A stretch of 46,257 nucleotides of DNA from NCBI GenBank assembly GCA_018238375.1, contig JABCTJ010000064.1, positions 1-46,257 of the forward strand. The letters are read 5' to 3'. Positions within the stretch are counted from its first letter, which is position 1, and the number at the start of each line of letters is the position of its first letter. The stretch comes from Candidatus Thorarchaeota archaeon (GTDB lineage Archaea > Asgardarchaeota > Thorarchaeia > Thorarchaeales > Thorarchaeaceae). Below, piece after piece: positions 1 through 46,257 of the stretch. The notes under the pieces are model-generated. The model did not search any database and was not told the DNA's origin. It was given only the letters and a program-made list of their open reading frames with translations. Position numbers and translations under genes: made by a program.

Positions 1-2294
1 ACGGTATCATTAGCAGTATTTCCACTGGTATCGGAGACCTGCATTGTGTAATTGAATATCCCAAGCGTCAATCCGTCGATGTTTATTGTAATGCTTGACC
101 CGGTCCAGCTTCCTGAATACAGGCCGGCTCCGTTTCGAAAAAGCACGTAGTAAGAAGGAAGAAGGTCTCCAGGTGACCATCTAATCGAATTGTAAGAGGT
201 ACCCAACTCGACCTCAAAGTCTGAGGGGTGATCGATTGTGGGACTGGTTGTGTCAACAACAGTAACCCAGACTGTGCTTTTTGCTGAATTGCCTGAGTCA
301 TCGAAAACAGCGAGAGTGTAGTTGAATGTCGCAATGTCTAAGCCATCAACTTGAACCACAATATTCGATCCGTTCCAGCTTCCAGAGAGGTGAATTGCCT
401 CGTTACGGTATACTTGGTACATGCTTGGGAATAAATCGTACGGCTCCCACTCCAAGAAATGTCCTGAAGAACCGTACTCGTACCCCATATCTGTTGGTGC
501 AGTTATTGTTGGGTCAATAGATGGATGTGTACGCACATACACCGTATCGTATCGGGATAATCCCTCTGTGTCAGTCACATTGAGTGTGAAGTTATACAGA
601 TTCGCAGATAATCCATCAATTGAAACAATGATTAGCGAGCCATTCCAGTTACCGGAGGCTACCTCTGTGCCATTTCTGTAAACTTCGTAACTATGGGCTT
701 TGTACGAAATCGGTGACCACGTTATTGAATGTCCAATGCTACCAGCTTCGTATTCCATGTCCTCAGGACTATCGATCGTGAATGTGTAATCGATTTCGTT
801 GAGGACGCGTATCTGCATTTCTACTCCAGTGTGCCAAACCCCAAGAGCTTCAACGAAGGCTTGCACAGATATATTCGTGAAGTTTGGCTGAGCGGCAATC
901 TCAAAGTAGTAGTTCTCGTATTGACCCTCGACTGAAGGAAAAACATTGGCTGTGATAGTGTGGTTGATCCAGCCACCCTCGGCGATTTTAACACCGAGAA
1001 TGACTTCAGTAACATCTGAATACAGTTTCTGTGTGTAGACTGTTACGTTGATTATTTCGTCATCCATGGGTATGTTTGGCTCCCAATAGATATTGACTTC
1101 CTCCATGACATCACAGTCACCCAAACCCCAGTCGAAGTTGTAAATCTCTTGGTACCATTGAGCAATACCCTCGTGTAGGATAATTACTCCGGCTTCACGG
1201 TTGGCAGTAATGCTGCCGTCGCTGTAGTTTATGCTGCTGATGAGTACCATGCGGCCGTCAACGATGATGCCCTTATTGTGTTGAGCAGTAAACCATCGCT
1301 CATCTTGCCACACAACAGGAATGTCGTAGGCCATTAGGTCAGCAGCAACTGCATCATTATCCTTTTGACCCTCTTCAGTAATCACCCGTACAGTCACGCC
1401 TCGTTCTTTTGCTGCGATGATGGCATCCACGACATCATCGACTGCTCCCGCATCACCATAGCTTGTGAAGTAGGGTATCTGGATGTCTAATGTGACCTTT
1501 GCGCTGTTTATGCAGTAAAGAATTCCCTGCAGACTGGTTTCGGGACTGACTATGGGTGTTACATTCATTGTGCCGCTGAAGTGCCCAGATTCATTGAATG
1601 GTCGTTGATATGTGCTGGAGGCTTCAGTGTACACAAGAGGCTCGCCTGTGCCGTGAATCACTGGATCATAGTCTATCCCGTTCCCCCAATCATAATCGAA
1701 TACTGAACGGTAGTAATCTGTAATGACCAAGTCAGTCATAGCAATGCTCCACTCACGATTGGCCTTCTTGCCATCCTCTGGAAAGCTAGTCTTTGCCCAG
1801 TTGCCAGAATGTACAACAGTAGTTAGGTTGTCGATGATGAAGAATTTCTGATGAGCATAGGTGAACTCTGTATCACTGGTCCATCTGACGGGATAGCCGA
1901 GCTCTGTAAGGTTATTCGCCACGTAATCATTCGGACTGTAATATCCCAAGCTGTTCCACCCTAGGAGGAATTTCATCTCTAGTGTTGGTTTTGAATCATG
2001 CAGCTCGTGGATGAGATCAAGAATGTAGGGGTTGTTAATACCATAAATCTCAACGTAGATGCTGTCCTGAGCACTTTGCAATAGGTGCCAAAGCTCATCG
2101 CGACTGCCGTCTGGTGAAACGAATGTTGTGACGTTCATGTCCCTAGTGAACGTTTCCCAAGCGAAATCTGCTGGTGTGAACGATGTTTGAATATAATCTG
2201 AAGCAACATGTACATCGTTCCATAATGGACTTGCAGACATAACGATAGACAGAATCAGAAGCGAACAGATGAGGTGGCGGCCGTGTTTGAACAT
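1..2294 (-). CDS. Secreted phospholipase D-like protein (two HKD motifs) followed by tandem Ig/Fn-III-like repeats; C-terminus runs off the window
   Basis: Reading from ATG at 2294 (-): MFKHGRHLICSLLILSIVMSASP signal-like N-terminus; HQKFFIID...SGNW near 1853 and HNKGIIVD...SSIN near 1280 (HxKxxxxD), same frame; then repeats ending in YxVYRNG..SGxWNGSxI.V.IDGL..NYTL.V.D. Missing from the ORF track because the stop lies outside the window. Confidence 0.85.
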   Translation of the reverse strand, partial: MFKHGRHLICSLLILSIVMSASPLWNDVHVASDYIQTSFTPADFAWETFTRDMNVTTFVSPDGSRDELWHLLQSAQDSIYVEIYGINNPYILDLIHELHDSKPTLEMKFLLGWNSLGYYSPNDYVANNLTELGYPVRWTSDTEFTYAHQKFFIIDNLTTVVHSGNWAKTSFPEDGKKANREWSIAMTDLVITDYYRSVFDYDWGNGIDYDPVIHGTGEPLVYTEASSTYQRPFNESGHFSGTMNVTPIVSPETSLQGILYCINSAKVTLDIQIPYFTSYGDAGAVDDVVDAIIAAKERGVTVRVITEEGQKDNDAVAADLMAYDIPVVWQDERWFTAQHNKGIIVDGRMVLISSINYSDGSITANREAGVIILHEGIAQWYQEIYNFDWGLGDCDVMEEVNIYWEPNIPMDDEIINVTVYTQKLYSDVTEVILGVKIAEGGWINHTITANVFPSVEGQYENYYFEIAAQPNFTNISVQAFVEALGVWHTGVEMQIRVLNEIDYTFTIDSPEDMEYEAGSIGHSITWSPISYKAHSYEVYRNGTEVASGNWNGSLIIVSIDGLSANLYNFTLNVTDTEGLSRYDTVYVRTHPSIDPTITAPTDMGYEYGSSGHFLEWEPYDLFPSMYQVYRNEAIHLSGSWNGSNIVVQVDGLDIATFNYTLAVFDDSGNSAKSTVWVTVVDTTSPTIDHPSDFEVELGTSYNSIRWSPGDLLPSYYVLFRNGAGLYSGSWTGSSITINIDGLTLGIFNYTMQVSDTSGNTANDT

Positions 2295-2362
2295 TGTAAT
2301 TCTCCTCTCCCTAAGCCATTGCAAATGGTGTGATGGCTGACTCCGTTTTGAGAGATTTCCTC

Positions 2363-3220
2363 TTAGGTTTTCGCCTTTGCTTTTTGGAGCACTAAGCAGT
2401 AATGATGATGCACGTTTGACACATAGGTAGTGGGAAATCCCCAACAACCTAGGCGCTTGTTATCTTGGCACCAGATCTGTTCCTGTTTCAGTTCGTAGTT
2501 ATGAGACAATCTGCGTGCAAGGTCCCATGCAATAGGTCGCATAATCCCATCAACGTCACGCATGTTTTGAGCAACAACCACAAGATACGCTCCGTCTGAA
2601 AGGAACGGATGGACACCCTCCAAAACTCTGCCAACAGATTCGATGTAGCTCTCATACGAATTTATGTTGCCAATATCCAGATTTGAATCGCTATAGTACT
2701 GCTTGAGTCCTTTGGCCTTTCTCTCTTTGTGAACAGTTTCATTTCCTCCACGTGACTTTCGCAGCATGTTCCAGTATGGGGGTGACGTTACTAGGAAGTC
2801 AAATATCGGTAAGTTGTCGTCGCCGAAGTGCTCAGCAAGCACACTGTCTATCTTAGTCGAGTCTCCCACAATCAAGTGGTGTTCGGTATCAACCGATGTT
2901 GCTTTCAGTGCATTGAGACCTATCTCAACGAATTCGGGCATCAACTCGATTCCCACGGAGTTCCTTTCGATCTGACTACAAGCAATGCTCGTACTTCCAA
3001 CGCCAGCGAAAGGATCAACCACCCATGCACCGGGTTGAGTGAAAAACCGTACAAAGCGACTGACAAGCTCTTCAGGGAATTTCGCAGGATGATTCTTTTG
3101 TGCCTTCTTGCGTGGTCTGGGATTCACAACGAACCAAGATTTGGTTGACTTCACCCAGTCCTTTCCATTTAGTTCGTTGAGATGTTTTGATTTCGAGTTC
3201 CCGGTAACCATTCTAACCAC
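2363..3220 (-). CDS. Solitary DNA methyltransferase (N4-cytosine/N6-adenine family)
   Basis: Motif I DPFAGVGSTSIAC and motif IV TSPPYW; no adjacent endonuclease. Confidence 0.85.
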   Translation of the reverse strand: MVRMVTGNSKSKHLNELNGKDWVKSTKSWFVVNPRPRKKAQKNHPAKFPEELVSRFVRFFTQPGAWVVDPFAGVGSTSIACSQIERNSVGIELMPEFVEIGLNALKATSVDTEHHLIVGDSTKIDSVLAEHFGDDNLPIFDFLVTSPPYWNMLRKSRGGNETVHKERKAKGLKQYYSDSNLDIGNINSYESYIESVGRVLEGVHPFLSDGAYLVVVAQNMRDVDGIMRPIAWDLARRLSHNYELKQEQIWCQDNKRLGCWGFPTTYVSNVHHHYCLVLQKAKAKT

Positions 3221-3334
3221 CTGATAACAGACTGTTTCATCATAGATTGATGTGTTCCCAGTAACAAAAGCACTGTTTTATCACTGTTTTGAGCCATTCA
3301 TAATCCGAAGATACGGTATTAGGAGCAGCTAGTA

Positions 3335-5227
3335 ATGGTGGGTGGCGCATATCGTAAGGGGATTGCTTTCACGGTATTTGTTCTACTTTTGATACTATTT
3401 GTTCTCCCAGCGCCTGCTCTTGCGCAACCGCCACCCGGTGGTCCAAAAAGCGGCCCCTATGTCGATAGGATACGGTATGACATCATTTCCGATCCAATGG
3501 ACCAGATAACAGCACTTCTGGATGACGAAATTGATCTGATAGGATGTCCAGTGGATCCCTATCTTCTCGACTTTGGAATAGATCCAGAAGACATAGAATT
3601 ATCTTCGACCTTGGCTAATGGATACGAATATGTAAGCATCAACTGCGACAAGTATCCCTACAATATCACCTCCTTCAGAAGAGCCCTCGGCTTTGCTCTC
3701 GATAAGACGGGAATCTGTTATGATATCATGAATGGAACGGCTACTCCTCTAGATGCCTGTGTACCCGCTTTGAACCCACTCTCGATTGAAGGACAGTTAC
3801 CCTATTCCTATTATAGCAAGAACCTATTCGAAGGCAACTCTCTCCTCGACAATGCAGGATTCGAGGATATAGATTACGACGGATTGCGAGAAGCGCCTGA
3901 TGGCTCCAATTTCAGTGTCTGGGTACAAGCAGGCAATTCATCGATAATCGATGTTACAGTTGGACAGTTTGTCGTCGATGCTCTGCATGATCTCCAAGTT
4001 GATGCAGTCCTCAACATGAGCTCCGACTTGGACAACATCCTACAGATCGGTGGCATTCGGCTTCTTAACTACGACATGTACGTCTATCAGAGAGCTTTTG
4101 ACGATTACGACGTTGATTGGCTGGCCTATGAATTCTGGTCGGAGAACTCAGACGACCTGTACTTGAATCATCCGAGTTTCAGAAATGAAACCTACGACTC
4201 TTGGAGAAACCTACTACTGAATGCGACTGATTTGTGGGATTTCAGGTTAGCCGCTCACGAGCTCCAGAAGACAGTCGCTTATGAATGTCCAATCATTCCC
4301 GTTTTTGAAAGCATTCTGTATTATGCGTACAGAACTGACAAGTATGAGGGTTACGTTAACGACATCGTAGCTGGTGTGCCTGGGTGGTGGACCAATTACA
4401 AGATACACCTTAAGTCAGATGCAGGAGGCCCATGGGGAGGCATTTTCAGACGTAGCATTCCACATGGCATCAGCAGCTTCAACTTCATGGTTACGAGTGA
4501 CCCCTATACTATGAACATGTTTGAGATGCTGTATGATCGCCTCTTCAAACGTGATGCCAACGGCATGGATATGCTGTGGCTAGCTGAATCCTTCTTGGCA
4601 GAAACCCACGTAGACAACGACGCCGTCATTGAGGGACACGTGCGATTCACATTCAACTTAATCCAGAACGCAACGTGGACTGATGGCATGCCGCTGACGG
4701 CGGAAGATGTAGCATATACGATGAACTACTACCGCGACGCGTCTGGAAATCCGTACGGCTACGACCTAACCAATATGACTGCAGCATACGCTGAAACGAC
4801 CTACACGTTAATCGTTGAATTCAGTTCTGAATCCTACTGGCATCTGTATGACATCGCATACAAGCCCATTATCCCCAAGCATGTCTTCGAGGAGGTGGGT
4901 ATCAATGATTGGAACCTCTGGAATCCACAACCCCCCGGAGAAATAATGGTGACATCTGGACCGTTTAACATCTCAGAATACGTCGAAGGGGAGTTCATCG
5001 AGCTCACGTTCAACTACAAATACTTCTACACGTGGTCACCTTGTGCTCCCAATTATACAACTTCGACGTCGATTCCTGACTTCGAACCTTTCTCGCCGCT
5101 AGAATGGTTAATCAACACCCTCAGGTCAATGTCACCTCTCGGTTGGGGAATCATTACATGCTCACTGATTGTAATTTTCATGGTCTTTTTCATAGGGCGA
5201 CTAGAAATCCGAGAGAGGGGTTTCTAG
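3335..5227 (+). CDS. Extracellular SBP_bac_5-type (oligopeptide) solute-binding-like protein with C-terminal TM anchor; domain halves appear circularly permuted
   Basis: Signal peptide; 'VDRIRYDII...ALLDDEIDLIG...FRRALGFALDKTGI' then later 'LAESFLAE...WTDGMPLTAEDVAYTMNYY...SGPFNISEYVEGEFIELTFNYKYFY'; C-terminal hydrophobic segment GWGIITCSLIVIFMVFFIG. Confidence 0.8.
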   Translation: MVGGAYRKGIAFTVFVLLLILFVLPAPALAQPPPGGPKSGPYVDRIRYDIISDPMDQITALLDDEIDLIGCPVDPYLLDFGIDPEDIELSSTLANGYEYVSINCDKYPYNITSFRRALGFALDKTGICYDIMNGTATPLDACVPALNPLSIEGQLPYSYYSKNLFEGNSLLDNAGFEDIDYDGLREAPDGSNFSVWVQAGNSSIIDVTVGQFVVDALHDLQVDAVLNMSSDLDNILQIGGIRLLNYDMYVYQRAFDDYDVDWLAYEFWSENSDDLYLNHPSFRNETYDSWRNLLLNATDLWDFRLAAHELQKTVAYECPIIPVFESILYYAYRTDKYEGYVNDIVAGVPGWWTNYKIHLKSDAGGPWGGIFRRSIPHGISSFNFMVTSDPYTMNMFEMLYDRLFKRDANGMDMLWLAESFLAETHVDNDAVIEGHVRFTFNLIQNATWTDGMPLTAEDVAYTMNYYRDASGNPYGYDLTNMTAAYAETTYTLIVEFSSESYWHLYDIAYKPIIPKHVFEEVGINDWNLWNPQPPGEIMVTSGPFNISEYVEGEFIELTFNYKYFYTWSPCAPNYTTSTSIPDFEPFSPLEWLINTLRSMSPLGWGIITCSLIVIFMVFFIGRLEIRERGF

Positions 5228-5246
5228 ATTCAATGCGGCAGGATAT

Positions 5247-6278
5247 TCACTCCGCTATCGACGGCCCATGGATTCGTTTCTCGATGATTCGATTGATTGC
5301 AACCTCTCCAATGTCGCTGCAATAGGATGCAATTCTCTCCATGTGGAACAGAATCAGAGCTTCATGCGGTCCGTAGCTTCTCTTTGAGGCCTCTCGCTTA
5401 GAGAGCCTGACTGACATCCGCTTGGCACTGATCAACGCTTCAAATGCTTCTCTAGATGCTTTCGTGAGGGCGGTTCTACGTTTGTCCCCCCGATTTGCCT
5501 CGGAACTGAAGAATGTATGAGTCGCCTCATCATAAGCTTTCGTGAGGGCTTTACCTGATTTAGCAAGAAACGGATCGATTTCCTCAACGTCTGCAATTTC
5601 GTTAATGGCACCACAAATATGGTCAGCTATTCTCTCGATGTATTTCGCTGCAAGACTGAAGTGAAGACAATCAGAGCGTGTTATCGAAATCCGACGGGCA
5701 TATGCAGGGTCGTGCAGGGCGATGTGACAAAGTCGTTCAACAAAATATCGATGACGATCAACATCATCGTCCCGGCTTACAATTCTAGAGGTTTCTTCTG
5801 TTTCGCCAGTTTCCAGGGCCCGTAGAAGGCCCCCGAGCATGTATTTTGTTGTTGAAAACTGTCGTCTCAACACAGGCAGTACGACCTGCTTCTCACTTGT
5901 GTCACTGATTGTAATGCTTTTCTCATGCTCGTCCAGAATTTCGAAACCCGGTAGCTTTCTGATCCAGCTGCTGATTCTTTCACGAGTCTTCATATCCAGA
6001 GGTTGAGACGTGCCGATATTGAGACCTTGCACCCCCACTATGTACGCTCCGACCAACAAGTTTTCGATTTGGTCCTTTATCACATCATCTATCTGAAAGC
6101 GAAGATAATCCCTCTCCTTGGGTTTCGTGGAAGTGGGCGATATCAAAAGCGTGCCGTCCGCACCCTCCTGAATCCGAACCTCCGAATCACTTGTCAGGTT
6201 GTGGTCGGAACACCACTGTTTCGGCAGATAGACATAGAACGAATTACGCACTTTGTTGAGTTTTCGAGTCGTTATCAA
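5247..6278 (-). CDS. Phosphate regulator: AbrB/SpoVT-like N-terminal DNA-binding domain fused to PhoU-like domain
   Basis: N-term MITTRKLNKVRNSFYVYLPKQWCSDHNL (AbrB-like) plus helical PhoU-like body; divergent to the pst operon. Confidence 0.8.
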   Translation of the reverse strand: MITTRKLNKVRNSFYVYLPKQWCSDHNLTSDSEVRIQEGADGTLLISPTSTKPKERDYLRFQIDDVIKDQIENLLVGAYIVGVQGLNIGTSQPLDMKTRERISSWIRKLPGFEILDEHEKSITISDTSEKQVVLPVLRRQFSTTKYMLGGLLRALETGETEETSRIVSRDDDVDRHRYFVERLCHIALHDPAYARRISITRSDCLHFSLAAKYIERIADHICGAINEIADVEEIDPFLAKSGKALTKAYDEATHTFFSSEANRGDKRRTALTKASREAFEALISAKRMSVRLSKREASKRSYGPHEALILFHMERIASYCSDIGEVAINRIIEKRIHGPSIAE

Positions 6279-6310
6279 TACAAAGCCACCTTGTTACATG
6301 GGCTATCAGT

Positions 6311-6348
6311 GTGCAAACGATACGTCATATGAAACAAATGGTTTGCAC
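6311..6348. promoter_or_regulatory. Operator candidate A: 8-bp inverted repeat GTGCAAAC(N22)GTTTGCAC enclosing TACGTCATATGAAACAAATGGTT
   Basis: GTGCAAAC at 6311-6318, GTTTGCAC at 6341-6348; core at 6321-6343 recurs at 6481-6503. Confidence 0.5.
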
Positions 6349-6387
6349 TTGCATTAGTTAGGTTTTGTTAAGAGATAAATCAATCGC

Positions 6388-6420
6388 CGGAGCGACGATG
6401 GTGGCGCTATCGCCGCTCCG
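6388..6420. promoter_or_regulatory. Stem-loop CGGAGCG-A-CGAT-(9-nt loop)-ATCG-C-CGCTCCG in the pst leader/intergenic region
   Basis: Arms 6388-6394/6414-6420 and 6396-6399/6409-6412 are perfectly complementary with one A/C mismatch. Confidence 0.5.
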
Positions 6421-6480
6421 TGGCCCCCTACTAGGGAACTCCCCTCTCATGTGTACTATAGCGATGTAATGCTATAATGC

Positions 6481-6503
6481 TTCGTCATATGATACATATG
6501 CTT
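6481..6503. promoter_or_regulatory. Operator candidate B: TTCGTCATATGATACATATGCTT, near-palindromic CATATG-N3-CATATG core
   Basis: 19/23 identical to 6321-6343; both sit between phoU-like and pstS. Confidence 0.5.
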
Positions 6504-6598
6504 CATTGTATTGCAGCATCAGGCATTAGATGCTCATGCTAATTCGTTATCTACACGATTCAGAAGCGCACCGCCAACGAAACTCAGGGAGTTTAGTA

Positions 6599-7645
6599 AT
6601 GAACAACAATACGAAAGTAATAGCAGCCCTCTTGGTAGGGCTCTTCGTAGGTGCAGGTGGTATGGCGTTAGTTAGCGTTCCAAGTGGGACTACTACATAC
6701 GCAATTAATACCGCAGGTTCGACGACTGTATATCCCCTTTCACAAGAATGGGCAACACGGTTTCACGATGACTTCCCAACTATTTCTGTTAATCCCAGTA
6801 CAGGAGGCTCAGGATTAGGACAGTCCCAGATAGCTGATGGGTTGATCGACATTGGAGCATCCAGCTCATATCCTAAGGAGGATTACCGAACAGCTCATCC
6901 AACTATCGAAATTATTCCTATCTCAGCTGATGCATTGGGTATTGTCGTAAATCCCGATGTCAATGGTAGCGCATTCAAAATGGATTGTGATATGGCCGTT
7001 GCCATTTTTCAAGGGAATGTAACCACTTGGGAAGGCTTTGAGTCCACCTTCAGTGTAACTGTCCAGGCAAGCGGCGACATTGAAGTCTACGCCCGATCTG
7101 ATGCAAGTGGGACTACTGCAACCTTCGCGAAATGGTTGGAAACAGCAGATGATAATACGAATAGCAATAGTGCCGAGTATGAGTGGGGTCTTGGCCACAG
7201 TGAAGTTGTATCGTGGCCTGCAACATTTAGTGCAGTTGATGGCAATCCTGGAGTAGCTTCAGGCGTCCTTGGAGATTCACAAGGCATTGGCTATGTAGGC
7301 CTGGCATTCATGGAAGACCTTGTCGCAGCTGATTTGTACAACCCAACCACTGGAGAGTATGTCACACCCTCGGTTGAGAACGCGTTGAAAGCACTACCTG
7401 CTACCTTGTCTGATCCTGGCCAGAACTTGATGAACTCGGACAATGCTGGAGCTTATCCAATAGCGCGGCTGCTCTACTACTTGGTGAACCCAAGCAATCT
7501 CCATTGGTATACTATAGTCTACCTAAACTGGGTCCTTGTTCAAGGGCAGCAGTACATATCCAATGTTGGCTACGTACCAATTGACGGAACCTCGGCTGCA
7601 GAATACGCTTTGAGCGTTGTCGGGTCGCTTTCACCAAGCACTTAG
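6599..7645 (+). CDS. pstS: Phosphate ABC transporter substrate-binding protein PstS (paralog 1)
   Basis: TAGSTTVYPLSQEWATRF...NPSTGGSGLGQ; internal ATG at 6599 preceded by GGGAG preferred over 6530. Confidence 0.9.
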   Translation: MNNNTKVIAALLVGLFVGAGGMALVSVPSGTTTYAINTAGSTTVYPLSQEWATRFHDDFPTISVNPSTGGSGLGQSQIADGLIDIGASSSYPKEDYRTAHPTIEIIPISADALGIVVNPDVNGSAFKMDCDMAVAIFQGNVTTWEGFESTFSVTVQASGDIEVYARSDASGTTATFAKWLETADDNTNSNSAEYEWGLGHSEVVSWPATFSAVDGNPGVASGVLGDSQGIGYVGLAFMEDLVAADLYNPTTGEYVTPSVENALKALPATLSDPGQNLMNSDNAGAYPIARLLYYLVNPSNLHWYTIVYLNWVLVQGQQYISNVGYVPIDGTSAAEYALSVVGSLSPST

Positions 7646-7752
7646 TTCCGTTTCTATGCGATATGGATGTCAAGTAGTGAATGAGGTTGAAGTCGATGAT
7701 CTTAATTTCAGGTGCTTCTTGGCGTCCATGTGCATATCCAGAAGGTTTGGAA

Positions 7753-8817
7753 ATGAGGTCTATCCTGAAGCACAAATCGACATTGTTAGTTGGAGTAATT
7801 ATTGGTGTAATCCTTGGTGCTGGAGGACTTATTTTTATCAGCCCACCGCTGGGGGAAGGAACCTCCGGAACAATTACGACAGCAGGTTCCTCGACCGTAT
7901 ACCCGCTTTCTCAAATTTGGGCAACCCAATTCCATTCTGATAATCCAGCCTTGGCTGTAAATCCTAGTACCGGTGGATCCGGTCTGGGACAATCACTTAT
8001 TGCAGAGGGGTTGATAGACATTGGTGCATCGAGTTCATTCCCGAAACAGGATTACATTTCTGCACACCCAACCATCGAGGTTCTTCCTGTATCTGCTGAT
8101 GCTCTAGGTGTTGTGGTCAATGAAGGTGTTAATGGTTCAAGTTTCAGAATGGATAGCGATATGGTAGTAGCAGTATTTCAGCGAAATGTGACTACATGGC
8201 AAGAATTCGCTGCGGTCTTTTCAGTTACAGTACAGCAGACCGGACCCATCAGCGTTTATGTGCGATCTGATGCTAGTGGTACAACTTCCACTTTTGCAAG
8301 GTGGCTAGAAACCGCTATTGATAATGCGAACTCCAATGGAGCCGAGTTCGAATGGCATCTCGGCCATGAGGAAGCACTCTCATTCCCAGCTGGTGCTAAT
8401 GCTGTTGACGGGAATCCTGGAGTTGCATCAGGAGTTGCTAGTGATGATCATGCTATCGGCTATGTTGGATTAGCGTTCATGACTCAAGCAGTTCCTGTTG
8501 AGCTATACAACCCTGGAAATAGCGAATGGGTTGTTCCTTCTGTTGCCAATGCTATTCGTGCAATACCTGATACCCTAACAGAACCAGGGCAGAATCTGAT
8601 GAACTCGGAGATAGCAGGCGCATATCCGATTGCTAGACTCCTATTCTATCTAGTTAATCATGACAACATAAAGTGGTTCACAATCACGTATCTTACTTGG
8701 TGTTTGGTTCAGGGACAAGGGTATGTAAGCGATATTGGTTATGTTCCCATAAATGGTACCTCAGCTCAGCAATATGCGCTGGGCATTGTCAGCCAATTGA
8801 TACCAAACAACCCGTGA
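7753..8817 (+). CDS. pstS: Phosphate ABC transporter substrate-binding protein PstS (paralog 2)
   Basis: Strong similarity to the preceding ORF; internal ATG at 7753 gives MRSILKHKST + hydrophobic anchor. Confidence 0.9.
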   Translation: MRSILKHKSTLLVGVIIGVILGAGGLIFISPPLGEGTSGTITTAGSSTVYPLSQIWATQFHSDNPALAVNPSTGGSGLGQSLIAEGLIDIGASSSFPKQDYISAHPTIEVLPVSADALGVVVNEGVNGSSFRMDSDMVVAVFQRNVTTWQEFAAVFSVTVQQTGPISVYVRSDASGTTSTFARWLETAIDNANSNGAEFEWHLGHEEALSFPAGANAVDGNPGVASGVASDDHAIGYVGLAFMTQAVPVELYNPGNSEWVVPSVANAIRAIPDTLTEPGQNLMNSEIAGAYPIARLLFYLVNHDNIKWFTITYLTWCLVQGQGYVSDIGYVPINGTSAQQYALGIVSQLIPNNP

Positions 8818-8853
8818 ATGAATGCGACACGACAAATGAGAGGTTAAACGAAA

Positions 8854-9918
8854 ATGTCTGATTCCAGTGAAACCCAGAATGTGGAGGAAGCCTCGGGTGA
8901 AGCCCAAGAAGGGATTGACACTGGAACATCTTTTGCAGGATTCGCCAACAAGCTTCTGAAACCGTTAAGGGATTTCGTTAAGGCAGATACGCCAGGAAGA
9001 ATCGATAAGCTAGGGAAAGCAGCCCTAATTCTGCCAACCATGGCCAGCACGCTGATTATCATTCTAATTCTTAGTTTCCTTTGGTACGAGGCTGTTCCGA
9101 TTTTCGTAGATCCGTTAGGAGGCCCCGGTATCATTGTGAGCCCAACATGGGACCCCAACAGAGACCTTTACGGCATAGCGATTTTCATTGTTGGTTCCTT
9201 GTTGTGCACGGGAATCGCCATAGGAATAGCGTTGCCTCTTGGCGTGAGCGGAGCCATCTTCCTTAGTGAGTTCTGCCCAATGCGATTAAGGAGTTTCATC
9301 AAAATAATTATGGAAATGATGGCAGCGATTCCTTCGATAGTATACGGTCTTTGGGCGTATGTCGTGATGGTGCCCTACATCAGGAACGTGATGGCGCCGG
9401 AGCTTCAAAGCAATCCACTCACTAGTTGGATGCCCTGGTTTCAGGGGTCGACAAACGGCCTCAGTCTTTTGGCCGGTGGATTGATTCTTGCAATTATGCT
9501 GCTGCCTACAATTGTCACTATCACAAGTGATGCTCTTCTGACGGTGCCTAGAACCCTGAGGGAAGCATCTCTTGCTTTGGGGGCCACCCAGAGCGAAACC
9601 TCACGCAAGATTGTACTGTCCGCGGCGCTCCCTGGAGTCGGAGCTGCCATTATTCTTTCATTAGGACGCGCTGTGGGCGAAACAATGGCAATTCTTATGG
9701 TGACTGGGAATTCTCTTCAAATTCCGTATACGCTCTTCGACACCACCTACGTGATGACCAGTATCATAACCAATCAGCTCGGTTACGCCTTTGTATTCCC
9801 GCTATGGCGTTCTGCTCTCTTTGCTGTTGCGTTGATTCTCTTGATAATGTCGATTTGCTTTACGTTTATCGCCAAGCTGTTCATTCGCTGGGGCATGAAG
9901 ACTAGGGGGTACATCTAG
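8854..9918 (+). CDS. pstC: Phosphate ABC transporter permease PstC
   Basis: Multi-TM; EAMMAAIPSIVYGLWA-type and EASLALGATQSETSRKIVLSAALPG (EAA motif); position in operon. Confidence 0.9.
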   Translation: MSDSSETQNVEEASGEAQEGIDTGTSFAGFANKLLKPLRDFVKADTPGRIDKLGKAALILPTMASTLIIILILSFLWYEAVPIFVDPLGGPGIIVSPTWDPNRDLYGIAIFIVGSLLCTGIAIGIALPLGVSGAIFLSEFCPMRLRSFIKIIMEMMAAIPSIVYGLWAYVVMVPYIRNVMAPELQSNPLTSWMPWFQGSTNGLSLLAGGLILAIMLLPTIVTITSDALLTVPRTLREASLALGATQSETSRKIVLSAALPGVGAAIILSLGRAVGETMAILMVTGNSLQIPYTLFDTTYVMTSIITNQLGYAFVFPLWRSALFAVALILLIMSICFTFIAKLFIRWGMKTRGYI

Positions 9919-9930
9919 AGGTGGAAAATA

Positions 9931-10869
9931 ATGAGTGACGAAGGAAATTCGATCTTCTTGGGCAAGCTCCTCTTCTTGCGTGAATGGATCGCAAACGTAA
10001 CGCAGTCGCGTCGACATTTAGCAGATTTCTTGTTTAAAGCCGCATTGGCAGCGGCTGTGGTCATTATCATCTCACCCTTTTTCCTGATTGTCTTCCAAGT
10101 TGCAAGCATTGGCTTTTGGCAAGTTTTTGGAACTGGGCCGGGCCAAGGCATTGAATTCTTCCTAACTTTCCCTGGCGTGGGACTTGAGGGCGGCATACGC
10201 AACGCTGTTGTCGGTACAGTCGAACTCGTCGTCCTCGCAAGTGTAGTCGGCATTCCCTTGAGTGTGCTTGGGGCCGTCTACATCAATGAATACGCACGAT
10301 CTGGATTAGTAAGAAATGTCGTGGAGTTCACTTCTGATGTTTTGGCAGGGATTCCATCAATAGTGATTGGAGCGTTCGGTTTCACATTCCTTGCGAACTT
10401 CCTTAATTTGGGAATGGGAATCTTAGCGGGAAGTTTGACTCTGGCATTCATGATGATTCCAACTGTTCTTCGAACGACACAAGAAGCACTGAGAGCGGTA
10501 CCGATGTCGCTCCGCGAGGGATCCCTTGCGCTTGGCGCAACAAAGTGGTCTACAACATGGAATGTAACAATGAGGGCCGCGTTTCCCGGGCTTGTTACTG
10601 GGGTTCTTCTAGCGATTGGTCGAATCATGGGCGAAACAGCTCCGCTTATCTTCACAGCAGGAAACAGTTTGAGCGTACCAACAGAGCTTGTTGGTTCAGG
10701 CTCTTGGGTTGCGTCAATTCCCTATACGATCTGGGCATACATTAGCGACCCGAGAGAATATCTGCAGGCAAAAGCACACGGTGCGGCTCTTGGCCTGATG
10801 CTGATGGTCCTTGTAGTGACTGTTGTTAGCAATTTAATTTCCAGAAAGGTCACAAGGAGACTAGTTTGA
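9931..10869 (+). CDS. pstA: Phosphate ABC transporter permease PstA
   Basis: Multi-TM; GIPSIVIGAFGF, REGSLALGATKWSTTWNVTMRAAFPG. Confidence 0.9.
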   Translation: MSDEGNSIFLGKLLFLREWIANVTQSRRHLADFLFKAALAAAVVIIISPFFLIVFQVASIGFWQVFGTGPGQGIEFFLTFPGVGLEGGIRNAVVGTVELVVLASVVGIPLSVLGAVYINEYARSGLVRNVVEFTSDVLAGIPSIVIGAFGFTFLANFLNLGMGILAGSLTLAFMMIPTVLRTTQEALRAVPMSLREGSLALGATKWSTTWNVTMRAAFPGLVTGVLLAIGRIMGETAPLIFTAGNSLSVPTELVGSGSWVASIPYTIWAYISDPREYLQAKAHGAALGLMLMVLVVTVVSNLISRKVTRRLV

Positions 10870-11634
10870 ATGGTAGATATCTCACATAACATCGAAATTC
10901 GAAATCTTTCAACTTGGTTTGGAAGTAAGAAGATTCTACGAAACATTACTTGCTATTTCAAGGACAATTCCGTTACCGCCATAATGGGTCCATCAGGGTG
11001 TGGGAAGAGTACACTTCTAAGAACATTGAACCGTCTTAATGATCTCGTGCCAAGCTTCCGTCGAGAAGGTGTTGTCCTATTCAAAGGCCAAGATATTTAC
11101 AAACCAGGCTCGAGTGTCTATGAACTTAGAAAGCGCATCGGCATGGTATTCCAGAAGCCAAATCCTTTCCCTATGAGCGTACGTGACAACATCACGTATG
11201 GACCAAAACTCCATGGGGTCAAGGATGAGGATGATTTGGACAAGGTTGTTGAAGACTCCCTGAAACGAGCCGCTTTGTGGGATGAGGTGAAGGACGAGTT
11301 AGATCAACCAGCTCCCAATCTATCTGGAGGTCAGCAGCAGCGACTCTGCATCGCCCGAGCACTTTCAGTTGATCCACCCGTACTGCTCATGGATGAACCG
11401 GTATCCAGTCTAGATCCGCTTAGCGCTGGAAAGATTGAAGAGCTGATAGTCGAGCTAAAGAAGGACTACACAATTATCTTGGTTACACACAATGTGCAGC
11501 AAGCATTCAGAGTATCAGACCAAGCCGCATTTCTCTACCTTGGTGAATTGGTGGAGTTTGATAGCACAAAGAAGATTGCTATCGCACCTCAAGATGAAAG
11601 GACTGAAGCCTTCATAACAGGAAGAATCGGATAG
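10870..11634 (+). CDS. pstB: Phosphate ABC transporter ATP-binding protein PstB
   Basis: Walker A GPSGCGKST, signature LSGGQQQR, Walker B VLLMDEP; KPNPFPMSVRDN typical of PstB. Confidence 0.95.
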   Translation: MVDISHNIEIRNLSTWFGSKKILRNITCYFKDNSVTAIMGPSGCGKSTLLRTLNRLNDLVPSFRREGVVLFKGQDIYKPGSSVYELRKRIGMVFQKPNPFPMSVRDNITYGPKLHGVKDEDDLDKVVEDSLKRAALWDEVKDELDQPAPNLSGGQQQRLCIARALSVDPPVLLMDEPVSSLDPLSAGKIEELIVELKKDYTIILVTHNVQQAFRVSDQAAFLYLGELVEFDSTKKIAIAPQDERTEAFITGRIG

Positions 11635-12330
11635 GTGAAAGAAATGAAGACACAACTAGAATTCTACATTGAAGAGATAGAAAAACGATTAGAGCGGCTT
11701 CAGGAGATGTCGGTGTCATCGTTCATAAAAGCAATGAAAGCTTTCGAGGATCTGGACCGGGAAAGCGCCGCAGAGGTCAAGGAGTTCACAGATGATATCG
11801 AGGAGCTTCAGCACAAAATAGAGGGAGATGTCTTCGAAACTATAGCTCGCCGCCAACCAGTTGCCAAGGACCTTCGCAAGATTGCCACGTACTTGCAGGT
11901 AAGCTATCATCTATACCGCATTGGCAGGTTCGCTCACAAGATTGCGCACGTGACAAGCCTTTCTGAGGGGATTGAGCATTTCAAGAAGTTGGAGTCACTT
12001 CCATACTTGGCAGACTTAGCTAGGAAGACTCTGGATATCAGCATGAAGGCCCTGTTGAAGGAAGATCTCTCAGAACTGAAGAAATTGGAGGAGATGGAGG
12101 CTGAGAGCGATAAAGAAACAGCCGAGATGTTCGAGGAGATTGCAGAATACCTCCGTAAAAGAAATGACATCACAACCATGGCCTTGTTCTATATAATAGT
12201 TGGCAGATATTGTGAACGGGCTGCAGATCATGCCTTCGAAATAGCTGAGAGCGCTGCCTACGTAGTTACTGGCAAGAGAATGAAATTGGGGATTGCCTAC
12301 AAGAAAGGGGAGGATTTCGGCCCACACTAG
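11635..12330 (+). CDS. phoU: PhoU-family phosphate uptake regulator
   Basis: Helical repeat pattern, GRYCERAADHAFEIAESAAYVVTGKR; last gene of pst operon. Confidence 0.85.
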   Translation: MKEMKTQLEFYIEEIEKRLERLQEMSVSSFIKAMKAFEDLDRESAAEVKEFTDDIEELQHKIEGDVFETIARRQPVAKDLRKIATYLQVSYHLYRIGRFAHKIAHVTSLSEGIEHFKKLESLPYLADLARKTLDISMKALLKEDLSELKKLEEMEAESDKETAEMFEEIAEYLRKRNDITTMALFYIIVGRYCERAADHAFEIAESAAYVVTGKRMKLGIAYKKGEDFGPH

Positions 12331-12355
12331 ACATACTGCAAGGACTAGTCAGGCT

Positions 12356-12892
12356 TCAGATGATTGTCTTCTTCTCTTTAGCTTTCTTAACAACCTCAAC
12401 GAGTAGCTCTGTGAATGCTTGGTTGACGTTGCGATTTTCAAGTGCGCTTGTTGTTATCAATTTGAACCCTCTTGATTCAGCTTCCTGAACAATCTTGTCA
12501 GGCGGAATTGCCGGCTCCAAATCGACCTTGTTCTCCACTATGACAACAGGAACCTTTCCAGCGGCATTGTACAGGTCACCAAGCCAGGAGTCAATGCTTT
12601 CCAACGTGTCAGGGCGCGTGATGTCCACTACAAAGAAAGCTCCAGAAGCTTGTGCACAGTACTGCTCTCGTAGGACATTGAATGATTGTTGCCCTCCGAG
12701 GTCCCAAATTACAAGCTTGTGCAAAGCATCCTCATATTGTACCATCTTCACGTGCAGCATTGCGCCAATTGTCCGTCCCACGTTCGGGTCCAAACTGTTG
12801 TAGACGTATCGTTGGACCAGAGACGTCTTCCCTACCGCGGAGTCCCCCAAGAAAACCAGTTTATGAATGAAATCAGGCGTGGCTTTGGTCAT
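12356..12892 (-). CDS. Ras-superfamily small GTPase (Arf/Rab-like)
   Basis: G1 GDSAVGKTS, G3 DLGGQ, G4 NKVD, G5 TSAL; internal Met at 12892 avoids overlap with the neighbouring GTPase. Confidence 0.9.
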   Translation of the reverse strand: MTKATPDFIHKLVFLGDSAVGKTSLVQRYVYNSLDPNVGRTIGAMLHVKMVQYEDALHKLVIWDLGGQQSFNVLREQYCAQASGAFFVVDITRPDTLESIDSWLGDLYNAAGKVPVVIVENKVDLEPAIPPDKIVQEAESRGFKLITTSALENRNVNQAFTELLVEVVKKAKEKKTII

Positions 12893-12932
12893 GTTCTTCA
12901 GCTTCCGATATCTATTGCATATCCCCCGAATA

Positions 12933-13520
12933 CTAAATCGGTTTGCGTCTTTGTGTACGAGCACGTCGAAGGATTTCTTTGGTCATCTTCTTGAATGCCT
13001 CTTCGACATTTGTGTCCTCTTTTGCGCTCGTTTGTATCAAGTCTACCTTGTACTTCTCAACGAGTTTCTTGATGTTCTTCTTGGATATCGCTGTTTCAAG
13101 ATCAACCTTGTTCTCAAGCAATACCAACGGAATAGGGCCTGTGACGCCATAGAGAGCGTCAATCCATTCGTCAACACGCTCTATTGTTTCAGGTCGGGTC
13201 GTGTCGAAGACGAAGAACGCGCCGCTTGTGTTTTGGTAGTAAGCCTTACGTAACTGTGCAAAGTCGTCCTGACCAGCTATGTCCCAGACAACTAGCTTGA
13301 CAAGCACATCATCCTCGACCTGAATCATCTTGACGTGGATGTCCGTACCGATAGTTGCGAGATAATCGCCTTCGAAGGAATCATAGACGTATCGACCGAC
13401 AAGTGAGGTCTTTCCAACAGCTCCTTCCCCTAAGAAAACAAGCTTGAACAGATAGGCGATATTCTCTGGCAGGGCGTCTACTCTCCACTGGTTGACCCGA
13501 TTATTACTCCTGAAGGTCAC
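12933..13520 (-). CDS. Ras-superfamily small GTPase (Rab-like)
   Basis: G1 GEGAVGKTS, G3 DIAGQ, G4 NKVD, G5 TSAK. Confidence 0.9.
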   Translation of the reverse strand: MTFRSNNRVNQWRVDALPENIAYLFKLVFLGEGAVGKTSLVGRYVYDSFEGDYLATIGTDIHVKMIQVEDDVLVKLVVWDIAGQDDFAQLRKAYYQNTSGAFFVFDTTRPETIERVDEWIDALYGVTGPIPLVLLENKVDLETAISKKNIKKLVEKYKVDLIQTSAKEDTNVEEAFKKMTKEILRRARTQRRKPI

Positions 13521-13586
13521 TCTTCTAATAACACTATCGCCATTAAATGCAGCTACTTAGCTTTGCATTGATCCACGATTCGAAAT

Positions 13587-14594
13587 TTAGGGTCTTTTCG
13601 CCAATGAATCAACGAGCTTGCCAACTTCGGTAAGACCATCCTTGTCCTCGGCTTTCATGAAGAGGAACCTTGAGATACGAACGACATGCTGCGCGTCTTC
13701 ATACTTTCCTTGAACTACGAGGAAACGCGCTTGCTTCAATCTCGCATTGCCCATTCCACTGTAGATCTCATTCGGATACTCGAACATATCCACGTTGATG
13801 ACTGAGCCGCACGTGGTACAAGTTGTAACATTTTCCAGTCCTCTAATGGATGACGGTGCAGGAGCGACAGGTGCTGTTGGAGCCTCTGGAACAACGGGTA
13901 CCTCAGGAATGGGCTCTGGAGTGATTGTCGGGGCTACCTCAGCGGGAGCAGGTGCTGGTGTTGAATCATATCGTGCCGAAGTAAACTCATCTCCTAATTC
14001 AACTGGCACTTGTGGAGTGATTTCCGAAACCCCCAGTGCAGGTTTGGGCGCTAATTGGTCAACAAGAGTAGATTTAGCTCCTAGTATCGAATGCTCCACA
14101 TCAGTTGGAGTAGGCATCGCTGGGGGTGTTAAGTGTACAGCATGGGGGGGTAAGGGTTCCGAGCCCTCCATCAAAGTGGGGGTTGTCACTTCAGCGGTAG
14201 AATATTCCGCGGTCTGCTCTAATAGCTCTCTGACTTCACTTGCTCTCAACATCCTTGACTCGACGATACCTGAGCCCGCAGCTTCATCAATCCCTACATT
14301 TTCTGCCCTATCAAATGCTTCACGTGCCTTCTCCAGCTCAGTCTTCCTCTTTGTTCCCACTGCAGTTCTAACCCTGTCCTTTGAGACTTCGCTTGGGCGC
14401 ACCCATTGATCTCCGGTTGTCACCGAAGCTTGATCTGAGGCAGTTGGTTGTGGTGTGGGTGGAGGAGCAGGCGCCACAGGTGTTGGCTGAGATATGGTAG
14501 CTGGCTTTCTTGGCGCAATCAAAGAAGCCGCACATCGAATACAGAACTTTCGTGTTGGCTGATTAGCCTTGCCGCATTTGGGACATTCCCTCAT
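13587..14594 (-). CDS. Zinc-ribbon / Pro-rich low-complexity protein with C-terminal CxxC and helical domain
   Basis: MRECPKCGKANQPTRKFCIRCAASL; Pro/Ala-rich linker; CTTCGS...; start placed at internal Met 14594. Confidence 0.75.
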   Translation of the reverse strand: MRECPKCGKANQPTRKFCIRCAASLIAPRKPATISQPTPVAPAPPPTPQPTASDQASVTTGDQWVRPSEVSKDRVRTAVGTKRKTELEKAREAFDRAENVGIDEAAGSGIVESRMLRASEVRELLEQTAEYSTAEVTTPTLMEGSEPLPPHAVHLTPPAMPTPTDVEHSILGAKSTLVDQLAPKPALGVSEITPQVPVELGDEFTSARYDSTPAPAPAEVAPTITPEPIPEVPVVPEAPTAPVAPAPSSIRGLENVTTCTTCGSVINVDMFEYPNEIYSGMGNARLKQARFLVVQGKYEDAQHVVRISRFLFMKAEDKDGLTEVGKLVDSLAKRP

Positions 14595-14772
14595 GAGAAT
14601 CACCGATGGCCTCAACCGGGCCAAGTTTCCATACGCATGATACCTGATAATGTTTTCTTGTGAAGAGATTCCTCCATGAATTTGGAGTATTTCGCATTGG
14701 TGGGGGGCGGTTCGCACAAAGCTTATACCTAGCGGAGTCTGTGTGCAATTGTCTGCTCCTCGAGGGAATGAA

Positions 14773-16335
14773 ATGCCACGAAAAGATAAGCTGAGTGAAA
14801 ATGAGAAGTCCGCCTTGGATGATGCATTACGCGGCGCATCTATTTCCGACTCAGAAGTTCATGCGTTTGCAGAGGGTGTGGATGAATCAGGAAAGCCAAT
14901 TCTTCCTATGGAAACGAGTGAGGATTTGCTCAGTGCTGCTGCCACTGCTTTGGAGTTCGTTGAGGGACTTGAAGCCCCACCTCCCAGACCCGACGTAATG
15001 AAAGATGATGGGGCCGTGGCTGGCTTTGATGCCCTTCTATTGAAGTTAGAGCAACTTAGGGCAGACATTACATCTCTACAGCGAGGAGTGGTTGGTGTTT
15101 TCGCAGCTCAGCTTCTTACATTCAGAGGAAAGGTGGTTGATCTCAAATCAGCTATTTCTGAAGAGATGGTCGAAAGGCTCCGGATGAAGTTTTTCAAAAG
15201 TTTCATTGAATCAACCTTTGTTGACATTGTGGATAGTGAATTCGCGGCTCTTGAGAAGGACCTCGTAGACAAGATTGTCGAACAAACACAGGACCGATTC
15301 AAAGACTTTGCATCTCGAGTTCGGGAATCTGAAATGGACCTCAGATCAACAATAGTAGAGCAGCAAAATGTAGTTCGCTCCTTCATGGAAAGTCTTGAAG
15401 AAGAAACTGCATCTCAACGAGCAGAACTCGTGGAGAAGCAGGTCGAGATAACCAACTTGGAAGCGAGCATTAGAAAGCTTCAGGGTAGTATTGATGATAC
15501 AGCTACTGCGGACGCGGCAACCGAAGAGTTCAACCGCAAAGTTTCTGACCTAGGTGCGCAGGTGACAGCGCTAAAAGATGAGCTGCTGAAGAAAGAGGCT
15601 GTCATTGATGAGAGGATGAAAGAAACGCAGGCTGCAAGAGCAGAAGTCAGAGAAGTGAAACTTCAGTTAGGCGAATCTCAGAGCGAAGTGGAAGTCTACA
15701 AATCTGAAGCCCAAGCCGCAAAGGAAGCTCCAAAGAAGTCAGTAGTAGAGATTGAGGCATTAGAGTCAAAAATCGAGCTACTAGAGAAGACGCTCACGGA
15801 AAAGCGTGAAGAAACAGATGCTGGAACTGCGAAAGTCAGTGATCTTGAGAGGGATTTGGAAACCGCACTGAAAGACAAGGAGGCAGCTGAGACGACTGCC
15901 AAGAAGCATAGTGATGAGTTGAAATCCATTTCTGACAAGATCAAACGAGTGAAAGACCTGGAGCAAAGTGTTTACGACTACGAGAACGAGCTGAAAGAAT
16001 CACAAGAACAAGTGCGTATCGTTGAGATGCAAAGGGAAGCTTTTGAAAAAGCCACTCGTTTGATGGAGAAAGAAAGAGATATTGCCCTTGAGATGAGAGA
16101 TCTTTCCGATGAACGAACCAAGCGTTACATCACGGTGCTTGGCATGGAGGCAAACACAAAGGTTTTGCTGCTAGTGGACGAAGTTGGCTCAATCACATTT
16201 ACTGAACTTGGCAAATCATTGGGAGTTCCAGTAGGATTAGCAACCAAACACGCGAGAGAACTTGAGAAGCTTGGCGTTCTGAAAATAACGGGCGAGAAAG
16301 CAATCTCGACGCTGAAAGAAATTAAATTCGAATAA
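14773..16335 (+). CDS. Long coiled-coil protein with C-terminal winged-helix-like domain
   Basis: Heptad-rich Glu/Lys/Leu body; C-term GMEANTKVLLLVDEVGSITFTELGKSLGVPVGLATKHARELEKLGVL; MPRKDKLS start chosen. Confidence 0.75.
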   Translation: MPRKDKLSENEKSALDDALRGASISDSEVHAFAEGVDESGKPILPMETSEDLLSAAATALEFVEGLEAPPPRPDVMKDDGAVAGFDALLLKLEQLRADITSLQRGVVGVFAAQLLTFRGKVVDLKSAISEEMVERLRMKFFKSFIESTFVDIVDSEFAALEKDLVDKIVEQTQDRFKDFASRVRESEMDLRSTIVEQQNVVRSFMESLEEETASQRAELVEKQVEITNLEASIRKLQGSIDDTATADAATEEFNRKVSDLGAQVTALKDELLKKEAVIDERMKETQAARAEVREVKLQLGESQSEVEVYKSEAQAAKEAPKKSVVEIEALESKIELLEKTLTEKREETDAGTAKVSDLERDLETALKDKEAAETTAKKHSDELKSISDKIKRVKDLEQSVYDYENELKESQEQVRIVEMQREAFEKATRLMEKERDIALEMRDLSDERTKRYITVLGMEANTKVLLLVDEVGSITFTELGKSLGVPVGLATKHARELEKLGVLKITGEKAISTLKEIKFE

Positions 16336-16369
16336 GGAAACAGCTCTCCGGTCTAATGCTTAAAGCTCC

Positions 16370-16717
16370 TTAGAATGATATTGACCTATCTCCTTCATTA
16401 AAGGAGCTGACAATATCAGCCCAGTATTTGGCCATCTTTTCAAGCGCGCTTGAGAAGTCCTTTGCGAGTCTGTATTCGCCCATTCTTTTCTCTACTAGAC
16501 CCACATCACGAAGCTTTCTCATGACCTTAACGTAGAGACCCCTGCTGGTGTAAACGAATTGCTGCCAGTCAGAATCCGGGATAACACCGTCGGCCTTGAC
16601 GATTTCATTGAGTATCTTAGCGGCTTGCTCAACCTGCATCTCAGTGAAGAAGATATACCTGAGCAAATGACGCGGGCTAATCAGTGAGGGCCGTCGGACA
16701 ATCTCAATTTTCGTCAT
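16370..16717 (-). CDS. Small winged-helix-like protein
   Basis: MTKIEIVRRPSLISPRHLLRYIFF...VMRKLRDVGLVEKRMGEYRL. Confidence 0.55.
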   Translation of the reverse strand: MTKIEIVRRPSLISPRHLLRYIFFTEMQVEQAAKILNEIVKADGVIPDSDWQQFVYTSRGLYVKVMRKLRDVGLVEKRMGEYRLAKDFSSALEKMAKYWADIVSSFNEGDRSISF

Positions 16718-16809
16718 ATCTGATAACCGTGTATGAGTGCGGGGGATACAATATGACATCACGTATTACAGTGACATGACTATCGAACTGTGCATCTTGC
16801 GTGTTTGTT

Positions 16810-17835
16810 TTAGCTTTGTCCTACTCTGAATACTTTCGTATACAACAAAGGTAGTATCACAACTACAAAGACCACGAGTGCCACAATAGTCTGGAACGCA
16901 GGAGTGCCAAAATTGTAGTATGACATTACCGCTCCTGTTGCGATGCAGGCTATGAAAGGAATGATGTTAAACGGTGTCTTGAGATGTGACATCCCTGTTA
17001 TCATTATGAAGAAACCATACGCTACAACTGCGAAACCCAGCGCAAGGGCCCATAGCATTGCAAGCAGCTCGAACAATCCTGGGAGGAGCCAACCCACTTC
17101 GGGAAATACAGCTGCCAAAGCGAGCCAGATTAGGTCAAAGATGATGATAGCCTTCAATCCAACGGAAGCATTTTCGATATCGACATCTGATGGAGCGTTG
17201 CTGAACATGATTGTCATGGCAAAGAAGGCAATGATCCAGAATACCGGATTGATAACTGTAAGACCTGCAATCGCTGTGAAGAAGTTGTAGACAAAGTTGG
17301 CAATCTGAATGACCGGCAAGGCAGGGTTCGCAAGAAGATTTGGGTCATGCTTAAGGGAAATTAAACCGAATAGCAGGTTAAGCGCTTCACCGCCAATGCC
17401 CGTATATTCAGGCGCTAAATATGTCGCAGCTAATGCAAATGTTGTTAGGAGAATCAATGACACTCCAACAGGTGCTAGGTTGATGATTGCGCGCTTGAAA
17501 TGACTCGGTGGATTCTGATATCGTACGTAACCGAGCACAACTTGATCTCCTTGAACAGACACGTTAATTGGTTTGAACTCGACAATGGGCGTTCGTGTGA
17601 AGATACATCCCAAAGCATGAGAAGACTCGTGTAGTGCTACACCCGGTCCAACAAGAAGGTACCATGCTCGTGAGCCGGGATTCCGTGTCGTCTGGAGTGT
17701 GAGATGTGACAGGCGTTCCAAGAACCATCCCAGTCCCCATACAACGAAGAATAACACAACAGCAAGCAAGACAATCATGAAGTACGCGTTCATCGCAAAT
17801 CCCTCTACAACCAGGGCGTCGTTACGACACCTCAT
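16810..17835 (-). CDS. Membrane zinc metalloprotease-like protein (HExxH, M50-like)
   Basis: GPGVALHESSHALGCIF (HESSH) in a multi-TM protein. Confidence 0.65.
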   Translation of the reverse strand: MRCRNDALVVEGFAMNAYFMIVLLAVVLFFVVWGLGWFLERLSHLTLQTTRNPGSRAWYLLVGPGVALHESSHALGCIFTRTPIVEFKPINVSVQGDQVVLGYVRYQNPPSHFKRAIINLAPVGVSLILLTTFALAATYLAPEYTGIGGEALNLLFGLISLKHDPNLLANPALPVIQIANFVYNFFTAIAGLTVINPVFWIIAFFAMTIMFSNAPSDVDIENASVGLKAIIIFDLIWLALAAVFPEVGWLLPGLFELLAMLWALALGFAVVAYGFFIMITGMSHLKTPFNIIPFIACIATGAVMSYYNFGTPAFQTIVALVVFVVVILPLLYTKVFRVGQS

Positions 17836-17937
17836 TCTTCTTCATTGAGATTATGAGATGCAGACATTGCCGCTATTTCACTGTTGCCTAGTATCTTTCG
17901 ATTATTATGTACACCACTCGAATACCTCGAAGCACCT

Positions 17938-18627
17938 CTAGAAGGAGGCTGCTTCTTCAATGAAATCATTCACAAGCGTTCTTTCCACCCTTCTTAGCCG
18001 CTCTTGCAATGCCACTCTTTTGATACCGAGGCTCTTTGACATCTCTGCAATGCTGATTCTCCGAGGGATATCATAGTATCCGAGCTTGAATGCCAGACTT
18101 ACAGCTTTCATCTGCTTTGACGTAAGACGATGCTCTGGCGAACCTGTAGCTGATGATCGTACTCGCTTCAATTGAACTGAAGAGAAACGAGCTTTCAATG
18201 AATTCAGCATAGCTCGAAAAGCTTCTTTGGAGGGTGCAAGAATCGTGTGTTCTTGAACTCCGTTCTGAATGATAACCGGAAGACGTGTCATGCACGAGCT
18301 CTCAAGAACTGTTTCATAGATCGATGGAGTATCTGGTTGAATGGTAACACGAGTCCAATAAGCAGTAGGAGATTGATATGTAGTTTCAATTTTGAGTACG
18401 CTGGAAGATGCCTTCATGGCAGACACATACTGCTTGAGTGATTCCTCTCCACCGGCCAATGATTCTATTATGCCAAAACCAACTGGACCGTTAATTGTAG
18501 TAATGCTCACTCTTACAGGTATGGTTCGTGTGATGTCACACGTGTAGTAGTCCTCTGTACTAATCAGAACCTTTGCTTGAATCACTTTTAAACACCCGTC
18601 GTAAGACGGCAATATATTGATGTCCAT
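17938..18627 (-). CDS. HTH_10 (bacterio-opsin activator-like) transcriptional regulator
   Basis: C-term LTSKQMKAVSLAFKLGYYDIPRRISIAEMSKSLGIKRVALQERLRRVE; internal Met at 18627 resolves overlap with the divergent ORF. Confidence 0.8.
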   Translation of the reverse strand: MDINILPSYDGCLKVIQAKVLISTEDYYTCDITRTIPVRVSITTINGPVGFGIIESLAGGEESLKQYVSAMKASSSVLKIETTYQSPTAYWTRVTIQPDTPSIYETVLESSCMTRLPVIIQNGVQEHTILAPSKEAFRAMLNSLKARFSSVQLKRVRSSATGSPEHRLTSKQMKAVSLAFKLGYYDIPRRISIAEMSKSLGIKRVALQERLRRVERTLVNDFIEEAASF

Positions 18628-18731
18628 GATAAGGCTTGCTCTCACACGACTCAAGAAGTCCGGGGTGTGGTGAATGCTTGCAGGAAGAAAAGAATGAAAT
18701 TGAAACTCGCTCTTCATTTCGCACATATTTG

Positions 18732-19634
18732 ATGGCGGTTCTTCTTGCCCTAGTAGTCACAGCACTCTGGGCGTCTTCTTGGGTTATCATCAAGTTTGGT
18801 CTGGAGGAGATACCCCCCATCACATTTGCTGGTCTTAGATACGGCCTAGCGGCCGCCATCCTGCTTGGACTAATTCTCGCGAATAAGGAATCACGCAGCG
18901 CTGCTATGAGACAGCACAGAAGATGGTGGGTTACAGTGGCAGGCTATGGAATCATCTTCGTTACTGTTACGCAGGGAACTCAGTTTATGGCTCTTAGTCT
19001 TCTCCCAGCAATTGCGGTGTCGTTGATTCTGAACCTTACTCCATTTGTTGTGCTCTTCCTCTCGGTCGGCCTACTTAGGGAGCGGCCCTCACTAAATCAG
19101 ATTGGATTCATTCTGCTTGGGGTTGTTGGGATTATTGCCTACTTCTATCCCAAAGACCTAGGAGAAATGGCTCTCTTTGGTCTCCTTGTGACCGTAGTCG
19201 GATTGCTAGCCAACTCGCTTTCCGCAGTTATTGGCAGAGCAATCAATCGCAATAGAACAGCTCCAGCACTCGTTATAACTGGAACAAGTATGGCATTCGG
19301 TGCCGCGATTCTCTTGATTTGGGGTCTCTTAACCGAAGGAGTTCCAAACTTACCATTGATCTCTTGGATATACATCATCTGGCTGAGTGTTGTGAACACG
19401 GCTCTTGCGTTCACTCTTTGGAATAAGGCCATGCAGCATATCAGAGCGATTGACATGTCCTTGATTCAAAGCACAATGATGCCACAAATTATCATTCTCT
19501 CAGTCGTCTTCTTGGGAGAAATTCCCACTATTCTCGACTGGATTGCACTATCATTGATTGCAGTCAGTGTTTTATTCGTTCAAGTGAGTCAGGCTAGGAA
19601 AATTTCAAGCAATCAGACTGAAGGTAGTCAATAG
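18732..19634 (+). CDS. EamA/DMT-family transporter
   Basis: About 10 TM; ALWASSWVIIKFGLEEIPPITFAGLRY and second repeat; start at internal Met 18732. Confidence 0.85.
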   Translation: MAVLLALVVTALWASSWVIIKFGLEEIPPITFAGLRYGLAAAILLGLILANKESRSAAMRQHRRWWVTVAGYGIIFVTVTQGTQFMALSLLPAIAVSLILNLTPFVVLFLSVGLLRERPSLNQIGFILLGVVGIIAYFYPKDLGEMALFGLLVTVVGLLANSLSAVIGRAINRNRTAPALVITGTSMAFGAAILLIWGLLTEGVPNLPLISWIYIIWLSVVNTALAFTLWNKAMQHIRAIDMSLIQSTMMPQIIILSVVFLGEIPTILDWIALSLIAVSVLFVQVSQARKISSNQTEGSQ

Positions 19635-19733
19635 ACTAGTGGTAGTCACAGTTGGTGCACTCTGTTTCTCATGATGTCCAGCCCATCCATTGAGACCTCA
19701 ACTAGATTTCCATGCATGATTGCGTGTGTAAAA

Positions 19734-20144
19734 TTAAGACTTAGTGGTGGGATACCCGCTTTTTACCCACAAATCAAAGCCTCCTGTTAAGCTCTTAACA
19801 TCTTTGAAGCCCGCTTCGGTTAAAAGATCAACAGCAACCAAAGACATACCACCTCCCGGACAAATGGTTACTATTTCCTTTTCTTTAGATGAGTGAAGAT
19901 TCTCCAAATTGGATGTTAATTCCCCAATGGGGATTGACTTGGCATTTGGAATATGTCCTTCAGCTCCATTAAATTCTGGAGCAGATCGAATGTCTATTAT
20001 CAACGGAGGTAGATTAGAATTCATGCGCTCAAGTAAATGATCAACAGAAATTTCAGACGATTCAGATCTGTGTAACAGTAATTTCACAAACATTCTGACA
20101 GTGTATCTCCAATATTTTAGCATGTTTCTAAGATAGTAATTCAT
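19734..20144 (-). CDS. Rhodanese-domain protein
   Basis: IIDIRSAPEFNGAEGHIPNAKSIPIGEL...CPGGGMSLVAVDLLTEAGFKDVKSLTGGFDLW. Confidence 0.85.
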   Translation of the reverse strand: MNYYLRNMLKYWRYTVRMFVKLLLHRSESSEISVDHLLERMNSNLPPLIIDIRSAPEFNGAEGHIPNAKSIPIGELTSNLENLHSSKEKEIVTICPGGGMSLVAVDLLTEAGFKDVKSLTGGFDLWVKSGYPTTKS

Positions 20145-20521
20145 TACTAATACACCCTAATCGCGTAATATGATTAATTGCAATTGTGTTTAGATTTCTT
20201 ACTGGCATTGAATTTCTATGGAATTCTATATCTATCGCAATGTCAAGATTAAGAATCTTTTGCACATTTGGAATTATCATTTTCCAAGATTCATGATTTT
20301 CAATAATTAGAAATTTCTTTACATCAGAATGTCTGCTTGGTCCTAAGAGCATAGGTTGGAATATTCGAGCCATGGAACCTCCGGACATGACAGGGTTTCA
20401 TCATCTCATTGACCCGATAATCATATCCTCAATTTTCACTTATGACAAACTCAAAGATACGCCAATCAACTTAAAAAAAACGAAGACCATAACAAATTCA
20501 TAGGTCATCCAACAATACTGT

Positions 20522-20767
20522 GTGAATGAAATGGTAAAAGTTGACAAAACATTGGATGCTCGTGGATTAGCCTGTCCAAGACCTGTATTAGAAAGTAGGA
20601 AAGCTATCAAATCGCTTAAAATCAATCAGGTTCTTGAAATCATTACTAGTGATCCTGGAAGTGTGAGTGACATTCCTACTTGGGCTCGTGTCTCGGGCCA
20701 AGAACTCCTCTCTTCTGAAGAACGTGGACCAAACGAATTCTATTTCCTTGTTAAGAGGTTAAAATGA
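20522..20767 (+). CDS. TusA/SirA-family sulfur carrier protein
   Basis: LDARGLACPRPVLESRKAIK (CPxP). Confidence 0.9.
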   Translation: MNEMVKVDKTLDARGLACPRPVLESRKAIKSLKINQVLEIITSDPGSVSDIPTWARVSGQELLSSEERGPNEFYFLVKRLK

Positions 20768-20801
20768 TTCTCGCGCAGTCACGCTTCGTCGGTAGGTCAC
20801 A

Positions 20802-20825
20802 CCCCGCGCCCACGCCTCAGCGGGG
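20802..20825. terminator. Stem-loop CCCCGC(N12)GCGGGG just downstream of tusA-like gene
   Basis: Perfect 6-bp arms at 20802-20807 and 20820-20825; no T-tract, so a terminator role is uncertain. Confidence 0.35.
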
Positions 20826-20913
20826 ATTACGAACATTATGAATTGATTCTTCCCCCAGTCGAGCTTCAACTGGTTTCGTTCATTCCATGAAACGAGCGAA
20901 TTTCATTGCTCAT

Positions 20914-21186
20914 TCACATTGCCATTAAGATAGTCTTAGCAATGTCAGCGGCGCCGGCTCCTACTAGCGTGGCACCCACCTCATCCAAGAAGTCTTGAAT
21001 ATCAGCAGCTAGTGTGACCTCATCAAGCTCTTTCCCGGCAAGGAATTCTTCAAGAGCTATCAGTGTTTCTTCAGGATGAAGGAAGAAGTCTCCCTTAATG
21101 ACTATGGCACGAATCCGACCTTCTGAGGGTGTAAGCTTGATCTTCAGAAGCTTTCCACCTGGCACCTTGTATATGCTATCGCCCAT
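20914..21186 (-). CDS. Lipoate-protein ligase C-terminal (accessory) domain as separate protein
   Basis: YKVPGGKLLKIKLTPSEGRIRAIVIKGDFFLHPEETLIALEEFLAG. Confidence 0.8.
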   Translation of the reverse strand: MGDSIYKVPGGKLLKIKLTPSEGRIRAIVIKGDFFLHPEETLIALEEFLAGKELDEVTLAADIQDFLDEVGATLVGAGAADIAKTILMAM

Positions 21187-21192
21187 GATATT

Positions 21193-21963
21193 CTACCTCG
21201 AAAGGTTCCATTTGGTGGTTGAGTATTTCTCCTTCATCAGTCTCTGAGCATCAGACCATTCTTTCGCCATAAGAGCACCTGGAACAAGGTCGATTTTCAG
21301 CGCTTTTGAGAACCCGATTCTAAGTGCGTTCCCGAGCTCATCCACTTCTACATGCCTGTCCAAAACTTCCCTGATGGAAGTCACGCTCTTCTTCACGTCT
21401 TGAATCATTTTATCAGATATCTTCTCCTTGGGAACCTTCAGTATGGAGAACATCACTTCAACATCCAAGTCGAGCAAAGTCGTTCCGTGTTGCAGTACAC
21501 ACGAATTGCGTCGTGTCTGAGCATTACCAGAGATTTTCTTTCCACCAGTCACTACATCGTTTATCGGTCGAAACTTGGACTTTATTTTCAGATGCTTAAG
21601 GGCCTCAATGATTCCTCCGCAGATTATTTTGTAAGACTTCAGAATATCAGGCGGAGCCAAGCGATGGCCCTTAGGAACAATAAGACTGTAGGTCACTTCC
21701 CCGTCGAAATCGTGGTATACTGCTCCACCACCTGTGATCCTTCGGATGTAGTCGATTTTATTTAATCTGCAATATTTGAGGTCAACTTCATCTGTCATGC
21801 CCTGAAACGTTCCAATGGATACTGCAGAGGGTCTCCATCTATACAGGCGCAAGGTGGGAGGCGCCTCTCCTTCTTTCATGGCTAAGGTAATCGCTTCATC
21901 AATAGCCATGTTCTCGTAGGCATTGTAAACGCATAGATCTAGGAACCTAAACTCTTCCATCAC
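21193..21963 (-). CDS. lplA: Lipoate-protein ligase A catalytic domain
   Basis: RITGGGAVYHDFDGEVTYSLIVP...KISGNAQTRR...VLQHGTTLLD. Confidence 0.9.
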   Translation of the reverse strand: MMEEFRFLDLCVYNAYENMAIDEAITLAMKEGEAPPTLRLYRWRPSAVSIGTFQGMTDEVDLKYCRLNKIDYIRRITGGGAVYHDFDGEVTYSLIVPKGHRLAPPDILKSYKIICGGIIEALKHLKIKSKFRPINDVVTGGKKISGNAQTRRNSCVLQHGTTLLDLDVEVMFSILKVPKEKISDKMIQDVKKSVTSIREVLDRHVEVDELGNALRIGFSKALKIDLVPGALMAKEWSDAQRLMKEKYSTTKWNLSR

Positions 21964-22942
21964 GGCTCACGAATCCTGCCTCTGCGAGTGCTTTGTGTAC
22001 TTCATCCTCTGAGAGGGGTCTAGGGTAATTGTACATAGGTCCGCGAGGCCTTTCGTTGTAGTACGGTCGGTTGCAGCCACTGCAACCTGTTACTCTAAAC
22101 GCCTCGCCTGATGATAAGGTTTCCCTGAGCCACGCGACATCAGTTTTCAACTCAAGCTTGCCCTTCTCATCTGCGGAAACCACTTCACGGTTAACTAATT
22201 TGTTGGCAACAAGATATCTCAGGACCTGCAAACGTCTGTAGGACTCTAGAGCAGGCTGACTCATTTCTTCCAGTGCAGTGCCTCGAATTGCTGTAAACGC
22301 GAATAGTCCCACTGTTATCCCCATTTCATACATTTTGATGATGAAATCAGATGCCTCCGCTTCTGTTTCACCTAGACCAACAATAAGATGAGTGGTGACA
22401 TTTCCGGGACCGAATACTTCAAGCGCTTGCTGCATAGCTTCAAGATGGTGGTCCCATCGATATGGCCCTCTACGACCTGCACCTTTGATCTTTTCAAATA
22501 GCTCGGGAGTGCATGCATCCACAGCAATCCCAATCTTCTGCGCTCCAGCCTTTTGCAGACGCTTCATTTCTTCCAGATTTACTGGATGGATGCAAATGGA
22601 TACGGGTAGTTTTACTTTGGCCTTAACAAAAGCGAGTATCTCCTCAACGTCATCTACAACTGTTGGATAGTTCAAGCATTGAATACATACTCTTCTGAAG
22701 TTTAACCCTGGCTGCAGGTGATGAATGAAATCATCAAGCTTGTACTCAGGCCACCCAATCCTCGACAGCATATGAGGGGATGAACTACTATCCTGTGCTT
22801 GCGGGCAAAACGCGCAATTGGCGGAGCACTTGTTTTCGCTATGGGTCATAATGAAAGCAGTGGTGAAATTCGGGTCGTTTGCTCCTTTTTCAAGCCCCAC
22901 TTCTATTGCAGTACCCAATGAAAGGCGAACCAAATCGACCAA
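21947..22942 (-). CDS. Radical SAM protein, biotin-synthase-related; candidate archaeal lipoyl synthase component (LipS-type)
   Basis: KCSANCAFCPQA (CxxxCxxC); C-terminal GCSGCNRPYYNERPRGPMYNYPRPL; overlaps start of lplA. Confidence 0.75.
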   Translation of the reverse strand: MVDLVRLSLGTAIEVGLEKGANDPNFTTAFIMTHSENKCSANCAFCPQAQDSSSSPHMLSRIGWPEYKLDDFIHHLQPGLNFRRVCIQCLNYPTVVDDVEEILAFVKAKVKLPVSICIHPVNLEEMKRLQKAGAQKIGIAVDACTPELFEKIKGAGRRGPYRWDHHLEAMQQALEVFGPGNVTTHLIVGLGETEAEASDFIIKMYEMGITVGLFAFTAIRGTALEEMSQPALESYRRLQVLRYLVANKLVNREVVSADEKGKLELKTDVAWLRETLSSGEAFRVTGCSGCNRPYYNERPRGPMYNYPRPLSEDEVHKALAEAGFVSRDGRV

Positions 22943-22964
22943 AACAATCGTATATCAAGACCAT

Positions 22965-23933
22965 CTATTGCTCTTTAACGATGTCGTTTGGGCGTTTGAA
23001 GGAAAGGACACCCACGTCCCCCTCCACGAACTTTCCAGAGAATCCACCATACTGTTGAGGAATCATTATGACCGGAGGAGACCCCTTCACTGTTTGCTTT
23101 CTTGTAAATGCAAAACATGAAACTCCTCTGATGATTTCCCCTTCGAAAGATGGTCGGACCAGTTTTCCTCTCTTGAAGGGAAGGCGGCTATCCAAGTTTG
23201 CTACAGCGTATCCGATGTCAGTTCCCCAAGCGGTAACGGTGCTTTCTTCAATGGATTTGGCAAGACCTAGAATGCCTCCATGGCTGTAATGGGGGACTCC
23301 GGCATCCAGAATACCATATCTTCTGTCGCTCCCACAGTAGGCTGCATGCCCAACGAGGTCTCCGGAAATGGCTATGGGTGAGTCGTCTGTGGCTGCCATT
23401 ATGACATCATCAGTTACTCTTATGATCAAGCATTCGAGTTCAGAGCCGCTCTCCCGTTGTACCTGTTGCACGGAGGCCAATTCAACGTTCAGAGGATATG
23501 ACTTAGTAGACCTGTTGAAATCGTGAGCATTCATTATCTCTATGTGATAGTGAGGTCCAGTCCAGTAGTTGAAGTAGCGTGATCGAATGAGAGACCCCAA
23601 TCGTTGCCCAGCTTCAACTGTCGTTCCCTCATCGACTTCTGGGACACAATGCAAGATACGGACAATATCAGTGGACCCTTCTGGAACAATGGCTATGCCG
23701 AAGTCTGCTTCATCGGACGGGAAAATCCTCTCTTTGCCCATTCTCATCTTCTTAACGCGAATGATTTGACCTGCGATTGGAGAGTAGGCGGGACCGCCCC
23801 ATTCCTCGTGGCTCGGGTAAATGTCAATTGAAGCGCCTTGTTTGTGACCAACATACGGGCTGTTGAAATATGAAAAGTAGGCGTCAGCTGGAGCGAAGAG
23901 GTCAATCCCCGCAGCTGAGCCCACCCTTCGCAT
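22965..23933 (-). CDS. M23/duplicated-hybrid-motif-like protein
   Basis: HKQGASIDIYP...YSPIAGQIIRVKK...VEAGQRLGSLIRSRYFNYWTGPHYHIEI resembles M23 H..D/GxHxHxE layout. Confidence 0.6.
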   Translation of the reverse strand: MRRVGSAAGIDLFAPADAYFSYFNSPYVGHKQGASIDIYPSHEEWGGPAYSPIAGQIIRVKKMRMGKERIFPSDEADFGIAIVPEGSTDIVRILHCVPEVDEGTTVEAGQRLGSLIRSRYFNYWTGPHYHIEIMNAHDFNRSTKSYPLNVELASVQQVQRESGSELECLIIRVTDDVIMAATDDSPIAISGDLVGHAAYCGSDRRYGILDAGVPHYSHGGILGLAKSIEESTVTAWGTDIGYAVANLDSRLPFKRGKLVRPSFEGEIIRGVSCFAFTRKQTVKGSPPVIMIPQQYGGFSGKFVEGDVGVLSFKRPNDIVKEQ

Positions 23934-23936
23934 GCT

Positions 23937-25310
23937 CTATGCCTTCTTAGCAGCATTGTAGATTGGAACAAGTCGTGCTTTCCAGTCTTGGAGCCCCTTT
24001 GGAGAGTCAGGATACGCCGCATAAACGACTTTGACCTCCTCCATAATCTTACCAATCCTATTGATTCGCACGAGCAAGGGAACCTTTCCAACACCTGACA
24101 CCAGACGTTTGAACTTCTCTCCGGACCCCATTGACATCTTTCCGGTCGTGCTTGTGGTTAACAGGTCGCTTGCCTTTACTATCTGTTTCTTGAAGGCGAA
24201 ATTGATGTCTTCGTTTGTAATGTTCAGAAGGAACCACCTGAAGACGTCAAGAGACGCTTGCTTGATTCCATAGCTCTCCATGTACCTCGGGTTATACGGC
24301 CATAGAGCGTTGATTGAAGTGTCGTTCTGCTCGATCGCCTCGGAAGCAGTAATCCCTGCTTGCGCACCACCAAGCATAGATGAACCTATTCCACCTCCGT
24401 GAATTGGGTTGACCTGCGCTCCCGAATCGCCGACGAGCATGAAGTTGTCATCGACAAGCGTATCTATTGGACGACGCACCGGAGCGATTCCACCGCCTGA
24501 ATGAATTTCAACCAGCTTGGTCTTCATGAAATCCCAATTCTTCCGGACAAAGTTGTTGAATATATCCTGTGGCTTTTTGTGACCTGGAATCGTCATCAGT
24601 CCGCAACCAACATTGACCCTATTGGGACCTTGCGGGAAAACCCAGATGTACCCACCTAATGTTTGTTCTTGGTCCCAATATATGTCTAGGATGTCCGGGG
24701 TTTCAAAAGTATAATCGGGGGTTTCATAGATATCCCGAACAGCAACCATGAAGTCCTCCTTTGCGATTGTCCTTTCTACAGGCGAAGACTCAGGAAGCTG
24801 ACGACGAAGCATTCCAACGGCGCCGGTTGCATCCACAACAATCCTTGCGGTCAGTTCCTTGTCAGAGTCAGAACCCTCTTCCATGATCTTTACGCCAGAA
24901 ACCTTACCCCCATCAAACATCAATCGCTTGACTCGTGTCGAAGCCATGACGGTTGCGCCAGCGTCTTCTGCAATTGATAACATCCATTGCCCCAACTTTA
25001 ATCGGTTAAATGAGAATCCACTGGTTGTTGGTCCAGCCATTCTGAGTCTGTGTTCTCTATCTGGAGCGATAATGTCTATGCCAGCCACATCGTACTCGAC
25101 GATTCCTTTCGGCATCTTTGGGAGGCCCACAAGGTTATCCAACTCCTTGAGATGGTGAGAGCCGAGAGCGTCCCCGCATGTCTTGTAACCAATCATGTCC
25201 TTCTGTTTTCTATCGATGAGAAGAATAGAGTGGCTTTTCTTTCCCAGTGTGTATGCCATTGTTGCTCCGCCAGTACCGGCGCCCGCGATGATCACATCAT
25301 AATCTGTCAT
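23937..25310 (-). CDS. Geranylgeranyl reductase family FAD-dependent oxidoreductase (archaeal lipid reductase)
   Basis: DVIIAGAGTGGATMAYTL; KTCGDALG; VGDSGAQVNPIHGGGIGSSMLGG. Confidence 0.9.
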   Translation of the reverse strand: MTDYDVIIAGAGTGGATMAYTLGKKSHSILLIDRKQKDMIGYKTCGDALGSHHLKELDNLVGLPKMPKGIVEYDVAGIDIIAPDREHRLRMAGPTTSGFSFNRLKLGQWMLSIAEDAGATVMASTRVKRLMFDGGKVSGVKIMEEGSDSDKELTARIVVDATGAVGMLRRQLPESSPVERTIAKEDFMVAVRDIYETPDYTFETPDILDIYWDQEQTLGGYIWVFPQGPNRVNVGCGLMTIPGHKKPQDIFNNFVRKNWDFMKTKLVEIHSGGGIAPVRRPIDTLVDDNFMLVGDSGAQVNPIHGGGIGSSMLGGAQAGITASEAIEQNDTSINALWPYNPRYMESYGIKQASLDVFRWFLLNITNEDINFAFKKQIVKASDLLTTSTTGKMSMGSGEKFKRLVSGVGKVPLLVRINRIGKIMEEVKVVYAAYPDSPKGLQDWKARLVPIYNAAKKA

Positions 25311-25313
25311 TGG

Positions 25314-26048
25314 TCAAACCTCTTTGATAGTTTTCCAAGTTTGTTCGAGAAAGCTCTCGAGTTGTAATGAGATGAGAGGATTGTCGACCCACCCACAAAC
25401 AGATAGGTCTGGCATCGAAATTAGAGCTTCCTCACCATCGACAACCAAATTGATTGCCATTGTATCATCCCTAATATGTTGCTGGATATCGAACCCATGA
25501 GTGGTAGATTCGGTACCGAAGATTGCTCTGATGATAACTCTTCGTTCAGAAGCCAGTTGAAGGGCCTTGATAATAGAATCTCCAAGTTCTGTTAAGCTCG
25601 GAGCAGCAATCATTATCCGATTTTTTGAATTGCCCAGCATCCTTAGCATCTTTCCGTGGACTTCACTCATGCCACGTATCGTATAGACAAGTGCCGGCAC
25701 AGTCTGACTGGGTTCCCGTTCTCTCTGCAAATGCTTAAGGTCGGCAATCAATTGATTGACTTTTGTTGAGAGAAGATCCTTCAGGTGAGTAAGTGGAGCA
25801 AATCCATAGACTCTTGGTCGACCCCCACTGCTCACAACGATTCCCCTACCAACAAGCCCATCAAGTACAGCATAGAGATTTGCGTGATGAATACCTGTGA
25901 CTGGAGACAGTTCCGATACAGTTGCTGATTCCAATCTATTCAGTGCAATGATAACTTCTGCCTCATGTGCACCGAAGCCGAGGTTTCGAAGGATTTCACT
26001 AACATGCGAAACGGTGTTCTCTATGCTATGCTCACTTTGACGGCTCAT
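25314..26048 (-). CDS. TrmB-family transcriptional regulator
   Basis: LGFGAHEAEVIIALNRLESATVSELSPVTGIHHANLYAVLDGLVGRGIV; ATG at 26048 chosen over TTG at 26057. Confidence 0.85.
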   Translation of the reverse strand: MSRQSEHSIENTVSHVSEILRNLGFGAHEAEVIIALNRLESATVSELSPVTGIHHANLYAVLDGLVGRGIVVSSGGRPRVYGFAPLTHLKDLLSTKVNQLIADLKHLQREREPSQTVPALVYTIRGMSEVHGKMLRMLGNSKNRIMIAAPSLTELGDSIIKALQLASERRVIIRAIFGTESTTHGFDIQQHIRDDTMAINLVVDGEEALISMPDLSVCGWVDNPLISLQLESFLEQTWKTIKEV

Positions 26049-26075
26049 CTTAGTCAATTATATTATGTGCAATTG

Positions 26076-27017
26076 CTACTTATAATCCTTCTGACTAGCA
26101 AAGCCTGTGAGAAGCTCTTTGACCACGTCTCGGGCAGCAATGGCGGTTTGACCCGTAGTATCAACCATTGGGTTTAGCTCTACAATGTCTACGTACTTTA
26201 CCTTGCCAGTAGCAAAGCAAGATCTCAACAACTGCGCAAGCTCAACCATATTGAGTCCACCTGATTCAGGATGACTAACACCAGGTGCAACGCTGGGGCC
26301 CAGAACATCTAGATCGACTGAGATATAGATGGTGTCTACTTGCATTGCTATTTTGTTGATTGCTTTAGAGAAGGATTTTTGAGATTGAGGTAAGATTACT
26401 CCAATTTTAGCTAGTTCTGCCTTCTGTTCAGGGAGAGCTGCCCTAAGATCATGGGTTAACAAGTTAACCCTATCAATCAAGCCATCTGTGAGGATTCTCC
26501 TCAGTGTAGTTGCGTGCGAGTACGGATGACCAGAGTAGGTCGTATAGAAATCAGCATGAGCGTCGAGATAGACTAGTCCATAGGTCCCAAGTTTGCTACG
26601 ACTGAGACCCCTCAATAGGGGGTATGTGATGAAGTGATCACCACCCATGAATAACAAGTGACTATCATGCTCAGCTAGCTTAGCTGCTGCTTCAGTGATG
26701 TCGAGCATTGCTTGTTCAGGAAGCCTGAGCGAAACCTCGAGGTCTCCAATGTCCTCAAGATTAATCCGCTCTGATAGCGCCTTGTCATTATTGGCAGCTG
26801 GTTGACCAATACTTAGTGGATAGCTATGCGACCGTTCACTATCTGTAGCCTTTCGAATTGCATCGGGACCGAAGCGAGTCCCCGGCATATAGCTTGATGT
26901 CAGATCATACGGAATTCCGAGGACACCAACATCAGGGTCACCGGTCGCTGGCTGTGGAATTCCAAAGAAATCACGGGGCAAACGTAGGTATCCATTGAGT
27001 GAATCCTTAAGCGGCAT
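26076..27017 (-). CDS. speB: Agmatinase/arginase-family ureohydrolase
   Basis: GGDHFITYPLLRG; YLDAHADFYTTYSGHPYSHA; SVDLDVLGPSVAPGVSHPESGGL. Confidence 0.9.
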   Translation of the reverse strand: MPLKDSLNGYLRLPRDFFGIPQPATGDPDVGVLGIPYDLTSSYMPGTRFGPDAIRKATDSERSHSYPLSIGQPAANNDKALSERINLEDIGDLEVSLRLPEQAMLDITEAAAKLAEHDSHLLFMGGDHFITYPLLRGLSRSKLGTYGLVYLDAHADFYTTYSGHPYSHATTLRRILTDGLIDRVNLLTHDLRAALPEQKAELAKIGVILPQSQKSFSKAINKIAMQVDTIYISVDLDVLGPSVAPGVSHPESGGLNMVELAQLLRSCFATGKVKYVDIVELNPMVDTTGQTAIAARDVVKELLTGFASQKDYK

Positions 27018-27160
27018 CCGACATCACACTGGGTTTGTGACAGTCGTTCAAAGATAAAGCTGCTGAAGAATGAACTCCAAAGAGCAAAGCTTGTTATTGA
27101 GAGAAAAGAAAGGGGTTAACGACCCGCGACTAAAAACGCGTCGAGAGTCGTCAATCTATT

Positions 27161-28789
27161 CTAGACTTGGTACCCGCCGCTGGAGCCGCCACCTTTACGC
27201 ATCTTGTTGATGTTGAAAAGAGCGCCCAAAGCGACAATGCCAAGGATTGCCCCTGATATTGGCATGCCATCCAAGATCATCTGGGTCAACAATTGAACAG
27301 GGTCTGCAACGACATCATAGCCATCAGTTACTGTGTCCTTGGCGTACTCCCGAGAGTTGAAATCGTAGGTAAGCTCAGCGTTGGGGAATGTGTACTTCCC
27401 TTCGTTCTTGAAGGTCACAGAGTATGTAATTGACGCAGAAGCTCCTCCCGCAAGGGAAGGTACGGTTTGGGACGTAGTACCCGCAACGGTAACTGTGTTA
27501 TATATCGCTCTAACACCGTCGTCAGTTATATTGACGTTTTCTATTGAAACCTCGCCGTTGTTCGTTACAGTAACGGTGACTTCTACAGAACCGCCGGGCA
27601 CTGTGCTGACTGGACTGAAGGTCCTCTCAATCGTGATGTCTGGCGGGAAGTCATCGGATTCAAACTCAATGATGTAGTCTGACACGGTACCCAGTCCGCT
27701 AGCATTCCACATGACCATGTTCGAATTATTTTCATGCATTGCTAGGCCTTCATCATCAGGACTGATGCCCGTGATGTTGGCGCCCTCTGGCAAGACACCC
27801 ATAACAATAGAGATGCCGTCCGCCATCGGACTGAATGAGCCAGTAGCGCCGACTAGACTTCCTATGCTCAGGTCAGTGTCGCCATATGTCAAGATTTGCT
27901 CGCCGATATATCCGACAGCGGCTACCGAGATCGAGCCATCTATCATATCGAACTGAGAGGGGAAGAATGATTCAGCAGCCAATGAAAAGCTGGCACCTCC
28001 GCCCATAGTATTGTTGAAGAGGTCGATCAAGTCACCCATGTTAGGGATGGCTAGAAGGCCTGCAGCCGCTCCGCGCTCTGCGAGGAATATTGATTGGTCA
28101 ATGTTTCCTAAAAGGCCAGTATTGTCAAGCCCACCAAGTACAACACCAAGTGCATCAGCGAATGGGTTTGTGACTTGGTACATGAAGACATCAAGTGCAT
28201 CGAAGGGGAGTTCCACCTCGAAGCCTTCTCCGAAGAATTCCTCATCAATACGAAGATGAATAATATCAGCGAAGCTGAAACCAAACACAGCTGGGTTCGC
28301 AAGGTGGGTTAGAACTTGACCCATCTTTCCGATTGCCACAGCTTCATCAAGGTTGTAGTAAGCAGATATCAACAGACTGAAATCAGTACCGAGGAGGTCC
28401 AAGATAGCTTCTGGAGTGAAGCCTTCCTCAAATTGAGAAAGCATGAAGCCCGGCTCTCCACCACCCATGAAATCATCTCCTATTAGGCTAAAAACGTAAT
28501 CTAGGAGTTCACCGCGGGTTGCTAGAACAGCAAGCGCAAGACAATTGTCGAACATTTCTGCTTCCAAGTCAAGGTCGTCAGATGGAAGTCCTAGCTGCGC
28601 ATAAATCACAGCAGGAGCTCCGTTCTCATCTATATTTGTGACGAGAATCTCTGCGCCTTCAGTCAAAAGGATCTCAATGATTTCCTCGGGACCATCTTGG
28701 GCCATGACTGGATATGCTGAAGCCGCCATGGGCAGTATCAGGAATGCAAACAACAGGAATGCTATTGCGTATTTCTTATCGACGTGCAT
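27161..28789 (-). CDS. Secreted, C-terminally membrane-anchored protein with DUF11/CARDB-like domain
   Basis: Signal peptide; FSPVSTVPGGSVEVTVTVTNNGEVSIENVNITDDG; C-terminal TM then KMRKGGGSSGGYQV. Confidence 0.7.
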   Translation of the reverse strand: MHVDKKYAIAFLLFAFLILPMAASAYPVMAQDGPEEIIEILLTEGAEILVTNIDENGAPAVIYAQLGLPSDDLDLEAEMFDNCLALAVLATRGELLDYVFSLIGDDFMGGGEPGFMLSQFEEGFTPEAILDLLGTDFSLLISAYYNLDEAVAIGKMGQVLTHLANPAVFGFSFADIIHLRIDEEFFGEGFEVELPFDALDVFMYQVTNPFADALGVVLGGLDNTGLLGNIDQSIFLAERGAAAGLLAIPNMGDLIDLFNNTMGGGASFSLAAESFFPSQFDMIDGSISVAAVGYIGEQILTYGDTDLSIGSLVGATGSFSPMADGISIVMGVLPEGANITGISPDDEGLAMHENNSNMVMWNASGLGTVSDYIIEFESDDFPPDITIERTFSPVSTVPGGSVEVTVTVTNNGEVSIENVNITDDGVRAIYNTVTVAGTTSQTVPSLAGGASASITYSVTFKNEGKYTFPNAELTYDFNSREYAKDTVTDGYDVVADPVQLLTQMILDGMPISGAILGIVALGALFNINKMRKGGGSSGGYQV

Positions 28790-29395
28790 CTAAAATTCCT
28801 CCTTCGGTCTGAGGATTGCACCAACAATACCCCCGATTATAGCGATTATCAATGGTGAGATGATATAGACCGCGACCGACATAACGAGACCAACAATATC
28901 GGGTCCGCTGCCACCACCGCCCATACTTGCGAGAAGCCCAGGCAAATCGCTAATGAACGATTGGACTAATGGAATTGACAGAACATCTGCCAGGGATGTT
29001 CCCGGTGGTATGGGCGGCATTGACATGGTGATTGTTCCTTCCATGATTGGCATCAGAAATTGAATTAGACAGAATGCGCCTATACCAATGCAGCTGAACC
29101 AAGTCATGAATGCAATTAAGATGCCTCCTTTCTTAGTTCCTGACATTATTCCTCCCACCAAACCTGCGATAGCCCAGATTGCAACCATGACGAGGTTCCC
29201 CAAGGGGTTCACGATCAGGATGTTAACCATCACAAAGGTTGGTCGTACGTAGTTGCCTAGGATAGGTGCGAGCCATTGAACCAAGGTGACATATCCTGTA
29301 GGCAGCAGAAACCAGCCAGCGGCAAGAACAACGATTAGGCTTGCCAACCAGCCAAAGTATTTACTTCCAAACGTGCTAATAATAAAGACCTCCAC
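28790..29395 (-). CDS. Multi-TM membrane protein, unknown function
   Basis: About 5 hydrophobic segments; its stop (TAG) abuts the ATG of the downstream secreted protein. Confidence 0.65.
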   Translation of the reverse strand: MEVFIISTFGSKYFGWLASLIVVLAAGWFLLPTGYVTLVQWLAPILGNYVRPTFVMVNILIVNPLGNLVMVAIWAIAGLVGGIMSGTKKGGILIAFMTWFSCIGIGAFCLIQFLMPIMEGTITMSMPPIPPGTSLADVLSIPLVQSFISDLPGLLASMGGGGSGPDIVGLVMSVAVYIISPLIIAIIGGIVGAILRPKEEF

Positions 29396-29657
29396 TAGTG
29401 GATTGTTGAGTTCTCACCAATTTGCTCCAAGTTACGCTATTAACACTTTGCTGCTCATATCGGGAACGAAAAGTCGAAAGGTTTGGATATTGAGAAACGA
29501 CCTTTTCTTCCTCCAGAAAGCAGAAAATGCCGACCAATTGTTCGACTCCAAACGAACATTTTCATCCCCAAAGGCAAGTAACCATTGCTTTGTTCTGAAT
29601 ATTTACATGGCTTTGTGTTCAAATAAGCACAAGAAACTAAATAGACAGGCGAGAAGG

Positions 29658-30008
29658 ATGGCTGATGACGATACTCTGCACACTGTATACGAAATGGTTC
29701 AGCTCATGTCTTCTCTTAATGAAACTCGGAGAGCGATTCTCCTTGCGCTAGGCCACGTGTACCCCCGAAGTGTGAGTGGAGTTCAGCTAAGCCGCCTCAT
29801 TGGCTACAGTGGAAAGTCAAGAAGCCTCTATCGAGGAGTCTTAACTCACATGAAGGAAGATGACATGATCTTGATCGACGAGCTCACTCCAAGACTTCAT
29901 GCAATCAGAATCAACAGTGAGCACCCTCTGTTGTCGATGCTTGTTGAGTTGTGTAGGAAATACGGGAAAGATACTTCCAAGATCTATGCAAAAGCGTTGG
30001 AGGCGTAG
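29658..30008 (+). CDS. Small winged-helix-like regulator
   Basis: MADDDTLHTVYEMVQLMSSLNETRRAILLALGHVYPRSVSGVQLSRLIGYSGKSRSLYRGVLTHMKEDDMI; internal ATG used. Confidence 0.6.
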   Translation: MADDDTLHTVYEMVQLMSSLNETRRAILLALGHVYPRSVSGVQLSRLIGYSGKSRSLYRGVLTHMKEDDMILIDELTPRLHAIRINSEHPLLSMLVELCRKYGKDTSKIYAKALEA

Positions 30009-30010
30009 GA

Positions 30011-30613
30011 ATGGATTGCCTTCTGAAGCATGCACAAGACCTGTACATCAGCAGGCAGAGGGCAATCATAGTCACGCTCACGATTATCTTCACAATTGTG
30101 TGTTACAGTTTCTACAGTATAGGAATTCATGGATTCGGGGCAACGCCTCCTGAATGGTTCCCAGCTGGTTGGATAGGAATTTTTGAAATAGTGGCTTCCC
30201 TTAACACGGTAGCGTTTTTCCTATCTTTCTCATTGATAGTCTTTGCATATGGCCTCTGGTCATGGGCATTCTTTCCGAGTCCAGCCGTTTTCTACACCAA
30301 AGCAACCTTTCAAGGTCTCTTCGGACAGAATGTAAAAATCAAGCAAAGCATCGGTAAACGCTTTAGAATCTTTCTTGAGAGTGGTAGTCACATTGACGTG
30401 CGGTGCAGAATCAAAGAAGCAAGTTCCGGAGACTGGTTTGTTTACCGATTTACTTCCTGTCCCCTAACTGGAAATAACCTCTATAGCATCGCTTTGCGAC
30501 ACGGCATGTCTTCCAGGAATGGACGCTTCACCACATGGATTGGACATGATGAGCTGCACCATCGTGCTTTGTTGATGGCCAAGGCCATGGCAAGCACAGT
30601 TCCAAATTCGTAG
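30011..30613 (+). CDS. Membrane protein with C-terminal soluble beta-rich domain, unknown
   Basis: Two to three TM segments then soluble tail; 2 bp after preceding ORF. Confidence 0.6.
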   Translation: MDCLLKHAQDLYISRQRAIIVTLTIIFTIVCYSFYSIGIHGFGATPPEWFPAGWIGIFEIVASLNTVAFFLSFSLIVFAYGLWSWAFFPSPAVFYTKATFQGLFGQNVKIKQSIGKRFRIFLESGSHIDVRCRIKEASSGDWFVYRFTSCPLTGNNLYSIALRHGMSSRNGRFTTWIGHDELHHRALLMAKAMASTVPNS

Positions 30614-30681
30614 ATTCACTGGTTAAGGATACGCAACATAGCTATTTCAATATCAGCAGACAAACCGCAAAGGAATCTGCA

Positions 30682-31077
30682 ATGGTGATGCGCATCAAAC
30701 GAACAATTGACATAGCAATGAGTAATTACAGCGAGATTCTCGGGTCGTGTGTTTTCACCTATGAAGGAAGGGTGGCATATGCTACAGAGAATATCCAGAT
30801 TGCTCAGGATGTTCCAGCGATTCTAGCGTCATGGCAAAGGCAGGAGCAAAGCTTCACAGTAGGTGGGATGACATTTCTATCGGCATTAACAACAGAGAAT
30901 GGCTTTGTTGGGATAAATCCAGAAGGAGCACTCTGTTTCATCTGCGGTACGGGCAAGGGAGTTTGGTTTGTTTCCATCTTCACGCGCATGGATACAGACA
31001 AGAATGGGATCCTTCGGGAGTGCGTGCAGGCTGCGAAAAATATCGAAAGCTCTGTTTCGGCTATGGCGTTCAGCTAA
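30682..31077 (+). CDS. Possible roadblock/LC7-like small protein
   Basis: About 120 aa: GSCVFTYEGRVAYATEN...GMTFLSALTTENGFVGINPEGALCFICGTGKGVWFVSIFT; weak fold-level resemblance only. Confidence 0.45.
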   Translation: MVMRIKRTIDIAMSNYSEILGSCVFTYEGRVAYATENIQIAQDVPAILASWQRQEQSFTVGGMTFLSALTTENGFVGINPEGALCFICGTGKGVWFVSIFTRMDTDKNGILRECVQAAKNIESSVSAMAFS

Positions 31078-31134
31078 CTGGTCCCTAGTAGTGTTGGATC
31101 TCTTCTAAATCACAGATTGGTGTTCTACAGTTGA

Positions 31135-31686
31135 TCAATGATGATTCGATGTTGTAGGAAAATCATCCATTCGTACGAGATCCAATTCCATTAATCGGTC
31201 CCTAACTATTATCGCAGCTTCCGGAACCTGTTCCTCGAGCTTCGCACCTGTGATAACTATCTTACCACTACCGAATATCAAAACCACAGTTTTTGGTTTT
31301 CTTAGTCTATATATCAATCCGGGAAACTGCTCAGGCTCATACATGGAATTCTCGAGGATTAAAATCGCTTTCTCAAGATCTATATTAACCCCAATGTCAC
31401 CACTTGCAACGATATTTTGTATTGTGATCTCAGGTTTCGCCGCTATCGTGATACCAGCTTCATTGAGATTCTTCACAATTTTATGCACCGCCCTTGTTGA
31501 CTCTTTCACGCTCTTGCCGCCTGTGCAAACCATCTTTCCTGTATTGAAAATGAGTGTAGCAGTCTTTGGCTTCTTGAGCCGGTAGACCAGTCCTGGAAAC
31601 TGCTCTGGGTGATATTCGATATCCGGAATTGTAGCCACTATTTCATCAAGGTCAATATCCTGGCCAAGAACCACTGAAGCAACCAC
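31135..31686 (-). CDS. tbp: TATA-box-binding protein (TBP); true N-terminus probably upstream of the GTG at 31686
   Basis: Two repeats: EYHPEQFPGLVYRLKKPKTATLIFNTGKMVCTGGKS and MYEPEQFPGLIYRLRKPKTVVLIFGSGKIVITGAK. In-frame upstream codons encode TTKIQN, matching the usual TBP first strand. Confidence 0.95.
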   Translation of the reverse strand: MVASVVLGQDIDLDEIVATIPDIEYHPEQFPGLVYRLKKPKTATLIFNTGKMVCTGGKSVKESTRAVHKIVKNLNEAGITIAAKPEITIQNIVASGDIGVNIDLEKAILILENSMYEPEQFPGLIYRLRKPKTVVLIFGSGKIVITGAKLEEQVPEAAIIVRDRLMELDLVRMDDFPTTSNHH

Positions 31687-31720
31687 GTTTTGGATCTTAG
31701 TTGTGGGAATGAATGTAGAC

Positions 31721-31754
31721 GTACTAACGACTCCTTAGTTTGGTATGTTAGTAC
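31721..31754. promoter_or_regulatory. Inverted repeat GTACTAAC(N18)GTTAGTAC upstream of tbp with AAGGAG in the loop
   Basis: Perfect 8-bp arms 31721-31728/31747-31754; CTCCTT (AAGGAG on -) at 31731-31736. Confidence 0.55.
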
Positions 31755-31860
31755 ACTTGGAATCTGAATATGCTTCTTTGTATTTTCAATGAGGGTCTGA
31801 ACCACCATCTTATTGCTTCACAATAGCTCTCAATCAACTGTTTTTCCATTTCGATGCGCA

Positions 31861-32307
31861 TTAATCCACTATGGGTTTTTGCACCGCTACCGTTCGACCG
31901 ATAATCGCAAAAATCGCTCCTATCCAACCAAGTGATTGACCCACCTGATGCATTAGATCCATTGCTAAAGTGCCTACCATCACAAGCTGGGCTAGATTAA
32001 GTACTAATCCCAGAACCCCCATTCCTGTAAACAGAGCCACAAGTATCCTACCCATGTATACTCTTCTTGTCGTTAAAATAATGCCGCTTGCAATGATTCC
32101 CATTCCGCCGAGTCCCGTTAGCAAGACCAACATACCTGTTACGATTTCAACAGTCATTATAGCTGTTGGGTCCATGGCATCACCGTTGCTTAGAAGGTGT
32201 TCTCCCAAAAGCTGGATTGTCCCACTTATTCCTGCAAGCATCATTAAAATGCCGCCCACCAAACAGAGGAGGAAGGCATCGCTATTGTGTACATCTTTTG
32301 TCTTCAA
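31861..32307 (-). CDS. Small four-TM membrane protein
   Basis: Four hydrophobic segments; no recognisable family motif. Confidence 0.6.
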   Translation of the reverse strand: MKTKDVHNSDAFLLCLVGGILMMLAGISGTIQLLGEHLLSNGDAMDPTAIMTVEIVTGMLVLLTGLGGMGIIASGIILTTRRVYMGRILVALFTGMGVLGLVLNLAQLVMVGTLAMDLMHQVGQSLGWIGAIFAIIGRTVAVQKPIVD

Positions 32308-32372
32308 GGTAGACGACTCTCTCCGAATTTATGATTTAAGCATAGTGCAGGCGTAATGATTTCCGAAAGGTG

Positions 32373-33431
32373 CTAGGCTTTTACCTCCTTTTCATATGGT
32401 ACCGCGATGCCTTTCGGAGGCACTGACTTACGGATTCCAGCAAGAGCGAGCACCACTAAAACGAATGGTATCATCTGAAGGAACTGACTGTAACTCTGAA
32501 CCCATTCCCAAGCAGGCACGAAGCCTACGAAGAATTGCAGTGTGTCTAGGAATCCAAAGAGTAAGCCAGCTGCGAGTACGCCGAAAGGAGACCAGTTACC
32601 GAATATCAATGCAGCAAGAGCAATGAACCCTCTGCCCGTAGTCATCTGTTTTCCGAAGGCGGGGAGTCCGAAACCGATGCTTATGTAGGCACCAGCAAGG
32701 CCAGCGAGGAACCCGCTGATTACAACACCAATGAATCGATACTTCTCAACACTAACTCCTGCTGCGTCAAGTGTGCTTGGATCCTCTCCAGCTGCTCGCA
32801 GTCTAAGACCGAACGGAGTGCGATACATCACGTACCAGCTGACTATAACCAACACGAAGGTAAAATACACAACAGGTGATAAATTATCGAACGCAACGCC
32901 AATGATGGGGATATCCTGCAAGAAAGGCATACTTACCTTTGGGAGTTCAGTGACCTGCTCTGACATACCCTTCCGATTCCAGATGACTTCCAGCATCAGG
33001 GTCGTGAACCCAGCTGCGAAAAGTATTATCCCCGTTCCGCTAACGATATGATTTCCTTTCATCTTTACACTGATGATCGCGTGGACTGCAGCAAGTACTC
33101 CACCTGCTAAAACCGCAGCAAGAAGTCCAATCCAGGGGTCGTAGAAAAAGTAGGTGGCCGCAACAGCAGCAAACGCTCCAATAAGCATCATCCCTTCCAA
33201 GCCTATGTTGACGACACCCGACTTTTCAGAAAACATTCCTCCCAGTGCAGCTAGGATGAGTGGGGTTGCGGACTGCAGAGTGGCCTCCAGAAGCCAACCT
33301 GTAAGTGCGTAGAACGTGTCAACATCATCGAGTGCATCATAGGTCAGTTTCAGGAGTATTGTGATTGACGCCAGAAGGACCACAGGCATAATTATTTCCC
33401 TTCGGAGGAAACGTTTCATGGAGGATTCCAT
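32373..33431 (-). CDS. BMP/nucleoside-type ABC transporter permease (NupQ/YufQ-like)
   Basis: SEKSGVVNIGLEGMMLIGAF; GLRLRAAGEDPSTLDAAGVSVEKYR. Confidence 0.9.
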   Translation of the reverse strand: MESSMKRFLRREIIMPVVLLASITILLKLTYDALDDVDTFYALTGWLLEATLQSATPLILAALGGMFSEKSGVVNIGLEGMMLIGAFAAVAATYFFYDPWIGLLAAVLAGGVLAAVHAIISVKMKGNHIVSGTGIILFAAGFTTLMLEVIWNRKGMSEQVTELPKVSMPFLQDIPIIGVAFDNLSPVVYFTFVLVIVSWYVMYRTPFGLRLRAAGEDPSTLDAAGVSVEKYRFIGVVISGFLAGLAGAYISIGFGLPAFGKQMTTGRGFIALAALIFGNWSPFGVLAAGLLFGFLDTLQFFVGFVPAWEWVQSYSQFLQMIPFVLVVLALAGIRKSVPPKGIAVPYEKEVKA

Positions 33432-35002
33432 CAGGCACCGCCTCCCTTAGATTGACCAACGCCTTTCATTAGCAATAGTGATAACACTGACAAGACAGCT
33501 TGCACTAAGCCAACCAGAATTATGAAACCAATATTGATGCCAGCTCCCATTCCGATCACAGCTAATGCAAACCAACACATTGACACAACGAGAGAAACGA
33601 TGAGCCCTCGCGAGTTTCTTGCAAGTATCAAGAGGAATGCAGCAATGCTTAGAATGCTCACTACCGCAGAGATGCCAATGAACGTCAACCCAAGCTGAGT
33701 TTCACTCAGCATGCTGAAACTGAAGTAGGCTCCGTAGAGGGCCATAACCATATTAAGTGCGAATACGATTGGTTGGATTGGTCGCGCTTTCTCGGCGCTA
33801 AACCATTTTCCGTAATCTAATGATTGATCTGCCATCCACTGTATGAAACGTGGAGCCGCTACAAAAAGCACAACAAGGCCTTGCATCACACCTACCATCT
33901 CAATCGGCACATGAGCTTGTTGATGCATAGCATTTCCTCCAGCTCTTAAAAAGCCAAAGAAAATCGCAGCCAACAAACAACCAAACGGATTGTTGTTACC
34001 TAACACAGCAACTGTGATTCCGTCGAATCCCAGACCCGGAGACCACCCGTCGTAGAAGCGATGAAGGTTGCCCTGAACCTCAGATGCTCCTGCAAGCCCA
34101 GCGAGGCCGCCGCCAATAGCCAGCGACAAGGCCACGTTCTTTTTCGTATTAATTCCTGCGGTTTCAGCTGCCGCTTCATTTAATCCAACAGCCCTCATTT
34201 CGTAACCCATCACAGTGCGATTCAGAATGAATGCTACAACGAAAACACAGATGATTGCCACGAGGAAACCTGCATGAAGGTAGTTACCCCATATATTTTG
34301 CAGTTCAGCCGTTTCAAGAATTCGTGTTGTTTGGGCATTCCACTGGTACTCGCCGGGTTCTTTCAGCGGCCCAGCGGCCAACCACTGGCAGAACAGAATC
34401 GCAGTGTAGCTCAACATCATTGTCGTAACTACCTCGTGCGCGCCTCTGTAAGCCTTGAGCAGCCCTGGAAGGAATCCCCATAATGCTCCTGCAAGAGCGC
34501 CTGATGCAAGACACACTAAGGGGTGAACCCCGTACGGAAGTGGGATTATGTACCCCAATATCGCGGCGGCCATAGAGCCCATGTAGAGCTGACCTTCGGC
34601 GCCAATATTGAACAAACCACTTTTGAAGACGAAAGCCACAGATAATCCTGTGAGTATCAATGGCGTCGAAAAGAAGAGGACCCTGTCGAATTGCCTTGAC
34701 GCTCCAATGATGAGCGCACTGAAAGCATCATACGAATTATAGCCAGAGAGCTCCATAATAGCAGCACTTGTGATGGCCGCCAGAATAACCGAGAAGAGCG
34801 CCCAGATCACTGGCTTCCAGAAGTTCCAAGTCAGTAGTTTCGCGACTGCGACTATGATTGCCTTGATTGGACGAGGTGCTTCCTCTGCAGTATTAACTAG
34901 TTTGATGCGTATCTGCTCTACGTCGGCCTGAATTCGTGATAGCAGGCCTATTTGAGTTTCATCAGATGGCTCTCGGGTATCTTGCTGACGATTTTCGCTC
35001 AA
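33431..35002 (-). CDS. BMP/nucleoside-type ABC transporter permease (NupP/YufP-like) with C-terminal multi-TM extension
   Basis: FKSGLFNIGAEGQLYMG; MRAVGLNEAAAETAGI; extra hydrophobic helices after APRFIQWM. Confidence 0.9.
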   Translation of the reverse strand: MSENRQQDTREPSDETQIGLLSRIQADVEQIRIKLVNTAEEAPRPIKAIIVAVAKLLTWNFWKPVIWALFSVILAAITSAAIMELSGYNSYDAFSALIIGASRQFDRVLFFSTPLILTGLSVAFVFKSGLFNIGAEGQLYMGSMAAAILGYIIPLPYGVHPLVCLASGALAGALWGFLPGLLKAYRGAHEVVTTMMLSYTAILFCQWLAAGPLKEPGEYQWNAQTTRILETAELQNIWGNYLHAGFLVAIICVFVVAFILNRTVMGYEMRAVGLNEAAAETAGINTKKNVALSLAIGGGLAGLAGASEVQGNLHRFYDGWSPGLGFDGITVAVLGNNNPFGCLLAAIFFGFLRAGGNAMHQQAHVPIEMVGVMQGLVVLFVAAPRFIQWMADQSLDYGKWFSAEKARPIQPIVFALNMVMALYGAYFSFSMLSETQLGLTFIGISAVVSILSIAAFLLILARNSRGLIVSLVVSMCWFALAVIGMGAGINIGFIILVGLVQAVLSVLSLLLMKGVGQSKGGGA

Positions 35003-36765
35003 TTGATTGCCTCCATTTGCTCTTCTCCATCTAAATGTCCTGCCATGAGCAGCCCAAGCTCTTGAGCATCCGTTTCATCTGGCATCTTCTCTCCCACTAC
35101 TCGTCCGTCAAACATGATCAGGATGCGATCAGCAACAGACCTTATCTCGTCCAGTTCGGCAGAAACAAGTAGAATAGCAACTCCCTGATCCCGCATCGAA
35201 ATCAAGGTCTTATGGATGAATTCTGTGGCACCAACATCCAGCCCTCTTGTGGGCTGAGCAGCAATCAATAGCTTCGGACTTGATTCCAGTTCCCTAGCTA
35301 CAATAAGCTTCTGCTGATTGCCGCCGGAAAGAGTGCTGGCAAAACTATCAACTCCCGTTGTCTTTATTGAGTAATTCTCCACAAGTTCACTGGAAATACT
35401 TCCGAACGTATCCAATGCCAAAATACCTGGCATAGAAATGAAGGGTGGTCTGTAGTGCCGTCCCAGTATAAGGTTCTCCCCCACGGTAAATGGTAAAATC
35501 AGACCTCTACGGTGACGATCTTCAGGAATATGACTAACTCCAGCTTCTCGCACAAACCGGGGATTCTTGCCTGTTGTATGGATATCACCTACGAATACTG
35601 TTCCGCCCGAGGGCTTTCGAAGGCCAACCAACGCTTCAATAAGCTCAGTCTGGCCATTGCCCTCCACGCCAGCTATTCCAAGTATTTCACCAGCACGGAC
35701 TTGGAAGGAAACACCTCTGACTTTCGACAGTCCTCGATGGTCTTCAACTTCCAATTCATCCACATTGAGAACAATCTCTCCCGGAGTTGCAGGAGGTTTC
35801 TCAACAGTGAAGACAACAGGGCGGCCAACCATCATCTGCGCAAGCTCGCTGGCTGAAGTTTCATCTTTGTTGACGGTTCCTACGAGGGCTCCATCTCGAA
35901 GGACGCTAATCCTGTCGCATAGCGCCATAGGTTCACGGAGCTTGTGAGTGATTAATATGATAGTCTTGCCGCTCTTCCTGAAGGTTTCCAAAGTCACGAA
36001 TAACTCATCAACCTCTTGCGGTGTGAGTACGCTGGTTGGTTCATCAAGAATTAAGATATCTGCCTCACGGTATAGAGTCTTAATCACCTCAACACGCTGC
36101 TGAAGTCCCACTGAGAGGTCTTGAACCTTAGCGTACGGATCAACTGTAAGTCCATTCTCATCTGCAATCCGCTGAATTCTCTTAGCGGCATCATCAAAAC
36201 CAAGAGGTAGAACATCGCCTCCTAATCTTCCAAGCATTCCTCCGAATCGTGCCAGAGTCGCAGAGTTTCCGATTCCTTGAATCGGTCTAATTAGCACCGT
36301 AAGAAAAATTAGGAGTACTGCAGCGCTGAATAGAAATTCAACAAGAGGGAGAAAGAAGTACATGAGAAAGAGCACCAATAGAAACGCCGAAATCATAGCA
36401 AGGGAGTTATCTCGGTCTGGTTTCTTTGAAGCTGGCTCAAGCCCTAGAATCACATTCTCAGTTACCGTTAGTGGAGGAATAAGCTTGAAGTGCTGGTGAA
36501 CCATACCCACACCACGGTCGATGGTGTCCTGTGGCGACTTTGGCTCGACTTCTTCACCTCTAATGATTATGCGTCCTGAGTCCTTTGAAAGAAACCCATA
36601 CAAGATATTCATGATGGTGCTTTTGCCCGCTCCATTTTCCCCTAGCAGACCATGGACTTCGCCCTCGCGGATTCTGAGAGTGATGTCCTTGTTTGCTTGG
36701 ATTCCCCCGGGAAACGTCTTGTTTATCCCGATAAGCTCAACAGCGTACCTGCCTTCTTGTTCCAT
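34999..36765 (-). CDS. BMP/nucleoside-type ABC transporter ATPase (two NBDs) with hydrophobic insertion in NBD1
   Basis: GENGAGKSTIMNILYG, LSVGLQQRVEVIKTLYR, ILDEPTSVLTPQE; LSGGNQQKLIVARELE; hydrophobic stretch AMISAFLLVLFLMYFFLPLVEFLFSAAVLLIFLTVLI. Confidence 0.9.
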   Translation of the reverse strand: MEQEGRYAVELIGINKTFPGGIQANKDITLRIREGEVHGLLGENGAGKSTIMNILYGFLSKDSGRIIIRGEEVEPKSPQDTIDRGVGMVHQHFKLIPPLTVTENVILGLEPASKKPDRDNSLAMISAFLLVLFLMYFFLPLVEFLFSAAVLLIFLTVLIRPIQGIGNSATLARFGGMLGRLGGDVLPLGFDDAAKRIQRIADENGLTVDPYAKVQDLSVGLQQRVEVIKTLYREADILILDEPTSVLTPQEVDELFVTLETFRKSGKTIILITHKLREPMALCDRISVLRDGALVGTVNKDETSASELAQMMVGRPVVFTVEKPPATPGEIVLNVDELEVEDHRGLSKVRGVSFQVRAGEILGIAGVEGNGQTELIEALVGLRKPSGGTVFVGDIHTTGKNPRFVREAGVSHIPEDRHRRGLILPFTVGENLILGRHYRPPFISMPGILALDTFGSISSELVENYSIKTTGVDSFASTLSGGNQQKLIVARELESSPKLLIAAQPTRGLDVGATEFIHKTLISMRDQGVAILLVSAELDEIRSVADRILIMFDGRVVGEKMPDETDAQELGLLMAGHLDGEEQMEAIN

Positions 36766-36884
36766 TCCACTGACCTCTGTCTTCCTGAGATGAGATACGG
36801 TTGCGTCAAGGCTGAAACGTCGCGGTATTTAACATGTAGGGATAGAGATAGAGCTATCGAACGGTAATGCAATAAAAAGGAAGA

Positions 36885-36905
36885 AGAGAGGCGTTATGCC
36901 TCTCT
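36885..36905 (-). terminator. Stem-loop AGAGAGGC(N5)GCCTCTCT followed by T-rich tract on - strand
   Basis: 8-bp perfect arms; - strand continues TTCTTCCTTTTTATT; lies between the BMP gene and the ATPase gene. Confidence 0.6.
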
Positions 36906-36918
36906 AGATATTCGTAAA

Positions 36919-38016
36919 TTATGTCCAGTAGATCTCATCTGGGACGACGACGGTGCCGGCTATGATGGCAGCCTTGAGAGTATTGATCTCAGTTATGATG
37001 GCAGGGGCGATCACTAGGAGATCCTCATTGATCTCGTAGTCAATGCCACCGTTGGATAGACTGAAGAACATTAGACCTCCAGTGTATGTGTCATCAACGA
37101 CCTGTTCAATTACGTTGTAGACTGCAACATCAACTCTCTTCAGCATCGATGTCATGACCAGTGTTGGAGCCACAGGATATTCCGGATCCACGCAACCAAG
37201 GTACATCTGTGGACTGTCGACACCAATCGCCCAAGTACGGTAAGCGTGAGAAATATTGTTCGCCTTCGCACTGGCAATGACTCCGAGACCAGACCGCCCT
37301 GCAGCTGCGAATATCACGTCCGTTCCTGCAGCATACATTCCGTTCGCCAGAGTCTGACCCAAGCCTGGGTCAGCCCAATGGCCCACGTAAGCGATTGTGT
37401 GGTTGATGCCTTCGTTTGTGTAGTTTGCACCAAATACGTATCCAGCTGCAAACTTGTTAATCAACGGGATGTCCATTCCACCAACGAAACCGACCATGTT
37501 TGTGTCAGTCATCAGTCCAGCCATCGCACCGACTAAGGCTGAGCCCTCATGCTCATTGAAGAGCAAGGACGTAACGTTTGGATAAGTCGCTGGGTCAATG
37601 TACATGTCAACAATAGCCATGTATTGGTTTGGATAATCCTCAGCAACTGCCATCACCGCATCTGCTTGATCAAAGCCAATGCTAATGATGAGGTCATAGG
37701 GTTCGTCATAATCGGTATGCTCCGCATATGAACGAAGGTATCCCTCGTATTCCGTTATTGATGTTGGCTCAACATACGTATAGTTGATGCTAAGCTCTGT
37801 TACGGCATCATCCGCTCCCTGCTTACAGCCGTCATTAAACGACTTGTCACCGAGACCACCTGTGGCGAATACAATGGCAACATCGTATGGATTTTCCACA
37901 AATTCGTCTGGCGGCGGAGCGAATGGATCGTATATTATTATATAGGCCCCAACTGCACCAATTCCGATTATTACAATCAGAATGCCAGCAATCAAGCCTT
38001 TATTTTGAAAACTCAT
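36919..38016 (-). CDS. BMP-family (PnrA/Med-like) substrate-binding protein, N-terminally anchored
   Basis: VAIVFATGGLGDKSFNDGCKQGADDA; DVIFAAAGRSGLGVI. Confidence 0.9.
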   Translation of the reverse strand: MSFQNKGLIAGILIVIIGIGAVGAYIIIYDPFAPPPDEFVENPYDVAIVFATGGLGDKSFNDGCKQGADDAVTELSINYTYVEPTSITEYEGYLRSYAEHTDYDEPYDLIISIGFDQADAVMAVAEDYPNQYMAIVDMYIDPATYPNVTSLLFNEHEGSALVGAMAGLMTDTNMVGFVGGMDIPLINKFAAGYVFGANYTNEGINHTIAYVGHWADPGLGQTLANGMYAAGTDVIFAAAGRSGLGVIASAKANNISHAYRTWAIGVDSPQMYLGCVDPEYPVAPTLVMTSMLKRVDVAVYNVIEQVVDDTYTGGLMFFSLSNGGIDYEINEDLLVIAPAIITEINTLKAAIIAGTVVVPDEIYWT

Positions 38017-38026
38017 TCTCTATGCT

Positions 38027-38040
38027 CCTAATGCATTAGG
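38027..38040. promoter_or_regulatory. 14-bp perfect palindrome CCTAATGCATTAGG upstream of BMP gene
   Basis: Read directly; 10 bp upstream of the ATG at 38016 (-), in the region shared with the divergent hydrolase. Confidence 0.45.
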
Positions 38041-38241
38041 CCGAGAAACTGAAAACGCCAGTTGCACTGGGCATATCTAGCGTCTCGACTTGTCCTTAAG
38101 CCGCGCAAGGTCTTAAAAAACTCATTGACCCCTGATAATTGGTGTAAATGGATTCGTCAATTCCCGTACGGACATTCATTCAAGCCGCTATTTGAGGTCA
38201 CGCCACAATACTCAAAGGACAGAGCAAGTCCATTGCTGTCC

Positions 38242-38976
38242 ATGAGCGTGCACACTGAGAAACTAGGTGACGACACTCAAAGGACCATCATCATGATTCA
38301 TGGAGCTGGAGGTTCCACTGCAACATGGTTTTTGCAACACAGAGGTCTTTCAGACGGGCTGCATGTGGTCGCGCTTGACCTTAATGGTCATGGCAGAACT
38401 CAAGACCGGTTGGATGAGAACCTTGTGGATTCATACCTTGAGGATATTGACTCGGTTGCAGCACAATACGAAAAACCAATTATTGCAGGGCACTCGATGG
38501 GTGGCGCACTCGCACAGCTCTACGCTCTTCAGAATTTGGACCGATTAAGCGGTCTGGTTCTCGTGGCAACCGGAGCAAAGCTTAGAGTATCCAACATGGT
38601 GTTTGAACTTCTTGACACCGATTTCGAGGGTTATTTAGGTGCTGTTGAGGAATTCATGTTTCACAAGAACACTTCAAAAGAACTCATAGAGGCTTCAATT
38701 GCTGAAGTCCGCAAGTGTCCTGTGCCGATAATCCGTCGTGATTTCGAGCTATGCAATGCGTTCAGTGTCATGGACCGGCTAAAGAAAATACAAATTCCCA
38801 CGCTCATCATAGTGGGAGCGCAGGATATGATGACACCGGTGAAGTACTCTCAATACCTGCTTAGCCAAATAGAGAATTCAAAGCTACTTGTTATCGAGAA
38901 TGCAGGGCACAGTGTAATGCTGGAACAATCCTCGAAGGTCAATCAAGAAATACTCTCGTGGGCTAACAATCTCTAG
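38242..38976 (+). CDS. Alpha/beta hydrolase
   Basis: IHGAGGSTATW; AGHSMGGALAQLYALQ; IVGAQDMMTP; ENAGHSVMLEQ. ORF is open from 38062; internal Met chosen. Confidence 0.85.
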   Translation: MSVHTEKLGDDTQRTIIMIHGAGGSTATWFLQHRGLSDGLHVVALDLNGHGRTQDRLDENLVDSYLEDIDSVAAQYEKPIIAGHSMGGALAQLYALQNLDRLSGLVLVATGAKLRVSNMVFELLDTDFEGYLGAVEEFMFHKNTSKELIEASIAEVRKCPVPIIRRDFELCNAFSVMDRLKKIQIPTLIIVGAQDMMTPVKYSQYLLSQIENSKLLVIENAGHSVMLEQSSKVNQEILSWANNL

Positions 38977-38996
38977 TTCACCAAGTAACTCAATAT

Positions 38997-39389
38997 CTAC
39001 ACGTGTTTCTGTTTCTTAATTGCTGCAACAAGACGCGTTTGGTCGAAATACACCTCGTTCCTGCAAATCCTACGTCCCCTCAGCTCCACAATATCAAGAC
39101 CCTTCTCATTGATGATTCTTTCACCTACGGGAATGGTGCACTCCCACTTGAGGATACAGCCCTTTTCAGTTGGAATAATTTCAAGTGGTTCCCAAGTCCA
39201 ATCCGGGTTAGCGGCCAGTATCTTTTCAAAATAGGGCAGGATTTCTTTGTGTCCACGAAGTCCTTTGCGATTCGCCGGATCTATATAGAGAGCGTCTTCT
39301 GTGTAGAACTTAATCAACTTCTCAGGCATGTTTCCGGTCCAGTGTTCAAGCCATTCGCTGCAGAACTCAGCCAATTCAATATTGTCCAT
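38997..39389 (-). CDS. SnoaL/NTF2-like protein
   Basis: WLEHWTGNMPEKLIKFYTEDALYIDPANRKGLRGHKEILPYFEKILAANPDW. Confidence 0.75.
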   Translation of the reverse strand: MDNIELAEFCSEWLEHWTGNMPEKLIKFYTEDALYIDPANRKGLRGHKEILPYFEKILAANPDWTWEPLEIIPTEKGCILKWECTIPVGERIINEKGLDIVELRGRRICRNEVYFDQTRLVAAIKKQKHV

Positions 39390-39419
39390 AATAGCTTTCC
39401 TCCAAGGGGGATCCATCGC

Positions 39420-40991
39420 TCAGATCCAATCAATCCCATCACCTTCAATGAGCATACCAAGTGCCATTGGCAGGATTGCTGAGCTCGAGAGTGCCACCTT
39501 CGCAGTCGGCTTAATGTGATATGGCAAATCCAATCCTTGCAATGCTGGACATGAGAAGAGTGGGCTAAGATCAAGAGATTCGAACCTGTTAGCGGATATG
39601 TCAAGGATTGTTAGATTCTCGCATTTTGAAAGCGGCACCAGGTCTATTCGCTTTAGGTTATTACCAGAGAGCGATAGAATCTCAAGGCTTGAGCAGTATG
39701 CAAGAGGACCTAGGTTAACCCTTTCAAAGCTGTTTCCATTTAGAAACAGCTTCTCTAAACCTGTCAGCTTCGCAAGAGGGCTGAGACCAATTTCAGTAAG
39801 ATGATTGCCATCAAGACGCAATGTTTCTAGTTTTCGACATCTTTTCAACGGGTCCAAATCAATCTTGGTGATTCGATTGCTACTTATGTCAAGTTCATGC
39901 ATTTCTCGACAATTCGTTATGGGTTCCAAATCTATAGCATTTAGCTCATTGCCATCAATGCTTAGTCGCTCAAGTTCAGGGCAAGCTGCTAAAGCCGCGA
40001 GATTGATAGTGGCCAGCTTGTTTTTGAACAGAGTTAGAGATTTCAGATGAGAGCATCCTCTTAATGCTGCTAAGTTAATGGATTGGAGTAGGTTATTACT
40101 CAGATGGAGATATAGCAGCTCCGTGCATTTGTTCATAGGACTAAGGTCGACTTCAACTAACCTGTTGTCGGCTAGGTTGAGTTCAACAAGTTTGGAGCAC
40201 CCGCTTAGAGGAACGAGATCAATCTTTGCTAGCGCGTTTACATCCAGACGTACTATTGCCAGACGTTTGCTTGCACCCATCGGACTGAGATCGATTGATG
40301 CTAGCCTATTGCTATGAAGCAGAAGACTCTCCAGATACGTGCTTTTCTCCAACGGTCTGAGATTGACTCCCGTTAGTTGATTCATCGACAAATCAAGTAC
40401 AGTCAAGTCTGACCAATTAGCAACAGGCCTCAAATCGATGAAGGCCAAATTATTGATATTCAGGAAAAACTTTGTTAGGTTAAGGCACCCGGCAAGTGGC
40501 CAAAGGGGCACGTCTGTGAGTTGATTTCCATCCAAGTCTATTCGCTTCAATTTTGAACAATGCGACAAAGGTTCGAGTTTTATTTCATTGATAATATTTG
40601 AAGAAAGGTCGATGATTTCAAGTCGGGGGCACTTCGAAAGGGAAGCCAGGTCTATTGTGCTTAGATTATTGGCTTCGAGGTCCACGCTTCGAAGATCTGG
40701 ACAAGAAGACAAGGGTGCGAGGCTTATGGTTGCTAGGCTGTTATTGTCAAGGTCGAGCGCCTGTAGCTGAGTGCATTGAGCTAGAGGTGATAGGTCCAAT
40801 GAAGTCAAGTGATTCGCTCTAATAACGAGGGTCTTTAGATTTTTCAGCTTGGCTATGGGTGTTAGGTCGATGCGCGATATTTTCCTAGAGGAGAGGTCGA
40901 TTGTACCTGTTTCTTCAGGAACGCTCGCACCCTTCTGTTCTCCATGAATGTCAGTCCAGATAATCTCAACTGTCATAACGCAAATCCCCAC
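39420..40991 (-). CDS. Leucine-rich-repeat protein, about 18 repeats of 24 aa
   Basis: Consensus PLxxCxxLxxLDLxxNxLxxIDLx repeated through almost the whole ORF; no signal peptide. Confidence 0.9.
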   Translation of the reverse strand: MGICVMTVEIIWTDIHGEQKGASVPEETGTIDLSSRKISRIDLTPIAKLKNLKTLVIRANHLTSLDLSPLAQCTQLQALDLDNNSLATISLAPLSSCPDLRSVDLEANNLSTIDLASLSKCPRLEIIDLSSNIINEIKLEPLSHCSKLKRIDLDGNQLTDVPLWPLAGCLNLTKFFLNINNLAFIDLRPVANWSDLTVLDLSMNQLTGVNLRPLEKSTYLESLLLHSNRLASIDLSPMGASKRLAIVRLDVNALAKIDLVPLSGCSKLVELNLADNRLVEVDLSPMNKCTELLYLHLSNNLLQSINLAALRGCSHLKSLTLFKNKLATINLAALAACPELERLSIDGNELNAIDLEPITNCREMHELDISSNRITKIDLDPLKRCRKLETLRLDGNHLTEIGLSPLAKLTGLEKLFLNGNSFERVNLGPLAYCSSLEILSLSGNNLKRIDLVPLSKCENLTILDISANRFESLDLSPLFSCPALQGLDLPYHIKPTAKVALSSSAILPMALGMLIEGDGIDWI

Positions 40992-41170
40992 GAATTGGCA
41001 ACACAGGATATTGTATCGGTCGTTCTTAATTGTTGCTTAACCGCGATTACCCGAATCATGGCGGGGATTCTGCAGTCTATTCATGGGGCTGAGTCTTCAA
41101 TTCCGCACTGATATATACAGGTGTGCGCTCTGGTAGAGGTATTCAAAGCTTCAATTGAGGAGAGTAAAGA

Positions 41171-42514
41171 ATGGAACCTGATACAGCAGTACCAGCTACT
41201 CGTAAAGAACGCTGGTCATGGTACATGTACGATTTCGCGAATACAAGCTTCTCTGTGCTGATGGTAACCGCATTATTCCCATTGTATTTCATAAGCCTCT
41301 TTGTCGATGCCGGCTTACCTGAAGCGCTGGGAACAGCTTGGTGGGGATATGCTGGAAGCATCACGATGCTCATAATAGCCATATCATCACCCGTGCTTGG
41401 AGCAATCGCTGATCATTCAGGGTCAAAGAAGAAGTTCCTGTACGCGTACACAATCCTGTGTGTCGTCTTCAATGCGTTGCTCTTCTTTGCGACTGTAACA
41501 TTTCTTGGTCCTTCAGTCTGGGTATGGGCGTGGGTTATTTTCATCATAGCCAATATTGGCTTTCAGGGAGCTCTTCCGTTCTATAACGCATGGCTTCCAG
41601 AGATAAGTACCGAAGAAAACATCGGACGGATTGGCGGCAATGGTTGGGCTGCGGGGTATGTGGGAGCATTGCTTACTATAATCATCGCTCTCGTCAGTAC
41701 GCTGATGCTTGCGGACCAACCGACTTTACCATTTCTTTTCGGAGCTTTATTTTTTGGTATTTTTGGTTTTCCTGCCATTATGGGTCTGAAGAATCGGCCA
41801 CCCAAGCAATATCCTGGAGAAGAAGACAAGAGTTCCATAGATATCGGGTTTTCAAGGGTCCGCAAAACTCTGAAGGAGATACGAACTTACGAAGGAGTGC
41901 CTCGCTTCCTAGTTGCATACTTCCTCTTTTCTGATGCAATTACAACTGTCATCTATTATGCAGCGATTTTCGGACAGGTTGTTTACGGATTCTCAATCAC
42001 GGATATATTGATCTTCTTCGCAGTGACTCAGCTTGCTGCGATACCTGGAGCCTTTATCTTCGGGTGGATTGGCGACAAGATTGGTACGAAAAAGACGTTG
42101 ATAATCAGCCTATTCATCTGGATTATAGCGCTCTTTATTGCATTCTTCGGAGTGCCATATGGACAAATAGTATGGTGGATTGTCGGCATGATTGCTGGCG
42201 TGGGAATGGGGTCCTCTCAAAGCACCGCACGCTCTATGTACGGTCAATTCATCCCTGAGGAGAAGAAGAGCGAGATGTATGGCTTTTATGCTCTGACTGG
42301 CAAGTTTGCCGCGATTCTCGGTCCATTCTTTTATGCGACTATTATATTGCTTGGCGCAGGCGCTGGCCTTAGTGCCGTTGACCAGCACCTCTACGCTATG
42401 GTAGCTCTTGCGAGCTTCTTTGTGGTCGGAGCACTGGTCATGATAGGTGTTAAGCAGCCTGTCAAGGGGAAAACGCAGGTCTACATAGAGAATGATTTAG
42501 CAGCAGGTGCCTAG
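41171..42514 (+). CDS. MFS transporter, UMF1/Atg22-like
   Basis: RKERWSWYMYDFANTSFSVLMVTALFPLYF; GAIADHSGSKKK; about 12 TM. Confidence 0.85.
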   Translation: MEPDTAVPATRKERWSWYMYDFANTSFSVLMVTALFPLYFISLFVDAGLPEALGTAWWGYAGSITMLIIAISSPVLGAIADHSGSKKKFLYAYTILCVVFNALLFFATVTFLGPSVWVWAWVIFIIANIGFQGALPFYNAWLPEISTEENIGRIGGNGWAAGYVGALLTIIIALVSTLMLADQPTLPFLFGALFFGIFGFPAIMGLKNRPPKQYPGEEDKSSIDIGFSRVRKTLKEIRTYEGVPRFLVAYFLFSDAITTVIYYAAIFGQVVYGFSITDILIFFAVTQLAAIPGAFIFGWIGDKIGTKKTLIISLFIWIIALFIAFFGVPYGQIVWWIVGMIAGVGMGSSQSTARSMYGQFIPEEKKSEMYGFYALTGKFAAILGPFFYATIILLGAGAGLSAVDQHLYAMVALASFFVVGALVMIGVKQPVKGKTQVYIENDLAAGA

Positions 42515-42522
42515 ATCAATGT

Positions 42523-42553
42523 GAGGGGGGACACCCCCTCCCTTCTTGTTTTC
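42523..42553 (+). terminator. GAGGGGG(GACA)CCCCCTC stem-loop followed by T-rich tract
   Basis: 7-bp arms 42523-42529/42534-42540, then CCTTCTTGTTTTC, directly downstream of the MFS gene. Confidence 0.65.
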
Positions 42554-42660
42554 ATTGATCCACTCTGTCTTTTCAAAAGAGAGGATGGAGCAATAATGTT
42601 CATTTCTTGGCACATTACTTTGGTTTTTACTATGCCATATCTTCTCACAAGTCCTGCAGA

Positions 42661-44106
42661 TTAAATCCAACTCCTGAGAGCCTCTTTTATGTGGGTCAAG
42701 GCAGATTCCACATGAGGCTTTGTGCTCTCTAGTAGTTTGGCTCCCTTCTCCCGCTTCACTTTTGGAAAGTCCCCCTGGAAGCCAAATGGAAACAGCTCTG
42801 TAAATTCTTTCATGCTTGCTGCCGCCTTGCTGTATTCCTTACTAGCATTATGTAGAGTATCTCCCTGACTCTGTTCCTTGTATCGCTTTGACAGACCTCT
42901 TAGAAACTGGGCCGCCCACTCCAATCCCTCGTGCGTACAGGCACCAACATACGAGTTGCCATGATACAACAGAACATTCTCCTGTCCTTCCTTGAGCTGC
43001 TGTGCCCACGTATCAAATGCTTTCGGTCCTTGAATATAGCCATCCATAACGTATCTTCCTTCAATCACACGTACAGCACGTTGCAGCGCCTGCTTATCCC
43101 GACGCTCTAGCTTGAGTGGCTTGATTTCTTTCTCGAATACAATCTCAGAAAATCCTCCCGGAGCTTGCAGCGAATCATACTTCAAAGGCTCCTCAGGCTT
43201 GTTGTGGCATTCTCTCATTGTACTGACCAGATAGTGGTTTCCTTTGTATCCATTCATGATGAAATACTCTGGCACAACAAGACCCCAGAGACCGATTGGT
43301 CTGTTCGTACGTGTTAGTGTGCTTTTCATCAACTCGAAGTAAGCCTTTGCACGCTTCAGATCATCAGGCGTGGGGGAATCACCACTAGGATAACTTCCAC
43401 TTTCATTATCCCAATTGAATCCAATCTTCCAGCCAAAGCTCGTTTCCACAGCTTTTGCGAACAGCTCGAATGCAGTATGACAAGTTGGAGCCGAGGCACA
43501 TGTCGCACTCTTGGCCACATTCACCAAGAATGCGTAACCCGTGTAACCTCCAACATCTGGCATCTCAGTCTTAATGCCGAGCGACTTGAGTATCCCAGTT
43601 ACAGTACCCACATACGATGTGTATGCGGGTTCCCATTTAGCTTTGTTCTTAACTTCAAATTTGTCCGTTTCTCTTCCCTCCTTTGGGGTGGGATCTCGCG
43701 AGTATAACCTTGCAGTTCTTGCCGCTTCCTGTTGACGCCTTCTTTGAGTCACGGAGTATGCAGATCCTATTGCACTCAAGATATTCAAACCATCTTCAGA
43801 GAGAACATAGGTACCCCGTTCGAGCTTTTGAACAACACCAGTCCTTAGCAAACGTTTCAGATGATTGGCTACTGCAGTCTTACTCAAACCTGACGCATTC
43901 TGAAGCTGGTCGAATTCCCTTGGACCATCCATCATCATCACAAGCAGTTGCAGACGTTTCTCATTGGCAAAGCTGCCAAGAACTTCTGCTATTCCCGCGC
44001 CAGATGAAGTCAGAGTATCTTTCGCTTTCCTTGATTTTTCCCGACTCACAAGCAAACCCACATAGACCGATTCATGGTAATTTATATTAAAGCTTCCGAT
44101 GAACAT
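42661..44106 (-). CDS. ArsR-like winged HTH fused to a BtrH/C39-peptidase-like domain
   Basis: EVLGSFANEKRLQLLVMMMDGPREFDQLQNASGLSKTAVANHLKRLLRTGVVQK; then GYTGYAFLVNVAKSATCASAPTC...RPIGLWGLVVPEYFIMNGY...GYIQGPKAFDTWAQQL. Confidence 0.65.
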   Translation of the reverse strand: MFIGSFNINYHESVYVGLLVSREKSRKAKDTLTSSGAGIAEVLGSFANEKRLQLLVMMMDGPREFDQLQNASGLSKTAVANHLKRLLRTGVVQKLERGTYVLSEDGLNILSAIGSAYSVTQRRRQQEAARTARLYSRDPTPKEGRETDKFEVKNKAKWEPAYTSYVGTVTGILKSLGIKTEMPDVGGYTGYAFLVNVAKSATCASAPTCHTAFELFAKAVETSFGWKIGFNWDNESGSYPSGDSPTPDDLKRAKAYFELMKSTLTRTNRPIGLWGLVVPEYFIMNGYKGNHYLVSTMRECHNKPEEPLKYDSLQAPGGFSEIVFEKEIKPLKLERRDKQALQRAVRVIEGRYVMDGYIQGPKAFDTWAQQLKEGQENVLLYHGNSYVGACTHEGLEWAAQFLRGLSKRYKEQSQGDTLHNASKEYSKAAASMKEFTELFPFGFQGDFPKVKREKGAKLLESTKPHVESALTHIKEALRSWI

Positions 44107-44234
44107 TAGTACTAGATTTGGTGAATATAATTATGCGAGAGACCAAGCCAAGTTCAACTCCTAGAACCATGCATAACTGGAGCGGAGGAATGCAAGTTTG
44201 CATTATACCTCTTGAAAGAAGATTGTAAACCTAA

Positions 44235-45485
44235 TCAATCTTGGTGATTTCCGGTTTTAACTGAGCGAAGTATGGGAACCAATAGCAGAACTGTACAAAG
44301 CATTCCAACGCCCGCGATAGTCCACACCGTTCTTAGACTGTTTGTAACTTCCCAGAGTAATGCTCCAAAGAGAGCGGAAACCATTGCTATTGAGCTCATC
44401 AGGAACTGATACGTACCTAATGCTCGCCCTTTGGCCTCTTCAGGAACGTTTGCGGTTATCAGGCTCCTCTCAGTGCCAAGCCAGACAATGAAAGGTACAG
44501 CCCAAAGGATATTCAGGAGGTACAGCCCCGGGGCGCCGCTCCCGAAACCAAACGCTATATAGACTAGGCCATTTCCAACCATTGATAATAGAAGAGCTGC
44601 TTTTAGATTCCTATCCGCAAGACCGCTGACTACGTATATGAGCACGAAACTGGTGAATGAAAACGCGCTCCATGTATATCCGTATGTCACCGTGCTAACC
44701 CCCCATTCTTCAACACTAAGGTTTCCCAAATACGAGATTGCAGAGGCGAAGAAGAAGAAGAAGCCGGCCATCCCCACAACAAGCTTCCAAAAGTCCCCTC
44801 CAAGCTGTCGAAATGAGATTATCGCTCCGGCTCTCGCCTTCTCCATGATATCCGCGTCTAGTGATTCCTCTACAGCAAGGAGCACCACGAAAAAGGCAAC
44901 AATAGCTCCGACAGCACCGAAGCGATGAAGATCTGAAGAAGTGAATCCTGAACTGAGGAGAAACGCTCCTACTAGAGGACCCAACCCGTCCACAAACCAC
45001 AATGGCATCAAAACCATCATGAATTTCCGCGCGGGATTCCTTCCCTCATCTTTAGCAATCTCGTCTGCCGGCATAGCTTGAGAGATGATTCTGATGGTGC
45101 TCAAACCGTACCAGACAAGACCGAACTGCAAGATGATGAATGGCCAGAAGGAGAAGTATGACATAGCCATTAGCCCAACAGCGACTGGAATGAGGCCAAA
45201 TGCCATGGACCGTTTTCTGCCAATGAGGTCAGCAACTGTTCCCGACACAAAGCCAGCCACAAGACTGGCCAGTGTGCCAAAAGAGAAGATTAGACCCATC
45301 TGCCATGGATCGACCATTGTCCTGAGGAAGATACTGAATTCCCACTTCCAAAGAGCAACTGAGAATTGAACAACGCCCATGACCATCGCGAGCTTCCAAA
45401 GGTTGCGATTTAGCCCCATAAAACTAGATGATGACTTGTTACGTCCATGACTTCCATTTGATGATTCTGCACAACCATCTGGCAT
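44235..45485 (-). CDS. MFS transporter
   Basis: GTVADLIGRKRSMAFG and about 12 hydrophobic helices. Confidence 0.85.
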   Translation of the reverse strand: MPDGCAESSNGSHGRNKSSSSFMGLNRNLWKLAMVMGVVQFSVALWKWEFSIFLRTMVDPWQMGLIFSFGTLASLVAGFVSGTVADLIGRKRSMAFGLIPVAVGLMAMSYFSFWPFIILQFGLVWYGLSTIRIISQAMPADEIAKDEGRNPARKFMMVLMPLWFVDGLGPLVGAFLLSSGFTSSDLHRFGAVGAIVAFFVVLLAVEESLDADIMEKARAGAIISFRQLGGDFWKLVVGMAGFFFFFASAISYLGNLSVEEWGVSTVTYGYTWSAFSFTSFVLIYVVSGLADRNLKAALLLSMVGNGLVYIAFGFGSGAPGLYLLNILWAVPFIVWLGTERSLITANVPEEAKGRALGTYQFLMSSIAMVSALFGALLWEVTNSLRTVWTIAGVGMLCTVLLLVPILRSVKTGNHQD

Positions 45486-45645
45486 TAACTGGGTCTCCAG
45501 TGCCTTACCACGAGCCTGCCAGTCTTAAGATGGTGTCGATGACGGAGAGCGAAGGAGAATTCACTGAAGTAGTTGTTCCATAACATATTTACTCCGTACA
45601 GATTGAATACGCTTACATTCAAGCACATTCCAAGGGGGTCCTAGA

Positions 45646-46086
45646 ATGACCGATGCAGGAAGAAACGCTCGCGAGTATCTCGCTTCAGAGTACAACTGTG
45701 CACAATCTGTGTTGAAAGCCATTCTTGAAGAGAAAGGCATCTTCTTTGATAAGGCAATGTCATTGAGCTCCGGATTTGGAGGCGGGATAGCGGGGGAAGG
45801 GAAGACCTGCGGTGCTGTCTCTGGTGCGATTATGGCAATCGGGGTCTTGAATGGATTGCACAGCAAAGATATCGTACAGAGCAAGGAGCGCACGTACGAG
45901 GTTTCAAGCTTATTGATTGAACGGTTTAAGGAGAAATTCGAAACAACCCAATGCTACGAACTCATTGGCGTTGATATAAAAGACCCAGAAGCCAGGAAAG
46001 CAGCGCATGAGAGAGGAGTGTTCAGTGACCTGTGTTCTAAGTTCGTGGCCACAGCTGTAGGGATTGTCTTGGACCTGTTTTCATGA
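45646..46086 (+). CDS. C_GCAxxG_C_C family (putative redox) protein
   Basis: YNCAQSVLKAILEEKG...SSGFGGGIAGEGKTCGAVSGAIMAIGVLNG...CYELIGVD...FSDLCSKFV. Confidence 0.85.
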   Translation: MTDAGRNAREYLASEYNCAQSVLKAILEEKGIFFDKAMSLSSGFGGGIAGEGKTCGAVSGAIMAIGVLNGLHSKDIVQSKERTYEVSSLLIERFKEKFETTQCYELIGVDIKDPEARKAAHERGVFSDLCSKFVATAVGIVLDLFS

Positions 46087-46257
46087 TGATGCATGATGGA
46101 TGATTGCCGCCAATTGGTACACATTGAACCACCTTGGAATTGGCCCGACAAGTGGTCACGGCATCCTGAAGTAGCCTTGCTCCAACAGAATCATATGGTT
46201 GACGATCCATTATGTTTTATTAAAGTCAGGAATAACGAGCGTTTTCTTCATGCAGTA

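Follow-up and report, generated by a model that had tools for sequence, protein, structure and literature searches.

A predicted transmembrane hairpin inside the first nucleotide-binding domain of a NupO/YufO-like ABC transporter ATPase from Thorarchaeia

In the textbook picture of an ABC importer, the nucleotide-binding domains (NBDs) are soluble and come to the membrane only when they dock on a permease. Large insertions do occur in ABC ATPase folds, as in SMC/Rad50, UvrA and the regulatory insertion of CFTR, but these are soluble coiled coils or domains and not membrane hairpins. The fused-NBD ATPases DppD/OppD were among the best PDB fold matches of the ATPase studied here (8wdb_D, TM-scores of 0.65 by query length and 0.73 by target length), and we know of no internal transmembrane (TM) hairpin in them. 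UvrA, with its large insertion in the ABC ATPase fold, and EttA/ABCF were also matched. In EttA, NBD1 is interrupted by a helical Arm domain (residues 94-136 in MtbEttA; PMC8782954). This soluble element contacts the L1 stalk of the ribosome and belongs to a protein without permeases, whereas the insert described below is of TM grade. The closest described systems are the bacterial NupO/YufO-type ATPases, which likewise have a double NBD, the same motifs and an operon with a Bmp protein and two BPD_transp_2 permeases; the homologues that we aligned are 45-51% identical to the archaeal protein. Nucleoside ABC systems are listed in a 2021 survey of Asgard transporters (PMC7997004), and a term search of its text gave no mention of a hairpin-bearing NBD.

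The window analysed here is the whole 46,257 nucleotides of contig JABCTJ010000064.1 (positions 1 to 46,257, forward strand; assembly GCA_018238375.1), from a Thorarchaeia MAG of 2.5 Mb in 282 contigs. Its features are given in Table 1. The binding-protein gene lies upstream of the ATPase gene and the two BPD_transp_2 permease genes downstream, an order conserved in relatives. PF00005 matched two stretches of the ATPase, so that two NBDs are present in one chain, and their motifs were conserved in a 60-sequence alignment. Family profiles, motifs and operon agreed on the NupO/YufO-like identity proposed in the initial annotation. Judged by these signatures the ATPase belongs to the NupO/YufO-like ABC importer family, and the gene set is that of a NupNOPQ/YufNOPQ-type putative nucleoside importer. 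The models for a putative vitamin B6 ABC transporter (NF047927-NF047930) were rejected, since all four proteins scored well below the curated cut-offs (424 bits against 670 for the ATPase, 61 against 400 for the binding protein, and 156 against 400 and 185 against 465 for the permeases). An ABCF identity, soluble and ribosome-acting, was ruled out by the binding-protein and permease genes that adjoin the ATPase gene. Some other features of the neighbourhood were recorded. A terminator-like stem, seen as a consensus match only, follows the binding-protein gene and precedes the ATPase gene (36885-36905) and could lower downstream expression. A 148-aa predicted membrane protein is encoded downstream of permease 2 (31861-32307) and is syntenic in many related operons at 39-89% identity. 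Farther away, at 39420-40991, lies a 523-aa protein made almost entirely of leucine-rich-repeat-like units (pattern L.PL..C..L..L.L..N.L..I.L).

Table 1. Features of the transporter locus and of the ATPase insert, in window coordinates.
Feature	Coordinates	Strand	Basis
NupO/YufO-like double-NBD ABC ATPase, 588 aa	34999..36765	-	translated ORF and profile matches
Bmp/PnrA-like substrate-binding protein	36919..38016	-	PF02608, 199.8 bits
Permease 1 (BPD_transp_2) with extra C-terminal TM region	33431..35002	-	PF02653 on residues 106-381 of 523; hydropathy
Permease 2 (BPD_transp_2)	32373..33431	-	PF02653
NBD1 Walker A, GENGAGKST, residues 42-50	36616..36642	-	sequence; conserved in alignment
Insert in NBD1, residues 112-190, between Q-loop segment and signature	36196..36432	-	alignment with hairpin-free orthologues
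Predicted TM helix 1, residues 118-138	36352..36414	-	AF2; hydropathy
Predicted TM helix 2, residues 141-159	36289..36345	-	AF2; hydropathy
Returning linker, residues 160-190, with short helix 170-181 and PLGF exit motif at its end	36196..36288	-	AF2 pLDDT <50 for 162-186
NBD1 signature, LSVGLQQ, residues 217-223, family-typical variant	36097..36117	-	sequence; conserved in alignment
NBD1 Walker B, ILILDE, residues 237-242	36040..36057	-	sequence; conserved in alignment

The translated ATPase runs from ENVILGLEP into ASKKPDRDNSLAMISAFLLVLFLMYFFLPLVEFLFSAAVLLIFLTVLIRPIQGIGNSATLARFGGMLGRLGGDVLPLGF, then DDAAKRIQRIADENGL, and on to LSVGLQQR. The initial annotation had placed an in-frame membrane-helix insertion at 36196-36432, and its borders were exact: translation and orthologue alignment both returned residues 112-190, that is, 79 residues between ENVILGLEP and DDAAKRI. 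The distance from the Q-loop (HQHF) to the signature (LSVGLQQ) is 134 aa in the window ATPase, against 63-65 aa and no TM helix in 64 bacterial homologues with automatically placed motifs, a count that omits about a dozen homologues whose motif pattern was not matched, two of them with a long soluble insertion. Hairpin-free orthologues from Thorarchaeia and Hermodarchaea, about 60-69% identical and with the same operon order, have 78-104 aa here without a TM-grade helix. The alignment with NupO/YufO-like ATPases thus bore out the annotation, and the membrane-helix insertion within the ABC ATPase domain was confirmed as real. A long, charged, soluble insertion was found at the identical NBD1 site in two Bacilli MAGs from horse faeces (L041 and L042), apparently independent of the archaeal hairpins; the site therefore tolerates insertions.

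The ATP-site motifs had been described as intact around the insert. This was accurate for NBD1 Walker A and Walker B, and the switch His is intact as well, but the signature is intact in the family sense only, since NBD1 has LSVGLQQ, like the other family members, and it is NBD2 that has the canonical LSGGN. NBD2 keeps LSGGNQQ and, in common with the family, is without GKST and has AAQP where DEP is expected. Because of the NBD1 signature variant and the absence of GKST and DEP from NBD2, we take the single consensus ATP site to be that formed by NBD1 Walker A and Walker B with the NBD2 signature.

One to two strongly hydrophobic helices had been anticipated in the insert, and hydropathy and AF2 both gave two of TM grade. 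On the octanol scale, two 19-residue windows of the insert favoured membrane insertion by 17.5 and 6.5 kcal/mol, and windows chosen jointly for the hairpin by 17.3 and 12.0 kcal/mol, energies comparable to those of the permease helices of the same operon. On this scale no TM-grade stretch was found in the hairpin-free orthologues of Thorarchaeia and Hermodarchaea, with a maximum of 3.2 kcal/mol anywhere in the ATPase frame. AF2, run on a 60-sequence alignment with the single ATPase chain and neither permeases nor membrane, predicted two helices, 21 and 19 residues long, with a tight turn between them (pLDDT about 79-94; mean for the model 87.8), flanked by linkers with pLDDT <50 (residues 112-117 and 162-186). 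The insert is thus predicted to be a TM hairpin, with two adjacent TM-grade helices, a short turn and cytosolic flanks. The helix after the hairpin is also weakly TM-like in several relatives, and hydropathy alone leaves an odd helix number possible. In every hairpin form the loop between the helices has at most 8 residues and no K/R, and the returning flank has more K/R than D/E in 10 of the 10 two-helix forms, a pattern which fits the positive-inside rule with both ends cytosolic. The even helix numbers found (two, four, and two more) fit the need for both NBD halves to be inside. Both halves of NBD1 could stay in the cytosol, given even helix numbers, an outer loop free of positive charge and intact consensus ATP-site motifs.

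The hairpin was found at the identical NBD1 site in 12 Thorarchaeia genomes of four genus groups. Besides the window genome these are G042, G044, G046, G045 and G041 in g1, G002 and G003 in g2, G016 in g8, and G019, G024 and G028 in g9; the absence from homologues that would have spoken against the annotation was thus not seen in these 11 other genomes. Within g1 the hairpin is kept in every readable orthologue and is enlarged in two. In these two (G045 and G041) the NBD1 insert extends to 179 residues and includes four hydrophobic helices. Their NBD2 is longer by about 65 residues, which are hydrophobic, stand before PRFVREAG and form a second hairpin (L124:6176-8266(-) and L125:1787-3877(-), residues about 449-513, before PRFVREAGVSHIPEDR). 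AF2 placed four helices in the NBD1 insert of the enlarged forms and two in NBD2, at moderate confidence. Another 18 Thorarchaeia genomes have a readable orthologue that lacks the hairpin, and many close orthologues operate without it in the same operon type.

In the NBD segments covered here, hairpins were not a widespread trait of these genomes. Among the 31 Walker A-to-signature segments read in the window genome, none held another hairpin and the other long segments were soluble, and among the PF00005 matches listed for five relatives only three hairpin orthologues exceeded 500 nt. In a phylum-wide search the open frames of most other Asgard matches left little room for a hairpin, with a few long frames outside this reading. 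Two Opp/Dpp-type ATPases of one genome (L185 and L188, on contigs C84 and C185 of G000) have Walker A and signature separated by long charged insertions, and that of L188 has the unusual signature FSMGEDQ.

To follow the constraint on the insert, the window gene was compared with its genus relatives in substitution rates. In these comparisons dN/dS was 0.21-0.27 over the insert and 0.08-0.14 over the remainder of the protein. For the hairpin proper it was mostly 0.13-0.30 (0.13-0.28 for the window gene against genus relatives), and across all pairs the whole-insert values reached 0.45, several dS values being near saturation. The nonsynonymous rate of the insert was about five times that of the rest of the protein in most pairs, as expected if only hydrophobicity matters. 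Recurring in 12 genomes, and with a hydrophobicity that outlasts the replacement of 21 of its 43 residues, the hairpin is more than a product of chance; such retention was reached by 32 of 1000 neutral simulations in one direction and by 0 of 1000 in the other. The constraint on the NBD2 hairpin is weaker (dN/dS 0.69, from the two 697-aa sequences).

With the insert removed, the ATPase tree had three hairpin groups and a single origin was not rejected (AU p 0.19), whereas with the concatenated operon a single clade of hairpin forms was rejected (p 0.0016; 0.025 when L126 is left out). A strict single origin is thus tolerated by the ATPase only. In L126 (G024) the ATPase groups with the hairpin forms and the permeases with the hairpin-free L140, each conflict at p about 0.05, hinting at possible recombination or transfer within the operon. 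Since these placements conflict and are each borderline, gain, loss and gene exchange are inseparable here. The exit motif (PLGF and variants) has Gly in all hairpin forms and D, N or S in hairpin-free orthologues, which hints at common descent or at a shared structural need; as proof of a single origin it was set aside, being suggestive only and perhaps structurally forced. We put forward tentatively, and with more doubt than belief, that this ABC ATPase of Thorarchaeia repeatedly gained hairpins (two helices in NBD1, later four, with a further two in the NBD2 of two relatives) and is turning into an integral membrane protein, in which the hairpins may let the motor respond to the membrane or remain attached without relying on the permeases.

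We infer membrane insertion, the topology above and a tethering role for the hairpin. The reading that we favour, at a probability of roughly 0.5, is that the hairpin is mainly a membrane tether for the ATPase of this Bmp/NupNOPQ-type importer. The TM hairpin would be inserted after the NBD1 Q-loop segment, in the permease-contacting region; the chain would exit the cytosol, span the membrane twice and return, leaving both NBD1 halves cytosolic and the ATP-site residues untouched. Through flexible linkers the hairpin would hold the motor at the membrane beside the permeases, and could favour assembly or retention without rigid coupling. In FtsE, the cavity that takes up the coupling helix of the permease owes its shape to the regions equivalent to the insert site (PMC7468199). 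A hairpin at this insertion point could plausibly reach the bilayer, and its position between Q-loop and signature, where the permease is contacted, makes a tether or a coupling role geometrically reasonable. Tethering is preferred to tight coupling because the linkers are of low confidence and the sequence drifts fast with its hydrophobicity kept.

The main rival, possible but clearly less probable, is that the hairpin is an accessory helix pair which docks specifically on a permease, for example on the C-terminal TM region of permease 1, in coupling or regulation. The site lies near the docking place of the coupling helices, and permease 1 has extra C-terminal TM helices on which such a pair could rest, yet the permease 1 extension and the permease TM counts are equal in operons with and without the hairpin, and the fast sequence drift and low-confidence linkers also fit poorly with a specific contact. 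The equal counts likewise make the hairpin no obvious substitute for a missing permease helix, and this candidate was rejected. The extension itself adds ~130 residues and some four TM helices past the BPD_transp_2 domain (window 33431-35002 and orthologues in L121-L149) and is general across Thorarchaeia and Hermodarchaea operons, hairpin present or absent.

We consider it unlikely that the hairpin is a tolerated, near-neutral addition, absorbed by the membrane and hydrophobic merely to avoid misfolding, with no benefit of its own. The patchy distribution, the constraint relaxed relative to the core and most of all in NBD2, and the soluble insertions elsewhere at the same site are what such an addition would leave, but retention in every readable g1 orthologue, enlargement in two of these and purifying selection on the NBD1 insert argue against it. 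It is more doubtful still that the hairpin does not span the bilayer and is interfacial, re-entrant or buried in a protein-protein contact: the very short turn and the following amphipathic segment might allow this, hydropathy alone being indecisive, but the two stretches are as hydrophobic as permease helices, their predicted lengths are 21 and 19 residues and their charge pattern is that of a TM hairpin. An artefact of assembly or gene calling can practically be discarded, for although the source MAG is fragmented, an in-frame hairpin stands at the same site in 11 other genomes, one of which has its orthologue, of 94% identity, on a 258-kb contig, and purifying selection extends across it.

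The family is known, and the architecture, a predicted TM hairpin inside an NBD, is new for a known transporter. Such an NBD was not found among the fold matches or in the literature (open access, narrow phrasing), nor was the layout found in any other transporter motor examined. If an NBD does have membrane helices of its own, the stretch from Q-loop to signature can accommodate a TM hairpin while the ATP-site residues stay intact. The relatives provide a natural series, with none, two or four helices in NBD1 and a further pair in NBD2, in which the contribution of NBD docking to assembly and turnover could be studied. The finding would also add an example of a soluble protein turned membrane protein in archaea related to eukaryotes.
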